Source of the DNA: Acorus gramineus
Lineage: Eukaryota > Streptophyta > Magnoliopsida > Acorales > Acoraceae
DNA: 64,000 nt
Direction: 5' to 3'
Assembly (NCBI GenBank): GCA_030737835.1
Contig: CM060849.1
Span: 4,278,001-4,342,000 of the forward strand
The notes under the pieces are model-generated. The model was not told where the DNA came from and ran no database searches. It saw only the letters and a list, made by a program, of their open reading frames with translations. Below, piece after piece: positions 1-64,000 of this stretch. Position numbers and translations under genes: made by a program. How positions within the stretch are numbered: position 1 is the first letter of the stretch; each line of letters starts with the position of its first letter.

Positions 1-1651
1 ACCCTGGAGGAATTCTTGAGAATTCATGACATTAGTAGTGTTAGAAATCATTGTCGACAGATCCAAGAGGATTGTATCCGTGTGAGTAGGCAGTTTTCTC
101 CCCTTCATTGGATCTGAGTAGGGACTCCCCGGTGTTGGAAAGCTGTCCTGACAGAGGGCTCCCATCTGTAGGTACCTCCGATGCGTCGGAGGGTGCTGAT
201 CGTGGGAGTATACCAGGTAGAGGCTACGGAGTGAGGGAGAGGCTACCAGTGGACCAAGGGTGGAGAGCAGCCTAGTCTGTCCCAAAAGGCCCGTGTCACC
301 CCTAAAGGGTGAGGGTGAGGGTGGGGTGGGTCGGCGATGTTACGACCCACTAGCTTATACAGTTACTCCCGTTTAGGGACTTTAATTATTTTAAGGTTAA
401 TATGAGTTGTGTTGCATAGATTGTTGTTTATGCATGTGTTTGATATCTCGATAAGTGATTATCGAGAGTAGTTGTTCTTCATGGGGTTCGCTTTGCAAAC
501 ATGGGATCGCTATCCCCTTCATTGGATCCGATGTAGGAACTTCTCAGGATTATAGCTGTCCTGACAGAGGGCTCCCATCTGTAGGTACTACCGATACCTT
601 CGGGAGCGTACTGAGCATGGGAGCATACCAGGTCGAGACTACCCGGGGAAAGGGCTACCGGTGGACCAAGGGTGTAGAGCGGTGAGTTGAAGAGGCCCGG
701 GTGCAGCTGTCCTGACAGAGGGCTCCCGTCTGTAGGTACCACCGACGCGTTCGAAAGCGTACTGATAGTGGGAGTATACCAGGTAGAGGCTACGCGGGGG
801 AAAGGTCTACCGGTGGACCAAGGGTGTAGAGCAGTCTAAGACTCTTCCAAAAGTCCCAAGAGTCTCCCTCCGGGAGTGAGGGTAAGGATGAGGTGAAGAC
901 ATGTCGCCTCGTGACCCATTCGTTGTTCGACCGTTCCCATAGTTGTTGGGTCCGGTCTTGTAATCGATGTTCAAGGACATCGTTGGGCAGTTATCTAGAT
1001 GTAGATGATCCAGTAGTGTTGTGTAGACCAGAAATTCTGGGTCTCATCGACCGACGGTATGGTCTCTCCCCAAAAGTCCCAAGAGTCTCCCTCCGGGAGT
1101 GAGGGTAAGGGTGAGGTTGGTCACGCTACCGCGTGACCCTGTTATCCATGGGTTTCCACCCATGTTTTCCTTGTGAGGAAATTGTTTGAGTATTGAACTG
1201 TAGTATAGTGATTGGTTTCCAGCCACTCACTGAACTTGTAGCTCACCCCTCGCATACTGTTTCTTTTCAGGGGCAGTGCTGGGCATGGAGTTGGAGCTTT
1301 CATGTGGCATGGTCTGATGGGCGTGGGCGTTCTTCCGGCGGATGGCGAGTGCGAGGCTGTCAGCAATCCTAGAGTCATTGTATGTATTGTAAATCGTGCA
1401 TGTGGCACAGGTTGTATTTTCTTTGGTCTAGACTTGGCTCTCACAGGACAGTGATTGTGTATTCGAGTATGTAATAATGTTTTTGATTTACAGACATTGT
1501 TTATATATTATGCTTCCGCTTTTCAGTCAGTTATCATTATCTTGCTTTGCCACTTTGTGTATTGTTGTTGGAGTCTTTATTGACCTCAGGTATTGATAGC
1601 TGATATTTTATTATTGCCACGTCTCGGGGACGGCCGCCCTGGGGCGTGACA
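1..1651 (+). repeat. 5' LTR of B1, distal part
   Basis: It ends in GGGGCGTGACA at 1641-1651 and is followed by a 5-base spacer and the primer site, which fixes the boundary. The sequence matches the distal halves of the other Tekay LTRs here, for example 9369-10458. It is internally repetitive: a block containing the dyad CTGTCCTGACAG recurs at 143, 556 and 707, and a GAGTCTCCCTCCGGGAG block recurs near 860 and 1082. The start of this LTR lies outside the window. Confidence 0.9.
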
Positions 1652-1656
1652 AAAGT

Positions 1657-1669
1657 TGGTATCAGAGCC
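1657..1669 (+). other. Primer-binding site, tRNA-iMet type
   Basis: TGGTATCAGAGCC is complementary to the 3' end of plant initiator methionine tRNA and lies 5 bases after the LTR end. The same site is found on the minus strand of B2. Confidence 0.95.
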
Positions 1670-1895
1670 TGGTCCTATCAGAGCCTAAGTCTAGTCGTAT
1701 AGATGATGTGTCATAGGATTGTCATCTGAGTACTCTTGTTTTAGAAGTTATCTTAGGTTGCTGACATGCCTCCTCACATCCGTTGACGTGGACGTGACCC
1801 CCTGGACCCACCCTTAAGTTGTCGACTGGGTCGACTGGTTAGGGTCAGTTGTTGGATCTCTTGTTGTGGGATTACGGCTTGGGTAGGAGATTTCA

Positions 1896-4867
1896 TGTTA
1901 TATATGTGTCACTTTTTAGCCTTCTGGTAACCATTGGAGCATTCTGGCAGTTTTTCAGTTTTTTTCGTTTTTCGATCGGAACTGCAAAAATTTTGGACTT
2001 TTAGCTATCACCTTGAGTTTGAGGGCTCCGATTGGAAATCTAACTGCATATTATGTGTCCTGGTGCCATTCCAAGCCACTCACAAAAATTTCATCGAATT
2101 CTGGTACGTTTCAGAATTTTGCAGTTCTGAAGCGTATCCGGGTTTTGACCGAGCGAGAAGTCATTGGGAGACTTGACTTGGTCAAATGTGGGCCCATGAC
2201 TTGGTCAACTCCTTTGTTTTCTAGTGTGGATGGGTTGACCCAAGTCAAAGTGCACTTAAACCTCACTAATCCTAGCCTAAACCTAATTAGGGCTAATCTA
2301 AGTGTGGGTGTGAGAGTGTGTGGTGGGTGTGTGAGTATAAAGAAATCCCACGACAACAATAAGGCCACTATTCATCATCTTCTCCAAAATTTCTCTCTCT
2401 CTCTCCCTCTCTTTAATCCCCCCATATGACCTAGTTCTAGTGGTGGAAATCAAAAACCCTAAGAAGAGAAAGGATAGGTAAGAACCCGATCTACCTTCCG
2501 GTGGTCTCGGATTCGAATTCCCACATGTGTGACCCCTTCTCATACCCTCTTTTCTCCTCTGTTTCAGCCCCTCTTTGGCTGAGTTGGAGATCTCGGTGGT
2601 GGTAGTCTTGGAGGCGGTGTTTCGGTGCGCGAAGAGCACCCGATCTTCCTCCCCTTTCTTTCCTCTCCTTGGGTGAGTTTCTTTTTCCTTCCTTTCTTGT
2701 TTAGATGCTTGATTAGGAGGTGTCTTTGGGTATGTATGGCTGTTGGTGGCTGTTGGTAGCTGTTGGTGGCTGTTGGTGGCCATTGGTGGCCGTCGAGGAG
2801 GTGGTAGGGTTGTCTCGGGTAGGCTGGCAGCGCAGGCAGGCAGGCGGGCTGGCAGGGCGGGCAGGGCGGGCAGAGCAGGCTGGCAGGGCACGCGCGCTTG
2901 TGCGCGGGCGTGCGCGAGCGTGCGCGCAAGTGCTGCGCAGGGGGCGCAGTACGCTGGTGGTGTGCGGGTGCTGCGCGCTGGGCGCAGTGCAAGGGCATGC
3001 ACGCGGAGCGCTGCGCAAAGGCGCAGTTCGTGCTGTGCCCGCGGGGCCGCGTGCAGGTGCTGCGCGCAGGGCGCCGTGCGGGGCGTGCGCGCGGAGCGCT
3101 GCGCAGAGGCGCAGTGCGTGCTGTGCGCACGCGGTGAGGGGAGCAGGTGGTGCGCGCGGGGTGCTGCGCTGGGGCGCAGGGCGTGCGGGTGTGCACGCGA
3201 GTTGCTGCGCTGGGGCGCAGTGAGCGCGCGGTGCACCCGGGGGGCTTGGCGGCGTATCCGGGCATGCGGGCAGGGGCTCGGCAGTGGGTCTGGGCACGCG
3301 GGCTGGGGCGCGGCTGTGCGCTTGGGGCGGGTGGCCGTGCGTACGGCTGCCCGTGGGTTCGGGTGAGTCGGGGTGCTTGGACTCGCGTGCGTACAGGCCG
3401 TATGTACGCTTGTCCGAGTGTTGGGTATTTTAGTGTATTTTTGTATATATTTGTGTATTTTACTCACCGAGTTGATTACCCTGTCTTGCAGATCTTGACG
3501 GACGGTCGCGCGACGACCCGGTTATTGGTGAGTGGGACAATCCAACCCAGTAGGGAGGCGCTATATGCACTTGGGCGTATACCGTCCTCCCATGGGGCAC
3601 CATAGTTGTGTAATGTGTAATCCATGCAAGCATGATTAATATGTAGTATGCATGCTACCCTAGAGCTTGTATGTTAGGGACTTGCACCCTTAGGATATGT
3701 GTAAGAGCCATGCATCCTGACTCCATGTTTTCATGCTAGGAAAGCCTCGACCTATGCATGCGTCCTATTAGTTTAATTTATTAAATTAAATGCAAACTTA
3801 TGGTATTTTAGCATGCCTTAGGGAATATTATAAGGGGCCTTGCGAGGTCAGCGTGAGACCCGGGCTAGGGTACTCCGTGTTCCTTGTTTGGTTGTCGGGA
3901 CATCCTATATCGGGACCTCATGGTGCCCTCCCAAGGTTCTTTTCCCGATAATATTATAATATATGTTTCCCCGCATCTTAGTTATGCGCCCTGGAGGAAT
4001 TCTGAAGAATTCATGACATTAGAGTTGATGAGAGGTGTTGCCGACGGATCCGAGTGGATCGTATGCGTATGGATAGGCTGTTTTTGTTCCCTTCGTTGGA
4101 TCCGTATAGAGACTGCCCCAGCGTTAGAAAGGCCGTCCCGTCAGAGGGCTCCCATCAGTAGGCACCTCCTGATTTGGATTCGGACTGTGCTGAAGTGTGG
4201 GAGTAGGCCAAGCGGCCTACGGAGTGGAGGAGAGACTATCGGTGGACCAAGGGTGATTAACAGCCTAGTCAGTCCCAATATCCTGTGTCACCTATTGAGG
4301 GGTGAGGGTGAGGGTGTGGTGGGTCGGCGATGTAGCGACCCACTGGATTGTGTAGTTCCTGCCACTTGAGGCTTGATTAATTATTTGTGGTTAATATGAA
4401 TTGTGATGCATGGGTTGTGCTATTCACTGAGCGTGTGGCTCACCCCTCGCATATATATTTTTCTCCAGTTATCACTGAGTCGGACTTGAAGGAGGAGCTC
4501 CCCGAGGGACTTCATCAGTAGCGGAGCAGCGCCACGTCCCGCGAGTGTTAGAGGCCATCAGCATCCTTTCTTTTGATTGTATGTATATATTTCCGTGCTT
4601 GGGCATCTGTTTGTATTATACTTGGACGTATTTGTGTATATTGGCTCTCACAAGACAGTTGATTATGTATCGAGTCTGTAATATGTTTTGATTTACAGAC
4701 TCAGTCTTTTAGCTTCCGCTATTTGTGTATATATCATGTCAGCCCTGCTTTTGTCTGTGTTGTCATTTTAACTGTTGTTTAGAGTATGTTATTGACCTCC
4801 TGTATAGATTGCTGATATCATATATACACTTGCCGCGTCCCGGGGACGGCCGCCCTGGGGCGTGACA
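1896..4867 (+). mobile_element. Solo Tekay-type LTR nested in B1 (subfamily 2)
   Basis: It starts TGTTATATATGTG and ends GGGGCGTGACA, 2972 bp. The flanks (TTTCA before, GTTTC after) do not give a clean 5-bp duplication. Along its length: a TATA box (TATAAAG, 2336), a CT-rich leader near 2392-2420, a possible donor at 2673, a GC-rich block at about 2820-3400, a possible acceptor at 3491, a module shared with the Tekay internal region (3831-3947), and a distal part with dyad repeats. Its closest relatives here are 59496-62504 and 49147-51860. No internal region or primer site follows it, so it is read as a solo LTR. Confidence 0.8.
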
Positions 4868-5916
4868 GTTTCCATCCCAGTAGGGTGATAGTGATGAATT
4901 GGTCGCAATTTCAAAGGTATAGATTGCGTCTCGATAATGGAGCTTCTTTCCCGTGCATCGGTATCGCTGGTAACCATGGAGTTCGCGTGCGGCGCCTGTG
5001 TAAAGTGTTGAGGATGTGGCGTATTGCTCATTAAGGGATGATGTCTTCTTCTAGTCTTCCTACTCAGGATTAAGGGGCCTTGTAGGGTCAGCGTTGAGAC
5101 CCGGGCTAGGGTACTCCGTGTTCCTTGTTTGATTGTCGGGATATCTTATATCGGGACCTCATGGTGCCCTTCCGAGATTCTTTTCCCAGTCAAGGAATAC
5201 CTTTGAAGCATCAAATTGATGATGGATTTTTTCCTCTCACTTGGAAGGTGCTGTAGCGAGTGGTGATGCGTACGATCGGGATTGGGTGCATCCTATTGCA
5301 GCTTGGTGGGCGATTGCTTGTGGACTGGGTTCCATAGTGGCATCTGGAGTCGCTTCGATATATCATTGTGCGTTGTAGCTTCCCGGTTGAGGCCAGAGTC
5401 CTGTGAGGTGCTCCCAGATACTATGCTTGTTGGTGCGCCCATATGGCAGAGATAGTAGGCTTGGGAGGCTACCAGGTAGAGGCCACACCGGGAGAGTGCT
5501 ACTAGATGATGTCGAGAGCGTGGACTCCCCGTGATGAATCTGCCCATGGAATGCAGGATGCTGGAGTTCCAATGGTTATAGTTGAGCGACCTATCTCTGG
5601 CGGCATGTGAAGCACAGTTGTGGATACTGTCGCGTTTTGCCCCACATTGGTCACAAATAAGGAGACGTGATGCTAGCGTTCGTGATGGGACTCAACCGCC
5701 CTATCAGATAGATGACGTCGCATAGGCATTGTCGAGGTTCGACGACCCCTTATTGCGTGTCTTGTGGATTAAGTGCGGTTGAGCGGCTTACCAAGCGTGT
5801 AAGTGTCATCATGAGCGCCAGCCATGCTCGAGGAGCAGAATCTGGATTTAATTGTTCGAGGTGTTGTTTTGATCTCCTCGGGTAGGTTGTAGATCAATTA
5901 CCTTTGCTGTGAATCG
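4868..5916 (+). other. B1 internal leader region, no readable gene
   Basis: This 1.05-kb stretch continues the B1 internal region after the nested LTR. It matches B2 (minus strand, about 30600-31500). It contains the module (5068-5200) that also occurs in three LTRs. I see no convincing gag or protease. Confidence 0.6.
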
Positions 5917-6190
5917 ATGATCTGTTTGACCAGCTCTGGGAGCGAGTGTCTGCTGTTAGATCGATCTTCGCACAAGGGTACCACAAGTTGGAGATCTGGG
6001 AGTTGGACATCCCGTAGATGGCCTTTCGTGACCGTTCAGGCACTACGAGTTTTAAGTACTGCTGTCGGGGTTGACGAATGCGCCGGATGCCTTCGTGGAT
6101 CTCAAAAGTTTTATTGGGCTTCCGTGGACTACTTTGAGGTAGTCTTCATTGAGATTGCTAGTAGTGCGATGAAAAGGCGATATGGGTGAC
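5917..6190 (+). pseudogene. Reverse transcriptase relic of B1
   Basis: Short translated stretches in more than one frame resemble the chromovirus reverse transcriptase core: a YHKLEIWELDIP-like run, an AFRDR-like run and a TNAPDAF-like run occur in the order expected for the palm and fingers region. The matching stretch of B2 (minus strand, about 30240-30500) carries the same relics, so they predate both insertions. It is broken and non-functional. The assignment rests on motif order seen by eye. Confidence 0.55.
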
Positions 6191-6501
6191 CTTGTTTCCC
6201 CAGGTTGGCATGCCCTCAGGCAAAGTTCGAGAATCATCATTGAGTGGAAAGCGTCAGTCCATCGAGATTCCTTAGTGAACGTGGGAGTGGGTTATCAGGG
6301 ATTGTTGTGGACTCGCTAATGTCACGTTCGGGTCACGACGCCGTCTAGGTGATCAATGACCGACTGACTAAGTCCGCGCTTCCCTCCCTAACCCGACTGA
6401 TTGAGTCTCTGGACGCCTTGATGTGGGTTTTCACCTTCACGATTGTTCGTCTTCATGGCACTCCGGTCGGCGCTATTTTCGGTTGAGACGCGAGGGTTAC
6501 T

Positions 6502-7253
6502 TTGAGGTTGTGGTGCAGCCTTAGCAAGCTTTGGCGCGAGCCTCCATTTAAGTATAGCGTTTCATCGCCGATGGGCAGCCAGACAAAGAGGACGATTCAG
6601 ACCTTGGAGGACATGCTAAGTGCCTGCGTGCTCGATGATGAGGGCAGTTGGGTGAGGCACCACCCATTGGTTAGGGTATGCCTGGAGACGACTGCCATTC
6701 GAGCATCCAGATGAATATGTGAAAGGCACTCTACAGGCGCAGTTTTAATACCTCCCTTGTGTTGGGAAGGTTGGCGAGCGCCAGTTGGAGGGGCCATAAG
6801 TTAGTTGTTTGACCTTGCGGTGGCCAGGTTGGTTCGTGTGTGCATCTGCACCTCCCAGAACTGACAGAAGGGCTACACAGGTCATCGTCGCCAGGTGCTT
6901 ACCTTCGGGTTTGGTGACCATGTCTCCTGAAGGTGTCCCAGTTTAAGGGCATCCTCTGTTTCGACATTCGGGGCAAGCTGAGTTGGCTCTTCCTCTGACT
7001 GCTTCTCGTCATTGAGTGGATTGGGGTGGTGGCTTGTCATGTAGTCTTTTCCCCACAGCTGGCTCTTGCCCACGACGTCGTCCTTGTCTCAGGGCTGAGG
7101 CGTTATGTCCACGATCCTGCTCATTTCACTCCGTTCGACCGTCTCATTCTCGACCTGGATTTGTCGTTCGTGGAGCAGTGGATCGAGGTCAAGGACCAAC
7201 ATGAGAAGAGGCTCCACGCTAAGACCGTTCCTTTGATTACAGTGTGTTGGTAG
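6502..7253 (+). pseudogene. Integrase relic of B1 (core end and C-terminal part)
   Basis: The run around 6560-6640 includes RTIQTLEDMLSACVLD, close to the plant Ty3/gypsy integrase stretch that follows the catalytic glutamate. Further on (about 7050-7250), HDVVLVSGLRRYVHDPAHF and KTVPLITVCW resemble the integrase C-terminal region that precedes the chromodomain in Tekay/Del elements. Between them the match fades. B2 shows the same relics on the minus strand (29200-29930). This is the main evidence for the Tekay/Del assignment. Broken, with several breaks. Confidence 0.7.
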
Positions 7254-7354
7254 CGCCAGTCCGGTGCAAAGACCACTTGGGAGCAAAAGGTCTATGCATG
7301 ATACTTTCGGTCTTCCCTTTGGGTTTTCTTAAATTTCGAGGACTAAATTTCCTT

Positions 7355-7366
7355 AGGGGGGGAGAA
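7355..7366 (+). other. Polypurine tract of B1
   Basis: AGGGGGGGAGAA directly precedes the LTR start TGTTATGCC, the usual plus-strand priming arrangement. Confidence 0.9.
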
Positions 7367-10300
7367 TGTTATGCCTGTGTCGTTGGAGCGCTCTGATTGA
7401 AAATTTGGGCTACATAATTTTTTTTCTCTAGAAGTTATGTATTCCCGATTTGGTATTTGGATTTGATTTTGTTAAAATCCAAGATGAAGAGGTTTAAATA
7501 TGATTTTATTATGAGATGTCCAGTTTTGAGTTAGCTTTCGTACAAAAGTGGAATTAGATCAACTGGATTCATGTAGAAAGAGTTATGGGTATTTTACCAA
7601 GTATACCCCGGGGATGAAAAATTCTGGCAGCAGCCCTTTTCCATGTTTAGCTCTAACTTCGGAATAGCTGAAGGGATTATTTGATCTTGGCATAAACATG
7701 AAAGTTGTAGATAATCTTCTTGGCTTTCCAACGGAATTTGAATTGTGCAATTCGGAGCTATATTGAGGAAGTTATGGCTGTTCTAGTGAAGTATGTACAG
7801 AATTTCTAGTTAAGGATGACTTAGTCATTTGATCCTTCTTTAGATATTTATGTGCCAAATAAATGTCTCTCTCTCTCTCGCTCCCTCTCTCTCCCTTCCA
7901 CTCCCCACATCAACGTGGGATTCAAGCTCTCTCTTCCTCTCTCTCAGCCCCCCAAGTGTTTGTTTTAACTCCTCAATGAGATGGAGAAGGAGATGGTGCA
8001 AGTGCATGACTAGGTTTATGCATGTATTGTTGTTGTTGATCTCCTCCTCTCTCAAGCTCCCTTTTCATGATCCTCCCCCCCTGATTTTCATCCAAGAAGG
8101 AGGCTGAGGAGGCTGAAGAGGTGGTGGTGGTGGTGGTGGTGGTTGAGGTGGCCGTGGGCGTGTCGAGAGCCCCGCACCTCCCCCCTTTCCGTTTCCCTCT
8201 TTTGGTAAATCCTCTTCCCCTTCTTTTTGATTTTTAGGGTTGTTGTGATGGTTAGGGTGTTCATGCATGCTATGCATATGAGTTAGAGTGTGTGTGAAGG
8301 GTTGGGGAGGGTTAAAAAGGGGTAAAGGAAGGATGGGGGTTGTCTGCGCACGTGCGTGCGCAGGATGGCGCTGGCAGGCGCAGGCGGGCGCGCAGACGCG
8401 CACGGGCACGTGCGTACGAGCGCGCGGGTGCGCATGGAGTGGGCCCGCGGGTGCGCGCGGGCGCTGGCTCGAGCGGGGGTGCGCGCGCGCGAGCGTGCGC
8501 GCCTGGACATGCGCCTGGGCGCGGGGCTGGGGGCCAGTGCGCGCGCGCGCGTGCGTGCGCGTGCTGGGGCATGTACGGGGTTCTGCGCGAGCGCGAAGTG
8601 CGTGAAAGGGCGCGCGGGCTGGACGCGCAGTGCGCGCGGGGGCGCGCGAGCGTGCGCGCGCGCGCAGCAGCGAGTCTGGGCGCGCGGGCAGGCGCGCAAC
8701 AGTGCGCCAAGGGTGTTGGGGGGCGTGCGTGCGTGCGTATGCGTGCGTGCGCGTCCGGGGGGCCATGCGTGTGGCTGCCCGAGGGTTCAGGTAGGTGTCG
8801 GGGCACTCAGACTCGCGTGCGTACGTGCGTGCTCGCGTGCGTACGTGCGTGCTCGCATGCGTGCGAGTCCGTATGCATGCTTGTTCGAGTATTTGGTATT
8901 TCTAGTAAATTTCATGTATATTTGTGATGTTACTCACCAAATTTGATGCCCTTACCCTGCAGATCTGGTCGGATGGGATGCGCGAGGTCCCGGGTATGGT
9001 GAGTGGTTCGATTCCAACCCCCCCCCCCCCCCCTTCTCTAGGGATGCGCTCGACGCGCGTAGACGCGCGTCGCGCATCTATGGCCCCCCCTAGCTATAAT
9101 ATGTAGATACAATGTTAATTCATGTTTTACTATGATGTAACCATGCAATATTAGACATTGTATGCTAGGGATATACATCCATGTATCATGTATAGAAGCC
9201 GTACATGCCTAAACACCATGTCCCGTACTTGAAAAGCCTTGATCTATGCATGTTTCCCATTTAGTTTAATTTAATTAAATCAAAATGAGATTATATTGGT
9301 ATAAGCATGCCTTAGAGAATATTATAACCTTGTTGTTATAATATATGTTTCCCCGCATCTTAGTTATGCGCCCTGGAGGAATTCTTGAGAATTCATGACA
9401 TTAGTAGTGTTAGAAATCGTTGTTGACGGATCCAAGAGGATCGTATCGTGTGAGTAGGCAGTTTTCTCCCCTTCGTTCTATCTGAGTAGGGACTCCCCGG
9501 CGTTGGAAAGCTGTCCTGACAGAGGGCTCCCATCTGTAGGTACCTCCGATGCGTCGGAGGGTGCTGATCATGGGAGTATACCAGGTAGAGGCTACGGAGT
9601 GAGGGAGAGGCTACCGGTGGACCAAGGGTGGAGAGCAGCCTAGTCTGTCCCAAAAGGCCCATGTCACCCCTAAAGGGTGAGGGTGAGGGTGGGGTGGGTC
9701 GGCGACGTTACGACCCCACTAGCTTATACAGTTACTCCCGTTTAGGGACTTTAAATATTTTAAGGTTAATATGAGTTGTGTTGCATAGATTGTTGTTTAT
9801 GCCAGTGTTTGATATCTTGATAAGTGATTATCGAGAGTAGTTGTTCTTTATTGGGTTCGCTTTGCGAACATGGGATCGCTCTCGCCTTCGTTGGATCCGA
9901 TGTAGGAACTTCTCGAGATTATAGTTGTCCTGACTGAGGGCTCCCATTTGTAGGTACTATTGATGCATTCGGGAGCGTACTGACCATGGGAGTATACCAG
10001 GTAGAGGCTACCCGAGAAAAGGGCTACCGGTGGACCAAGGGTGTAGAGCGGTGAGTTGAAGAGGCCCGGGTGCAGCTGTCCTGACAGAGGGCTCCCGTCT
10101 GTAGGTACCACCGACGCGTTCGGAAGCGTACTGATCGTGGGAGTATACCAGGTAGAGGCTACGCAGGGGAAAGGGCTACCGGTGGACCAAGGGTGTAGAG
10201 CAGTCTAAGTCTCTTCCAAAAGTCCCAAGAGTCTCCCTCCGGGAGTGAGGGTAAGGATGAGGTGAAGACACGTCACCTCGTGACCCATTCGTTGTTCGAC

Positions 10301-10458
10301 CGTTCCCATAGTTGTTGGGTCCGGTCTTGTAATCGATGTTCAAGGACATCGTTGGGCAGTTATCTAGATGTAGATGATCCAGTAGTGTTGTGTAGACCAG
10401 AAATTCCGGATCTCTTCGACCGATGGTATGGTCTCTCCCCAAAAGTCCCAAGAGTCTC
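7367..10458 (+). repeat. 3' LTR of B1, partial
   Basis: It starts TGTTATGCCTGTGTC after the polypurine tract. It contains a CT-rich leader (7861-7950), a candidate intron from the GT at 8205 to the AG at 8962, and a GC-rich block (8340-8885). From 9369 it matches the window's first 1.1 kb. It ends at about 10458 at a junction with an inverted LTR piece, before the usual GGGGCGTGACA end. Confidence 0.85.
8340..8885. repeat. GC-rich alternating purine-pyrimidine block in LTR
   Basis: About 545 bp dominated by GCGCGTGCGTGCGC-like strings, with dense CpG and Z-DNA-prone alternation. Equivalent blocks lie at the same LTR position in other copies: 2820-3400, 26385-26890, 27839-28140, 34300-34520, 50045-50530, 56815-57325 and 60440-61015. 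Long open frames through these blocks (Ala/Arg/His/Pro or Gly/Cys/Ala) follow from composition and are not genes. Confidence 0.85.
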
Positions 10459-11350
10459 GCATGTGCGAGGACAGACCCGCGCGCGCACCCAGCACCCTTT
10501 TAACCCCTTTAACCCCTCCCCCACACTTCTCACTCACCCTAAACCAACTACCTAGCATGCATGACTTCCCCACAACCCCTAAGCCATGAAAAAACCAAGA
10601 AAAGAAGGGGAAGAGCTCACCTAGGGAGGGGGAATGAAGGGGGGAGATTCGGGGGCCCTCGATGCACCCGCAACCACCTCAACCACCACCACCACTACCA
10701 CCACCTCCACAGCCCTCCTCAGCCTTCTTTGGCTGCAAATCAGGGGGGGGGGGGGAAGACATGAGAGGGTGCTTGAGAGAGGAGAAACCACAACAACAAC
10801 AACACATGCACAAACACACACACCTTGCACTTCCTCCTTCACCTTCTCCTTCCTTTGCTTCTTCCTCCTCCTTCTCCACACACAAAGAGAGGAAAAAGAG
10901 ACCAAGAGAGGGGGAGAGAGAGAGAGGGCAAAATGGTCATTTTCATGCCCAAATAGTGTTTTGGGGTGACCATAAGGGGGTGGTGAGGTTAGGGTTAGGC
11001 TCACCCTCACTCAACCACTTATTTTTGCTTTATTGGGAAGCGTGCGGAGAAGCACCACACACTCGAAAATATCTCGCCCACCGAAACCCAGTAACGGCCA
11101 AACCCGGATGCGATTCAGAACTGCATATTTTTCAAAACGTTACCGGAATTTGATGAAATTTTTATGGGTAGTACTAAACGGTACCAGGACCCATAATATG
11201 CAGTTACATTTTCAATCAGAGTGCTCTAACTCTCGCAGGTGGCTAAAAGCCAAAATTTTAGCGACTCCGATCGAAAAAAAGAAAAGGCCCTGAATGACCC
11301 AGATGTGACAAAGGCTTAACCGAAATGGCTTCAAATGACACAGGCATAAC
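10459..11350 (-). repeat. Inverted 5' fragment of a Tekay LTR
   Basis: Read on the minus strand it starts TGTTATGCCTGTGTCATTTG at 11350, runs through the leader and possible donor region, and stops where the GC-rich block would begin. With 7367-8280 it forms head-to-head LTR ends. It borders a Tat LTR piece on the right. Confidence 0.8.
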
Positions 11351-11983
11351 ATCTGGTCGGTCGACCTTACTCCTCGAAGGTGAGTAGTCTAAGGCACGAC
11401 CAGACATGAGGTTTGGTCGGTTGACCTTACTCCTCAAAGGCGAGTAGTATAAGGCACGACCAGACATGAGATCTTGTCGGTCGACCTTTCTCCTCGAAGG
11501 CATGATGTGAAGCGTGCGGGCGAGCACATCAAGAGACCCCGAGCAAGATAAAGAAACAGTCAGAAGACCACTAACGCCAGTAACTGCCAAGGTAGCATTT
11601 AAGGCCCATTACCAGCAGAACATGGGTAGTCAAGGACCAATGTGAAGCATAAATACCGGGGACATTTCCTTGGAAAAAGGGCCACTAAACATTAATTGGC
11701 AAGGCGATTACAAGGGCAATTAAAGGAACTACGTGTGACTTGATCCCCAAGGGGTACGTAGGCAGCCTATAAAGAGGTCGCGAGATAGCACTCTAAAGGC
11801 ACAGTCAAGCAAGGTCAAAAAAGTTATCCATTGAGCCAAGCACAATCATTGTGCGACATTTGTGTTATTTCCTAGACAGTCGTTGAGAGAATTGAAGCAT
11901 AGCTACAAGAATTCACACTGCTTGAGTTCTTTTTTTTCCAAGAAATTTATAAATTTAACTTAAGGGGGAAAATATCCACCTCA
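11351..11983 (+). repeat. Tat-type LTR fragment D
   Basis: It matches the LTRs of Tat element A in the opposite orientation. It has about two and a half 60-bp repeats (11351-11505), a TATA box (TATAAA, 11768-11773) and the LTR end ATCCACCTCA at 11983. Its start is not present; the inverted Tekay piece adjoins it. Confidence 0.8.
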
Positions 11984-12029
11984 GAATTTATGCATCTTTT
12001 GCTATTTTATTTTTTTGTTCAATGCAGTA

Positions 12030-12440
12030 ATCTATAGGGTGTTGATTGGAGGTGTTCAAGGTGGTTTGGACTTACTTGATTGTTTATTAGTGTGGTCTGT
12101 GTGGACTGTTATCTATTATGTTGTTTATTATTGTAGACTATTTGTTAGTTTGGACTTACTGGACTGTTTATTAATGTGGTCTGTGTGGACTGTTATTTAT
12201 TAGTGTGGACTGTTATCTATTATGTTTGTTTTTTAGTGTGGACTATTTGTTAGTTTGGACTCACTGGACTGCTTATTAGTGTGGTCAGTGTGGACTGTTA
12301 TCTATTAGTATAGACTGTTATCTATTAGTATAGACTGTTATCCATTATTAAATATGTTTGTTTATTAGTGTAGACTGTTTGTTAGTGTGAATTCACTGGA
12401 CTGTTTATTAGTGTGGACTGTTATTAGTGTGGATGAATTA
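12030..12440. repeat. Degenerate minisatellite, GTGTGGACTGTTATCTATTA units
   Basis: About 400 bp of irregular tandem units built around TTAGTGTGGACTGTT, with longer units that also contain TTTGGACTTACTGGACTG. No coding signal. The stretch on to 12600 is AT-rich with single diverged units. Confidence 0.75.
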
Positions 12441-12599
12441 TGAAAGGCTGTTTGGTGGTTGAATTATGAAAGGTTGTTTGATTAATATGTTTGGTGTTGA
12501 TTGTTGGAGTTGTTCAAGGTGATGAATTTTAAATATGTTGTTTATTAGTGCGGAATTTTGAACATCTACAAAGTGTTGTGATATGTGTGATAATTAACT

Positions 12600-12825
12600 T
12601 CTAAAATGCTTTAAAAAAAAAAATTTTAGCTTCTAACGGGCCTTAGCCGAGCTTTGCCTCGAGCTTCAACCGAGCTTTGCACAAGCCCAACGAGTCAAGT
12701 CTGAACACAAAATTAAGCTCGTAAACAAGTCGATCCGAGCTCGAGCAGAGCTTAAAAATAAACGAGTCAAAGTCTGAACATGTCGAAACTCGACTCGTTC
12801 GGCTCGTTTACCGGCCCTAACCACA
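12600..12825. repeat. GCTCG-rich dispersed repeat, possibly a hAT-type non-autonomous element
   Basis: The minus strand begins near 12825 with GGGCCGGTAAACGAGCCGAA and continues with many GAGCTCG and GACTCG words. This resembles a repeat common in plant genomes and often linked to hAT-like MITEs. I could not define a second terminus or a target duplication. It lies just 3' of the lyase gene. Confidence 0.45.
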
Positions 12826-12891
12826 GTATGTGAAGAAAATAATCCATTACGAATGTGACTATAAGACGGCGAGCACACACAACAAACACCT

Positions 12892-12897
12892 TTTATT
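12892..12897 (-). terminator. PolyA signal AATAAA of the lyase gene
   Basis: AATAAA on the minus strand, about 75 bases after the stop codon, a normal spacing for a short plant 3' UTR. Confidence 0.7.
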
Positions 12898-12972
12898 CAT
12901 ACACAAGACGCCGGAGCCACATCAGTCCCCATCAGTACAAGATAACCCAAACCGACGCCCCACCCCAACCGT

Positions 12973-14484
12973 TCAAACCTTCCCATCCCGAGCCTTCTCA
13001 ACGGCCGATATCGAGAACGACGACGGCTCACACCGGAACCCATCATACCTCGTGAAAAGGTACGCCACGAAAAGGCAAGCCGTCCCGACCACGTAATCCT
13101 TCGCCGCGCACTGTTTGTTCTCCACCGAAGGCGTCCCCGTCTCCCGTCCATTGGACCAGTACAGATACTCCAAAAGCTCCCGCCCCCCTTTCGCCTCCAC
13201 GAACCGGTCGGGCACGAACCTTTCCGGGTCCTCGAACACCTTCGCGTCCCGCATCGCGAGCGGCTGGTACCCGCACAGAAGCTCCCCTTGCTTCACCTCG
13301 AAAGACGCCTCGTTCGAGCTCAGCGTGAAGTCCCGCCTCGCGCGCCCGTACTGCAGCGGCACTGGCGGGTTGAGCCGCAGGAGCTCCCGCACCGTGGACG
13401 TCACCAGCTCCATCTCCCTCACCTTCTTCAAATCCAGCACCCCATCCGTCCCCACCACCCTCCTCACCTCCTCCCTCAGCTTCTCCTGCAACCCCGTCTC
13501 GTCGCTCCCGATCGTCGTGATCAGCTTGGGGAAGAAGACCGAGAACCCGCCGAACGCGTTGAAGCCCAGCACGAACAAGATATTGTTGATCGCTTCTTCC
13601 GTGCTTAGCCCGTACTCGCTCACGGCGTTGTCCACGACGTCTTTTCCCTGCGTACGCAGGAACTCGTAGATCTTCAAGTAGTCGTTCTTGACGAGGAGGA
13701 AGGGGAGGGGGAAGGAGTGGAGGAAGATCTCCTCGAGCGGTTGCGGGATCACGCCCGTCCCCGTCGTGGGCAGGAGCTGCACCGCGAGCCACTTGTCGAG
13801 CATGGCGAACCCGTACTCGTCGATCTCCTTCACCTTCTCCGGGTCCGCCATCGCGAGTGCCTTGCAGAGGAACCTAAATATGCACCTCTGTAAAGGCACA
13901 ATGAACCCCGCCCCGCCTTTGCCGCTGACTTTCTCGAGGTCGCCTTCGATGGTCGTCCACATAGTGTCCAAGGCGTTCAAAAACTCCGACGCCCAGACTT
14001 TGGAGCTCCGCTTGAGGAGGTCCATGCAGAAGGACTTGACTTTGGTGTGCTTGGGGTCGGTGACGTCTAGGTAGACGCAGACGCGCGTGCCGCCGGTGAA
14101 GGAGAGGCTGGGCGTGTAAGGGCCGATGAGGACGTCGGTCTTGTCGACGAGGGAGCTGTCGAAGAGGGAGGCAAATGAGGCGCAGTCAACGAGCGCGACG
14201 ACTTCGGGGTTGGTGCCGACGAAGAAGGGGAAGGTTGGGGGGATGTTGGTGCGGAAGACAGTGCTTTTATGGGTGGTCGCGCGCTTGCGGAAGAAGGTGT
14301 CCGCGCCTTGGAACCAGAAGTAGTCGAGGCGGTCGCGGAGGGGGCCGAGGAGGGGGGGGCCGTAGGTGCCCGGGATGGGCTTTAGGGGAAGGACTGCGGG
14401 TGGTGGAATTGGGGATGTGGGGGTTCTTGGGGTGGCGGAGGAGGTTGACATGATGAATCTCGCGCTCATCATTGTTGAGGCCAT
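12973..14484 (-). CDS. HPL: Fatty-acid 13-hydroperoxide lyase (CYP74B-like)
   Basis: Plastid-associated P450 that needs neither O2 nor a reductase. In the known family it splits 13-hydroperoxy-linolenic or -linoleic acid into C6 aldehydes (green-leaf volatiles) and a C12 oxo-acid. The 503-residue frame is full length. A Ser/Thr/Pro-rich N-terminus of about 35 residues without acidic residues looks like a transit peptide. Visible motifs: helix-I LGFNAFGGF (306-314) with the family's catalytic Asn309, ExxR (E367, R370), NPPVP (372-376), ELLCGYQPL (401-409) and heme loop NKQCAAKD (456-463) with Cys459. LVDKTDVLIG, LKRSSKVW and the helix-I run favour lyase over allene oxide synthase. The first ATG has a good context (AAAATGGCC). 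Odd point: the loop reads SNGRETG where most CYP74s have Pro after NG. Codon third positions are GC-rich, unlike the AT-rich flanks. It is the only intact host gene seen. Confidence 0.9.
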   Translation of the reverse strand: MASTMMSARFIMSTSSATPRTPTSPIPPPAVLPLKPIPGTYGPPLLGPLRDRLDYFWFQGADTFFRKRATTHKSTVFRTNIPPTFPFFVGTNPEVVALVDCASFASLFDSSLVDKTDVLIGPYTPSLSFTGGTRVCVYLDVTDPKHTKVKSFCMDLLKRSSKVWASEFLNALDTMWTTIEGDLEKVSGKGGAGFIVPLQRCIFRFLCKALAMADPEKVKEIDEYGFAMLDKWLAVQLLPTTGTGVIPQPLEEIFLHSFPLPFLLVKNDYLKIYEFLRTQGKDVVDNAVSEYGLSTEEAINNILFVLGFNAFGGFSVFFPKLITTIGSDETGLQEKLREEVRRVVGTDGVLDLKKVREMELVTSTVRELLRLNPPVPLQYGRARRDFTLSSNEASFEVKQGELLCGYQPLAMRDAKVFEDPERFVPDRFVEAKGGRELLEYLYWSNGRETGTPSVENKQCAAKDYVVGTACLFVAYLFTRYDGFRCEPSSFSISAVEKARDGKV

Positions 14485-14787
14485 TTTTTTTTATGTTGTT
14501 GAGATTTTTTTTTTTTTGTTGTTGGATTTGTTGTAGAGGGAAATGGAGAGTGGTGTTTTGGAACGAGTGATTCAGATTGGGGATGATGAAGTGTTGGTGC
14601 AAGATGTAAGGATGGTTTTTTGTCTTATTTTTTTGGGGGAAATTTGATTTCTAGCAATTTTTGGAATTTCCTTGGGAAGTGCAGATTGTGCCACGTTTAA
14701 GATGCGCCGAGGTACATCATCGTTTTCATATCAATAAAATAAAATCACGTGCCCACGTATGCTATACTGTTTTTTTTATTTTTTTTA
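14485..14787 (-). promoter_or_regulatory. Upstream region of the lyase gene with G-box
   Basis: A perfect G-box CACGTG lies at 14746-14751, about 260 bases before the ATG. A second ACGT core (ACGTGGC on the minus strand) is at 14690-14696. In plants such elements bind bZIP and MYC-type bHLH factors and are common in wound- and jasmonate-responsive promoters, which would suit this enzyme. The leader is rich in A and CAA. No clear TATA box. The fold-back repeat begins right behind, so the unique promoter is only about 300 bp. Confidence 0.5.
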
Positions 14788-15651
14788 GGTTAAAGATATC
14801 TGAATCTCTACCAACATAAAAAAAACTCATATAAGTCCTTATTCAAATTACGATAAATGTACGAATTCATAAAAACTAAGAAAAACTTAATTATCATCCA
14901 TAAGTTAAATTTCTATCCAAACCTAACGGAATATTCCCAGACTATTCCATCACATATAATTGTGTAGACATTGAAGTCCTTATAAACAGTCATAAAGATA
15001 AATTAGTCCCTGCAAAAGACAAAAATACCCTAGAAAAACTTTTACATTTAATTGTATACACATTGCAATCCCTATAAACAATCATAAAGACAAATTAGTC
15101 TCTGCAAAAGATAAAATTGCCCCTGAATGATTTTTACATTTATTTGGATAGACAATACAATCCTTATAAATAATCGTAAAGACAAATTGATCCATGTAAA
15201 AGACAAAAATGCCCCTGAACGATTTTTACATTTAATTGTGTAGACATTATATTTTTGTCTTTACGATTGTTTATAAGGACCGTAATATCTATTCAATTAA
15301 ATGTAAAAGTCTTTCAGGGGCAATTTTGTCTTTTGCGATGACTAATTTATCTTTATGATTATTTATAGGGACTACAATGTGTACACAATTTAATGTAAAA
15401 TCTTTTAAGGGCAATTTTATCTTTTGTAGGAACTAATTTATCTTTATAACTGTTTATAAGGACTTCAATGTCTATACAATTATATGTGATGGAATATTCT
15501 GGGAATATTATGTTAAGTTTGGATGAAAATTTAACTCAGGGATGATAATTGAGTTTTTCTGAGTTTTAAGGTACTCATACATCTGTCCCAATTTCAGTAG
15601 GAACTTACATGGGTTTTCCCATGTTTGTAGGGACTTAGATGTCTTTAACCC
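14788..15651. repeat. Fold-back element with ~91-bp tandem units inside its arms
   Basis: The left arm (14788 to about 15245) and right arm (about 15250-15651) are reverse complements with scattered differences. The outer ends read GGTTAAAGATATCT and, inverted, GGTTAAAGACATCT. Each arm is partly made of ~91-bp units (ACATTGAAGTCCTTATAAAC, ATAAATTAGTCCCTGCAAAA and so on), about three per arm. T-rich flanks (14776-14786 and 15652-15662) could be an 11-bp target duplication, which would suit a Mutator-like or fold-back element, but low complexity makes this weak. No coding capacity. Confidence 0.85.
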
Positions 15652-15670
15652 TTATTTTTTTTTCAAGGAA

Positions 15671-15759
15671 AAATCCATATAACCCCCTGTAAACTAACTG
15701 AAATCCATATAACCCTCTGACTTTTCTTAAAATCCATGTAACTCCTTGAAAATACCTAG
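15671..15759. repeat. Three 30-bp tandem units
   Basis: AAATCCATATAACCCCCTGT recurs with a 30-base period at 15671, 15701 and 15731, ending at the Tat LTR. It may be the end of another element cut by the Tat insertion. I do not see a continuation at the other end of Tat A. Confidence 0.7.
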
Positions 15760-16615
15760 TGAGGAGGATATTTTCCCCCTTTAGCTAGATTTATGAGTTT
15801 CCTAAGAAAAAGAACTCAAGCAATACGGATTCTCGCAGCTATGCTTCGATTCTCTCCATGGAAATATGAAATAACCCAAACAGAGCTCAATGATTGGGTT
15901 TGACTCAATGGGTAACTCTCTTCACCTTTTTCGACTGTCATTGACTGGGCCTTTAGAGTGCTATCGCACGACCACTTTATAGGCTGCCTACGTACCCCTT
16001 GGGGATCAAGTCACACGTAGTTCCTTTCTTGATTGTCCTTGTAACCGCCTTGCCACTAAGTGTTTAGTGGGCCTTTTTCCAGGAAAACACCCCCGATATT
16101 TATGTTCCACGTCGGTCCTTGACTACACACGTTCTATTGGTAATGGGCCTTAAATGCCACCTCGGCAGTTACAGGCGTTAGTGGTCTTCTGACCGTTTCT
16201 TCTTCTTACTCGGGGTCTCTTGACGTGCTCGCCCGTACGTTTCATAGCATGTCTGCGAGGAGCAAGGTCGACCGACCAGACCTCGTGTCTGGTCGTGCCT
16301 TAGACTGCTTGCTTTCGAGGACTAAGGCCGATCGACCACACCTTGTGTCTGATCGTGCCTTAGACTGCTTGCTTTCGAGGAGTAAGGTCGTCTGACCAAA
16401 CCTCGTGTCTGGTCGTGCCTTATACTACTCGCCTTTGGGTGCCCAACCACTCAACTAGACACTGGATCTAGTCGTGTCAGCACATCTGGGAGAGTCATCA
16501 TGACCAAGGATTGGAACTCAGATTCGTGGGTCCCACGGTAAGCCCACATTCGTCCTGGTGTGACGCATTACCCCTTGAGGTTACACGTATCGCGGTGAGG
16601 ATTTTTACCTCCACA
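15760..16615 (-). repeat. 3' LTR of Tat A
   Basis: On the minus strand it starts TGTGGAGGTAAAAAT (16615) and ends ATCCTCCTCA (15760). A polypurine-rich stretch lies just upstream on that strand (GGGGGCATC next to 16616). Three exact-period 60-bp repeats lie at 16256-16435 in U3, and a TATA box (TATAAAG on the minus strand) at 15976-15981. Confidence 0.9.
16256..16435. repeat. 60-bp tandem repeats in Tat U3
   Basis: Three units of 60 bp, each with GGTCGACCGACCAGACCTCG followed by TGTCTGGTCG. The unit contains dyads (GGTCGACC, CCAGACnnnnGTCTGG). The other Tat LTRs have four units (43277-43517), three (53900-54075) and about two and a half (11351-11505), so unit number changes between copies. 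Confidence 0.9.
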
Positions 16616-16928
16616 GATGCCCCCTCTTTTGCTCTTTTGGCTTGTCGAGAGAGCAGGAAATCATGATAAATCACCTCGCCCCCATTTCTCTTTTGTGGGT
16701 CAAAGATCCAGTCATCTACCTTCTCGGGATTCTCTGATCGCCCAGGATTTGACGGAGGATCTTGTTTTGTTAACCTTAATGGCGTGTGGCCTCTAAATGG
16801 CGTATGGGAAATCTTGGGTTCTGTGAATCCCCTTTTTATTGGCATTGATGATTACTCCTTGATACTCGCAGCAAAATAAGTGCAGCTGTCTTCTCGAGGC
16901 GCCACTTCAATGAATATAAAAAGGGAGG
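16616..16928 (+). promoter_or_regulatory. Spacer between Tat A 3' LTR and aORF1, TATA-like box
   Basis: No gene. TATAAAAAG at 16915-16923 lies just before aORF1 on the plus strand, and element C has a TATTTAAGG-like string at the matching place. The LTR-side end contains the element's polypurine tract in reverse complement. Confidence 0.4.
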
Positions 16929-18218
16929 ATGAGAGGGAGGAGCCCCTCATCCTATCTCACGCCTTCCTTCATTATCACGGAGGAAACCGCCACTGTCGCA
17001 GCCCTCCACAGAGAGTTGGGTCTCTCGTTTGACTTCGTGGTTGACGAGTTGGCCGAAGATGAGGTCCCCACCCTTTACCTTGATTCCGTTCTCCTCCATC
17101 CCAGCTATTTCATAGATGGGGGTCTTTCTCTCCCTCTGCCATACCTGGTGGCAGAGTTTCTTGATTTCTTTGGCCTCCATCCCATCTTGGTCGTTCCCAA
17201 CATATACCGCGTCTTGATGTGGGTGGTCGCGTTGGGGAAGAAGACATGAGTTGAGCTGGGCCGGACCAAGGTCCGTTGGATCTATCAGGTCAAGGCCTTA
17301 TCCTCCAGGTGATCCCCGCCCTTCTACATCTCTCGTTGGACAAGAGCGCCAGCGCTGGTCCTCGGCATGGCACGGGGCGACATCCACGACTAGGAGAGTC
17401 GCTGGATTCGGGTCCGGGGTTCCTGGATGCCAAACAGTTGGGATTCATCCCATCATCATTTGTGTCACCCCCAGAGGCCGATGGTGGATGCCCCTAGGCC
17501 GGAGGTCGAGGAGGTGAAGATGAGCGACTTCTCTTGGGTGATGGACTATCCGGACCGATCGTGGTGGGAGCTCCTTGAATTGGAGGAACCGCGACGCGCT
17601 CCATCCGTTGCAACCTTTCTTGCCGGTGTGGTTGAGTCAGCGGGTGGCTCTGGTCTTGTTCCTCCTACCACCGCCTTGCACAACGGTGCGAGGCGGCGCT
17701 CCTCGAGGCTCCTCCTGCTTGGTTCTGGATCAAATTCCATTGCTCTACTGGTGGACTTAACCTTGTCACCTTCGCATTCTGTTCCACCATCTCCACCTAC
17801 AGTTCGATCATCTTCCTCTTCTTCTTCTTTTTCTTCATCGTCTGTTCCTCTTGAGGAACCTGTTCCTCCCACCCGTGACATGGATGCTGACGCCCTACCG
17901 GTGCCCCCAGTGACCTCGGGCGCTGGGGTTGATGCTGCTCCTACTGCTGGAGACCGTCTACAGAGTGTCCTCCCCTCTGGCGGCTCTTCAAGGAATTTAC
18001 AAGCCTCTGTTCATGCCGCCTCCCTCTCCATAACTCATCAGTTGCGGTCGCTCCGCGAAGCCTGTGAGGGTGATGAGGAAGATCGCCTTCTGGACTTCAT
18101 CAGCGGGTACCGCTTGGGCTATGCTAACCATTCTCGTGGTTTTCGAGAGATGAGCAACGAAGAGCTTCCTAGACTGCATCAAGCTGTGAGGGAGAGGAGA
18201 CTTCATGGGAAGGGATGA
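16929..18218 (+). pseudogene. Antisense ORF 1 of Tat A (putative gypsy-type transposon domain)
   Basis: This unit reads opposite to gag-pol, between pol and the 3' LTR. The N-terminal part has LHRELGLSFDFVVDELAEDE, then LSLPLPYLVAEFLDFFGLHP and VPNIYRVLMWVVAL. This resembles the plant family annotated as putative gypsy-type transposon (Transposase_28-like). The C-terminal part is Ser/Pro-rich with a poly-Ser run, then a charged helix-rich end (DEEDRLLDFISGYRLGYANH). Element C carries the same unit at 54607-55770. Such extra antisense ORFs are known in Tat elements, but their function is unknown. Broken, about two breaks. Confidence 0.6.
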
Positions 18219-18770
18219 GTAGAAGACCGAGAAAAGGTTGAAACCTTTTTTTTTGTAACCTTTATCCAATTAATGAATAAAAAATTACTTTCTTTGCTCA
18301 ACCTTGATCGTCTTTTATCTACTCGCTATACAATTCTATTGGTGGGTCGTGGAGTCCTAAAAACTTGTCGTATCTGCGATCACCCGCGAACAGGATCCTT
18401 GAACAGGATCTACGAACCAGGTTCACGAACAGAATTTCTCTGGTCGTGCCCACGTGTCCGTAGGGGGTTTCTTGTCGTTCCGTCTCTTCTTCATGCCACG
18501 TGGTAAATTCGTAAAAATAAATTCACCACGTAAACTGCACGTTTATCAAAACTGGCGCCTCGTTTCTCCCACCAGCTGTCCCTCGATATTTGCCAAAGAT
18601 TTAAGTGACAAATCTTCCATGATTTCGATTTTCGCGCTCCTGTCATGATTGCGAGGATTCTTCGAGGGAGGACCGTTCTATAAGTTTCCATCATTTGGTG
18701 AGAATTCAGAAATCGAATCCCCTGCTCGTTTTCAAACTTTACCTCTTCTCGAATTTCTCCTCACGCCACC
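18219..18770 (+). promoter_or_regulatory. Region between aORF1 and aORF2: polyA signal, TATA-like box
   Basis: AATAAA at 18276-18281 follows aORF1 by about 60 bases and is kept in element C (58875-58880). TATAAG at 18679-18684 lies about 90 bases before the aORF2 ATG. No reading frame of interest in between. Together these suggest two separately transcribed antisense units. Confidence 0.45.
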
Positions 18771-20454
18771 ATGTCGATAGACATTGTTCAGAAACTAAGG
18801 TCCTCCCTGTCGATTCCTGATTCCATCGCCATCACACCTACTCCTTTCAGATCCATATACGATCTGAAAGACAACAGCTCTGAGAAGCTCTTCATGTTTC
18901 CTTCTCAGATGCTGAGGAGCTCCCCTTCTTTTCCTTTCCCTGAGCTGGTCAGGGACTTCATGCATCGATTCAATCTTCACCCGGTGCAATGCTCCCTTAA
19001 TCTGTTACGGGTGCTGATGTGCATCGTCACATTTAACCACAAGCTGCAGCTTCAGCTCGAGGTGGACGACATCCACTATCTGTATGACTTGAGGAAGTCA
19101 GAGCACGCTTACTATCTTCGGCCGAGACCTGGCGCGGTCCCTATCGTGGAAAATCTTCCCTCATCTGACAGCGGATGGAGGGATGAATACCTTGTGCAAC
19201 TAACTAGCCCGTGGGCGCTTCCTGCCACTGCTTTGGGTGACGTGCCGTGGGTGCCATGTCGCCTTCGCCAGGCGAAATTGGGTGAGCACACAATCATTGG
19301 ATCTTATACACCTTATCTGCCCTTGCCTTCTCTCTTTAGCCAATAGGCCTCCTTATGCTTCCTGCAGATGATTCAGAGCGCGCACCCCAAGACCCATCGG
19401 TGGTGAAGCTGGATGAGATTGCCAGGGCTCAAAAGCTGGAGGAAAAGGATTTCCGCAAAATCCTTAACCTCCCCGCATCAAGGGCTGCCAGCCAGATTGC
19501 CAGGGCTCAAAAGCTGGAGGAAATGGATTTTCGCAAAATCCTCAACCTCCCCCATCCAGAGTTGCCAGCTCTTCTTTGACGGTAGTCGGCTCGTCTTCGG
19601 GGTTCGATGCATCTCCTGCCATTGCTGAGGATGCCACTTCCAAAGAAGTGGGCGAATGGTCCGCTGCCTCCAGAGGCAAGTTGGCTTTGAAGAAGAGGCC
19701 TAGACTGCCACTTCCTTCGAAACGGCGGACCAAAGCTGCTCGCTCGACCTCATCGGTTGAGGGGGCGGACTCTGAAGGCAGAGTCGAAGCCCTACCGGAT
19801 GTTTCCCCCATATCCCCCGCAGGGAGCGAACTACCATCGAGTGCTATCGGTGTGGCTACCACCGAGCTTTCTTTGCCCTCCACCAAAGAGAGATGCCCAC
19901 CAAGCTCTCCAGTTATTCAGGTACCAGAGACGGTGGAGGTTCCCTCTTCCGCGGAAGTCGATCCCTCCTTTGTCGAGGAGGTAGTGGCAATGGCTTCATC
20001 AGATCCTCTGCATGGGGTTGTCCCAGTTACTGTCACGCTCCAGGGCGACCGTCCTCGAGACGTGGCAATAATGGAATATTAGCTATCAATACCTGAGGTC
20101 AATAAAAACTCCAACAACAACACAATGTGGCAAAGCAAGGATAATGATAACTGACTGAAAAGCGGAAGCATAATATATAAACAATGTCTGTAAACCAAAA
20201 CATTATTACAGACTCGAATACACAATCAATGTCCTGTGAGAGCCAAGTCTAGACCAAATAAATACAACCTGTGCCACATGCACGATTTACAATACATAAA
20301 ATAACTCTAGGACTGCTGACAGCCTCGCACTCGCAACCTGCCGGAAGAACGCTCCACGCCCATAAGACCACGCCACAGGAAAGCTCCAGCTCCACGCCCA
20401 ACACTGCCCCTAAAAAAGAAACAGTATGCGAGGGGTGAGCTACAAGCTTAGTGA

Positions 20455-21899
20455 TTGATTATTAAAGTTGTTATTAATTACCACAAGTGCACGGATCATT
20501 ACAGAAGTATAGATCTAGCAAATACGGGTCGATCCCACAGAGAATTGTTCAAATTAAATTATTAATTGATTTAACTAATCGAATTAGACAGGAAGATTGA
20601 TGAAGGTTTATTTTTTATTATTATTTTTTTAAAATAAATATTAATATAAAAAGATAACTAGGGTTTTAGAATCCACCATGCAATACCAATTTAGGGGTTA
20701 TATTCAAATGTGAAACTCCACCATATAACTCAATCAATATTGACGTTAGTCAAATACCAATCGGAAATTAAATATTTAAAATCATATTAATTATTTCATA
20801 AAATGATCTATCTCCCTTCCCTTTATAAAATCTACCAACTCAATATTCAACTAGTTAAGAAGAGAATAAAATAACAGAGAACCTAATCAAAGCATATTTT
20901 ATCAAATCAAATACAAGAGATTTTTGAAGAAGGTAATAAGAAATTCACATGAAAGGTTTCAAAAGAGAATTGAAGGAGAGATTGATATCCAATAAAGCAA
21001 ACAATATGGAGAATTCAGATCTAAATATAAAATCCTAAACTAGCATTGCATGGTTTCATCTTCAACCCTAGTTGAAGATTTAGCTACTAGAAAACATGAT
21101 CAAACTAAATAAAAAAAAAAAAAAAAACATCATATTATTGAAAAATTCTTGAAAATAAAAATACTAAAGTAATATTAAAATTCAGATCTAAATATATACA
21201 AACATCCAAAGATATGAGATGAAAAGAAAAACAAAAACAAAGCAAAACTCTTGAATCTTTCTTCTCCTTTGGTTGTCCCTTTGCCTCCTTCTTTGATTTT
21301 CTTCCTTCTTGGCTTCATATGTGTTCCTTTTATAGCCTCCAGCCTTGAATCTTGACCATTGATTTGCAATGAATTGGATGGTTAAGATTGGCCATCAACC
21401 TTCCTCATATGAATATTTGACAATTTTAGCAGGTAAAATCTTTCATTCCCGTCATTAATTTTCTGCAGAATCTTCGGATGAATTTTTGACCCCTAATAAG
21501 GTGGAATTGCAAAATATTCATGAAACATTGATTTGTAGATCTTGAAAATATCTTTTCAACGCCATATTTTGGGCCAAAATACGATATTTGAGGCAAAAGT
21601 TATGGTCAAAATAGTGGGACGGTTTTAACATTGATTTGAAGAATATTTGATTGGATTTTGATTTTTGATTCTCTCTTCACCAAATCTTTATCTAGCATAA
21701 TTTTGGATCTTCAAGAATCCTCTTGATTCTCCTTCATATCTTTAAATGCTTTATAGAATATTTTTCATTGATAATCATCATTTATCTCAATTACCTGCAA
21801 TAACAAATAAATTCTGAATATTAGTCATTATTACACATAAAATTAGGAAATAGAAAACTAAATTAAGGGGATTAAATGTGCAAATAATACGCTTATCAT
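20455..21899. mobile_element. AT-rich 1.4-kb insertion, unclassified
   Basis: It splits the LTR within the word TTAGTGA, which stands on both sides (20448-20454 and 21900-21906); a shorter duplication with TGAT...ATCA ends is equally possible. Near its left end it has CCACAAGTGCACGGATC and GGTCGATCCCACAGAGA, words found in a common class of plant insertions; the right end reads, inverted, TGATAAGCGTATTATTTGCA. It has a 17-base A run near 21110 and no coding frame. I cannot assign a superfamily. Confidence 0.7.
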
Positions 21900-24066
21900 T
21901 TAGTGAGTGGCTAGAAACCAATCACCATACAACAGTTCAATACTCAAACAATTTCCTCTCAAGGAAAACATGGGTAGAAACCCATGGATAACAGGGTCAC
22001 GCGGCGGCGCGACCAACCTCACCCTCACCCTCACTCCCGGAGGAAGACTCTTGGGACTTTTGGGGAGAGACCATACCGTTGGTTGAAGAGACGCGGAATT
22101 ACTGGTCCACACAACACTACTGAATCACCAACCTCACCCTCACCCTCACTCCCGGAGGGAGACTCTTGGGTCTCTTGGGGAGAGACCATACCGTTGGTCG
22201 ACGAGACCCGGAATTACTGGTCTACACAACGCTACTGAAACATCTACATCGGGATAACTGCCCAACGATGTCTTTGAACATCGATACGCAACCGGACCCA
22301 ACAACTATGGGAACGGACGAACAACGAATGGGTCACGCGGCGACGTGTCTTCACCTCATCCTCACCCTCACCCCTTAGAGGTGACATAGGACTTTTGGAA
22401 GAGACTTAGACTGCTCTACACCCTTGGTCCACCGGTAGCCCTTTCCCCCGGTAGTCACTACCTGGTATACTCCCACGATCAGTACGCTTCCGAACGCCTC
22501 GGTGGTACCTACGGATGGGAGCCCTCTGTCAGGACAGCTTTTCCAACGCCGGGAAGTTCCAACATCGGATCCAACGAAGGAGAGAACGATTCCACGCTCG
22601 CAATATCATTCGTTAACCCTCTCCCGGGTAGCCTCTACCTGGTACACTCCCACGATCAGTACGCTTCCGAACGCATCGGTGGTACCTACGGATGGGAGCC
22701 CTCTGTCAGGACAGCTACAACCCGGGCTGCTTCAACTCGGACGACATTGGGAGTAGACATTCCATGTTCGCAAAGCGAACCCAATGGAAAAACAACTACT
22801 CTCGATAATCACATATCGATGATATCGAACACTATTGTACTCCCACACGGTTGCGTCGCTCGGACACAAAAGGGGGGGGGGTTGCCTCTGCTCTCACGCA
22901 GAAATAATCCCAAGGCACATAACCCAACAGGCGGTTCATATACATGCCTAGCACAGGTAGGTCTAGCTTAATTCCACAACTACCGGCTTAACAAAACCGA
23001 TAAGATAACGAATTCTCCTGAATTCCAAACGAGTGCATCGCTCGAATGCACGGGGGCGATTACATCGCTAGCGCTCTAACTAATAAGGTACAACCCGACA
23101 ACGGGTCATACCCACGCCTATTCCAGATAGGCCTAATCAGTTTTAACATGCGCATAATTATTACAGGAGAATTCTATCACTGAAGGAACTTGATCCACAT
23201 GCACAATAACCTATGCTTAGCTATAGGGGTTCTCCCTAACATGAGTATGGCATAAACAACACATCATGCAACATACATACAAGGCAAGGCCTAACTACAC
23301 ATACATATGAGGGCACTAATCGTATAAACATACAAAATATACTCTAACATGCGTTGGATATCACCAACTTAAAAGAAAGGGTCAAGCGCGATCTCGCGCA
23401 CTAACAGGTGCATGCCAATATTCCAAACGAACCTGAGTCGAGTAGGAAATCGCATCTACTTACTCAGTTCGTTCAGAGGGAGAGGACGAGAGAGATCATC
23501 ATCTCATGAAGCTTTGCCCCATTAGCATGGGCGCAACAACTACACCACATCATCGAGTCTTATCGCAAGGGAATATTAGGCAGGTGCCTGTTATTAACCC
23601 AGACTTAATCATACTGGATATTCCAATTAATATGGTGGGAGTAGTATTACAATACTACCTAAGGCAGGCCATATTCTATACATCCATACACATTACAAAA
23701 ATACATGCCCATACTAGAGGGGCGCATGCAACACAATCATTCATACATGGATACAATACATGTATATAAGCCTAGCATGCAAGATATCTAACATATTATA
23801 GTTTAAGCATGGCCATACTACTTATCTACACAAGTAGTATAGCTAGGGGAATCCATCGATGCGCGACGCACGACTGCGCTCATCGAGCGCATCTCGAGAG
23901 GGGGGGGAGGATTGGACCAAACCACTCACTGCAACCCAGGACCTCGCGCATCCCATCCGACGAGATCTGCAAGGTAAGGGCATCAAATTTGGTGAGTAAC
24001 ATCACATTATAACACTTAGAAATTACTAGACATGCACGCATACAGGCTCGCACGCATGCTCGCACG

Positions 24067-27000
24067 TGTCACGCCCCAGGCGTCCCCGAGACGTGGCAAA
24101 ATAAAATATAATATCAGCTATCAATACCTGAGGTCAATAAGGACACCAACAACAATACACAAGGTGACAAAGCAAGATAATGATAACTGACTGAAAAGCG
24201 GAAGCATAATATATAACAATCTCTGTAAATCAAAAACATTATTACAGACCCGAATACACAATCAATGTCCTGTGAAAGCCAAGTCTAGACCAAAGAAAAT
24301 ACAACCTGTGCCACATGCACGATTTACAAAGCATAAAATGACTCTAGGAATGCTGACAGCCTCGCACACGCCACCCGCAGGCAGAATGCTCCACGCCCAT
24401 AAGACCACGCCACAGGAAGCTCCAGCTCCACGCCCAACACTGCCCCTGAAAAGAAACAGTATGCGAGGGGTGAGCTACAAGCTCAGTGAGTGGCTGGAAA
24501 CCAATCACCATTCTACAGTTCAATACATAAACAATTCCCTTTTTCAAGGAAAAACATGGGTAGAAACCCAATGGATAACTGGGTCACGCGGCGGCGCAAC
24601 CAACCTCACCCCCACCCTCACTCCCGAAGGGAGTCTTTTGGGACTTATGGGGAGAGACCATACCGTCGGTCGAAGAGACCCGGATTTACTGGTCTAGAGA
24701 CCATGCCGTCGGTCGAAGAGACCCGGATTTACTGGTCAAGAGACCATACCGTCGGTCGAAGAGACCCGGATTTACTGGTCTAGAGACCATGCCGTCGGTC
24801 GAAGAGACTCGGATTTACTGGTCTACTCAACACTACTGGATCATCTACATCTAGATAATCGCCCATCGATGTCCTTCAACATCCATCACGAGACTGGACC
24901 CAACATCTATGGGAACGGTCAAACAACGAATGGGTTCACGAGGCGACGCGTCTTCGCCTCATCCACACCCTCACTCCTGAAAGGAGACATTTTGGGACTT
25001 TGGCAGAGACTTAGACTGCTCTACACCCCTGGTCCACCGGTAGCCTCTCCCCGCTCCGTAGCTTACCTGGTATACTCCCACGATCAGCACTGTCCGAACA
25101 CATCGGAGGTACCTACAGATGGGAGCCCTCTGTCAAGATAGCCTGTCTAACGCCGGGGCTGTACTACACGGATCTAACGAAGGGGAGAACGATTCCCACG
25201 CCCGTAACATCATTCGTTAACCCTCTCCCGGGTAGTATCTACAACCCGATCTTTTAAAATCAGCCTCTCCCACCCTCGTGGCCTTCGCCTAGTCCTCTGA
25301 CAGGTATAGCCAACGCCGGGGAGAACGATCCCATGTTCGCAAAGCGAAACCCAATGGAAAACAACCACTCTCGATACTCGCTTATCGAGATATCACACAC
25401 ATGCATAACAACAACCAACACACTCATATTAACCTTAAAGTAGTCATAGTCCCTAAACGGGAGTAACTACACAATCCAGTGGGTCGTTACATCGCCGACC
25501 CACCACACCCTCACCCTCACCCTCGAAGGGGTGACATGGTCTTTTGGGACTGACTAGGCTGTTAATCACCCTTGGTCCACCAGTAGCCTCTCCCCGCTTC
25601 GTAGCTTACCTGGTATACTCCCATGATCAGCACTGTCCGAACACATCGGAGGTACCTACAGATGGGAGCCCTCTGTCAGGACAGCCTATCTAACGCCGGG
25701 GCTGTACTACACGGATCCAACGAAGGGAAGAGAACAGCCACCCACACGCATGCGATCCTCTTAGATCCGTCGACAACGCTTCTTAACATTTCTAATGACA
25801 TGAATTCTCAAGAATTCCACCAGGGCGTATAACCAAGATGCGGGGAAACATATATTTATAACCACAAGGTTATAATATTCTCTAACGCATGCTAACAACA
25901 GTATAATCACATAATCCCATCTTGATTTAAATAAATTAAACTGAATGGGAAACATGCATAGGTCGAGGCTTTCTTAGCATGAAAACATGGTATCAGGATG
26001 CATAGGCCTCTATCCTCAACATTAGGGTACATATCCCTAGCATACAAGTCTAAGGTGGCATGGATACATCATATTGATCATGCATAGATCAAGGCTTTTA
26101 AGTACAGGACATGGTGTCCAGGCATGTACGGGCCTCTATACACGATACATGGATGTATATCCCTAGCATGCAAATTTCTACATATTAGTAAGGGGGCCCC
26201 ATCGATGCGCGACGAGCGTCTACGCGGGTCGAGCGCATCCCTAGAGAGGGGGGGGATTGGAATCAAACCACTCACCTTATGACCCGGGACCTCGCGCATC
26301 CCATCCGACGAGATCTGCAAGGTAGGGGCATCCAACTGGTGAGAAACAACACAATTTACACAAAGAAATCATTAGAAATACCCCATACCCGGACAAGCAT
26401 GCATACGGGCTCGCACGCATGCGAGCACGCACGTACGCACGCGAGTCCGAGTGCCCCGACACCTACCCAAACCCTTGGGCAGCCACACGCATGGCCCCCC
26501 GCACGCGCAGGCACAAATGCGCACGCACGCCCGCACCCCAACACCATCGGCGCACTGTCGCGCGCCTGCCCGCACGCCCAGACGCGCTGCCGCACGCGCG
26601 TGCATGCTCGCGTCCGCCCGCGCGCACTGTGCGTCCAGCCCGCGCACCTCGCGCAGCACCCCGCGCACGCCCCAGCACGTGCACGCACGCGCACACACGC
26701 GCGCGCGCGCACTGGTCCCCAGCCCAGAGCCCAGGCGCCTGCCCGCACGCGCGCACGCTCGCACCCCCACCTGCGCCTGCACCCGCGCGCACGCGCACGC
26801 TCCCGCGCGCGTCTGCGCGCCCGACTGGGCCTGCCAGCGCCCGCCTGCGCGCGCGCACGCGCGCAGACTTCGCCCAGCGCGCGCCCAGCCCATCCTAACC
26901 TCTTTTTAACCCTTCCCAACCCCTCACACACACCCTAACACATCTAGCTAACATGCATGACTTTCCCACAACCCCTTAAGCCATAAAAACCAAGAAAAGA

Positions 27001-27838
27001 AGGGGAGGAGCTCACCTTGGAGGGGGAACGAAAGGGGGAGGTTCGGGGGCCCTCGACGCACCCGCGACCACCTCAACCACCACCACCCCTACCACCACCT
27101 CCTCAGCCTCCTCAGCCTCTTCCATGGCTGCAATCACAGGGGGGGAAAAGATCATGAGAAGGGGAGCTTGAGAGAGAGGGGAACGAACAAACAACAAACA
27201 AGCACCAACCTTCTCTTCTTCCCTCACCTCTTCCTTCACTTCATCTCTTTGAGACCTTTAATCAAACACTTGGTGGGCATGAATGAGAGAAAGAGAGACA
27301 AGAAAACAATTGGCGTGGACGATTGGGAGGGGAGAGAGAGAGAGGAAAGATATTTATCACAAATATCTAAGGAGAAATGACCTAGTCGCCCTTTGACTAG
27401 AAATTCTGCGCAAGCTTCACTAGAACAGCCATAACTTCCTCGATATAGCTCCGAATTGCACAATTCCAAGACCGTTGGAAAGCTAAGAAGATTATGTACA
27501 ACTTTTATGTTCACGCCAAGGTCAAATAATCTCTCCAGCTATTTCTAAATTAGAGCTAAACATCGAGCAGGGATGCTGCCAGAATTTCCATCCCCGGGGT
27601 ATACTTGGAAAAATACCCATAACTTTTACTACAAGAATCCAGTTGATCTAATTCCACTTCTGTACGAAAGCTAACTCAAAACTGGACATCTCATAATAAA
27701 ATCATATTTAAACCTCTTCATCTTGGATTTTAACAAAATCAAATCCAAATACCAAATTAGGAATACATAACTTCGAGGAAAAAAAAATTATGTACCCAAA
27801 TTTTCAAACAGAACGCTCCAAATGACACAGGCACAACA
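24067..27838 (-). mobile_element. Solo Tekay-type LTR nested in the B2 3' LTR
   Basis: Ends are TGTCACGCCCC (24067) and GGCACAACA (27838), 3772 bp. A perfect duplication GCACG flanks it (24062-24066 and 27839-27843), and the split sequence is continuous in the B2 5' LTR near 34310-34350. The candidate intron runs on the minus strand from the GT at 27015 to the AG at 26315, and the GC-rich block is at 26385-26890. A 43-bp tandem array lies at 24653-24823. Confidence 0.95.
24653..24823. repeat. 43-bp tandem array
   Basis: Four near-identical units of AGAGACCATACCGTCGGTCG followed by AAGAGACCCGGATTTACTGG. Other LTRs have one or two diverged copies here (for example near 22065 and 32310), so this is a local expansion in one solo LTR. 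Confidence 0.9.
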
Positions 27839-29055
27839 GCACGCGCGTACGCACGCATGCCCAAGTGACCCAGCACCTTCCCGAGACCCTGGACAGCCCC
27901 GCGCATGCCCCAGCACGCGCACGCATGCGCACGCACGCGCGCGCACTATCACCCAGCCGCGCGCCCAGACCCGCCCAGACAACCTGCCCCGCGCCCGCCG
28001 CCGCGCACTAGCGCGCACACCCTGCGCACACTCCACTCGCTGCCAGCGTCCGCGCGCACCCGCGCGCACGCGCACGCGCCCGCGCCCGCCTGCGCCTGCA
28101 AGCGCCCCTCTGCGCGCGCACGCGCGCAGACAGACCCCTGAGCGCGCCCAGCCATTCTTAACCCCTTTTTAACCCCTCCCTCACACTTCTCACTCACCCT
28201 AAACCAATTACCTAGCATGCATGACCTCCCAACTACCCCCTAAGCCATGAAAACCAAGAAAAGAAGGGGAAGAGCTCACCTAGGGAGGGGGAATGAAAGG
28301 GGGAGATTCGGGGGCCCTCGATGCACCCGCGACCACCTCAACCACCACCACCACTACCACCACCTCCACAGCCCTCCTCAGCCTTCTTTGGCTGCAAAAC
28401 AGGGGGGGAAGACATGAAAAGGGAGCTAGAGAGAGGAGGATCAACAACAACAACAACACCTACACAAACCTTGCTCTTCCTCCTTCACTTTCTCCTTCTC
28501 CTTCTCTTCTCATTGAGGCATTAACACAAACACATGGGGGGATTGAAAGAGAGAAAGAGAGACCCGAAGAGAGGTCAACGTAGGGAGTGGGAGAGGAAGA
28601 GAGAGGGAGACTTTTTCCTCACTTGGGGGGGGGGGAGTGTAATGGAAAAAATGTGGGGGTGAACCTAACATATTCTCACCCTCTAACAAGCAAAATAACC
28701 AAGTGGTTGCTTCACCCCTAAGCAAGGTGGGGGTAAGGTTACCCAAGGTCACCACATTCACTAAAATATCTCACACTATTCGATTAATCAAACCAGGAAC
28801 TCTCGAAAACCCGGATACGATTCGGAACTACACATTTTTCAAAACATTACCAGAATTCGATGAAATTTTTATGGGTAGTACTAAATGGTATCAGGACCCA
28901 TAATATGCAGTTAGATTTCCAATCAGAGTGCTCTAACTCCCGCAGGTGGCTAAAAGTCAAAATTTTAGCGACTCTGATCAAAAAAGAAAAGGCCCAATGA
29001 CACCAGATGTGACCAAGGCATAACCAAAATGGCTCCAAATGACACAGGCATAACA

Positions 29056-31710
29056 TTCTCCCCCCCTTAGGAAATTTAGTCCTCGAAATTTAAGGAAACC
29101 CAAAGGGAAGACCGAATGTAGCACGTATCACGCATAGACCTTTTGCTTCCAAGTGGTCCATGAACCAGACTGGCGCTACTGACACACTCTACTCAAAGGA
29201 ACGGTCTTAGCGTGGAGCCTCTTCTCACGTTGGTCCTTGACCTGGATCCACTACTCTACGAACGAAAAATCCTACTCGAGGATGAGACGGTCAAACAGAA
29301 TGACATGAGCAGGATCGTGGACATAACGCCTCGGCCATGAGACAAGGACGACGTCGTGGGCATGAGCCAACTGTGGGGGAAAGGCTAGATGACAAGCCAC
29401 CTCCCCAATCCACTCAATGACGAGAAACAGTCCCATTGAAGAGCCAACTCAGCTTGCCCCGAACGTCGAAACAGAGGGTGCCCTTAAACTGGGACACCTT
29501 CACGAAACATGGTCGCCAAACCCGAAGGTAAACTCCTGGCGACGATGACCTGCATAGCCCTTCTATCGGTTCGTGGAGGTGCAGATGCACACATGAACCA
29601 ACCTGGCCACTGCAAGGTCAAATAAATAACTTGTGGCCCCTCCAACTGGCGCTCCTCAACCGTCCCAACACAAGGGAGGTATAAAACTGCGCCTGTAGAG
29701 TGCCTTTTCAGGTCCATCTGGATGCTCGAATGGCAGTCGTCTTGCAGGCATACCCCAACAAATGGGTGGTGCCTCACTGAACTGCCCTCATCATCGAGCA
29801 CGCAGGCACTTAGCATGTCCTCCAAGGTCTGAATCGTCCCCTTTGTCTGGCTGTCCATCGGCGATGAAACGCTATACTTAAATGGAGGCTCGCGCCAAAG
29901 CCTGCCAAGGCTGCGCCACAACCTCAAAGTAACCCTCGCGTCTCAACCGAAAATAGCGCCGACCGGAGTGCCATGAAGACGAACAATCGCGAAGGTGAAA
30001 ACCCACGTCAAAGTGTCTAGAGACTCAATCAGTCGGATTAGGGAGGGAACCGCGGACTAAGTCAGTCGGTCAATGATCACCTAGATGGCGTCGTGTCCCG
30101 AATGTGACATTAGTTAGTCTGAAACAATTCCTGATAACCCACTCCCACGTCCACTGAGGAATCTCCATGGACTGACGCTTTCCAACGCGATGATGATTCT
30201 CGAACTTTGCCTGAGGGCATGCCAACCTGGGGAAACAAGGTCACCCATATCGCCTTTTCATCGCACCACTAGCAATCTCAATGAAAACTACCCCAAAGTA
30301 GTCCACGGAAGCCCAATAAAACTTTTGAGATCCACCAAGGCATCCGGCGCATTCGTCAACCCCGACGGCAGTACTTAGAACTCGTAGTGCCTGAAACGGT
30401 CACGAAAGGCCATCACCGGGATGCCCAACTCCCGGATCTCGGACTTGTGGTACCTTTGTGCGAAGATCGATCTAACAGCAGACACCCGCTCCCAGAGCTG
30501 ATCAAATAGATCATTAATTCACAGCAAGGGGTACCTGATCTTCAACCCTCACGGGAAGATCAAAACAACCCTCGAACAATTAAGTCAAGATTCTGCTCCT
30601 CGAGCATGGCTGGCACTCATGATGACACTTACACGCTTGGTAAGCCGCTCAACCGCACTTAATCCACAAGACACGCAATAAGGGGTCGTCGAACCTCGAC
30701 AATGCCTATGCGTTGTCATCTATCCGATGGGGAGGTTGAGTCCCATCACGAACGTTAGCATCGCGTCTCCTCGTTTACGACCCATGTGGGCAAAACGCGA
30801 CAGTATCCACAACTGTGCTTCACATGCCACCACCAAAAGATCGCCCAACTACAACCATTGGAACTCCAGAGTCATGCACTCAATGGGCAGATTCATCACG
30901 GGGAGTCCACACTCTCGACATCATCCAGTAGCGCTCTCCCGGTGTGGCCTCTACCTGGTAGCCTCCCAAGCCCACTATCTCTGCCATATGGGTGCACCAA
31001 CAAGCATAGTATCTGGGAGCACCTCACAGGGCTCTGGCCTCAACCAGGCAGCTACAACGCACAATGATATATCAAAGCGACTCCAGATGCCACTATGGAA
31101 CCCAGTCCACAAGCGATCGCCCACCAAGCTGCAATAGGACGCACCCAATCCCGATCGTACGCATCACCACTCGCTACAGCACCTTCCAAGTGAGAGGAAA
31201 ACTCAATCATCAATAGATGCTTCAAAGGTATTCCTTGACTGGGAAAAGAAACCTTGGGAGGGCACCCTGAGGTCCCGATATAGGATATCCCGACAACCAA
31301 ACAAGGAACACGGAGTACCCTAGCCCGGGTCTCAACGATGACCCTGCAAGGCCCCTTAATCCTGAGTAGGAAGGCTGGAAGAAGACATCACCCCTTAATG
31401 AGCCATACGCCACTTCCTCAAAACTTGAAACTGGCGCTGCACGCGAACTCCATGGTTACCAGCAATACCGATGCACGGGAAAGAAGCTCCATTATCGAGA
31501 CACAATTAATCCCGCAACAAGGGATCCAACAACTGACCCTGCTCAGCCGACCCAGTCGACAACTTAAGGGTGGGTCCAGGGGGGTCACGTCCACGTCAAC
31601 GGATGCGAGGAGGCATGTCAGCAACCTAAGATAACTTCTAAAACAAGAGTACTCAGATGACAATCCTACGACTCATCATCTATACGACTAGACTTAGGCT
31701 CTGACAAGAC
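29056..31710 (-). pseudogene. B2 internal region with RT and integrase relics
   Basis: The minus-strand polypurine tract (GGGGGGGAGAA, from about 29068) sits next to the LTR start at 29055. Near 29750-29890 the minus strand shows SQTKGTIQTLEDMLSACVLD, an integrase relic, with the integrase C-terminal relic at about 29200-29400. Reverse transcriptase-like runs match those of B1 at about 30240-30500. No gag or protease is recognisable. The region 31231-31363 is the module also found in three LTRs. Its collinearity with B1 shows both came from the same short master copy. Broken throughout. Confidence 0.65.
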
Positions 31711-31712
31711 CA

Positions 31713-31725
31713 GGCTCTGATACCA
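31713..31725 (-). other. Primer-binding site of B2, tRNA-iMet type
   Basis: The minus strand reads TGGTATCAGAGCC, five bases inside the end of the 5' LTR. Confidence 0.95.
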
Positions 31726-31730
31726 ACTTT

Positions 31731-34700
31731 TGTCATGCCCCAGGGCGGCCGTCCCCGAGACGTGGCAATAATGAAATATCAGCTATTAATACCTGAGGTC
31801 AATAAAGACTCCAACAACAACACACAAGGTGGCAAAGCAAGGATAATGATAACTGACTGAGAAGCGGAAGCATAATATATAAACAATGTCTATAAAAAAA
31901 AACATTATTACAGACTCGAATACACAATCACTGTCCTGTGAGAGCCAAGTCTAGACCAAATAAAATACAACCTGTGCCACATGCACGATTTACAATACAT
32001 AAAATGACTTTAGGACTGCTGACAGCCTCGCACTCGCCACCCGTCGGAAGAACGCTCCACACCCATAAGACCACGCCACAGGGAAGCTCCAGCACCACGC
32101 CCAACACTGTCTCTGAAAAGAAACAGTATGCGAGGGGTGAGCTACAAGCTCAGTGAGTGGCTGGAAACCAATCACCATACAACAGTCAAAAACTCAAACA
32201 ATTTCCTCTCAAGGAAAACATGGGTAGAAACTCATGGATAACAGGGTCACGCAGTGGCACGACCAACCTCACCCTCACTCCCGGAGGAAGACTCTTGGGA
32301 CTTTTGGGGAGAGACCATACCGTTGGTCGAAGAGACGCGGAATTACTGGTCCACACAACACTACTGAATCACCAACCTCACTCTCACCCTCACTCCTGGA
32401 GGGAGACTCTTGGGTCTCTTGGGGAGAGACCATACCATTGGTCGACGAGACCTACAATTACAGGTCTACACAATGCTACAGAAACATCTACATCGGGATA
32501 ACTACCCAACGATGTCTTTGAACATCGATACGCAACCGGACCCAACAACTATGGGAATGGACGAACAACGAATGGGTCACGCGGCGACGTGTCTTCACCT
32601 CATCCTCACCCTCACCCTTTAGAGGTGATATAGTACTTTTGGAAGAGACTTAGACTGCTCTACACCCTTGGTCCACCGGTAGCCCTTTCCCCGGGTAGTC
32701 ACTACCTGGTATACTCCCACGATCAGTACGCTTCCAAACGCCTCGGTGGTACCTACGGATGGGAGCCCTCTGTCAGGACAGCTTTTCCAATGCCGGGAAG
32801 TTCCTACATCGGATCCAACGAAGGGGAGAACGATTCCACGCTTGCAATATCATTCGTTAACCCTCTCCCAGGTAGCCTCTACCTGGTACACTCCCACGAT
32901 CAGTACGCTTTCGAACGCATCGGTGGTACCTACGGATGGGAGCCCTCTGTCAGGACAGCTACAACCCGGGCCTCTTCAACTCGGACGACATTGGGAGTAA
33001 ACATTCCATGTTTGCAAAGCGAACCCAATGGAAAAACAACTACTCTCGATAATCACATATCGATGATATCGAACACTATTGTACTCCCACACGGTTGCGT
33101 CGCTCGGACACAAAAGGGGGGGGGGGGTTGCCTCTGCTCTCACGCAGAAATAATCCCAAGGCACATAACCCAACAGGCGGTTCATATACACGCCTAGCAC
33201 GGGTAGGCCTAGCTTAATGCCACAACTACCGGCTTAACAAAACCGATAAGATAACGAATTCTCCTGAATTCCAAATGAGTGCATCGCTCGGATGCACGGG
33301 GGCGATTACATCGCTAGCGCTCTAACTAATAAGGTACAACCCGACAACGGGTCATACCCACGCCTATTCCAGATAGGCCTAATCAGTTTTAACATGCGCA
33401 TAATTATTACAGAAGAATTCTATCACTGAAGGAACTTGATCCACATGTACAATAACCTATGCTTAAATATAAGGGTTCTCCCTAACATGGGTAGATGGCA
33501 TAAACAACACATCATGCAACATACATACAAGGCAAGGCCTAACTACACATACATATGAGGGCACTAATCGTATAAACATACAAAATATACTCTAACATGC
33601 GTTGGATATCACCAACTTAAAAGAAAGGGTCAAGCGCGATCTCACACACTAACAGGTGCATGCCAATATTCCAAACGAACCTGAGTTGAGTAGGAAATCG
33701 CATCTACTTACTCAGTTCGTTCAGAGGGAGAGGGCGAGAGAGATCATCATCTCATGAAGCTGGTCATAGCTTTGCCCCATTAGCATGGGCGCAACAACTA
33801 CACCACGCCCTCGAGTCTTATCGCAAGGGAATATTAGGCAGGTGCCTATTATTAACCCAGACTTAATCATACTGGATATTCCAATTAATATGGTGGGAGT
33901 AGTATTACAATACTACCTAAGGCAGGCCATATTCTATACATCCATACACATTACAAAAATACATACCCATACTAGAGGGGCGCATGCAACACAATCATTC
34001 ATACATGGATACAATACATGTATATAAGCCTAGTATGCAAGATATCTAACATATTATAGTTTAAGCATGGCCATACTACTTATCTACACAAGTAGTATAG
34101 CTAGGGGGCCCCATCGATGCGCGACGCACGACTACGTGCGTCGAGCGCATCTCGAGGGGGGGGATTGGATCAAACCACTCACCGCAACCCAAGACCTCGC
34201 ACATCTCATCCGACGAGATCTGCATGGTAAGGGCATCAAATTTGGTGAGTAACATCACATTATAACACTTAGAAATTACTAGAAATGCCTAAGACTTAGA
34301 CATGCACGCATACGGGCTCGCACGCATGCTCGCACGCGCATATGCACGCATGCCCAAGTGCCCCAGCACCTACCTGAGACCCTGGGCAGCCCCGCGCATG
34401 CCCCAGCACGCGCACGCACGCGCGCGCGCGCACTGGCACCCAGCCGCGCTCCCAGACCCGCCTAGACAACCTGCCCTGCGCGCGCGCGCGCGGACTCAGA
34501 TTCGTTGCCAGCGTCCAGGCGCACCCGCGCGCCTCCCTCTGCTACCCCTACGCACGCCCAGCCATTCTTAACCCCTTTTTAACCCCTTTTAACCCCTCCT
34601 ACACACTTCTCACTCACCCTAAACCTATTACCTAGCATGCATGACCTCCCAACTACCCCCTAAGCCATGAAAACCAAGAAAAGAAGGGGAAGAGCTCACC

Positions 34701-35457
34701 TAGGGAGGGGGAATGAAAGGGGGAGATTCGGGGCCCTCGATGCACCCGCGACCACCTCAACCACCACCACCACTACCACCACCTCCACTGCCCTCCTCAG
34801 CCTTCTTTGGCTACAAATCAGGGGGGAAAGACATGAAAAAGGAGCTAGAGAGAGGAGGATCAACAACAACAACAACACCTACACTTCCTCCTTCACCTTC
34901 TCCTTCTCTTCACATTGAGGCATTAACACAAACACATGGGGGGATTGAAAGAGGGAAAGAGAGACCCAAAGAAAGGTCTACGTAGGGAGTGGGAGAGGAA
35001 GAGAAAGGGAGACTTTTTCCTCAATTGGGGGGGGGGAGTGCAATGGAAAAAATGTGGGGGTGAACCTAACCTATTCTCACCCTCTAACAAACAAAATAAC
35101 CAAGTGGTTGCTTCACCACTAAGCAAAGGGGGGTAAGGTGACCCAAGGTCACCACATTCACTAAAATATCTCACACTATTCGACTAATCAAACCAAAAAC
35201 TCTCAAAAACCCGGATACGATTCGGAACTGCATATTTTTCAAAACGTTACCGGAATTCGATGAAATTTGGATGGCTAGTACTAAATGGTACCAGGACCCA
35301 TAATATGCTGTTAGATTTCCAATCAAAGTGCTCTAACTCCCGTAGGTGGCTAAAAACCAAAATTTTAGCGGCTCCGATCGAAAAATTAAAAGGCCCTGAA
35401 TGACCCAGATGTGACCAAGGCTTAACCGTAATAGCTCCAAATGACACAGGCATAATA
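31731..35457 (-). repeat. 5' LTR of B2
   Basis: 3727 bp, uninterrupted, hence the best reference copy of this LTR subfamily in the window. On the minus strand the candidate intron runs from the GT at 34699 to the AG at 34220, with a short GC-rich block (34300-34520). Dyad repeats CTGTCCTGACAG recur in the distal half (for example near 32770 and 32950, inverted). Confidence 0.92.
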
Positions 35458-36283
35458 GTTACCATGGCAGGCTTACTGCCTGTGGTCGCTGCTTCGTCGG
35501 AGGTGCCCCCAGCTGAGATGCCGGAGGGCACTTTCAACATGACTACTCCTTCGAAGGTGCCACCAATCGTCCCGACTCCTGCTGGGATGCCCCCAGTCGC
35601 TTTGGCCATGGTGGACGCTCCTCCTATCACGAAGTTCGCGGTTTCACCTAGCGCTACCATGGAGGCTGGGGCTCCACGCTCTGCTCCCTCAGACACCCCC
35701 TCGGCCTCTGCTTCCGTAGCTACAGCTGGTACCCATTCAGGAGGACCCATTGCTGATCGCGCCAGCAAGGAGTTAGCCGGTGCACAGCTCAGGGGCTGTG
35801 TCCTTGAGGGCGACTTGAACTGTGCTCGCTGGGCTACGATGGAAGTGCTTTTCACCCGGCTTGGCCGGAGTTTTTACAACGTACGTGTTCGACTCCTATC
35901 TTCAAAAAATTTTCTTCAAGCCTTCAACCATTTGCTTTTCAAAATTCTTTCATCTAGCAGGTACTCAACAAGCAAAGCCTGGACGCGATGAGGTCTGAAG
36001 ACCTCCTGAAGTCGTCCCAGGAGCTCGCTCACCACAAAGAAGCACAACTTAAGTCGGCTGAGGAACAGACTGGGATCACGAAGCGAGCACGTCTTGCGGC
36101 GGAACTCCCTGAATCCTCCGCTCGTCGGGACTTGTCTGATGCTCAGGTTCGAGCTGTTGCTGCTAAAGATCGCATGAGAGAGCTCCTTGAGCTGAAGCTC
36201 TCTCAGTCGTTCGATCAGGCTTCCTTTTCCTTGCAGGCGCACAACGCGAAAAAGCCAGTAGAGGCCATGATGCGTGAGTCGTA

Positions 36284-37508
36284 AGAGCAGCAAGTCAAGC
36301 TCTGCGAACTTCAAACTGACTGTGCAATCGCTTACGCGGATGGTCTGTCAAAGGGTTGAGCAGAAACCTTCGCGACTATGAGGGACCAGATGAAGGAACT
36401 TTTGGATTCCTTGACAACTTGTTCCAAAAAGAACTACAATTGTGGATATCGTCAAGGTTATGAAGATAGATCCAACATCGTCTCTCCTTGTATCGCCGAT
36501 GTTGCCCCTTCTGTTCGTGACTCTGGCCCTAGTGACGAGTCTCAGACCTAGACATTTTGTAAATAAACAATGTTTTCATAAACAACTTGTCTTTTACATG
36601 TCTGCTTGCTTTCTCATGATCTGAGTGTTTGGAGTGCTTATTGTCGTGATAATAGAGTTTTGCGTCCACTCAATGGACTAACTCTGACTTATCTCGTAAT
36701 CGCGACTTCCGTAGGGCCGGGGCCCCTAGAATGGCAGGGGAAGGTTATCCCTTTTTTCATCCTCGTCGTGCGAGTGAGTCTTGTGCGTTCCTTCAGCTCC
36801 TGCTTGCGGATTTTGTAGATGGAGTGCTTTGGATGAGAGGGAGGTACCCTTTCAGAATTAAGTCCTGGGACTAATCCTGCTCGTCCTTTCCTAGCGACCT
36901 CCAAGGGTTGGTCGTAGAGCCTGGGCTCTAGGCGACTGTGTGAGCATAGGGGGAAGCTTGTACTTCCGAATGACCTCAACGTTTGAGTGTAACCTATGTG
37001 TCTCACTTTTGCAATCCTTTTACTCAAGTGCTTATCGATGGATGGGGCGTCCCCCGCGTGACCTCTTACAAAGAGTGCTCTTTTAATCGACCTGAACTGG
37101 ATCAACTCGCGACCTCCATGGAGTGCTATACTCACGACCTCCGTGGAGTGCTATATTTGAAACCAAGTTCACGCGCGACCTCGAACGGGCTCTTATTCAC
37201 ATGAAATATTTCTCACGAATAAATAAAATCTTTTCAAATGCATTACATTGCAGGGTCTCATGAGTGCCTCTCCATTCATTCGTTCCAGATAATAATCTCC
37301 TTTGGGGCCCAGTCCGATGAACTTGTACGGGCCTTCCCAACTGAGCCCGAGCTTACATCAGATCTTTTTCAGGATTCGGGGAATACCTCTTGAAGGACCA
37401 GGTCCCCTACATGGAAGCTTCGTCGCGAAACCCTCTTGTTGTAGCTTCGTGCGATCTGGTTCTGGTAGTTCACCATTCTGATGGAAGCTGTTTCCCTCCG
37501 CTCATCCC
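36284..37508. other. Tat A spacer between antisense ORF 2 and integrase
   Basis: 1.2 kb without a convincing frame. AATAAA at 36562-36567 on the plus strand could end the aORF2 transcript. The part next to pol may hold the untranslated end of the gag-pol transcript. Confidence 0.5.
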
Positions 37509-38483
37509 TCAGGTCGAGATCAGACGTGCGAGATTTTCTTCGTTGATCCGTGGCTCAAAGTTCTCGGTCTGAAATGTCAGGATCCCAAGCTCTATGGGGA
37601 TTACGGCCTCGACGCCAAAAGCCAAGGAAAAGGGAGTCTTCCCTGTGGCCCTTCGCGCTGTGGTGCGGTAAGCCCATAACACTGAGGGAAGATCGTTCAC
37701 CCAGTTGCCTATGGCCGCGTTGAGCCATTTCTTGATCCCGTCAAGGATGGTATGATTGGTGATTTCTGCCTGACCATTTCCTTGGGGGTAGAGCGGAGAG
37801 GAGAAAAGGTGCTTTATGCCCAACTCCTCGCAGAACTCCCTCATGGTGGCATTATCGAATTGTGTCCCATTGTTGGAGATTATGGTGTTCGGCACTCTGA
37901 ATCGACACACGATCTCCTTCCAAAGGAAACTTCGTACTTCGAGGTCGCGAATTCTGGCTTGGGCCACAGCCCCCACCCACTTGGTGAAATAGTCAGTGGC
38001 GACTAGGAGGAATCCCTTCTGGGATGGCGCCAAAGGCATGGGCCCGACTATATCCAATCCCCATTGAAAGAATGGCCAGGGACTTGATAATGAATTTAAA
38101 TCCCCAGCTGGTCGGTGAATTAGGGGACCGAATCGTTGGCACTTGTCGCATTTCCTCACCAGGTCGAGCGAGTCCTTTGCAAGGGTTGGCCAGAAGAACC
38201 CGGCTGTCAACGCGTGCCTCGCCAAGGATCTCGAGGCCGTGTGGCATCCACACACCCCCGAATGCATTTCTTCTAATACTTCTTTAGCTTCTTCGGGATT
38301 AACACACCTGAGGAGAGGGCCTTGAAAGCTTTGCTTATACAATACGCCCTTATCAGTGATCAAGAACCGAGCGGATCGGCTCTTGATTTTCCTGGCCTCT
38401 TCCTTCTCTGTTGGGAGGAAGTCATCTTTCAAGTAAGACAGAACAGGGTCCATCCAGGTCGGTTCACGGGTTGTTGACTCCAC
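37509..38483 (-). pseudogene. Tat A integrase
   Basis: A 324-residue open stretch. A zinc-binding HHCC-type N-terminal part is visible (HTASRSLARHA, CDKCQRF), then the catalytic core with WGLDIVGPMPLAPSQKGF and FSSPLYPQGNGQAE, and the WAYRTTARRATGKTPFSLAF run that follows the core in plant Ty3/gypsy integrases. No chromodomain is seen, as expected for the Tat lineage. It belongs to a broken polyprotein and lies directly 3' of the second RNase H. Confidence 0.85.
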
Positions 38484-39120
38484 TGCTATAACCTGTTTGA
38501 GACGGGGTTATGCTTGGCTCCCTCAAGAATTTGACCTGAATCTCCCGGGATGGTTCTCCCTCCAGCGTACTTGCCAGATTTGCTAGAGCGTCAGCATGAG
38601 TATTCCGCTCGCGATCGATTGCGTGGATTTCCCACTCACTGATTCGTTCAAGCAAAGTACGGGTGTAGCCCTGATAAGCCGCCATTCGGTCATCCTTCGT
38701 CTGATATTCTCCAGTGCTCTGACAAACCACGAGCTGGGAATCGCTGTAGATCACCAATTTATGGACGGCGAGATCTACGGCGAATTCCAAGCCTGCGATG
38801 AGTGCCTCGTACTTGGCTTCGTTGTTAGAAGCGTTGAATCCTAGTTTGATTGCGTGTTCAAACAGGAAACCGTCTTCATTGCGTAGGATCATCCCTGCTC
38901 CTGCCCCTTTTCGGTTGGACGCCCCATCGACATGGAGTGTCCAGGAAATTGGCCTGCAATCGGAGATTAAACAGACCTGCTGCTGGGCAGGTGTAAGGTC
39001 GGCGATGATGTCTGCGACGACCTGTCCTTTAATTGCACTCTTGGGCTGATAGTGGATATCAAAAGCTGAGAGCTCCACCGCCCATTTGAGCAATCGTCCT
39101 ACGACATCCGCCTTTCGCAA
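38464..39120 (-). pseudogene. Tat A archaeal-like RNase H (second RNase H)
   Basis: Motifs in order: WTLHVDGASNRKGAGAG, NNEAKYEALIAGLEFA, IYSDSQLVV and NTHADALANLAS. These are the Asp, Glu, Asp and Asp boxes of the type-I RNase H acquired by the Tat/Ogre lineage in addition to the usual retroviral-type domain. It lies between the first RNase H and integrase. Its presence is the strongest lineage marker in the element. Confidence 0.88.
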
Positions 39121-39186
39121 TACAGCCTTAAGCGGTGAGTCGGTGATGACATGGATCGTATGGGCATGGAAGTAATGGCACAGTTT

Positions 39187-40214
39187 TCAGGCGGAAACGA
39201 GCAAGGCAAACGCAAGCTTTTCGATGCGGGAATACCTGGTCTTTGCCCTGCTGAGCGCCTTACTTGCATAGTAGATTGCCCTCTGCCCTTGGTTGATATC
39301 CTTCAATAGCGCGGAGCTAACAGCGTGCTCGGAGGCTGCAATGTAGAGGAGCAAAGTGTCTCCTAAGGAAGGACATACCAGAAGTGGCGGCCTGCTGAGG
39401 TACTTTTTGATTTCTTTAAATGCCCTCTGACACTCTACGTTCATTTGAATTTGTGAGCCTTTCGCAGCAACTGAAAGAATGGCTGGCATCGATCAGTGGC
39501 CCTAGAGATGAATCGATTGAGAGCGGCCAACCTCCCCGCCAGCTTTTGCACCTCCTTTTTGTTCCGTGGGGGCTCCATATCCAATATCGCTTTGATTTGG
39601 TCAGGGTTGGCTTCGATTCCTCGCTGAGTCGTCAGGTACCCCAGAAACTTGCCTGAGGTGACTCCGAAGGAGCATTTTGTCGCGTTTAGTTTGAGGCGGT
39701 ACTTATGCAGCACAGCGAAGATTTCTTCCATGTGGGCCAAGTGGTCAACTCGGCGCTCACTTTTTACCATCATGTCGTCGATGTAAACCTCAACAGTCTT
39801 ACCGATCTGATGTTGGAAGATTTTAGTCACCAACCTCTGATAAGTGGCCCCTGCGTTCTTTAACCCGAACGACATCACTTTATAGCAGTAAATGCCCGTA
39901 GGGGTTATGAACGCTGTCCTCTCCTGGTCGGGCTCGTGCATTGGGATTTGGTGGTAGCCTGAATAAGCATCCATAAAACTCATTAGTTCATTACCCGATG
40001 AGGAGTCCACCAGTTGGTCGATCTTCAGAAGTGGGAAGCTGTCCTTCGGACAGGCGCTGTTCAGGTCGGTGAAGTCCACGCAGACCCGCCACTTCTTGTT
40101 CTTCTTTGGAACCACCACAGTGTTGGCCAGCCACTCGGGGTGTTGCACTTCTCGTATGAACCCTGCCGCCACACCTTGTCCCGCACCGCCTCGGCGTGTG
40201 TGGTGGCCATTCAT
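39187..40214 (-). pseudogene. Tat A reverse transcriptase and first RNase H
   Basis: Reverse transcriptase motifs: WRVCVDFTDLNSACPKDSFP, MDAYSGYHQIPM, KNAGATYQRLV and the catalytic box YIDDMMVKS, then FLGYLTTQRGIEANP. The retroviral-type RNase H follows (VSSALLKDINQGQRAIYYAS, SRAKTRYSRIEKLAFAL). NSACPKDSFPL and YIDDMMVKS are typical of the Tat/Athila side of plant Ty3/gypsy. Broken, in more than one frame. Confidence 0.88.
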
Positions 40215-40795
40215 CGCTGCTTCTGTCGGACTGGATGGATGATCGGTGATATGGACAGCCGATGGCTTGCCACATCAGGATCAATTCCCGACATGTCTTG
40301 AGGCTTCCAGGCGAAGATGTCCCTGTTCTCGATGAGGAGGTCGAGTATCACCTTTCTCTCTTCTGCGGAGAGTAAACTCCCGACGAGAAAGTATTTCTCA
40401 GGGTCGAAGGGGTCTATTGGGACCTTCTCGAGGTCTTCAAGGACCCTGTCTTCAGGATCGGATTGGCGTTCATCGGCCTTGACTCGGTTCTGCAGTAATT
40501 GCTACCTTTTTAGATGAATTTCTCCGTCCTCAGGCTACTCCTTGAAGTCTAGTAGGGCCGACTTCCCTGCCATCGCCGCCATGTAGCACCGCTTTGCGAC
40601 AACTTGGTCTCCTCGAATCTCCATTATCCCCTCGGCTGTGGGAAACGAAGCCGTTGATGGTACGTAGACGGAATCGCCTTCATCGCCGCTAGCCAAGTGC
40701 GTCCGATGATGGCATTGTATGGAGACGGGAGGTCCATGATAATGAACTCCGTCATAGTGGTCCGATTCGCTGCTCGAACCGGCAGTGTGATTCGT

Positions 40796-41080
40796 CTAGC
40801 GGGGACGACTCGTGGGAGTGAGGTCAGCGGCTTTTAACCCCATCTGAAGAAAGGGTTTTATGAAGAGGATGTCGGCCGAGCTTCCTGTATCAACGAGAAT
40901 TCTCTTAACGTCAAAATTAGAGATACGCAGGGTGATTACCAGGGCGTTCGAGTGCGGGGCTTGGACTCCTTCCAGGTCGGCGTCAGAGAAAGTGATGGCT
41001 CCTTCATCACCGCTTCTTTGTCTTTTCACGACCATCTTTGGCTCCTGGTCGATGTCCATCATTTCGAAGGAGACCAGCAT
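40796..41080 (-). pseudogene. Tat A aspartic protease
   Basis: The retropepsin box VDTGSSADILF is preceded by VKRILV and followed by FLQMGLKAADL, the usual context in plant Ty3/gypsy elements. It lies between gag and reverse transcriptase. The stretch 40215-40795 links it to reverse transcriptase and shows no separate domain. Confidence 0.85.
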
Positions 41081-41110
41081 GGTCTTCGAGTCTAGACAGG
41101 CACTTTTTGG

Positions 41111-42757
41111 CTAGATATAATGCGGTACGCCTCCAAAAATGACATCAATGACCCCTGCCGATGTATTAGGGCCAATGTTCGTCACATGCCGCTCACCGAA
41201 AGCTGGGGGTTTCTCAACAGGACCATATTCCTTTAAGCGTCCCTTTCGGAACTGGGTCTCCAAGAAGCCCCAGAGTATTCGGCATTGATCGGTAGTATGG
41301 CCCACACTCTTGTGGTAGTCGCAGCGTAGAGCTTGGTCCTGTTTGATCTGTCGCTCCTCATGGGTGCAGGCCATCAGAACCACGGCTCCCTCTGGATTTT
41401 TGACAGGATCTGTGACGGAGGAACCTTGAAGAACATCCCCTGTCCTTCTCGTACCTCATTTGTTGAGGCACCAAGCTTCTTGACCTTCTCGCTCTGCTGG
41501 TCCTTCTTATGCAGCTCCTGCGGACGTTTGACTATGTGACGGGGCTGCAACCGTTGGTGGAGACCGGGACGTAGCCATCGCCTGCTTAAGAGTCCTCGAT
41601 TCTTCTTCCACCTTGGCGTACTTTTCAGCACGCCCCATTAAATCACGCAAGTCGTATGGGGTACGCTTGATAAGAGACTCCTTGAGGCCGTTTTCGGACA
41701 GCAGGCCGTTCCGGAAAGCCATTATTGCTACATCCTCATTGCAGTCTTTCACTTTGAATTTAAGGATGCGGAAGCGATCGACAAACTGTCGAATCGTCTC
41801 TCCTGATAGCATCTGGATCTTCATGAGATCGTCGAGGTCCTTCTTCCTCCGCCGACTACAGATGAAGTGCTCAGCGAACATAGTGTCGAGCTCCTCGAAA
41901 GTTCTGATCGTTGCACGGGGAAGGAGATGGAACCATGTCAAAGAGGCCTCTTCCATGTTAGAAGGGAAGAGGCGGCACATAAGCCCATCATAGAGCTCAT
42001 ACAAGGCCATCGAATGTTAGAATGTCAAGATGTGATCATAGGGATCCGTCGTGCCATTGTACATCTTGAATTTGGGCTGGACGAACTTCCGGGGAAGTCG
42101 TTCCCTGAGAATCTCTGTGCAAAACGGGGAGGCGAATCCCCGTATTGCATGCTCCACCATTTCACGATTCAGAACGCGCCATACCTCGGAGCGAAAAGCG
42201 TAACACGGCTCCTCGACCGCTTCCCCAGCTCGAGGGCGGGGTGGGGAATCATACCGATGCCCCTCCAAAACCTCACGTAAGATCGATCGCCCCTGGTGCG
42301 TTTGCCTCCGAGAGGCCTCCTGTCCCGCAAAGCGTTCTCCATGAGGTGAGCGCCCACGCCTTTGTCCTTTGTGGGGCCGTCGATCCGCTCGAGGGGTGCA
42401 CGAGCGCCGACGAGACCGCTACCTTTGATTGGAGGAAGAGGTACTTCCTTCCGAACCTTCAGCGTTGATGGTAGGGGGGTTGGGCCTTACAGGAGGTGGC
42501 GGCCTGATTTCTTCCTGGACTGGTTGTTGTCGATCCACGTTCGTATAGAACTGTTGCATCGAGGCTTCGATCATCTACTGCATTGACTCTTGCAGACGAA
42601 TAAATAGAGTTTCCTGCGTTGACTCCATTACCCGCCTGAGGCCCTGGACTTGACTAGCCAAGGTTTCCGAGGAGCCGTCGGCAGCATCAGATGGGAGAAC
42701 ATCTTGTTCCTGTCGTCCTCCTACATTAGTGTCACTCGGACCTGACATTGCAGACAC
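41111..42757 (-). pseudogene. Tat A gag
   Basis: The capsid-type Retrotrans_gag domain is clear at 41507-42010: LFPSNMEEASLTWFHLLP, FEELDTMFAEHFICS and IRQFVDRFRILKFKVKDC. The N-terminal part (from about 42757) begins MSAMSGPSDTNVGGRQEQD and has a short coiled-coil-like stretch; a weaker frame lies at 42017-42268. Toward the 3' end, CDYHKSVGHTTDQC (41111-41383) resembles the single zinc knuckle of Tat gags. It is the first gene after the primer site. Broken, with several breaks. Confidence 0.8.
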
Positions 42758-42776
42758 TGGCTTTTTGTTTCAGTGT

Positions 42777-42794
42777 CCCACAGATGACGCCAAA
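42777..42794 (-). other. Candidate primer-binding site of Tat A
   Basis: The minus strand reads TTTGGCGTCATCTGTGGG just inside the 5' LTR. Tat elements usually show a TGGCGCC-type site here. I could not test which tRNA it fits. Confidence 0.5.
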
Positions 42795-42795
42795 C

Positions 42796-43697
42796 TGAGG
42801 AGGATATTTCCTTCCTTCAGCTAGATTTGTGAGTTTATTGAGAAAAAGAACTCAAGCAATACGGATTCTCGCAGCTATGCTTCGATTCTCTCCATGGAAA
42901 TATGAAATAACCCAAACAGAGCTCAATGATTGGGTTTGACTCAATGGGTAACTCTCTTCACCTTTTTCGACTGTCATTGACTGGGCCTTTAGAATGCTAT
43001 TGCACGACCTCTTTATAGGCTGCCTATCCCTTGGGGATCAAGTCACATGTAGTTCCTTTCTTGACCGCCTTGCCACTAAGTGCTCAGTGGGCCTTTTTCC
43101 AGGGAAACGCCCCTCGGTATTTATGTTCCACATCGGTCCTTGACTACCCATGTTCTGTTGGTAATGGGCCTTAAATGCTACCTCGGCAGTTACAGGCGTT
43201 AGTGGTCTTCTGACCATTTCTTCTTCTTGCCTGGGGTCTCTTAAAGTGCTCGCCTGTACGATTCATAGCATGTCTGCGAGGAGTAAGGTCGACCGACCAG
43301 ACCTCATGTCTGGTCATGCCTTAGACTACTTGCTTTCGAGGAAAAAGATCGACCGACCAGACCTTGTGTCTGGTCGTGCTTTAGACTGCTCGCTTTCGAG
43401 GAGTAAGGTCGACCGACCAGACCTCGTGTTTGGTCGTGCCTTAGACTACTCGCCTCTGAGGAGTAAAGGTCGACCGACCAGACCTCATGTTTGGTTGTGC
43501 CTTAGACTACTCGCCTTTGGGTGCCCAACCGCTCAATTAGACACTGGATCTAGTCGTGTCAGCACATCTGGGAGAGTCATCATGACCAAGGATTGGAACT
43601 CGGATTCTTGGGTCCCATGGTAAGCCAACGTTCGTCCTGGTGTGACGCATTACCCCTTGAGGTGACACGTGTCACGGTGAGGATTTTTACCTCCACA
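42796..43697 (-). repeat. 5' LTR of Tat A
   Basis: 902 bp, same ends as 15760-16615, with four 60-bp units (43277-43517) instead of three. TATA box (TATAAAG, minus strand) at 43012-43017. By eye it differs from the 3' LTR by several percent plus small indels. Confidence 0.9.
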
Positions 43698-43849
43698 GAT
43701 GCCCCCTCTTCTGCTCTTTTGGCTTGTCGAGAGAGCAGGAGATCATGATAAATCACCTCGCTCCCATTTCTCTTTTAGGGGTCAAAGATCCGGTCGTCTA
43801 CCTTCTCAGGATTCTCTGATCGCCCAGGATTTGACGGAGGATCTTGTTT
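43698..43849 (-). other. Tat internal sequence upstream of the 5' LTR
   Basis: These ~150 bases match 16616-16770, the internal sequence next to the 3' LTR, including the polypurine tract. So the LTR 42796-43697 is bordered by internal Tat sequence on both sides, as if shared between two tandem copies. The match ends near 43849. Confidence 0.8.
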
Positions 43850-44802
43850 CTTTATCTATGTCTTCTCACTCCATCAAAATTGTATTTCAAAATAAAAAAT
43901 GAAATCGTGATAGTTATTTATACCATTTAAAAAAAACAAAAAAAAAGAGTAATAAAAAGTGCTTTGATACCACCGGTTGTGAAAATAAAAAATAGTCTCT
44001 CTTTCAATCACATCTATTTATGTAGAGATATAACATAGTAACGAAGTAACTTCCAATACAAATGCATTTCACATCAAATAAAGGGTAGGATAAAAAATTT
44101 GGTTAAAATTAAGACTTACATTAACATTTTTCTAGAAAAAAAGGGTGGTCAAGGTGACATTGTCTTTATACTGCATGTTTGACTCGAGAATTATATGAGG
44201 TATATGACTATTCTAGTATAAATAAGAATAAAATGATTTTTGTTTAATTGTATTTTGAATTATTCTCGTAAAAAATATAATAATAGAGTTTTTATTGGTT
44301 AGATAAAATGTGAAAAATGTGTGGATAAAGATTTATATAAGGTGAAAAAATAATGATAATTGATTTGATAATTGTTTTATAAGAGGTGATAACAGTTGAT
44401 TTAACCGTGAATTTATATATTCTTTTGGGTTGAATAATGAAATAACTTAATTAAAAGGGTTGACTGGAATTCATATACCACTTTTATGTTAATTAATTTT
44501 GGCATACAGATTCTCATTTATATCAACCATCCAAACATCAATAATGAGGTTATTCTGATTAATTTCAACTTATTCTGGATTTATTCTCGAACCAAACATG
44601 GTTTATAAGTTAGAATAAACACTGGAAACTATGTTTGGAGGCAAGTATAATACCCACTTATTCATACAAAACTAAAATTATTTTCTAATTAATCATATGT
44701 ACAACCAAACAGATAATCATCTTATCTTTCTCTATCCTCATATAATTATTTTATACTAAGATAAGTTACATGGGCCAAGCACGGGCTTATGTTAAAAAAA
44801 TA

Positions 44803-45074
44803 GATAATGTTATGTCTAGTCCCATTTCCATACTCAATTCCACTCTACATGTGTTTTGAATTTTTTAAAAATAGTATTATACCTTATCTAATGAAGTATA
44901 TTCTTTTATAAAAAATGAAGCATATATTCCAATGAATTGCATGGATGCATTTATAGAAAATGTAAAAATATTTTTTCGAATAATATGCTTTGTTAACATA
45001 AACATATGCATCATTAATTTTCTATCATCGCATATAAGGCTGGAATTGGAGTTAGAAATTAATCTGGGTGTAAC
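44803..45074. repeat. MITE-like repeat, copy 1
   Basis: It begins AGATAATGTTATGTC and ends AATCTGGGTGTAAC; the ends GTTATG and GTAAC could form short inverted termini. It contains ACATGTGTTTTGAATTTT and AATGAAGCATATATTCC. It shares most of its length with copy 2, 1.1 kb away in the same orientation. Confidence 0.7.
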
Positions 45075-45923
45075 AGCGCCCTAAAAAAAATATTACTTAG
45101 ATATTTTTTATGCCACGGTTGTATATCAAACTTAATTGGTTCGTAAAATTATTCCAATAGGGGCTTGGATCCATTAGTGGTTGTCAAAATAATTTACCAT
45201 CATGGGATCATGGGTTCTAGCCCCAAAATTTACCAGGTAAAAACCATTCCAATAAATTTAGTATAATTAAAAATTATAAACTAACCGATCAGTTATAATC
45301 ATAGCCGGCCCTAGGAGAAGGCTGCCAAGGCAACTGCCTAGAGCCCCTACTCAACAAGGGTCCCTAAGAACCAACTATTTAGTAGACTTAATAAAATGTA
45401 TGGTGTGACGCGTTACTTTAGTTAATCCCCTATTAAGCCTAAAATTTCATTTTTCCCTAAATCTTTCCGACCATAATTCAATATATATTTCAATTTTTAA
45501 ATTTAATTTTTAATTTTATTAAGTACATGTGATATTGTATAATGTTTTATTTTAAATGATTATATAATATTGTACATATATTCATTAATATTGATAGTGT
45601 GCAACATTAATACAATATAGATTTTTTTATATATAATAAAGTATGGAGTCTGTTTTAAAATTTAGTCTCCAACCCATTCAAAAAACTCAATTCTCATGAC
45701 CGGCCTGATTATAATTCCAAGTGTAGTAGGAAGAATGAAAAGAAAATGATCCTGATTCACAATCTAATTGGGGGGGCTTTTCGGCCAGAAATTTTTGTGT
45801 GATCTGTGTTTTTTTAAACTAATTAGCCTTTCAAGCACTTCTCCAGAAATTTAAACCTCGTTAATGAAAGAAATTTAGAAAACATGATTGATTTTGATTT
45901 TTTTTATATATTGATTAATTTAA

Positions 45924-46200
45924 GGATAATGTTATGTCCATCTCCATTTCAGCCTTAATTTCACACTACATGTGTTTTGAATTTTATAGTATATCTCATC
46001 TAATAATGTACATGCTTTTGTAAAAAATGAAGCATATACTCCAATGAATTGCACGGATACATTTATGGAAAATATAAAAAAAAATTCTGAAGCATATGCG
46101 TCGTTAACGTGAGCATATGCATCGTTAATTTTCTATCCGTTAATTTTCTATCGACGCATATAGGACTGGAATTGGGGCAGGAAATGAATCTGGTGTAATT
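45924..46200. repeat. MITE-like repeat, copy 2
   Basis: GGATAATGTTATGTCCATC to AATCTGGTGTAATT. It has a short internal duplication (GTTAATTTTCTAT twice, near 46110-46150) that copy 1 lacks. Confidence 0.7.
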
Positions 46201-46341
46201 TAAACCTCGTTAACATCTTCCCTCGATTTCTGTGGAACCAGGAAAAAAAACGCAAAGGTAGTTTTCCCAGTTTGACCGTAAGGTTAGCATAGGGAGTCCC
46301 TCCGATATAAAAAAAAAAAAACTTCTTCCCTCGATTTTGTC

Positions 46342-46526
46342 TTGCCACACAAGACAATTTTGAATGTAGCACATGTGACAAGTAAAAGCACCAAGACAAG
46401 AGAGAGAAAGACGTGCTCCGATCTTGGGTGTCCCGAACATCATTCATCACTGGACACTCTGTGGCTGGCCATTGATGAGATAGGCACGAGGTCCATGGAT
46501 GGGTTGAGAGTGAGATTGAGGTAAGT
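46342..46526 (+). other. Possible host exon with splice donor
   Basis: A short open stretch ends at GAGATTGAG followed by GTAAGTTTCT, a near-consensus donor at 46520. It encodes a charged, non-repetitive peptide (ending SMDGLRVRLR) that I do not recognise. If real, the next exon would have been pushed past the solo LTR inserted 80 bases later. It may equally be chance. Confidence 0.2.
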
Positions 46527-47627
46527 TTCTACACCATATACAAATTTAAGAAAAATGTTAAGACTCGGTGATTTTTATCAACCAAAATTCAAACCACACA
46601 TTGTTATGCCTGTGTCATTTGGAGCCTTATTTTTCGATCAGAGTCGCTAAAATTTTGGGTTTTAGCCACCTACAGGAGTTGGAGAGCTCTGATTGAAAAT
46701 TAGGCTACATAATTGTCTCCTATAAGTTATGCATTTCCGATTTGGTATTTGGATTTAATTTTGTTAAAATCCAAGATGAACAGGTTTAAATATGATTTTA
46801 TCGTAAGATGTTCAGTTTTGAGTTAGCTTTCATACAAAAGTAGAATTAGATCAACTGGATTCATGTTGTAAAAGTTATGGGTATTTTTCCAAGTATACCC
46901 CGAGGATGAAAAATTCTGGCAGCAGCCCTGTTCAATGTTTAGCTCACATTTCGGAATAGCTGGAGGGATTATTTGATCTTGGCATAAACATGGAAGTTGT
47001 AGATAATCTTCTTGGCTTTCCAAAGGATTTGAATTGTGCAATTCAGAGCTATATCGTGGAAGTTATGGCTGTTCGAGTGAAGCCTGTCCAGAGATTTCTG
47101 GTCAGGGACGTTTTGGTCATTTAAATCCCTCTTTTGGCTATTTAATCCCCGATTGTCTCTCTCGCCTAACACTCTCGACCAGCCCTTCCGTCTATGAAAA
47201 ATGAAGAAGATAAAGTGGAGGTGGTGTTGAAGTCCCCTCTTCGGATGTCTTGGTATGTTTGTTGTTTGAAGGGAGGTTCGGGGCGTCGATGGTGATAAAG
47301 GTGGAGCTGTGGCGTGTGGGCGTGCCGGAGCCGCGTATGGACCTCCTGCTCTCCGTGTTGGGTTCAGCCATGTCTTTTGTAGCTGATGGGGAGGAGTGGA
47401 AGCTCCATTGCTTTGTGTTGTATTGTGTATGCATGGAATTGAAGAAGATGAGGGAGAGAAGCCCATGTTCATGCGTTATGTGTTGTGTATGTGTGTACGC
47501 CACCCGTTTGTGAGTATGTGTGAGTGAACCTTGTATGCCTTTTCTTCTCTTCTTTCAAATGAGGTTCCTCATGCATCACTTGAACTTGTGTTTATAGGCT
47601 AAAAGGGGCGTAGGGTTGGCACATCGG

Positions 47628-47960
47628 GTGCTCGAGGGCGTGCTTGGCGTTGTCCGATGCGTGCGGAGTGCGTGGGCAGCGTGCACGGAGTGCTCGAGGG
47701 CGTGCTTGGCGTTGTCCGATGCATGCGGAGTGTGTGGGCAGCGTGCACGGAGTGCTCGAGGGTGTGCTTGGCGTTGTCCGATGCATGCGGAGTGCGTGGG
47801 CAGTGTGCACGGAGTGCTCGAGGGCGTGCTTGGCGTTGTCCGATGCATGCGGAGTGCGTGGGCAGCGTGCACGAGGTGCTCGAGGGTGTGCTTGGCGTTC
47901 GCCGATGCGTACGGAGTGCGTGGGCCGCGTGCACGTGGTGCTCGGGGGGCGTGCTTGCAG
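47628..47960. repeat. 62-bp minisatellite inside LTR
   Basis: Five units of 62 bp starting GTGCTCGAGGGCGTGCTTGG, then a partial sixth at 47938. Units differ at few sites. 62 is not a multiple of three, which explains overlapping open frames in all phases; none is a gene. Confidence 0.92.
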
Positions 47961-49146
47961 TATTCGGACTTGTTCAGGGTGTGTTTCGGGGTATTGAGCA
48001 CCTTGTTATAGCCCAATCCAAACCATTGGTCAATTTCGAGATTGGATGATTCTTGGCGGATTGGTATCAAGCTTCGGATTCAATTTTTTTCGCCCTCTTG
48101 TGTTTCACGAGCCGTGCGCTCGTTAGGTGAGTGGTTTGATCCAATCCCCCCCCCTCAGGATGCGCTCGACGCGCGTAGTCGCGCGTCGCGCATCGATGGG
48201 GCATCTTAGCTATACTACTTGTGTAGATAAGTAGTATGGCCATGCTTAAGCTATAATATGTTAGATATCTTGCATGCTAGGCTTATATACATGTATTGTA
48301 TCCATGTATGAATGATTGTGTTGCATGCGCCCCTCTAGTATGGGCATATATTTTTGAAATGTGTATGGATGTATAGAATATGGCATGCCTTAGGTAGTAT
48401 TGTAATACTACTCCCACCATATTAATTGGAATATCGAACATGATTAAGTCTGGGTTAATAACGGGCACCTGCCTAATATTCCCTTGCGATAAGACTCGAG
48501 GGCGTGGTGTAGTTGTTGCGCCCATGATAATGGGGCAAAGCTATGACCAGCTTCATGAGATGATGATCTCTCTCGCCCTCTCCCTCTGAATGAACTGAGT
48601 AAGTAGATGCGATTTCCTACTCGACTCAGGTTCGTTTGGAATATTGGCATGCACCTGTTAGTGCGCGAGATCGCGCTTGACCCTTTCTTTTAAGTTGGCG
48701 ATATCCAACGCACGCTTAAATTAGGCCTTGTGTGCTTATGTGACTAATGACCATGTATGCATGTTGTATGATTTATTATGATGTAAATCCATGTTAGGGA
48801 GTGTCCCTATAATTATTAGATGATTGTGCATATGGTTCATGCACATAGCTAGATATAAAATTCTCTTGGATATATATATATATATGCCCATGTTAAAAAT
48901 GATAGGCCTATATGAAATAGGCGTGGGTATGACCCGCTGTCGGGTTGTACCTTATTAGTTAGAGCGCTAGCGATGTAATCGCCCCGTGCACTCGTTTGGA
49001 ATTCAGGAGAATTCATCATCTTATCAGTTTTGTTAAGCCGGTAGTTGGGGCATTAAGCTAGGCCTACCCGTGCTAGGCGTGTATATGAACCGCCTGTTGG
49101 ATTATGTGCCTTGGGATTATTTCTGCGTGAGAGCAGAGGCAACCCC

Positions 49147-51860
49147 TGTTATATATGTGTCACTTTTAGCCTTCTGGTCACCATTGGAGCATTTCTGACA
49201 GTTTTTCAACTTTTCTTTTTTTCGATCGGAACCGCTAAAATTTTGGACTTTTGGCTATCATCATGAGCTTGAGAACTCCGATTGAAAATCTAACTGCACA
49301 TTATGTGTCCTGGTGCCATTTCAAGCCACTCACGAAAATTTCATCGAATTCCGGTAACGTTTCAGAATTTCACAGTTCCAAATCATATCCGGGGTTTGAC
49401 CAAGCGAAAAGTCATTGGGAGACTTGACCGAGTCAAAGGTGACTTTGACCAAGTCAAGTTTGACCCTTGACTTGGTCAATTGGTTTTGTTTGTTAGTGTG
49501 GTTGGGTTGACTAGGGTCAAAGTTCACCTAAACCTAACTAAACCTAATTAATTCTAAGTGTAAGTGAGTGTGTGTGTGTGGGGTGTGTGTGTGGTGACTT
49601 AAAGTCCACGCCCACAAATAGTTCTTCTTCATCATTCTTTTCTCTCTCTCTCTCACACCAAAAGCTCTCACATCCCTCTCTTTATATCCCCTTTTTGATC
49701 TAGTTAGAGTGGAAGAAAAGAAAAGCCATTGAAGGAGAAAAGGAAGGTGAGGACCCGATCTATCTTCCTATGGTCTCGGTTTCGATTTCCCCCTTGTGTG
49801 ACCTCCTCTCTTAGCTCCTTTTCTCCTCTGTTTTCAGCCATTCTTGGGCTGAGAAGAGGTCTTGGTAGTGGTGGTCTTGGTGGCGGCGTTTCGGTGCGCG
49901 AAGGGCACCCGAGTTCCTCCCCTTCCCTTCCTCTCTTTGGGTAAGCTTTCCTCCTCCCTTTTCCTTGTTTAGATGCATGTTAGGGTGTGCATATGGTGTA
50001 TGCATGGTATGCATGTGTGTGGGGGTGTGGGAGGGTTGGGGGAGGTGAGTGTTTGGCTCGGGCACGCGTGCGGGGTCATCCGCGCCCGTGCGCGCGAGTC
50101 TGCGCGCGCAGGCAGAGCAGGCGCGCACAGTCGGGGGCGCTGGGGGAGTGCGCGCGTACGCGCGGGAGCGCGGGCGTGCGAGCGGGTGCTGCGCGGGGGG
50201 TGCAGTGCGTGCGGTACGTGCGGGTGTGTGCGCGAGGTGCTGCGCTGGGGCGCAGTGCGTGCGGGTGCACCTGGGGCTGGACGCGTGGTGCGCGCGGGCG
50301 CGCGCAAGCGTCCGCGCGTGCCCGCACACGGCACCGTGTCTTTGCGCGCGAGCAGGGGCGCAGCAGCCCGCCTGGGCGGGCGGGCTGGGGCGCGGCAGTG
50401 CGCCCGGGGCACAGGGGTGCGCGCGTGCGTGCGCACCCGTGCATGGGCATGCGGGTGGCCGTGCGCATGGCTGCCGTGGGTGCGGGAGGATGTCAGGGCA
50501 CTCGGTCTCGCGTGCGTGCGGGCCGTATGCATGCTTGTCCGAGTGTAGGGTATTTTCTAGCGTATTTCTTATGTATTTGTGTAGATTACTCGCCATTTTG
50601 ATTTCCCATGTCTTGCAGATCTTGACGGGCGGTCACGCGACGACCCGGGTATTGGTGAGTGGGACAACCCAACCCAGTAGGGAGGCGTTCGATGCACGTA
50701 GGCATGCATTGCCCTCCCCTGGGGCACCATAGTTGCATATTAGTTAGTATTGAATGTGAACTATGTCTTGCATGATTAATATGATGTAACCATGCCACCT
50801 TAGATTTGTATGCTAGGGATACGCACCCTTACATCATATTAGAGGCCGATGCATGCCTAGACACCTTACCCCGACCTGTGCATGTTCCTACCTAGTTTAA
50901 TTTAGTTAAATCAAATGTGAGCATGCCTTAGTGAATATTATAACTTGTCGTTATAATATGTGTCTCCCCGCATCTTAGTTATGCGCCCTGGAGGAATTCA
51001 TGCGAATTCATGACATTATTTAGTGTTACCATCGGTGTCGACGGATCCATGAGGATCATATCCGTGTGACTAGACTGTCTTCTCCTTATTGGTTGGATCC
51101 GATGTAGGTACTCCCGGGCGATGGCTGACCTGACAGAGGGCTTCCGTCCGGTACCTCCGATGTGTTCAGACAGTGCTGGTAGTTGGAGTGGACTAGGTCG
51201 AGGCTACGAGGGTGGGAAAGGGCTACCGGATGGACCAGGGGTGGGAAAGCGGTCTAGTATGCCCCAAGAGGCCTATGTCACCCCTCGGAGGGGGTGAGGG
51301 TGAGGGGAGGGAAAGTGGGTTGGCGATGGGATGACCCACTAGATTTGTGTAGTTACTGCCACTTAGGGGCTATGAATTGTGTAAGGTTAATATGAATTGT
51401 GATGCATGGGTTGTGCTATTCACTGAGCGTGTGGCTCACCCCTCGCATATATTTTTCTCCAGTTATATCTGAGTCAGATCTGAATGAGGAACTCCCCGAG
51501 GCACATCAGCAGTAGCGGAGCAGCGCCACGTTCTGCGTGTGAGAGGCCATCAGCATCCCCCTTTGATTGTATGTATTGTATTCCGTGTTTGGTCACATGT
51601 TTGTGTTACATTTGGATGTCGTTGTATATATATTGGCTCTCACAGGACAGTTGATTATGTATCGAGTCTGTAATATGTCTTTGAATTACAGACTCAGTCT
51701 TTTAGCTTCCGCTATTTGTGTATATATTATGTCAGCCTCATTGTTGTCTGTGTTGTCATTTTTTATGTTGTTTAGAGTATGTTATTGACCTCCTGTATAG
51801 ACTGCTGATATCATATATACCATTGCTGCGGCCCGGGGACGGCCACCCTGGGGCGTGACA
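49147..51860 (+). mobile_element. Solo Tekay-type LTR (subfamily 2) nested in 46602-53141
   Basis: Ends are TGTTATATATGTG and GGGGCGTGACA, 2714 bp, with a perfect duplication ACCCC (49142-49146 and 51861-51865). Candidate intron from the GT at 49941 to the AG at 50618, with the GC-rich block at 50045-50530. The internal-type module found in related copies is absent. Confidence 0.95.
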
Positions 51861-53141
51861 ACCCCCTTGTGTTCGAGCGACACAACCGTGTGGGAGTACA
51901 ATAGTGTTCGCTATCATCGATATGTGATTATCGAGGGTAGTTGTTTTTCCATTGGGTTCGCTTTGCGAACATGGAATGTTTACTCCCAATGTCGTCCGAG
52001 TTGAAGAGGCCCGGGTTGTAGCTGTCCTGATAGAGGGCTCCCATCCGTAGGTACCACCGATGCGTTCGGAAGCGTACTGATCGTGGGAGTGTACCAGGTA
52101 GAGGCTACCTGGGAGAGGGTTAACGAATGACATTGCGAGCGTGGAAATCGTTCTCCCCTTGGTTGGATCCGATGTAGGAACTTCCCGGCGTTGGAAAAGC
52201 TGTCCTGACAAAGGGCTCCCATCCGTAGGTACCACCGAGGCGTTCAGAAGCGTACTGATCGTGGGAGTATACCAGGTAGTGACTACTCGGGGAAAGGGCT
52301 ACCGGTGGACCAAGGGTGTAGAGCAGTCTAAGTCTCTTCCAAAAGTCCTATGTCACCTCTAAGGGGTGAGGGTGAGGATGAGGTGAAGACACGTCACCGC
52401 GTGACCCATTTGTTGTTTGTCCGTTCCAAAAGTTGTTTGGCCCGGTTGCGTATCGATGTTCAAAGACATCGTTGGGCAGTTATCTCGATGTAGATGATCC
52501 AGTAGTGTTGTGTAGACCAGTAATTCCAGGTCTCCTCGACCAACGGTATGGTCTCTCCCCAAAAGTCCCAAGAGTCTTCCTCCGGGAGTGAGGGTGAGGG
52601 TGAGGTTGGTCGCGCCGTCGCGTGGCCTTGTTATCCTTGGGTTTCTACCCATGTTTTCCTTGAGAGGAAATTGTTTGAGTATTGGACTGTTGTATGGTGA
52701 TTGGTTTCCAGCCACTCACTGAGCTTGTAGCTCACCCCTCGCATACTGTTTCTTTTCAGGGGCAGTGTTGGGCGTGGAGTTAGAGCTTCCCTGTGGCGTG
52801 GTCTTATGGGAGTGGAGCGTCCTTCCGGCTAGTGGCGAGTGCGAGGCTGTCAGCAGTCCTAGAGTCATTTTATGTATTGTAAATCGTGCATGTGGCACAG
52901 GTTGTATTTTATTTGGTCTAGACTTGGCTCTCACAGGACAGTGATTGTGTATTCGAGTCTGTAATAATGTTTTGGTTTACAGACATTGTTTATATATTAT
53001 GCTTCCGCTTTTCAGTCAGTTATCATTATCCTTACTTTGCCACCTTGTGTGTTGTTGTTGGAGTCTTTATTGACCTTAGGTATTGATAGCTGATATTTCA
53101 TTATTGCCATGTCTCGGGGACGGCCGCCCTGGGGCGTGACA

Positions 53142-53435
53142 CACATATTTTCATTTTTTAAAAAATAATAAAAATCACCTAATGAGGTATCCGCTTTGAT
53201 AAAAAGTATATATTGATTCATTTTGAGTTGAATGAACCCATTATTAGAAATGTAAGAAAAAATTTAACAAGATATATACATCGTCTAACGAGTTATATAC
53301 TTCATTGAATTTGTAATGAGGTGTATAAGATTGTATTTTGGACTATAAAAAAAACTGAATGTTACAACACTCTAAATTTAATCTTACATTGTTCATTGTT
53401 AGAATAAAGGAAAAGAGAATTCTTATTATTGTATT
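53142..53435. other. AT-rich intergenic DNA between solo LTR and Tat C
   Basis: It continues the target DNA left of 46602. AT-rich, no reading frame of interest, no clear repeat. Confidence 0.5.
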
Positions 53436-54228
53436 TGAGGTGGATATTTTACTTCTTCAGTTAAATTTGTAAATCTCTTGGGAAAATGAACTTGAACTAT
53501 ATGAATTTTTGACTGTGTTTTTACTCTCTCAATGATTGTATAGAAAATGACACACACTGACTCACAATGACTGGGCTTGACTCAATGAATGACTGTGCCT
53601 TTAGAGTGCTATCTCACGACCTCTTTATAGGCTGCCTACGTACCCCTTGGGGATCAAGTCACACGTAGTTCATTTTTTGCCCTTGTAACCGCCTTGCCAC
53701 TAAGTGTTTAGTGGGCCTTTTTCCAGGGAAACGTCCCCGATATTTATGCTCCACGTCGACCCTTGAATACCCATGTTCTACTGGTAGTGGGCGTTAAGTG
53801 CCAACTTGGCAGTTACAGGCGTTAGTGGTTTTTTTACCGTTTCTCCATTCTGCTCGGAGTCTCTTGATGTGCTTGCTTGTACGTCTCACAGTATGTCTGC
53901 GAGGAGTAAGGTCGACTGACCAGACCTCATGTATGATCATGCCTTAGACTGCTCATTTTTGAGGAGTAAGGTCGACCGACCAGACCTCGTGTCTGGTCGT
54001 GCCTTAGACTGCTCATTTTTGAGGAGTAAGGTCGACCGACCAGACCTCATGTCTGACCGTGCCTTAGGCTGCTCGAGGTGACAGACTCTTAGTCAAGTCG
54101 TGCCCGCACATTTGAAGACGTCATCATAAGATTGCCCGACCTGGATCGGGTCTTTGTGGGCCTCAAGTCAGATTGCCCATATCTGTCTCGTCTTGACACG
54201 TGTCCTAGTGCAGATTTTTACCTCCACA
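53436..54228 (-). repeat. 3' LTR of Tat C
   Basis: Minus-strand start TGTGGAGGTAAAAA (54228), end ATCCACCTCA (53436), 793 bp. Three 60-bp units (53900-54075). TATA box (TATAAAG, minus strand) at 53624-53629. Confidence 0.88.
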
Positions 54229-54606
54229 GATGCCCCCTCTCCTGTTTTATTGAGTTGTTGAGAGAGCAGGAGATATGAAAAATCATCTTGCATCCCTCCC
54301 TTCTCGGGGGGTCAAGGATCTAGTATGTTTCCTCGGGATTCTCTGATTCGTTCTGGATTCGGCGGCTGATTTGCTGTGTCAGCATTAATGGCGCGTGGCC
54401 TCTTGTGATGTTTGGAACATCCGCACGTCAGCGCCTCTTCGGTTTTCGTGAAACCCCTTTTTATCGGCATTGACTGCTTCCTTGATATCTGCAGCAAATA
54501 AGTGCTGCCATCTTCTCAAGGCGTTCCTTCGACGATATTTAAGGGGGGCGAGAGGGAGGTGCTCCTCATCCCATCTCGAATCTTCCTTCTTATTTTTGGG
54601 AATTCT
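54229..54606 (+). other. Spacer between Tat C 3' LTR and aORF1
   Basis: It matches 16616-16928 of Tat A: the polypurine tract in reverse complement next to the LTR, then non-coding sequence with a TATTTAAGG-like string near 54536, about 70 bases before the aORF1 ATG. No gene. Confidence 0.5.
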
Positions 54607-55770
54607 ATGGATATCGCCACTATCATGGAGAAAACTGCCATTGCCGCACCCCTCCACAGAGAGTTGGACATCTCGTTGGACTTTGCGATTGACGAGTTGG
54701 CCGAGGATGAGGTCCCCACTCTTTATTTTCATTCCATTCTCCTCCACCCCAGCTATTTCAAAGATGGTGGTCTTTCTCTTCCTCTGCCACGCTTGGTGGC
54801 AGAGTTTCTGGACTTCTTCTGCCTCAACCCGCCTCGGTTGTTCCCAATGTGTACCGCATCTTGATGTGTGTGGTCTTGTTGGGAAAGAGGATTTGGGTTG
54901 AACTAGGCTTGACTGAGACCTGCTGGATCTATCAAGTCAAGGCTTCATCTTCTGGACAGTCCCCGTCCTTCTACATCTCGCGCCGGGCCAAAGCGCCAAA
55001 GCTGGTTCTTGGCATGGCTCGGGGTGATATCCACAACTGGGAGAATTGTCGGATTCGGGTCCGGGGTCCTTGGATGCCAGATGGTTGGGATTCGTCCCAT
55101 CGCCACTTGTGTCGCCCCCCAGAAGCCGATGGTGGATGCCCCCAGGCCGGAGGTCGAGGAGGTGAAGATGGATGACATCTCTCGGGTGATGGAGTATTCG
55201 GACTGACCGTAGTGGGAGCTGCTTGGATTGCAGGAACCGCGACGTGCTCCACCCATTGCAACGCTTCTTGCAGGTGTGGGTGAGTCCGGCGCTGGCTTCG
55301 GTTTGGTTACTCCTTCATCCGCTCCTTATAATGAGGTGAGGCGATGCCCTATGAGGCTCCTCCGATTGGGTTTTGGATTAAATTCCATTGCCCTACCGGT
55401 GGACTTAACCTCATCACCACCGCCTTCTATCTCATTGTCTCCATCAACTATCGTTCGATCATCTTCCTCTTCATCATCTATTCCCCCCACCCGTGACATG
55501 GATGCTGACGCCCTACTGGAGGTGCCCTTGGTGATCCCGGGTGCCGATGCGGATGCTGCCCCTACTCTGGAGGATCGTCTTCTTGGCGTCAACCTCCCTA
55601 TGGGCGATCCCTCCAAGAAATTGCAAGTCTCAGCTCGCGCAGCGGTCCTCACCATAGATCAACAATTGTGGTTCCTCCGCGAAGTCTGTGAAGGTGACGA
55701 AGAAGATCGCCTTCTGGACTTCGTCAGTGGCTACCACGTGGGCTACGCTGACCACTCGCGTGGTTTTTGA
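54607..55770 (+). pseudogene. Antisense ORF 1 of Tat C
   Basis: It starts MDIATIMEKTAIAAPLHREL and continues with the domain seen in Tat A (DFAIDELAEDEVPTLYFHS, LPRLVAEFLDFF), then a Ser/Pro-rich middle and the DEEDRLLDFVSGYHVGYADH end. Comparison with Tat A shows that both halves of the unit are conserved while the Ser-rich linker varies in length, which suggests a protein once under constraint. Broken, about two breaks. Confidence 0.6.
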
Positions 55771-55880
55771 GAGATGATCAACGAGGAGCTGTCCAAACTT
55801 CACCGCACCGCACGAGAGAGGAGGTTCCGTGGGAAGGGCCGAGCAGAGAACAGAATAAAGGGTTGAACATATATATATAT

Positions 55881-58827
55881 TGTTGTGTCTGTGTCATTTG
55901 GAGCGCTCTGTTTGAAGATTTGGGTACATAATTTTTTTTCCTACGTTATGTATTCCTGATTTGGTATTTGGATTTGATTTTGTTAAAATCCAAGATGAAG
56001 AGGTTTAATTATGATTTTATTATGAGATGTCCAGTTTTGAGTTAGCTTTCGCACAGAAGTGGAATTAGATCAACTGGATTCTTGTAGTAAAAGTTATGGG
56101 TATTTTTCCAAGTATACCTCGGGGATGGAAATTCTGGCAGCAGCCCTGTTCCATGTTTAGCTCTAATTTCGGATTATCTGGAGAGATTATCTGATCTTTC
56201 CATGAACATGAAAGTTGTAGATAATCTTCTTAGCTTTCCATCAGTCTTGGAATCAAGCAATTCGGAGCTGTATCGGGGAAGTTATGGCTGTTCCAGTGAA
56301 GCTTGCGCAGAATTTCTAGTCGGAGGGCGACTTAGTCATTCCCCCTTAGATATTTTGATAAATATCTCTTCTCCTCTCTCTCTCCCCTCCCAAATCCCAC
56401 GAGTAGCTTTTCTTGCCACTCTTTCTCTCTTGCAAACACACCCACCAAGTGTTTGTTGAATTTCCCCAAAGAGAGGGTGGTGGAGGAGGTGTTGGTGAGG
56501 GTTGTCTATGTGTTGTTGTCTTGTCTTCTCTCTCTCTCAAGCTCTTTGCATGGATCTTCCCCCCCTGTTTTTGCTGCCATAGAGGGCTGAAGAGGAGGCT
56601 GAGGAGGCTGAGTGGTGGTGGTGGTGGTTCCGGTGGCGGCGTTTCGGTGCGCGAAGGGCCCCCGAATCTCTCCCTTTCTTTTCCCTCCCAAGGTGAGCTC
56701 CTCCCCTTCTTCTCTTGGTTTTCTTGGCTTAAAAGGGTGTTGGGAAGGTCATGCATGTTGGGTAGGTGTGTTGGGGAGTGTGTGAGGGGTTGGGGATGGT
56801 TAAAAAGAGGTTAGAATGGCTTGGGCGCGAGCTGGGCGTCGTCTGCGCGCGTGCGCGCGCAGGCGCGCGCGCAGTCGGGCGCTGGCGGGCGCGCAGACGC
56901 GCGCGGGTGCAGGCACGAGCGGGGGTGCGAGCGGGGGTGCGCGCAGGTGAGCGCGGGCGCGCGCGGGCAGGGCACCTGGGCACTGCGCCTGGGTGCGGTG
57001 CAGGGCGCCTAGGAATGCGCCTGGGCGCGGAGCTGGGGACCAGTGCATGCGCGTTCTGGGGCGTGCACGCAGTGCGCGCGGGGGCGCCCTGGGCTGGACG
57101 CGCGGTGCGCCCGGGCGCACGCGAGCGTGCGCGTGCGTGCAGCAGTGTGTCGGGGCACGCGGGCAGGCGCGCGGCAGCGGTCCGATGTTGCCGGGGTGTG
57201 TGCGCGCGTGCGGATTTGTGCGTGCGCGTGCGGGTGGCCGTGCGTATGGCTGCCCGGGGGTTCGGGAGTGAGTCGGGGTGCTCGGACTCGCGTGCGTACA
57301 GGCCGTATGTACGCTTGTCCGAGTGTTATGGTATTTTAATGTATTTTAGTTGTATTTGTGCGTTTTACTCACCGAATTGATTACCCTATTTTACAGATCT
57401 TGACGGACGGTCGCGTGACGACCCGACTATCTGTGAGTGGGACAATCCAACCCAGTAGGGAGGCGCTGTACATACTTGGGCGTGTACCGCCCTCCCCTGG
57501 GGCACCATGGATTTATATTAACTTGTTGTAATGTGTAATCCATGCTATCATGATAAAAATGTAGTATGCATGCTACCCTAGACTTTGTATGTTAGGGACT
57601 TGCACCCTTAGGATATGTGTAAGAGCCGTGCATCCTATCACCTTGTTACCATGCTAGGAAAGCCTCGACCTATGCATGCGTCATATTAGTTTGATTTATT
57701 AAATTAAATGCTAGCATGCCTTGTATAATATTATAGGGAGGGGCCTTGCGAGGTCAACATTGAGACCCGGGCTAGGGTACTCCGTGTTCCTTGTTTTGTT
57801 GTCGGGATATCCTGTATCGGGACCTCATGCTGCCCTCCCAAGGTTTCTTGTCCCAATAATATTATAACTCTTGTTAATAATTATTATTATAACTCTTGTT
57901 GATAACTATTATTATATATGTTCCCCGCATCTTGGTTATGCGCCCTGGAGGAATTCTGAAGAATTCATGGCATTAGAGTTGTTATGATGTGTTGTCTGCG
58001 GATCCGAGTGGATCATATGCGATGGATAGGCTGTTCTGTTCCCTTCGTTGGATCCGTGTAGAGACTACCCCGGCGTTGGAAAAGCTGTCCCGTGCAGGGG
58101 CTCCCATCAGTAGGCACCTCCTGATTTGGGATGGACTGTGCTGAATGTGGGGGTGGCCAAACGGCCTACGGAGTGGGGAGAGACTATCGGTGGACCAAGG
58201 GTGACCATCAGCCTAGTCAGTCCCAATATCCTTTGTCACCTATTGAGGGGTGAGGGTGAGGGTGTAGTGGGTTGGCGGTAGCGACCCACTGGATTGTATA
58301 GCTGTTGCCATTTTGTGGCTTTTAATAATGAGATTGTGGATTAATAATATCTGGTTGTGGTTAATATAAGCTGTGATGCATGGGTTGTGCTGTTCACTGA
58401 GCGTGTGGCTCACCCCTCGCATAATATTTTTCTCCAGAGTCATCTGAGTTGGAACTAAAGGAAGAGCTCCCCGAGGGACTTCATCAGTAGCGGAGTAGCG
58501 CCACGTCCCGCGAGTTTCAGAGGCTATCAGCATCCCTTTTGATTGTATGTGTTATATTCCGTGCTTGGGCACGCGTTTGTATATTATTTGGACGTCATTG
58601 TATATATTGGCTCTCATAGGACATTTGATTGTGTATCGAGTCTGTACTATGTCTTTGAGTTACAGATTCAATCTTTTAGCTTCCGCTACTTGTGTATATA
58701 TTATGCCATCCCTGCTTTCTCTGTGTTGTCTTTTTAGCTGCTGTGTGAGTATGTTATTGAACTCCTGTTTGGACTGCTGATATCCTATATACACTTGCCG
58801 CGTCCCGGGGACGCCCGGGGCGTGACA
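55881..58827 (+). mobile_element. Solo Tekay-type LTR, mosaic, nested in Tat C
   Basis: It starts TGTTGTGTCTGTGTCATTTG like subfamily 1 and ends GGGACGCCCGGGGCGTGACA with the subfamily-2 distal half. 2947 bp. Candidate intron from the GT at 56693 to the AG at 57396, GC-rich block at 56815-57325, internal-type module at 57739-57856. TATAT stands before it and, after five extra bases AAAAG, again behind it, in a TA-rich site. Confidence 0.88.
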
Positions 58828-59455
58828 AAAAGTATATATATATATATATTGTGTAACCTTTATCCAATCAGATGAATAAAAAATTACTTTTTGGGTCAAC
58901 CTCGCTCTTGTTACTTGTGTCGTTTAGCCAAGTCCTTAAAGAACCTAGGCTATCTTCCTTGCTGCACGCTTAATTTTTCTCGCCCTAGCGCTTGAAGGCT
59001 AGTCGTTCTGACTTTAACCGCAAATCACCCTTACTAGACGACTAGCCAACTCTGCGTGAAAACGAGCAGAGATGCCTTATGACATGTCCTCGATCAAGAT
59101 ATCTCTGGTTGCGTCCATCTGGTCATAACGACCCTCTTGCTGATCTGTCATTTCATGAGGCCACGTGGAAAGTCAGAGATAGAAACATCATAAACTTGCC
59201 ACGTTAGTCGCACGTCTGTCAAAACTGACGCCTCACCTTCCTCTCCAGCTGTCCCTCGATTTCTGTAGAAGATTTCAGTGGCAAATCTTCCACGATCTCG
59301 ATTTTCACGCCTTTTCATGATTGCGGGGAGCTCTTGAATAAGAGCTGCCCCCATAAGCACTCATCACTTGATGAGAAGAGGAGAGAGAATTCAAAAATTA
59401 AATCCCCTCGCCATTTTCAAACTTTGCTTCTCCTCAATTTTCTTCTCGCGCTACC
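58828..59455 (+). other. Tat C region between aORF1 and aORF2
   Basis: It matches 18240-18770 of Tat A, including AATAAA (58875-58880). No gene. The polyA signal is now separated from aORF1 by the solo LTR. Confidence 0.6.
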
Positions 59456-62400
59456 ATGTCGATAGACATTGTCCAGAGGCTGCAGACTTCGCTATTGTTA
59501 TATATGTGTCACTTTTTAGCCTTCTGGTAACCATTGGAACATTCTGACAGTTTTTCAGCTTTTTCATTTTTTTCGATCGGAACCGCTAAAATTTTGGACT
59601 TTTAGCTATCATCCTGAGTTTGAGGCTCCGATTGGAAATCTAACTGCATATTATGTGTCCTTGTGCCATTCCAAGCCACTCACGAAAATTTCATCGAATT
59701 CCGGTAACATTTCAGAATTTCACAGTTCTGAATCGTATCCGGGTTTTGACCGAGCGAAAAGTCATTGGGAGACTTGACTTGGTCAAGGTTGACCTTTGAC
59801 TTGGTCAAATGTGTTTGGATTTTAGTGTGGTTGGGTTGACTTGGGTCAAACCACACTTAAACCTAATCTAATCCTCTCTTAACCCTAATTAAAGCTAATC
59901 TAAGTGTTGGTGTGAGAATGGGTGGTGGGTGTGTGAGTATAAAGAAATCCCACGACATCATAAACCCTCCTATTCATCATCTTCTCCGAATTTCTCTCTC
60001 TCTCTCCCTCTCTTTAATCCCCCCCCTTTGACCTAGTTCTAGTGGTGGAAATCAAAAACCCTAAGAAGAGAAAGGATAGGTAAGAACCCGATCTACCTTT
60101 CGGTGGTCTCGGATTCGAATTCCCACATGTGTGACCCCTTCTCATACCCTCTTTTCTCCTCTGTTTCAGCCCCTCTTTGGCTGAGTTGGAGATCTCGGTG
60201 GTGGTAGTCTTGGAGGCGGTGTTTCGGTGCGCGAAGAGCACCCGATCTTTCTCCCCTTCCTTTCCTCTCCTTGGGTGAGTTTCTTTTCCTTCCTTTCTTG
60301 TTTAGATGCTTGATTAGGAGGTGTTTTTGGGTAAGTATGGCTTTCATGGTGGTTTGGGTGGCTGTTGGTGGCGGTTGGTGGCCGTTGGTGGCCATTGGTG
60401 GCCGTCAGGGAGGTGGTAGGGTTGTCTCGGGTAGGCTGGCAGCGCAGGCAGCGCAGGCAGGCGGGCTGGCAGGCAGGGCGGGTAGAGCAAGCTGGCAGGG
60501 CACGCGCGCGTGCGCAAGGGCATGCGCGCGAGCGTGCGCGCGGGTGGAGCAGGAGTGTGCGGGTGCTGCGCGCTGGGCGCCTTGCGAGGGCTTGCGCACG
60601 GAGAGCTGCGCAGAGGTGTAGTGCGTGCTGTGCGCGCGGGGCCGCATGCGGGTGTTGCGCGCAGGGGGCCGTGCGAGGGCGTGCGCGAGGAGCGCTGCGC
60701 AAAGGCGCAGTGCATGCTGTGCGCGCGCGGTGAGGCGAGCGGGTGGTGCGCGCGGGGTGCGCGCAGGGTGCTGCGCTGGGGCGCAGGGCGTGCGGGTGTG
60801 CGCGCGAGTTGCTACGCTGGGGTACAGTGAGCGCGCGGTGCACCCGGGGGGCTCGGCGGCGTGTTCGGACATGCGGGTAGGGGCTCGGCAGTGCGTCTAG
60901 GCACGCGGGCTGGGGCGCGGCTGTGCGCCTGGGGTGGGTGGCCTTGCGTACGGCTGCCCGAGGGTTCGGGATTGAGTCAGGTGCTCGGACTCGCGTGCGT
61001 ACATGCCGTATGTACGCTTCTCCGAGTGTTGGGTATTTGAGTGTATTTTTGTATATATTTGTGTATTTTACTCACCGAGTTGATTACCCTGTCTTGCAGA
61101 TCTTGACGGACGGTCGCGCGACGACCTGGTTATTGGTGAGTGGGACAACCCAACCCAGTAGGGAGGCGCTATATGCACTTGGGCGTATACTTTCCTCCCC
61201 TGGGGCACCATAGTTTAATATTAACTTGTATAATATGTAATCTATGCAAGCATGATTAATATGTAGTATGCATGACACCCTAGACCTTGTATGTTAGGGA
61301 CTTGCACCCTTAGGATATGTGTAAGAGCCATGCATCCTGTCACCATGTTTTCATGCTAGGAAAGCCTCGACCTATGCATGTGTCCTATTAGTTTAATTTA
61401 TTAAATTAAATCCGAACTTATGGTATTTATGCATGCCTTAGTAAGTATTATAACTTGATGGTTATTATATATGTTCCCCGCATCTTGGTTATGCGCCTTG
61501 GAGGAATTCTGAAGAATTCATGACACCAGTAGAGTCTCCCTTCTCTGGATTAAGGGGCCTTGCGAAGTCAGCGTTGAGACCCGGGCTAGGGTACTTCGTG
61601 TTCCTTGTTTGGTTGTCGGGATATCCTATATCGGGATCTCATGGTGCCCTCCCAGGGTTTCTTTTTCCAGTTAAGGAAATACCGCGGATTCAAGTGGATC
61701 GTATACGTGTGGATAGGCTGTTTCTGTTCCCTTCGTTGGATCCGTATAGAGACTGCCCCAGCGTTAGATAGGCCGTCCTGACAGAGGGCTCCTATCAGTA
61801 GGCACTTCCTGATTTGGTGACGGACTGTACTGAAAGTGGGAGTAGACCAGGCGGACTACGGAGTGGAGGAGAGACTATCGGTGGACCAAGGGTGATTAAC
61901 AGCCTAGTCAGTCCCAATATCCTATGTCACCTATTGGAGGGTGAGGGTGAGGGTGTAGTGGGTCGGCGATGTAGCGACCCACTGGATTATGTAGTTCTTG
62001 CCACTTTGAGGCTTGAATAATTATTTGTGGTTAATATGAATTGTAGATGCATGGGTTGTGCTATTCATTGAGCGTGTGGCTCACCCCTCGCATATATTTT
62101 CTCCAGTGCTGTCTGAGTCGGATCAGGAGGAGGAGCTCCCCGAGGGACTTCAGCAGTAGCGGAGCAGCGCCACATTCCGCGAGTGTTAGAGGCTATCAGC
62201 ATCCCTTTTTTATTGTATGTATTGTATTCTGTGCTTGGGCACACGTTTGTATTATATTTGGATGTCATTGTATAAATTGGCTCTCACATGACAGTTGATT
62301 ATGTATCGAGTCTGTAATATGTCTTTGAGTTACAGATTCAGTCTTTTAGCTTTCGCTATTTGTGTATATATCATGTCAGTCTCATTGTTGTCTGTGTTGA

Positions 62401-64000
62401 AATTGTTGATATTGTTTAGGGTATATTATTGACCTCCTATTTAGACTGCTGATATCATATATACACTTGCCGCGTCCCGGGGACGGCCGCCCTGGGGTGT
62501 GACAGCTATCCATTCCAGATTCTATCATTATCACTCCCACTCCCTTTAAAACCATAGACGATCTGAAGGGCCACACCTCCGAGAAGCTTTTCATGTATCC
62601 CTCTCAGATGCTGAGAAGCTCTCTCTCTTTTCCTCTCCCTAAATTGGTTAGGGATTTCATGCGCCAATTCAAGCTTCATCCGACTCAGTGCTGCCCCAAC
62701 CTGTTAAGGGTTTTAATGTGTGTCGTGACGATCAATCGCAAGCTGCAGCTTCAGCTCGGGGTAGATGGCATCTACCACCTTTAAAACTTGAAGAAGTCAG
62801 AACACGCGTACTATCTGCGAGCGAGGCCCGGCGCTATTCCTCTGGTGGAAAAACTTCCTTCTTCTGACAGTGGTTGGCAGGAAGAATGCCTCGTGCAGCT
62901 GAGTGGCCCTTGGGTGCTTCCTGCTCCCATTTCGGGTGAAGAGGCTAGGGTGCCATGTTGTCTCCATCCGGTGAAACTAGGCGAGCATAAAAATCATTGG
63001 ACTTCTATGCCTTATTTGCCTTTTCTTTCATAGCCGATGAATCTCATATGCTCCTTGCAGATGACTCAGAGCATGCGACCCCAGACCCGTCAGTGGTCAA
63101 GTTTGATCAGATTGCTAGGGCTCAAGAGCTGGAGGATAACGATTTCAGCAAAATCCTTAGCCTTCCTGCAGCCAGGGCCCCTGGTTCCTCCTTGAAAGTT
63201 GCCGGCTTGTCTTCCGGGAGTCGATACATCTTCTTTCTTCGTTGAAGCTTCTCCCTCTGCCATTTCTGAAGAAGTGGGTGAACGGTCTGCTACCTCCAAA
63301 TGCACGTTGGCTTTGAAGAAGAGGCCTAGGCTGCCCCTTCCTTCGAAACGGCGGACTAAGGCTGCTCATCAGTCATCATTAGCTGAAGAGGCGGGCTCTG
63401 AAGACAGAGCCAACGCCCTTCCGGACGTCTCCCGGGTATCCCCTGTGGGGAGCGATCTGCCTTCGAGTGCTGTCGGTGTGGCTGCCGTCGAGCTTCATGG
63501 GCCTTCCAACGAAGAGGGATGCCCACCAAGTTCCCCAATCATTTGAGTACCAGAGACGGTGGAGGTTCCCTCTTCTCCAGAAATCAAGTGGGTTGCGGGT
63601 CTCATCTCCGCTCCTCCAGTAGTTGCCGCCAGAGATTTAGTTAGATAAACTACTGTTGAGCCCTCCCTTGCTGAGGAGGTAGCGGCCATGGCTTCCTCAA
63701 CTCCCTCGTCTGGGTTACTCCAGTTGCTGCGGCAGGCTCAGTGCCTGTGGTTGTTGCCCCGTCGGAGGTGCCCCCAGCTGAGATGTTGGAGAGTACTTTC
63801 AACATGACTTCTCCTCTGGGGGCGCCACCAGTCACTTCGAATCCTGCCGGGATGCCCCTAGTTGCTTTGGCTGCAATGGATGCACCCTTCATCATGACGT
63901 CCGTGGCTCCATCTGGTGCTGCCCTGGAAGCTGGGGTTCCACGTTCAGCATCTTTGGAAACCCCTTCGGCCCCTACCTCTACGACTGGTACCCATTCAAG
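59456..64000 (+). pseudogene. Antisense ORF 2 of Tat C, interrupted by a solo LTR
   Basis: The ATG at 59456 begins MSIDIVQRL as in Tat A and is interrupted after some 13 codons by the solo LTR 59496-62504. Beyond it, FPLPKLVRDFMRQFKLHP, NLLRVLMCVVTINRKLQLQL and AYYLRARPGAIPLVEKLPSS follow. A candidate intron (62981-63060) matches that of Tat A but with a GC donor. The Ser/Pro/Glu-rich part runs to the window end. Broken. Confidence 0.6.
59496..62504 (+). mobile_element. Solo Tekay-type LTR (subfamily 2) nested in Tat C
   Basis: Ends are TGTTATATATGTG and GGGGTGTGACA, 3009 bp, with a perfect duplication GCTAT (59491-59495 and 62505-62509). TATA box at 59937-59942, candidate intron from the GT at 60275 to the AG at 61099, GC-rich block at 60440-61015, internal-type module at 61548-61683. 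Confidence 0.95.

Follow-up and report, generated by a model that had tools for sequence, protein, structure and literature searches.

Splice-site-like elements conserved within the long terminal repeats of a gypsy-type retrotransposon family from Acorus gramineus suggest a non-coding intron cassette

Can the long terminal repeat (LTR) of a plant retrotransposon carry introns of its own? The question is raised by a stretch of 64,000 nucleotides of Acorus gramineus DNA (contig CM060849.1 of assembly GCA_030737835.1, positions 4,278,001 to 4,342,000; hereafter the window), in which an earlier note had pointed to a GT...AG pair recurring inside LTRs that it called Tekay. From the sequence features described below, we consider it probable that the LTRs of this gypsy-type family bear a non-coding spliced cassette, with two predicted introns and a microexon.

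The LTR family and its first donor/acceptor pair

Self-comparison of the window and inspection of the ends revealed eleven LTRs or LTR pieces of a single family (L1 to L11, Table 1). As expected of LTR retrotransposons, all but the cut copies and L7, which starts with TA, have TG...CA termini, a purine tract (PPT) precedes L3 and L6, and 5-bp target duplications accompany L5 (CGTGC), L8 (CACAT), L9 (ACCCC) and L11 (GCTAT), which look like solo LTRs. L7 and L6 are the paired LTRs of one element with the duplication GTAAC; no clean duplication was found around L2 or L10. Two elements still have an interior here (L1-L3 and L7-L6), and each retains only about 2.7 kb of it. A few bases past the L1 and L7 LTRs lies TTGGTATCAGAGCC, which we take to be a primer-binding site for initiator tRNA-Met. 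Such a site is linked to the Tekay clade, but is common to other clades too. A search with one 152-aa open reading frame (ORF) from the interior recognized no Pfam family. The Tekay label is provisional: its basis is the general layout plus the primer-binding site, and no clade-diagnostic domain was found.

The seven GT...AG pairs listed in the earlier note were recovered with exact coordinates, with the motifs described and with lengths of 480-825 bases. A whole-LTR alignment placed all seven donors in one column (D1) and all seven acceptors in another (A1), bearing out the claim that their positions match. The note had also described an eighth LTR with a split pair, and in L6 the nested L5, with its CGTGC flanks, does separate donor from acceptor. 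D1 is kept in nine of the ten LTRs covering its column, including one donor beyond those of the note, in the cut LTR L4; A1 is kept in eight of nine. L8, absent from the note, has neither site. With L8 left out, D1 is fixed at bases -1, +1, +2 and +4, varies within R at +3 and within Y at +6, and is free at -2 and -3, while L3 is the sole copy departing at +5. The varying length had been offered as a sign of an intron; its range was confirmed, but it is weak evidence because the interior of intron 1 is a GC-rich low-complexity tract. An LTR-borne intron is the best-supported reading of this pair, and the case is stronger than the note had made it, since a second pair is aligned as well and a microexon and branch-point-like motifs accompany the sites. 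A promoter-like motif near the LTR end would, on a rival reading, place the pair in U3.

Two copies appear to be mosaics. L10 resembles L5 up to donor 1 (0.825) and L2 after acceptor 1 (0.89), and L8 starts L5/L3-like (0.76) and is L7-like from GGTGAGTGG onward (0.92-0.95), as if the splice-like sites or their vicinity had been points of module exchange. L8 also holds a GC-rich tandem array (47628-48001) where other copies have the GC-rich interior of intron 1.

Table 1. Positions, within the window, of the LTR copies and of the features predicted in them.
Feature	Copy	Position	Strand	Remark
LTR	L1	window start to 1651	+	
LTR	L2	1896-4867	+	
LTR	L3	7367-10458	+	cut
LTR	L4	11351..10459	-	cut
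LTR	L5	27838..24067	-	
LTR	L6	29055..20031	-	contains L5
LTR	L7	35457..31731	-	
LTR	L8	46602-53141	+	contains L9
LTR	L9	49147-51860	+	
LTR	L10	55881-58827	+	
LTR	L11	59496-62504	+	
TATAAA	L2	2336..2341	+	337 nt before donor 1
Intron 1	L2	2673..3491	+	GTGAGT...TTGCAG
Intron 1	L3	8205..8962	+	
Donor 1 only	L4	10620	-	
Intron 1	L5	26315..27015	-	
Intron 1	L6	23967..28279	-	541 nt without nested L5
Intron 1	L7	34220..34699	-	
Intron 1	L9	49941..50618	+	
Intron 1	L10	56693..57396	+	
Intron 1	L11	60275..61099	+	
Microexon, 36 nt	L2	3492..3527	+	
Microexon, 36 nt	L3	8963..8998	+	donor 2 at 8999; acceptor 2 lost through truncation
Microexon, 39 nt	L5	26276..26314	-	
Microexon, 37 nt	L6	23930..23966	-	
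Microexon, 37 nt	L7	34183..34219	-	
Microexon, 36 nt	L9	50619..50654	+	
Microexon, 36 nt	L10	57397..57432	+	
Microexon, 36 nt	L11	61100..61135	+	
Invariant 16-mer, T/C tract, acceptor 2	L1	1241..1270	+	
Intron 2	L2	3528..4468	+	GTGAGTGG...TCTCCAG
Intron 2	L5	24446..26275	-	
Intron 2	L6	20410..23929	-	3520 nt
Intron 2	L7	32113..34182	-	
Donor 2 and acceptor 2 only	L8	48127..52759	+	1919 nt without nested L9
Intron 2	L9	50655..51462	+	
Intron 2	L10	57433..58437	+	
Intron 2	L11	61136..62106	+	
Hairpin just inside intron 2	L7	34108..34155	-	counterparts in the other eight covering LTRs
Inverted repeat TGAGC-N5-GCTCA		1231-1245, 4428-4442	+	by eye; has counterparts
Inverted repeat TGAGC-N5-GCTCA		32138-32152	-	by eye; has counterparts

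A second pair, a microexon and branch-point-like motifs

Further 3' than D1 and A1 lies a second donor/acceptor pair that the earlier note had overlooked. Its donor (D2), GTGAGTGG, is invariant in nine of nine LTRs, L8 included, and sits 36-39 nt past A1 in all eight copies that have A1 (36 nt in five, 37 in two and 39 in one). Its acceptor (A2), present in each of the nine LTRs that reach the end, is an AG with a T/C tract before it, and the invariant 16-mer GCTCACCCCTCGCATA stands ahead of that tract. From the order D1-A1-D2-A2, the arrangement reads as two introns around a microexon. Donor- and acceptor-like words upstream of D1 (AGGTAAGA...TTTCAG) were dropped, as they lie outside the conserved columns. 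The 16-mer also matched four IMG/VR contigs, which were taken as chance: among the five best matches, likeness to the window extended over an exact stretch of at most 18 bases or 28 bases at 89%, none below E 0.02.

Every alignment column was scored with approximate plant splice matrices, made of round numbers, and a column was counted if at least seven copies covered it and at least 75% of them were donor- or acceptor-like. On the sense strand 2 of 2473 columns passed as donors, namely D1 and D2 (means of 6.0 and 7.0 bits; D2 reaches at least 4 bits in seven of nine copies), and 4 of 2466 passed as acceptors, A1 and A2 among them. A2 and a column reading TTACAG averaged 10.3 bits each, A1 3.6 and the fourth column 3.5, the low value for A1 arising because L8 pulls its score down. 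Scores on the antisense strand were weaker, with three donor-like columns (4.0-5.2) and one acceptor-like column (4.6). The TTACAG word (TTATAG in L7) is found 222-230 nt past A2 in nine of nine LTRs (for example at 4698 and, on the minus strand, at 24223); it lacks a conserved donor to pair with, is not needed by the cassette proposed below, and may serve D2 as an alternative acceptor.

As expected of U2-type introns, GT donors and AG acceptors thus occur at matching places in related copies. Among the copies in the window, column conservation in the core exceeds that of the flanks at all four sites (D1, 0.90 versus 0.77; A1, 1.00 versus 0.82; D2, 1.00 versus 0.78; A2, 0.96 versus 0.80). The words are kept while the sequence just outside them varies freely, as in the bases that follow A2 (GGGCA, TTATC, AGTCA, TGCTG).

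Plant branch points follow the pattern YTNAY, 18-40 nt before the AG. In the alignment, judged by eye and with no chance level computed, CTCAC stands about 25 nt upstream of A1 in seven of eight copies and of A2 in nine of nine; we take this word to fit the plant consensus, and its spacing falls within that range. Overlapping the CTCAC before A2, we noticed by eye an inverted repeat, TGAGC-N5-GCTCA, one arm of which is mismatched in L1 and L6; it could hide the branch site and so lower splicing.

Plant introns tend to be more U-rich than the flanking exons, a tendency rather than an absolute rule (excerpts of PMC3735527), and neither predicted intron follows it. The T content of intron 1 is 0.21-0.24, against 0.28-0.32 in exon 1, and that of intron 2 is 0.28-0.34, against 0.35-0.38 in exon 3. 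Intron 1 has a GC content of 59-68% and is T-rich at its ends only.

A coding role for the spliced LTR was considered and rejected. Seven copies were spliced in silico (each of L1, L3, L4 and L8 is missing at least one exon and was excluded), and no ORF was common to the subfamilies. A 120-aa ORF spans both predicted junctions in L5 only, and L6 and L7, the LTRs of one element, have similar ORFs of 60 and 68 aa spanning junction 2. Since the microexon is 36, 37 or 39 nt long, the reading frame is not kept. Processed copies were sought with 19 predicted junction 20-mers from the same seven copies, none of which matched the window with fewer than four mismatches.

RNA structure, promoter position and chance as alternative explanations

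It is possible that the blocks are conserved for RNA structure, packaging or protein binding and resemble splice sites only incidentally; GGTGAG and CTCACC, being reverse complements, could pair with one another, and two of the three antisense donor-like columns are simply the CTCACC motifs read in reverse complement. A hairpin does lie about 25-45 nt into intron 2 in all nine copies covering the region, and its stability exceeds that of shuffled sequences in seven of them, all but L5 and L6 (z at or below -1.9). When the structure of L7 was applied to the sequence alignment, 81.5% of 135 cells could pair and the covariation score was 0.298, each value being matched by 1 of 500 shuffles, and slid versions of the structure scored less. 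Of the 15 pairs, 4 had changed on both sides, which 154 of 500 shuffles equalled, and 136 of 500 shuffles showed as many pair types. These data suggest that the hairpin is a kept RNA (or DNA) structure. Folding of eight wider stretches gave no consistent picture, z values ranging between -3.2 and +1.0 (the stretch intended for L6 lay too far 3'), and Rfam yielded 0 matches within the window at the gathering score. The 16-mer before A2 is also longer than a branch point needs. Against a purely structural role stand the order donor-acceptor-donor-acceptor, the T/C tract before each AG and the scarcity of sequence shared between the subfamilies just past the AG of A2, all features of splice sites. 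We regard this explanation as unlikely.

Whether the introns would lie in the 5' leader depends on where transcription starts. The earlier note had reported a TATA box about 330 bases upstream of the donor in two copies. TATAAA is indeed found 337 nt before D1 in L2 and L11, but these are only two of the nine donor-bearing copies. L3, L5 and L10 have different A/T-rich words resembling a TATA box between positions -335 and -360, which brings the total to five of nine, and none was seen at a similar distance in L4, L6, L7 or L9. By eye, a CT-rich stretch follows these words. Nine of nine LTRs also have a second TATA-like word, TATATATTAT or TATATATCAT, at a distance of 133-151 nt from their end, and this word may be the main or a second promoter. 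Were it the real promoter, some 140 nt short of the LTR end, the two predicted introns would fall within U3 and be absent from the 5' leader; they would then act as introns only where the element RNA has its 3' untranslated part, or be used when transcription runs into an LTR from upstream. The LTR end is also the best conserved part examined, with 62 of 98 flank columns invariant around TTACAG. The motif, on the other hand, does not occupy one aligned position across the two subfamilies, as judged by eye, and a promoter at the LTR end would leave unexplained both the correctly ordered, conserved donors and acceptors and a modest contrast in ATG content. Composition-corrected ATG values are 0.55-1.05 in the predicted exons and 1.37-2.20 in the introns of all seven complete copies. 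In a rotation control, contrasts at least as large arose in from 9 of 740 rotations (L9) to 311 of 1090 (L7), and CAT, usually less contrasted than ATG, shares part of the effect, most in L9 (27 of 740); depletion of ATG from the predicted exons is thus only suggestive. We judge it distinctly improbable that the real promoter lies near the LTR end. Downstream, AATAAT occurs about 203 nt past A2 in five of nine copies; no poly(A) signal common to all copies was found, as none of the words searched for is present in the other four.

Chance was assessed by permuting the matrix positions 1000 times, with any column allowed. With all copies, the best donor score was equalled in 80 of 1000 permutations and the second-best in 32, and as many conserved donor columns were obtained in 430 and acceptor columns in 99. 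The second-best acceptor score was never equalled (0 of 1000), a result that supports A2 and TTACAG rather than the A1 of the earlier note. Because the copies are related, L2 and L11 being close, as are L4, L6 and L7, the analysis was repeated with one copy per lineage (L2, L9, L10, L5, L3 and L7, six in all). D1 as best donor was then equalled in 49 of 1000, D1 and D2 jointly in 3, the best two acceptors (TTACAG and A2) in 0 and A1 as third in 14. With only L8 removed, the corresponding figures were 72, 11, 0 and 18 of 1000, and five donor columns passed the 75% rule instead of two, D1 and D2 still ranking first. Single sites are therefore moderate evidence and the set is stronger; as a set, the sites exceed chance. 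That ordinary shared ancestry of the LTRs preserved a few GT and AG words, the rest being selection by eye, is very unlikely, for although the count of donor-like columns is unremarkable (two sense against three antisense), the scores are unusual and the eight bases of D2 are invariant among copies whose overall identity falls to 47%.

A predicted splicing cassette and its counterparts in known systems

In the cassette that we favour, transcription would start within the first quarter of the LTR, and a donor resembling GTRAGY would mark the end of exon 1, of about 300 nt. The first intron (480-825 nt) would close with a T/C tract and CAG and be followed by the microexon; intron 2, from GTGAGTGG to a TTTTCAG or TCTCCAG acceptor, would span 0.8-2.1 kb, or 3.5 kb in one copy; and exon 3 (379-399 nt) would extend to the LTR end, adjoining the primer-binding site. 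The spliced RNA could serve as a messenger or as a short LTR transcript, while the heritable genomic RNA would stay unspliced. It would have to, because the ends of the RNA are the template for new LTRs, and prior splicing would delete the introns. An LTR intron reaches both ends of a new insertion only if genomic RNA escapes splicing, and the element would therefore need to separate messenger from genome. A fuller version, which we put forward tentatively and hold to be doubtful, is that each LTR is a complete three-exon non-coding transcription unit, running from a promoter through both introns and the microexon to a terminal exon with a poly(A) region. The use of its splice sites, tuned by the hairpin beside D2, would select between spliced messenger or short LTR RNA and the unspliced heritable genome, making it a plant counterpart of the foamy virus switch that works with whole introns inside the repeat.

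In foamy virus, the LTR itself contains the major splice donor, which precedes the poly(A) signal and is accompanied by local RNA structure that presumably switches use of the donor between the 5' and 3' LTR; the virus thereby chooses between poly(A) at its two LTRs (PMC3694450). The likeness, an LTR-internal donor with local structure, is one of working and not of kinship; the virus, as described there, has a donor only, whereas complete pairs, giving two introns and a microexon, are predicted for the LTRs of this plant retrotransposon. In BARE1 of barley, also an LTR element, one RNA pool is spliced and another unspliced, the LTR has two TATA boxes, and the genomic RNA is argued to remain unspliced, but the 104-nt intron is at the end of gag, outside the LTR (passages of PMC3735527). 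Ogre and EVADE are likewise plant LTR elements whose intron must persist in genomic RNA; their introns, in contrast, affect the coding region (excerpts of PMC6317226 and PMC12786077). Sunflower Tyran and Varan produce a short isoform through two spliced introns, but the isoforms code for GAG, and excerpts of PMC7730604 mention no LTR intron and report an expressed set without Tekay. Within the open-licence literature searched, no intron inside a plant LTR was described, including in the available passages of PMC6317226, PMC3735527, PMC12786077, PMC7730604, PMC12844716 and PMC3694450; searches aimed at introns within LTRs of any kind brought up only an engineered lentiviral vector and work on conjugation and retrotransposition. 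Plant LTR elements are generally intronless, apart from exceptions such as Ogre and EVADE, according to excerpts of a recent review (PMC12786077), and the cassette, if real, would add leader splicing to their strategies. Such LTRs would also scatter ready-made splice sites through the plant genome, affecting chimeric transcripts and gene annotation.

Two other features were observed in the window. On the minus strand, 37512-42016 is a remnant of another gypsy-type element that does not belong to the LTR family; it retains gag, RT, RNase H and integrase domains and appears Tat-like, by eye only. Also on the minus strand, 12973-14490 is an intact-looking single-exon ORF of 505 aa that matches CYP74A, an allene oxide synthase (E 4e-115 to the PDB sequence 2rcm), a host gene amid the repeats.
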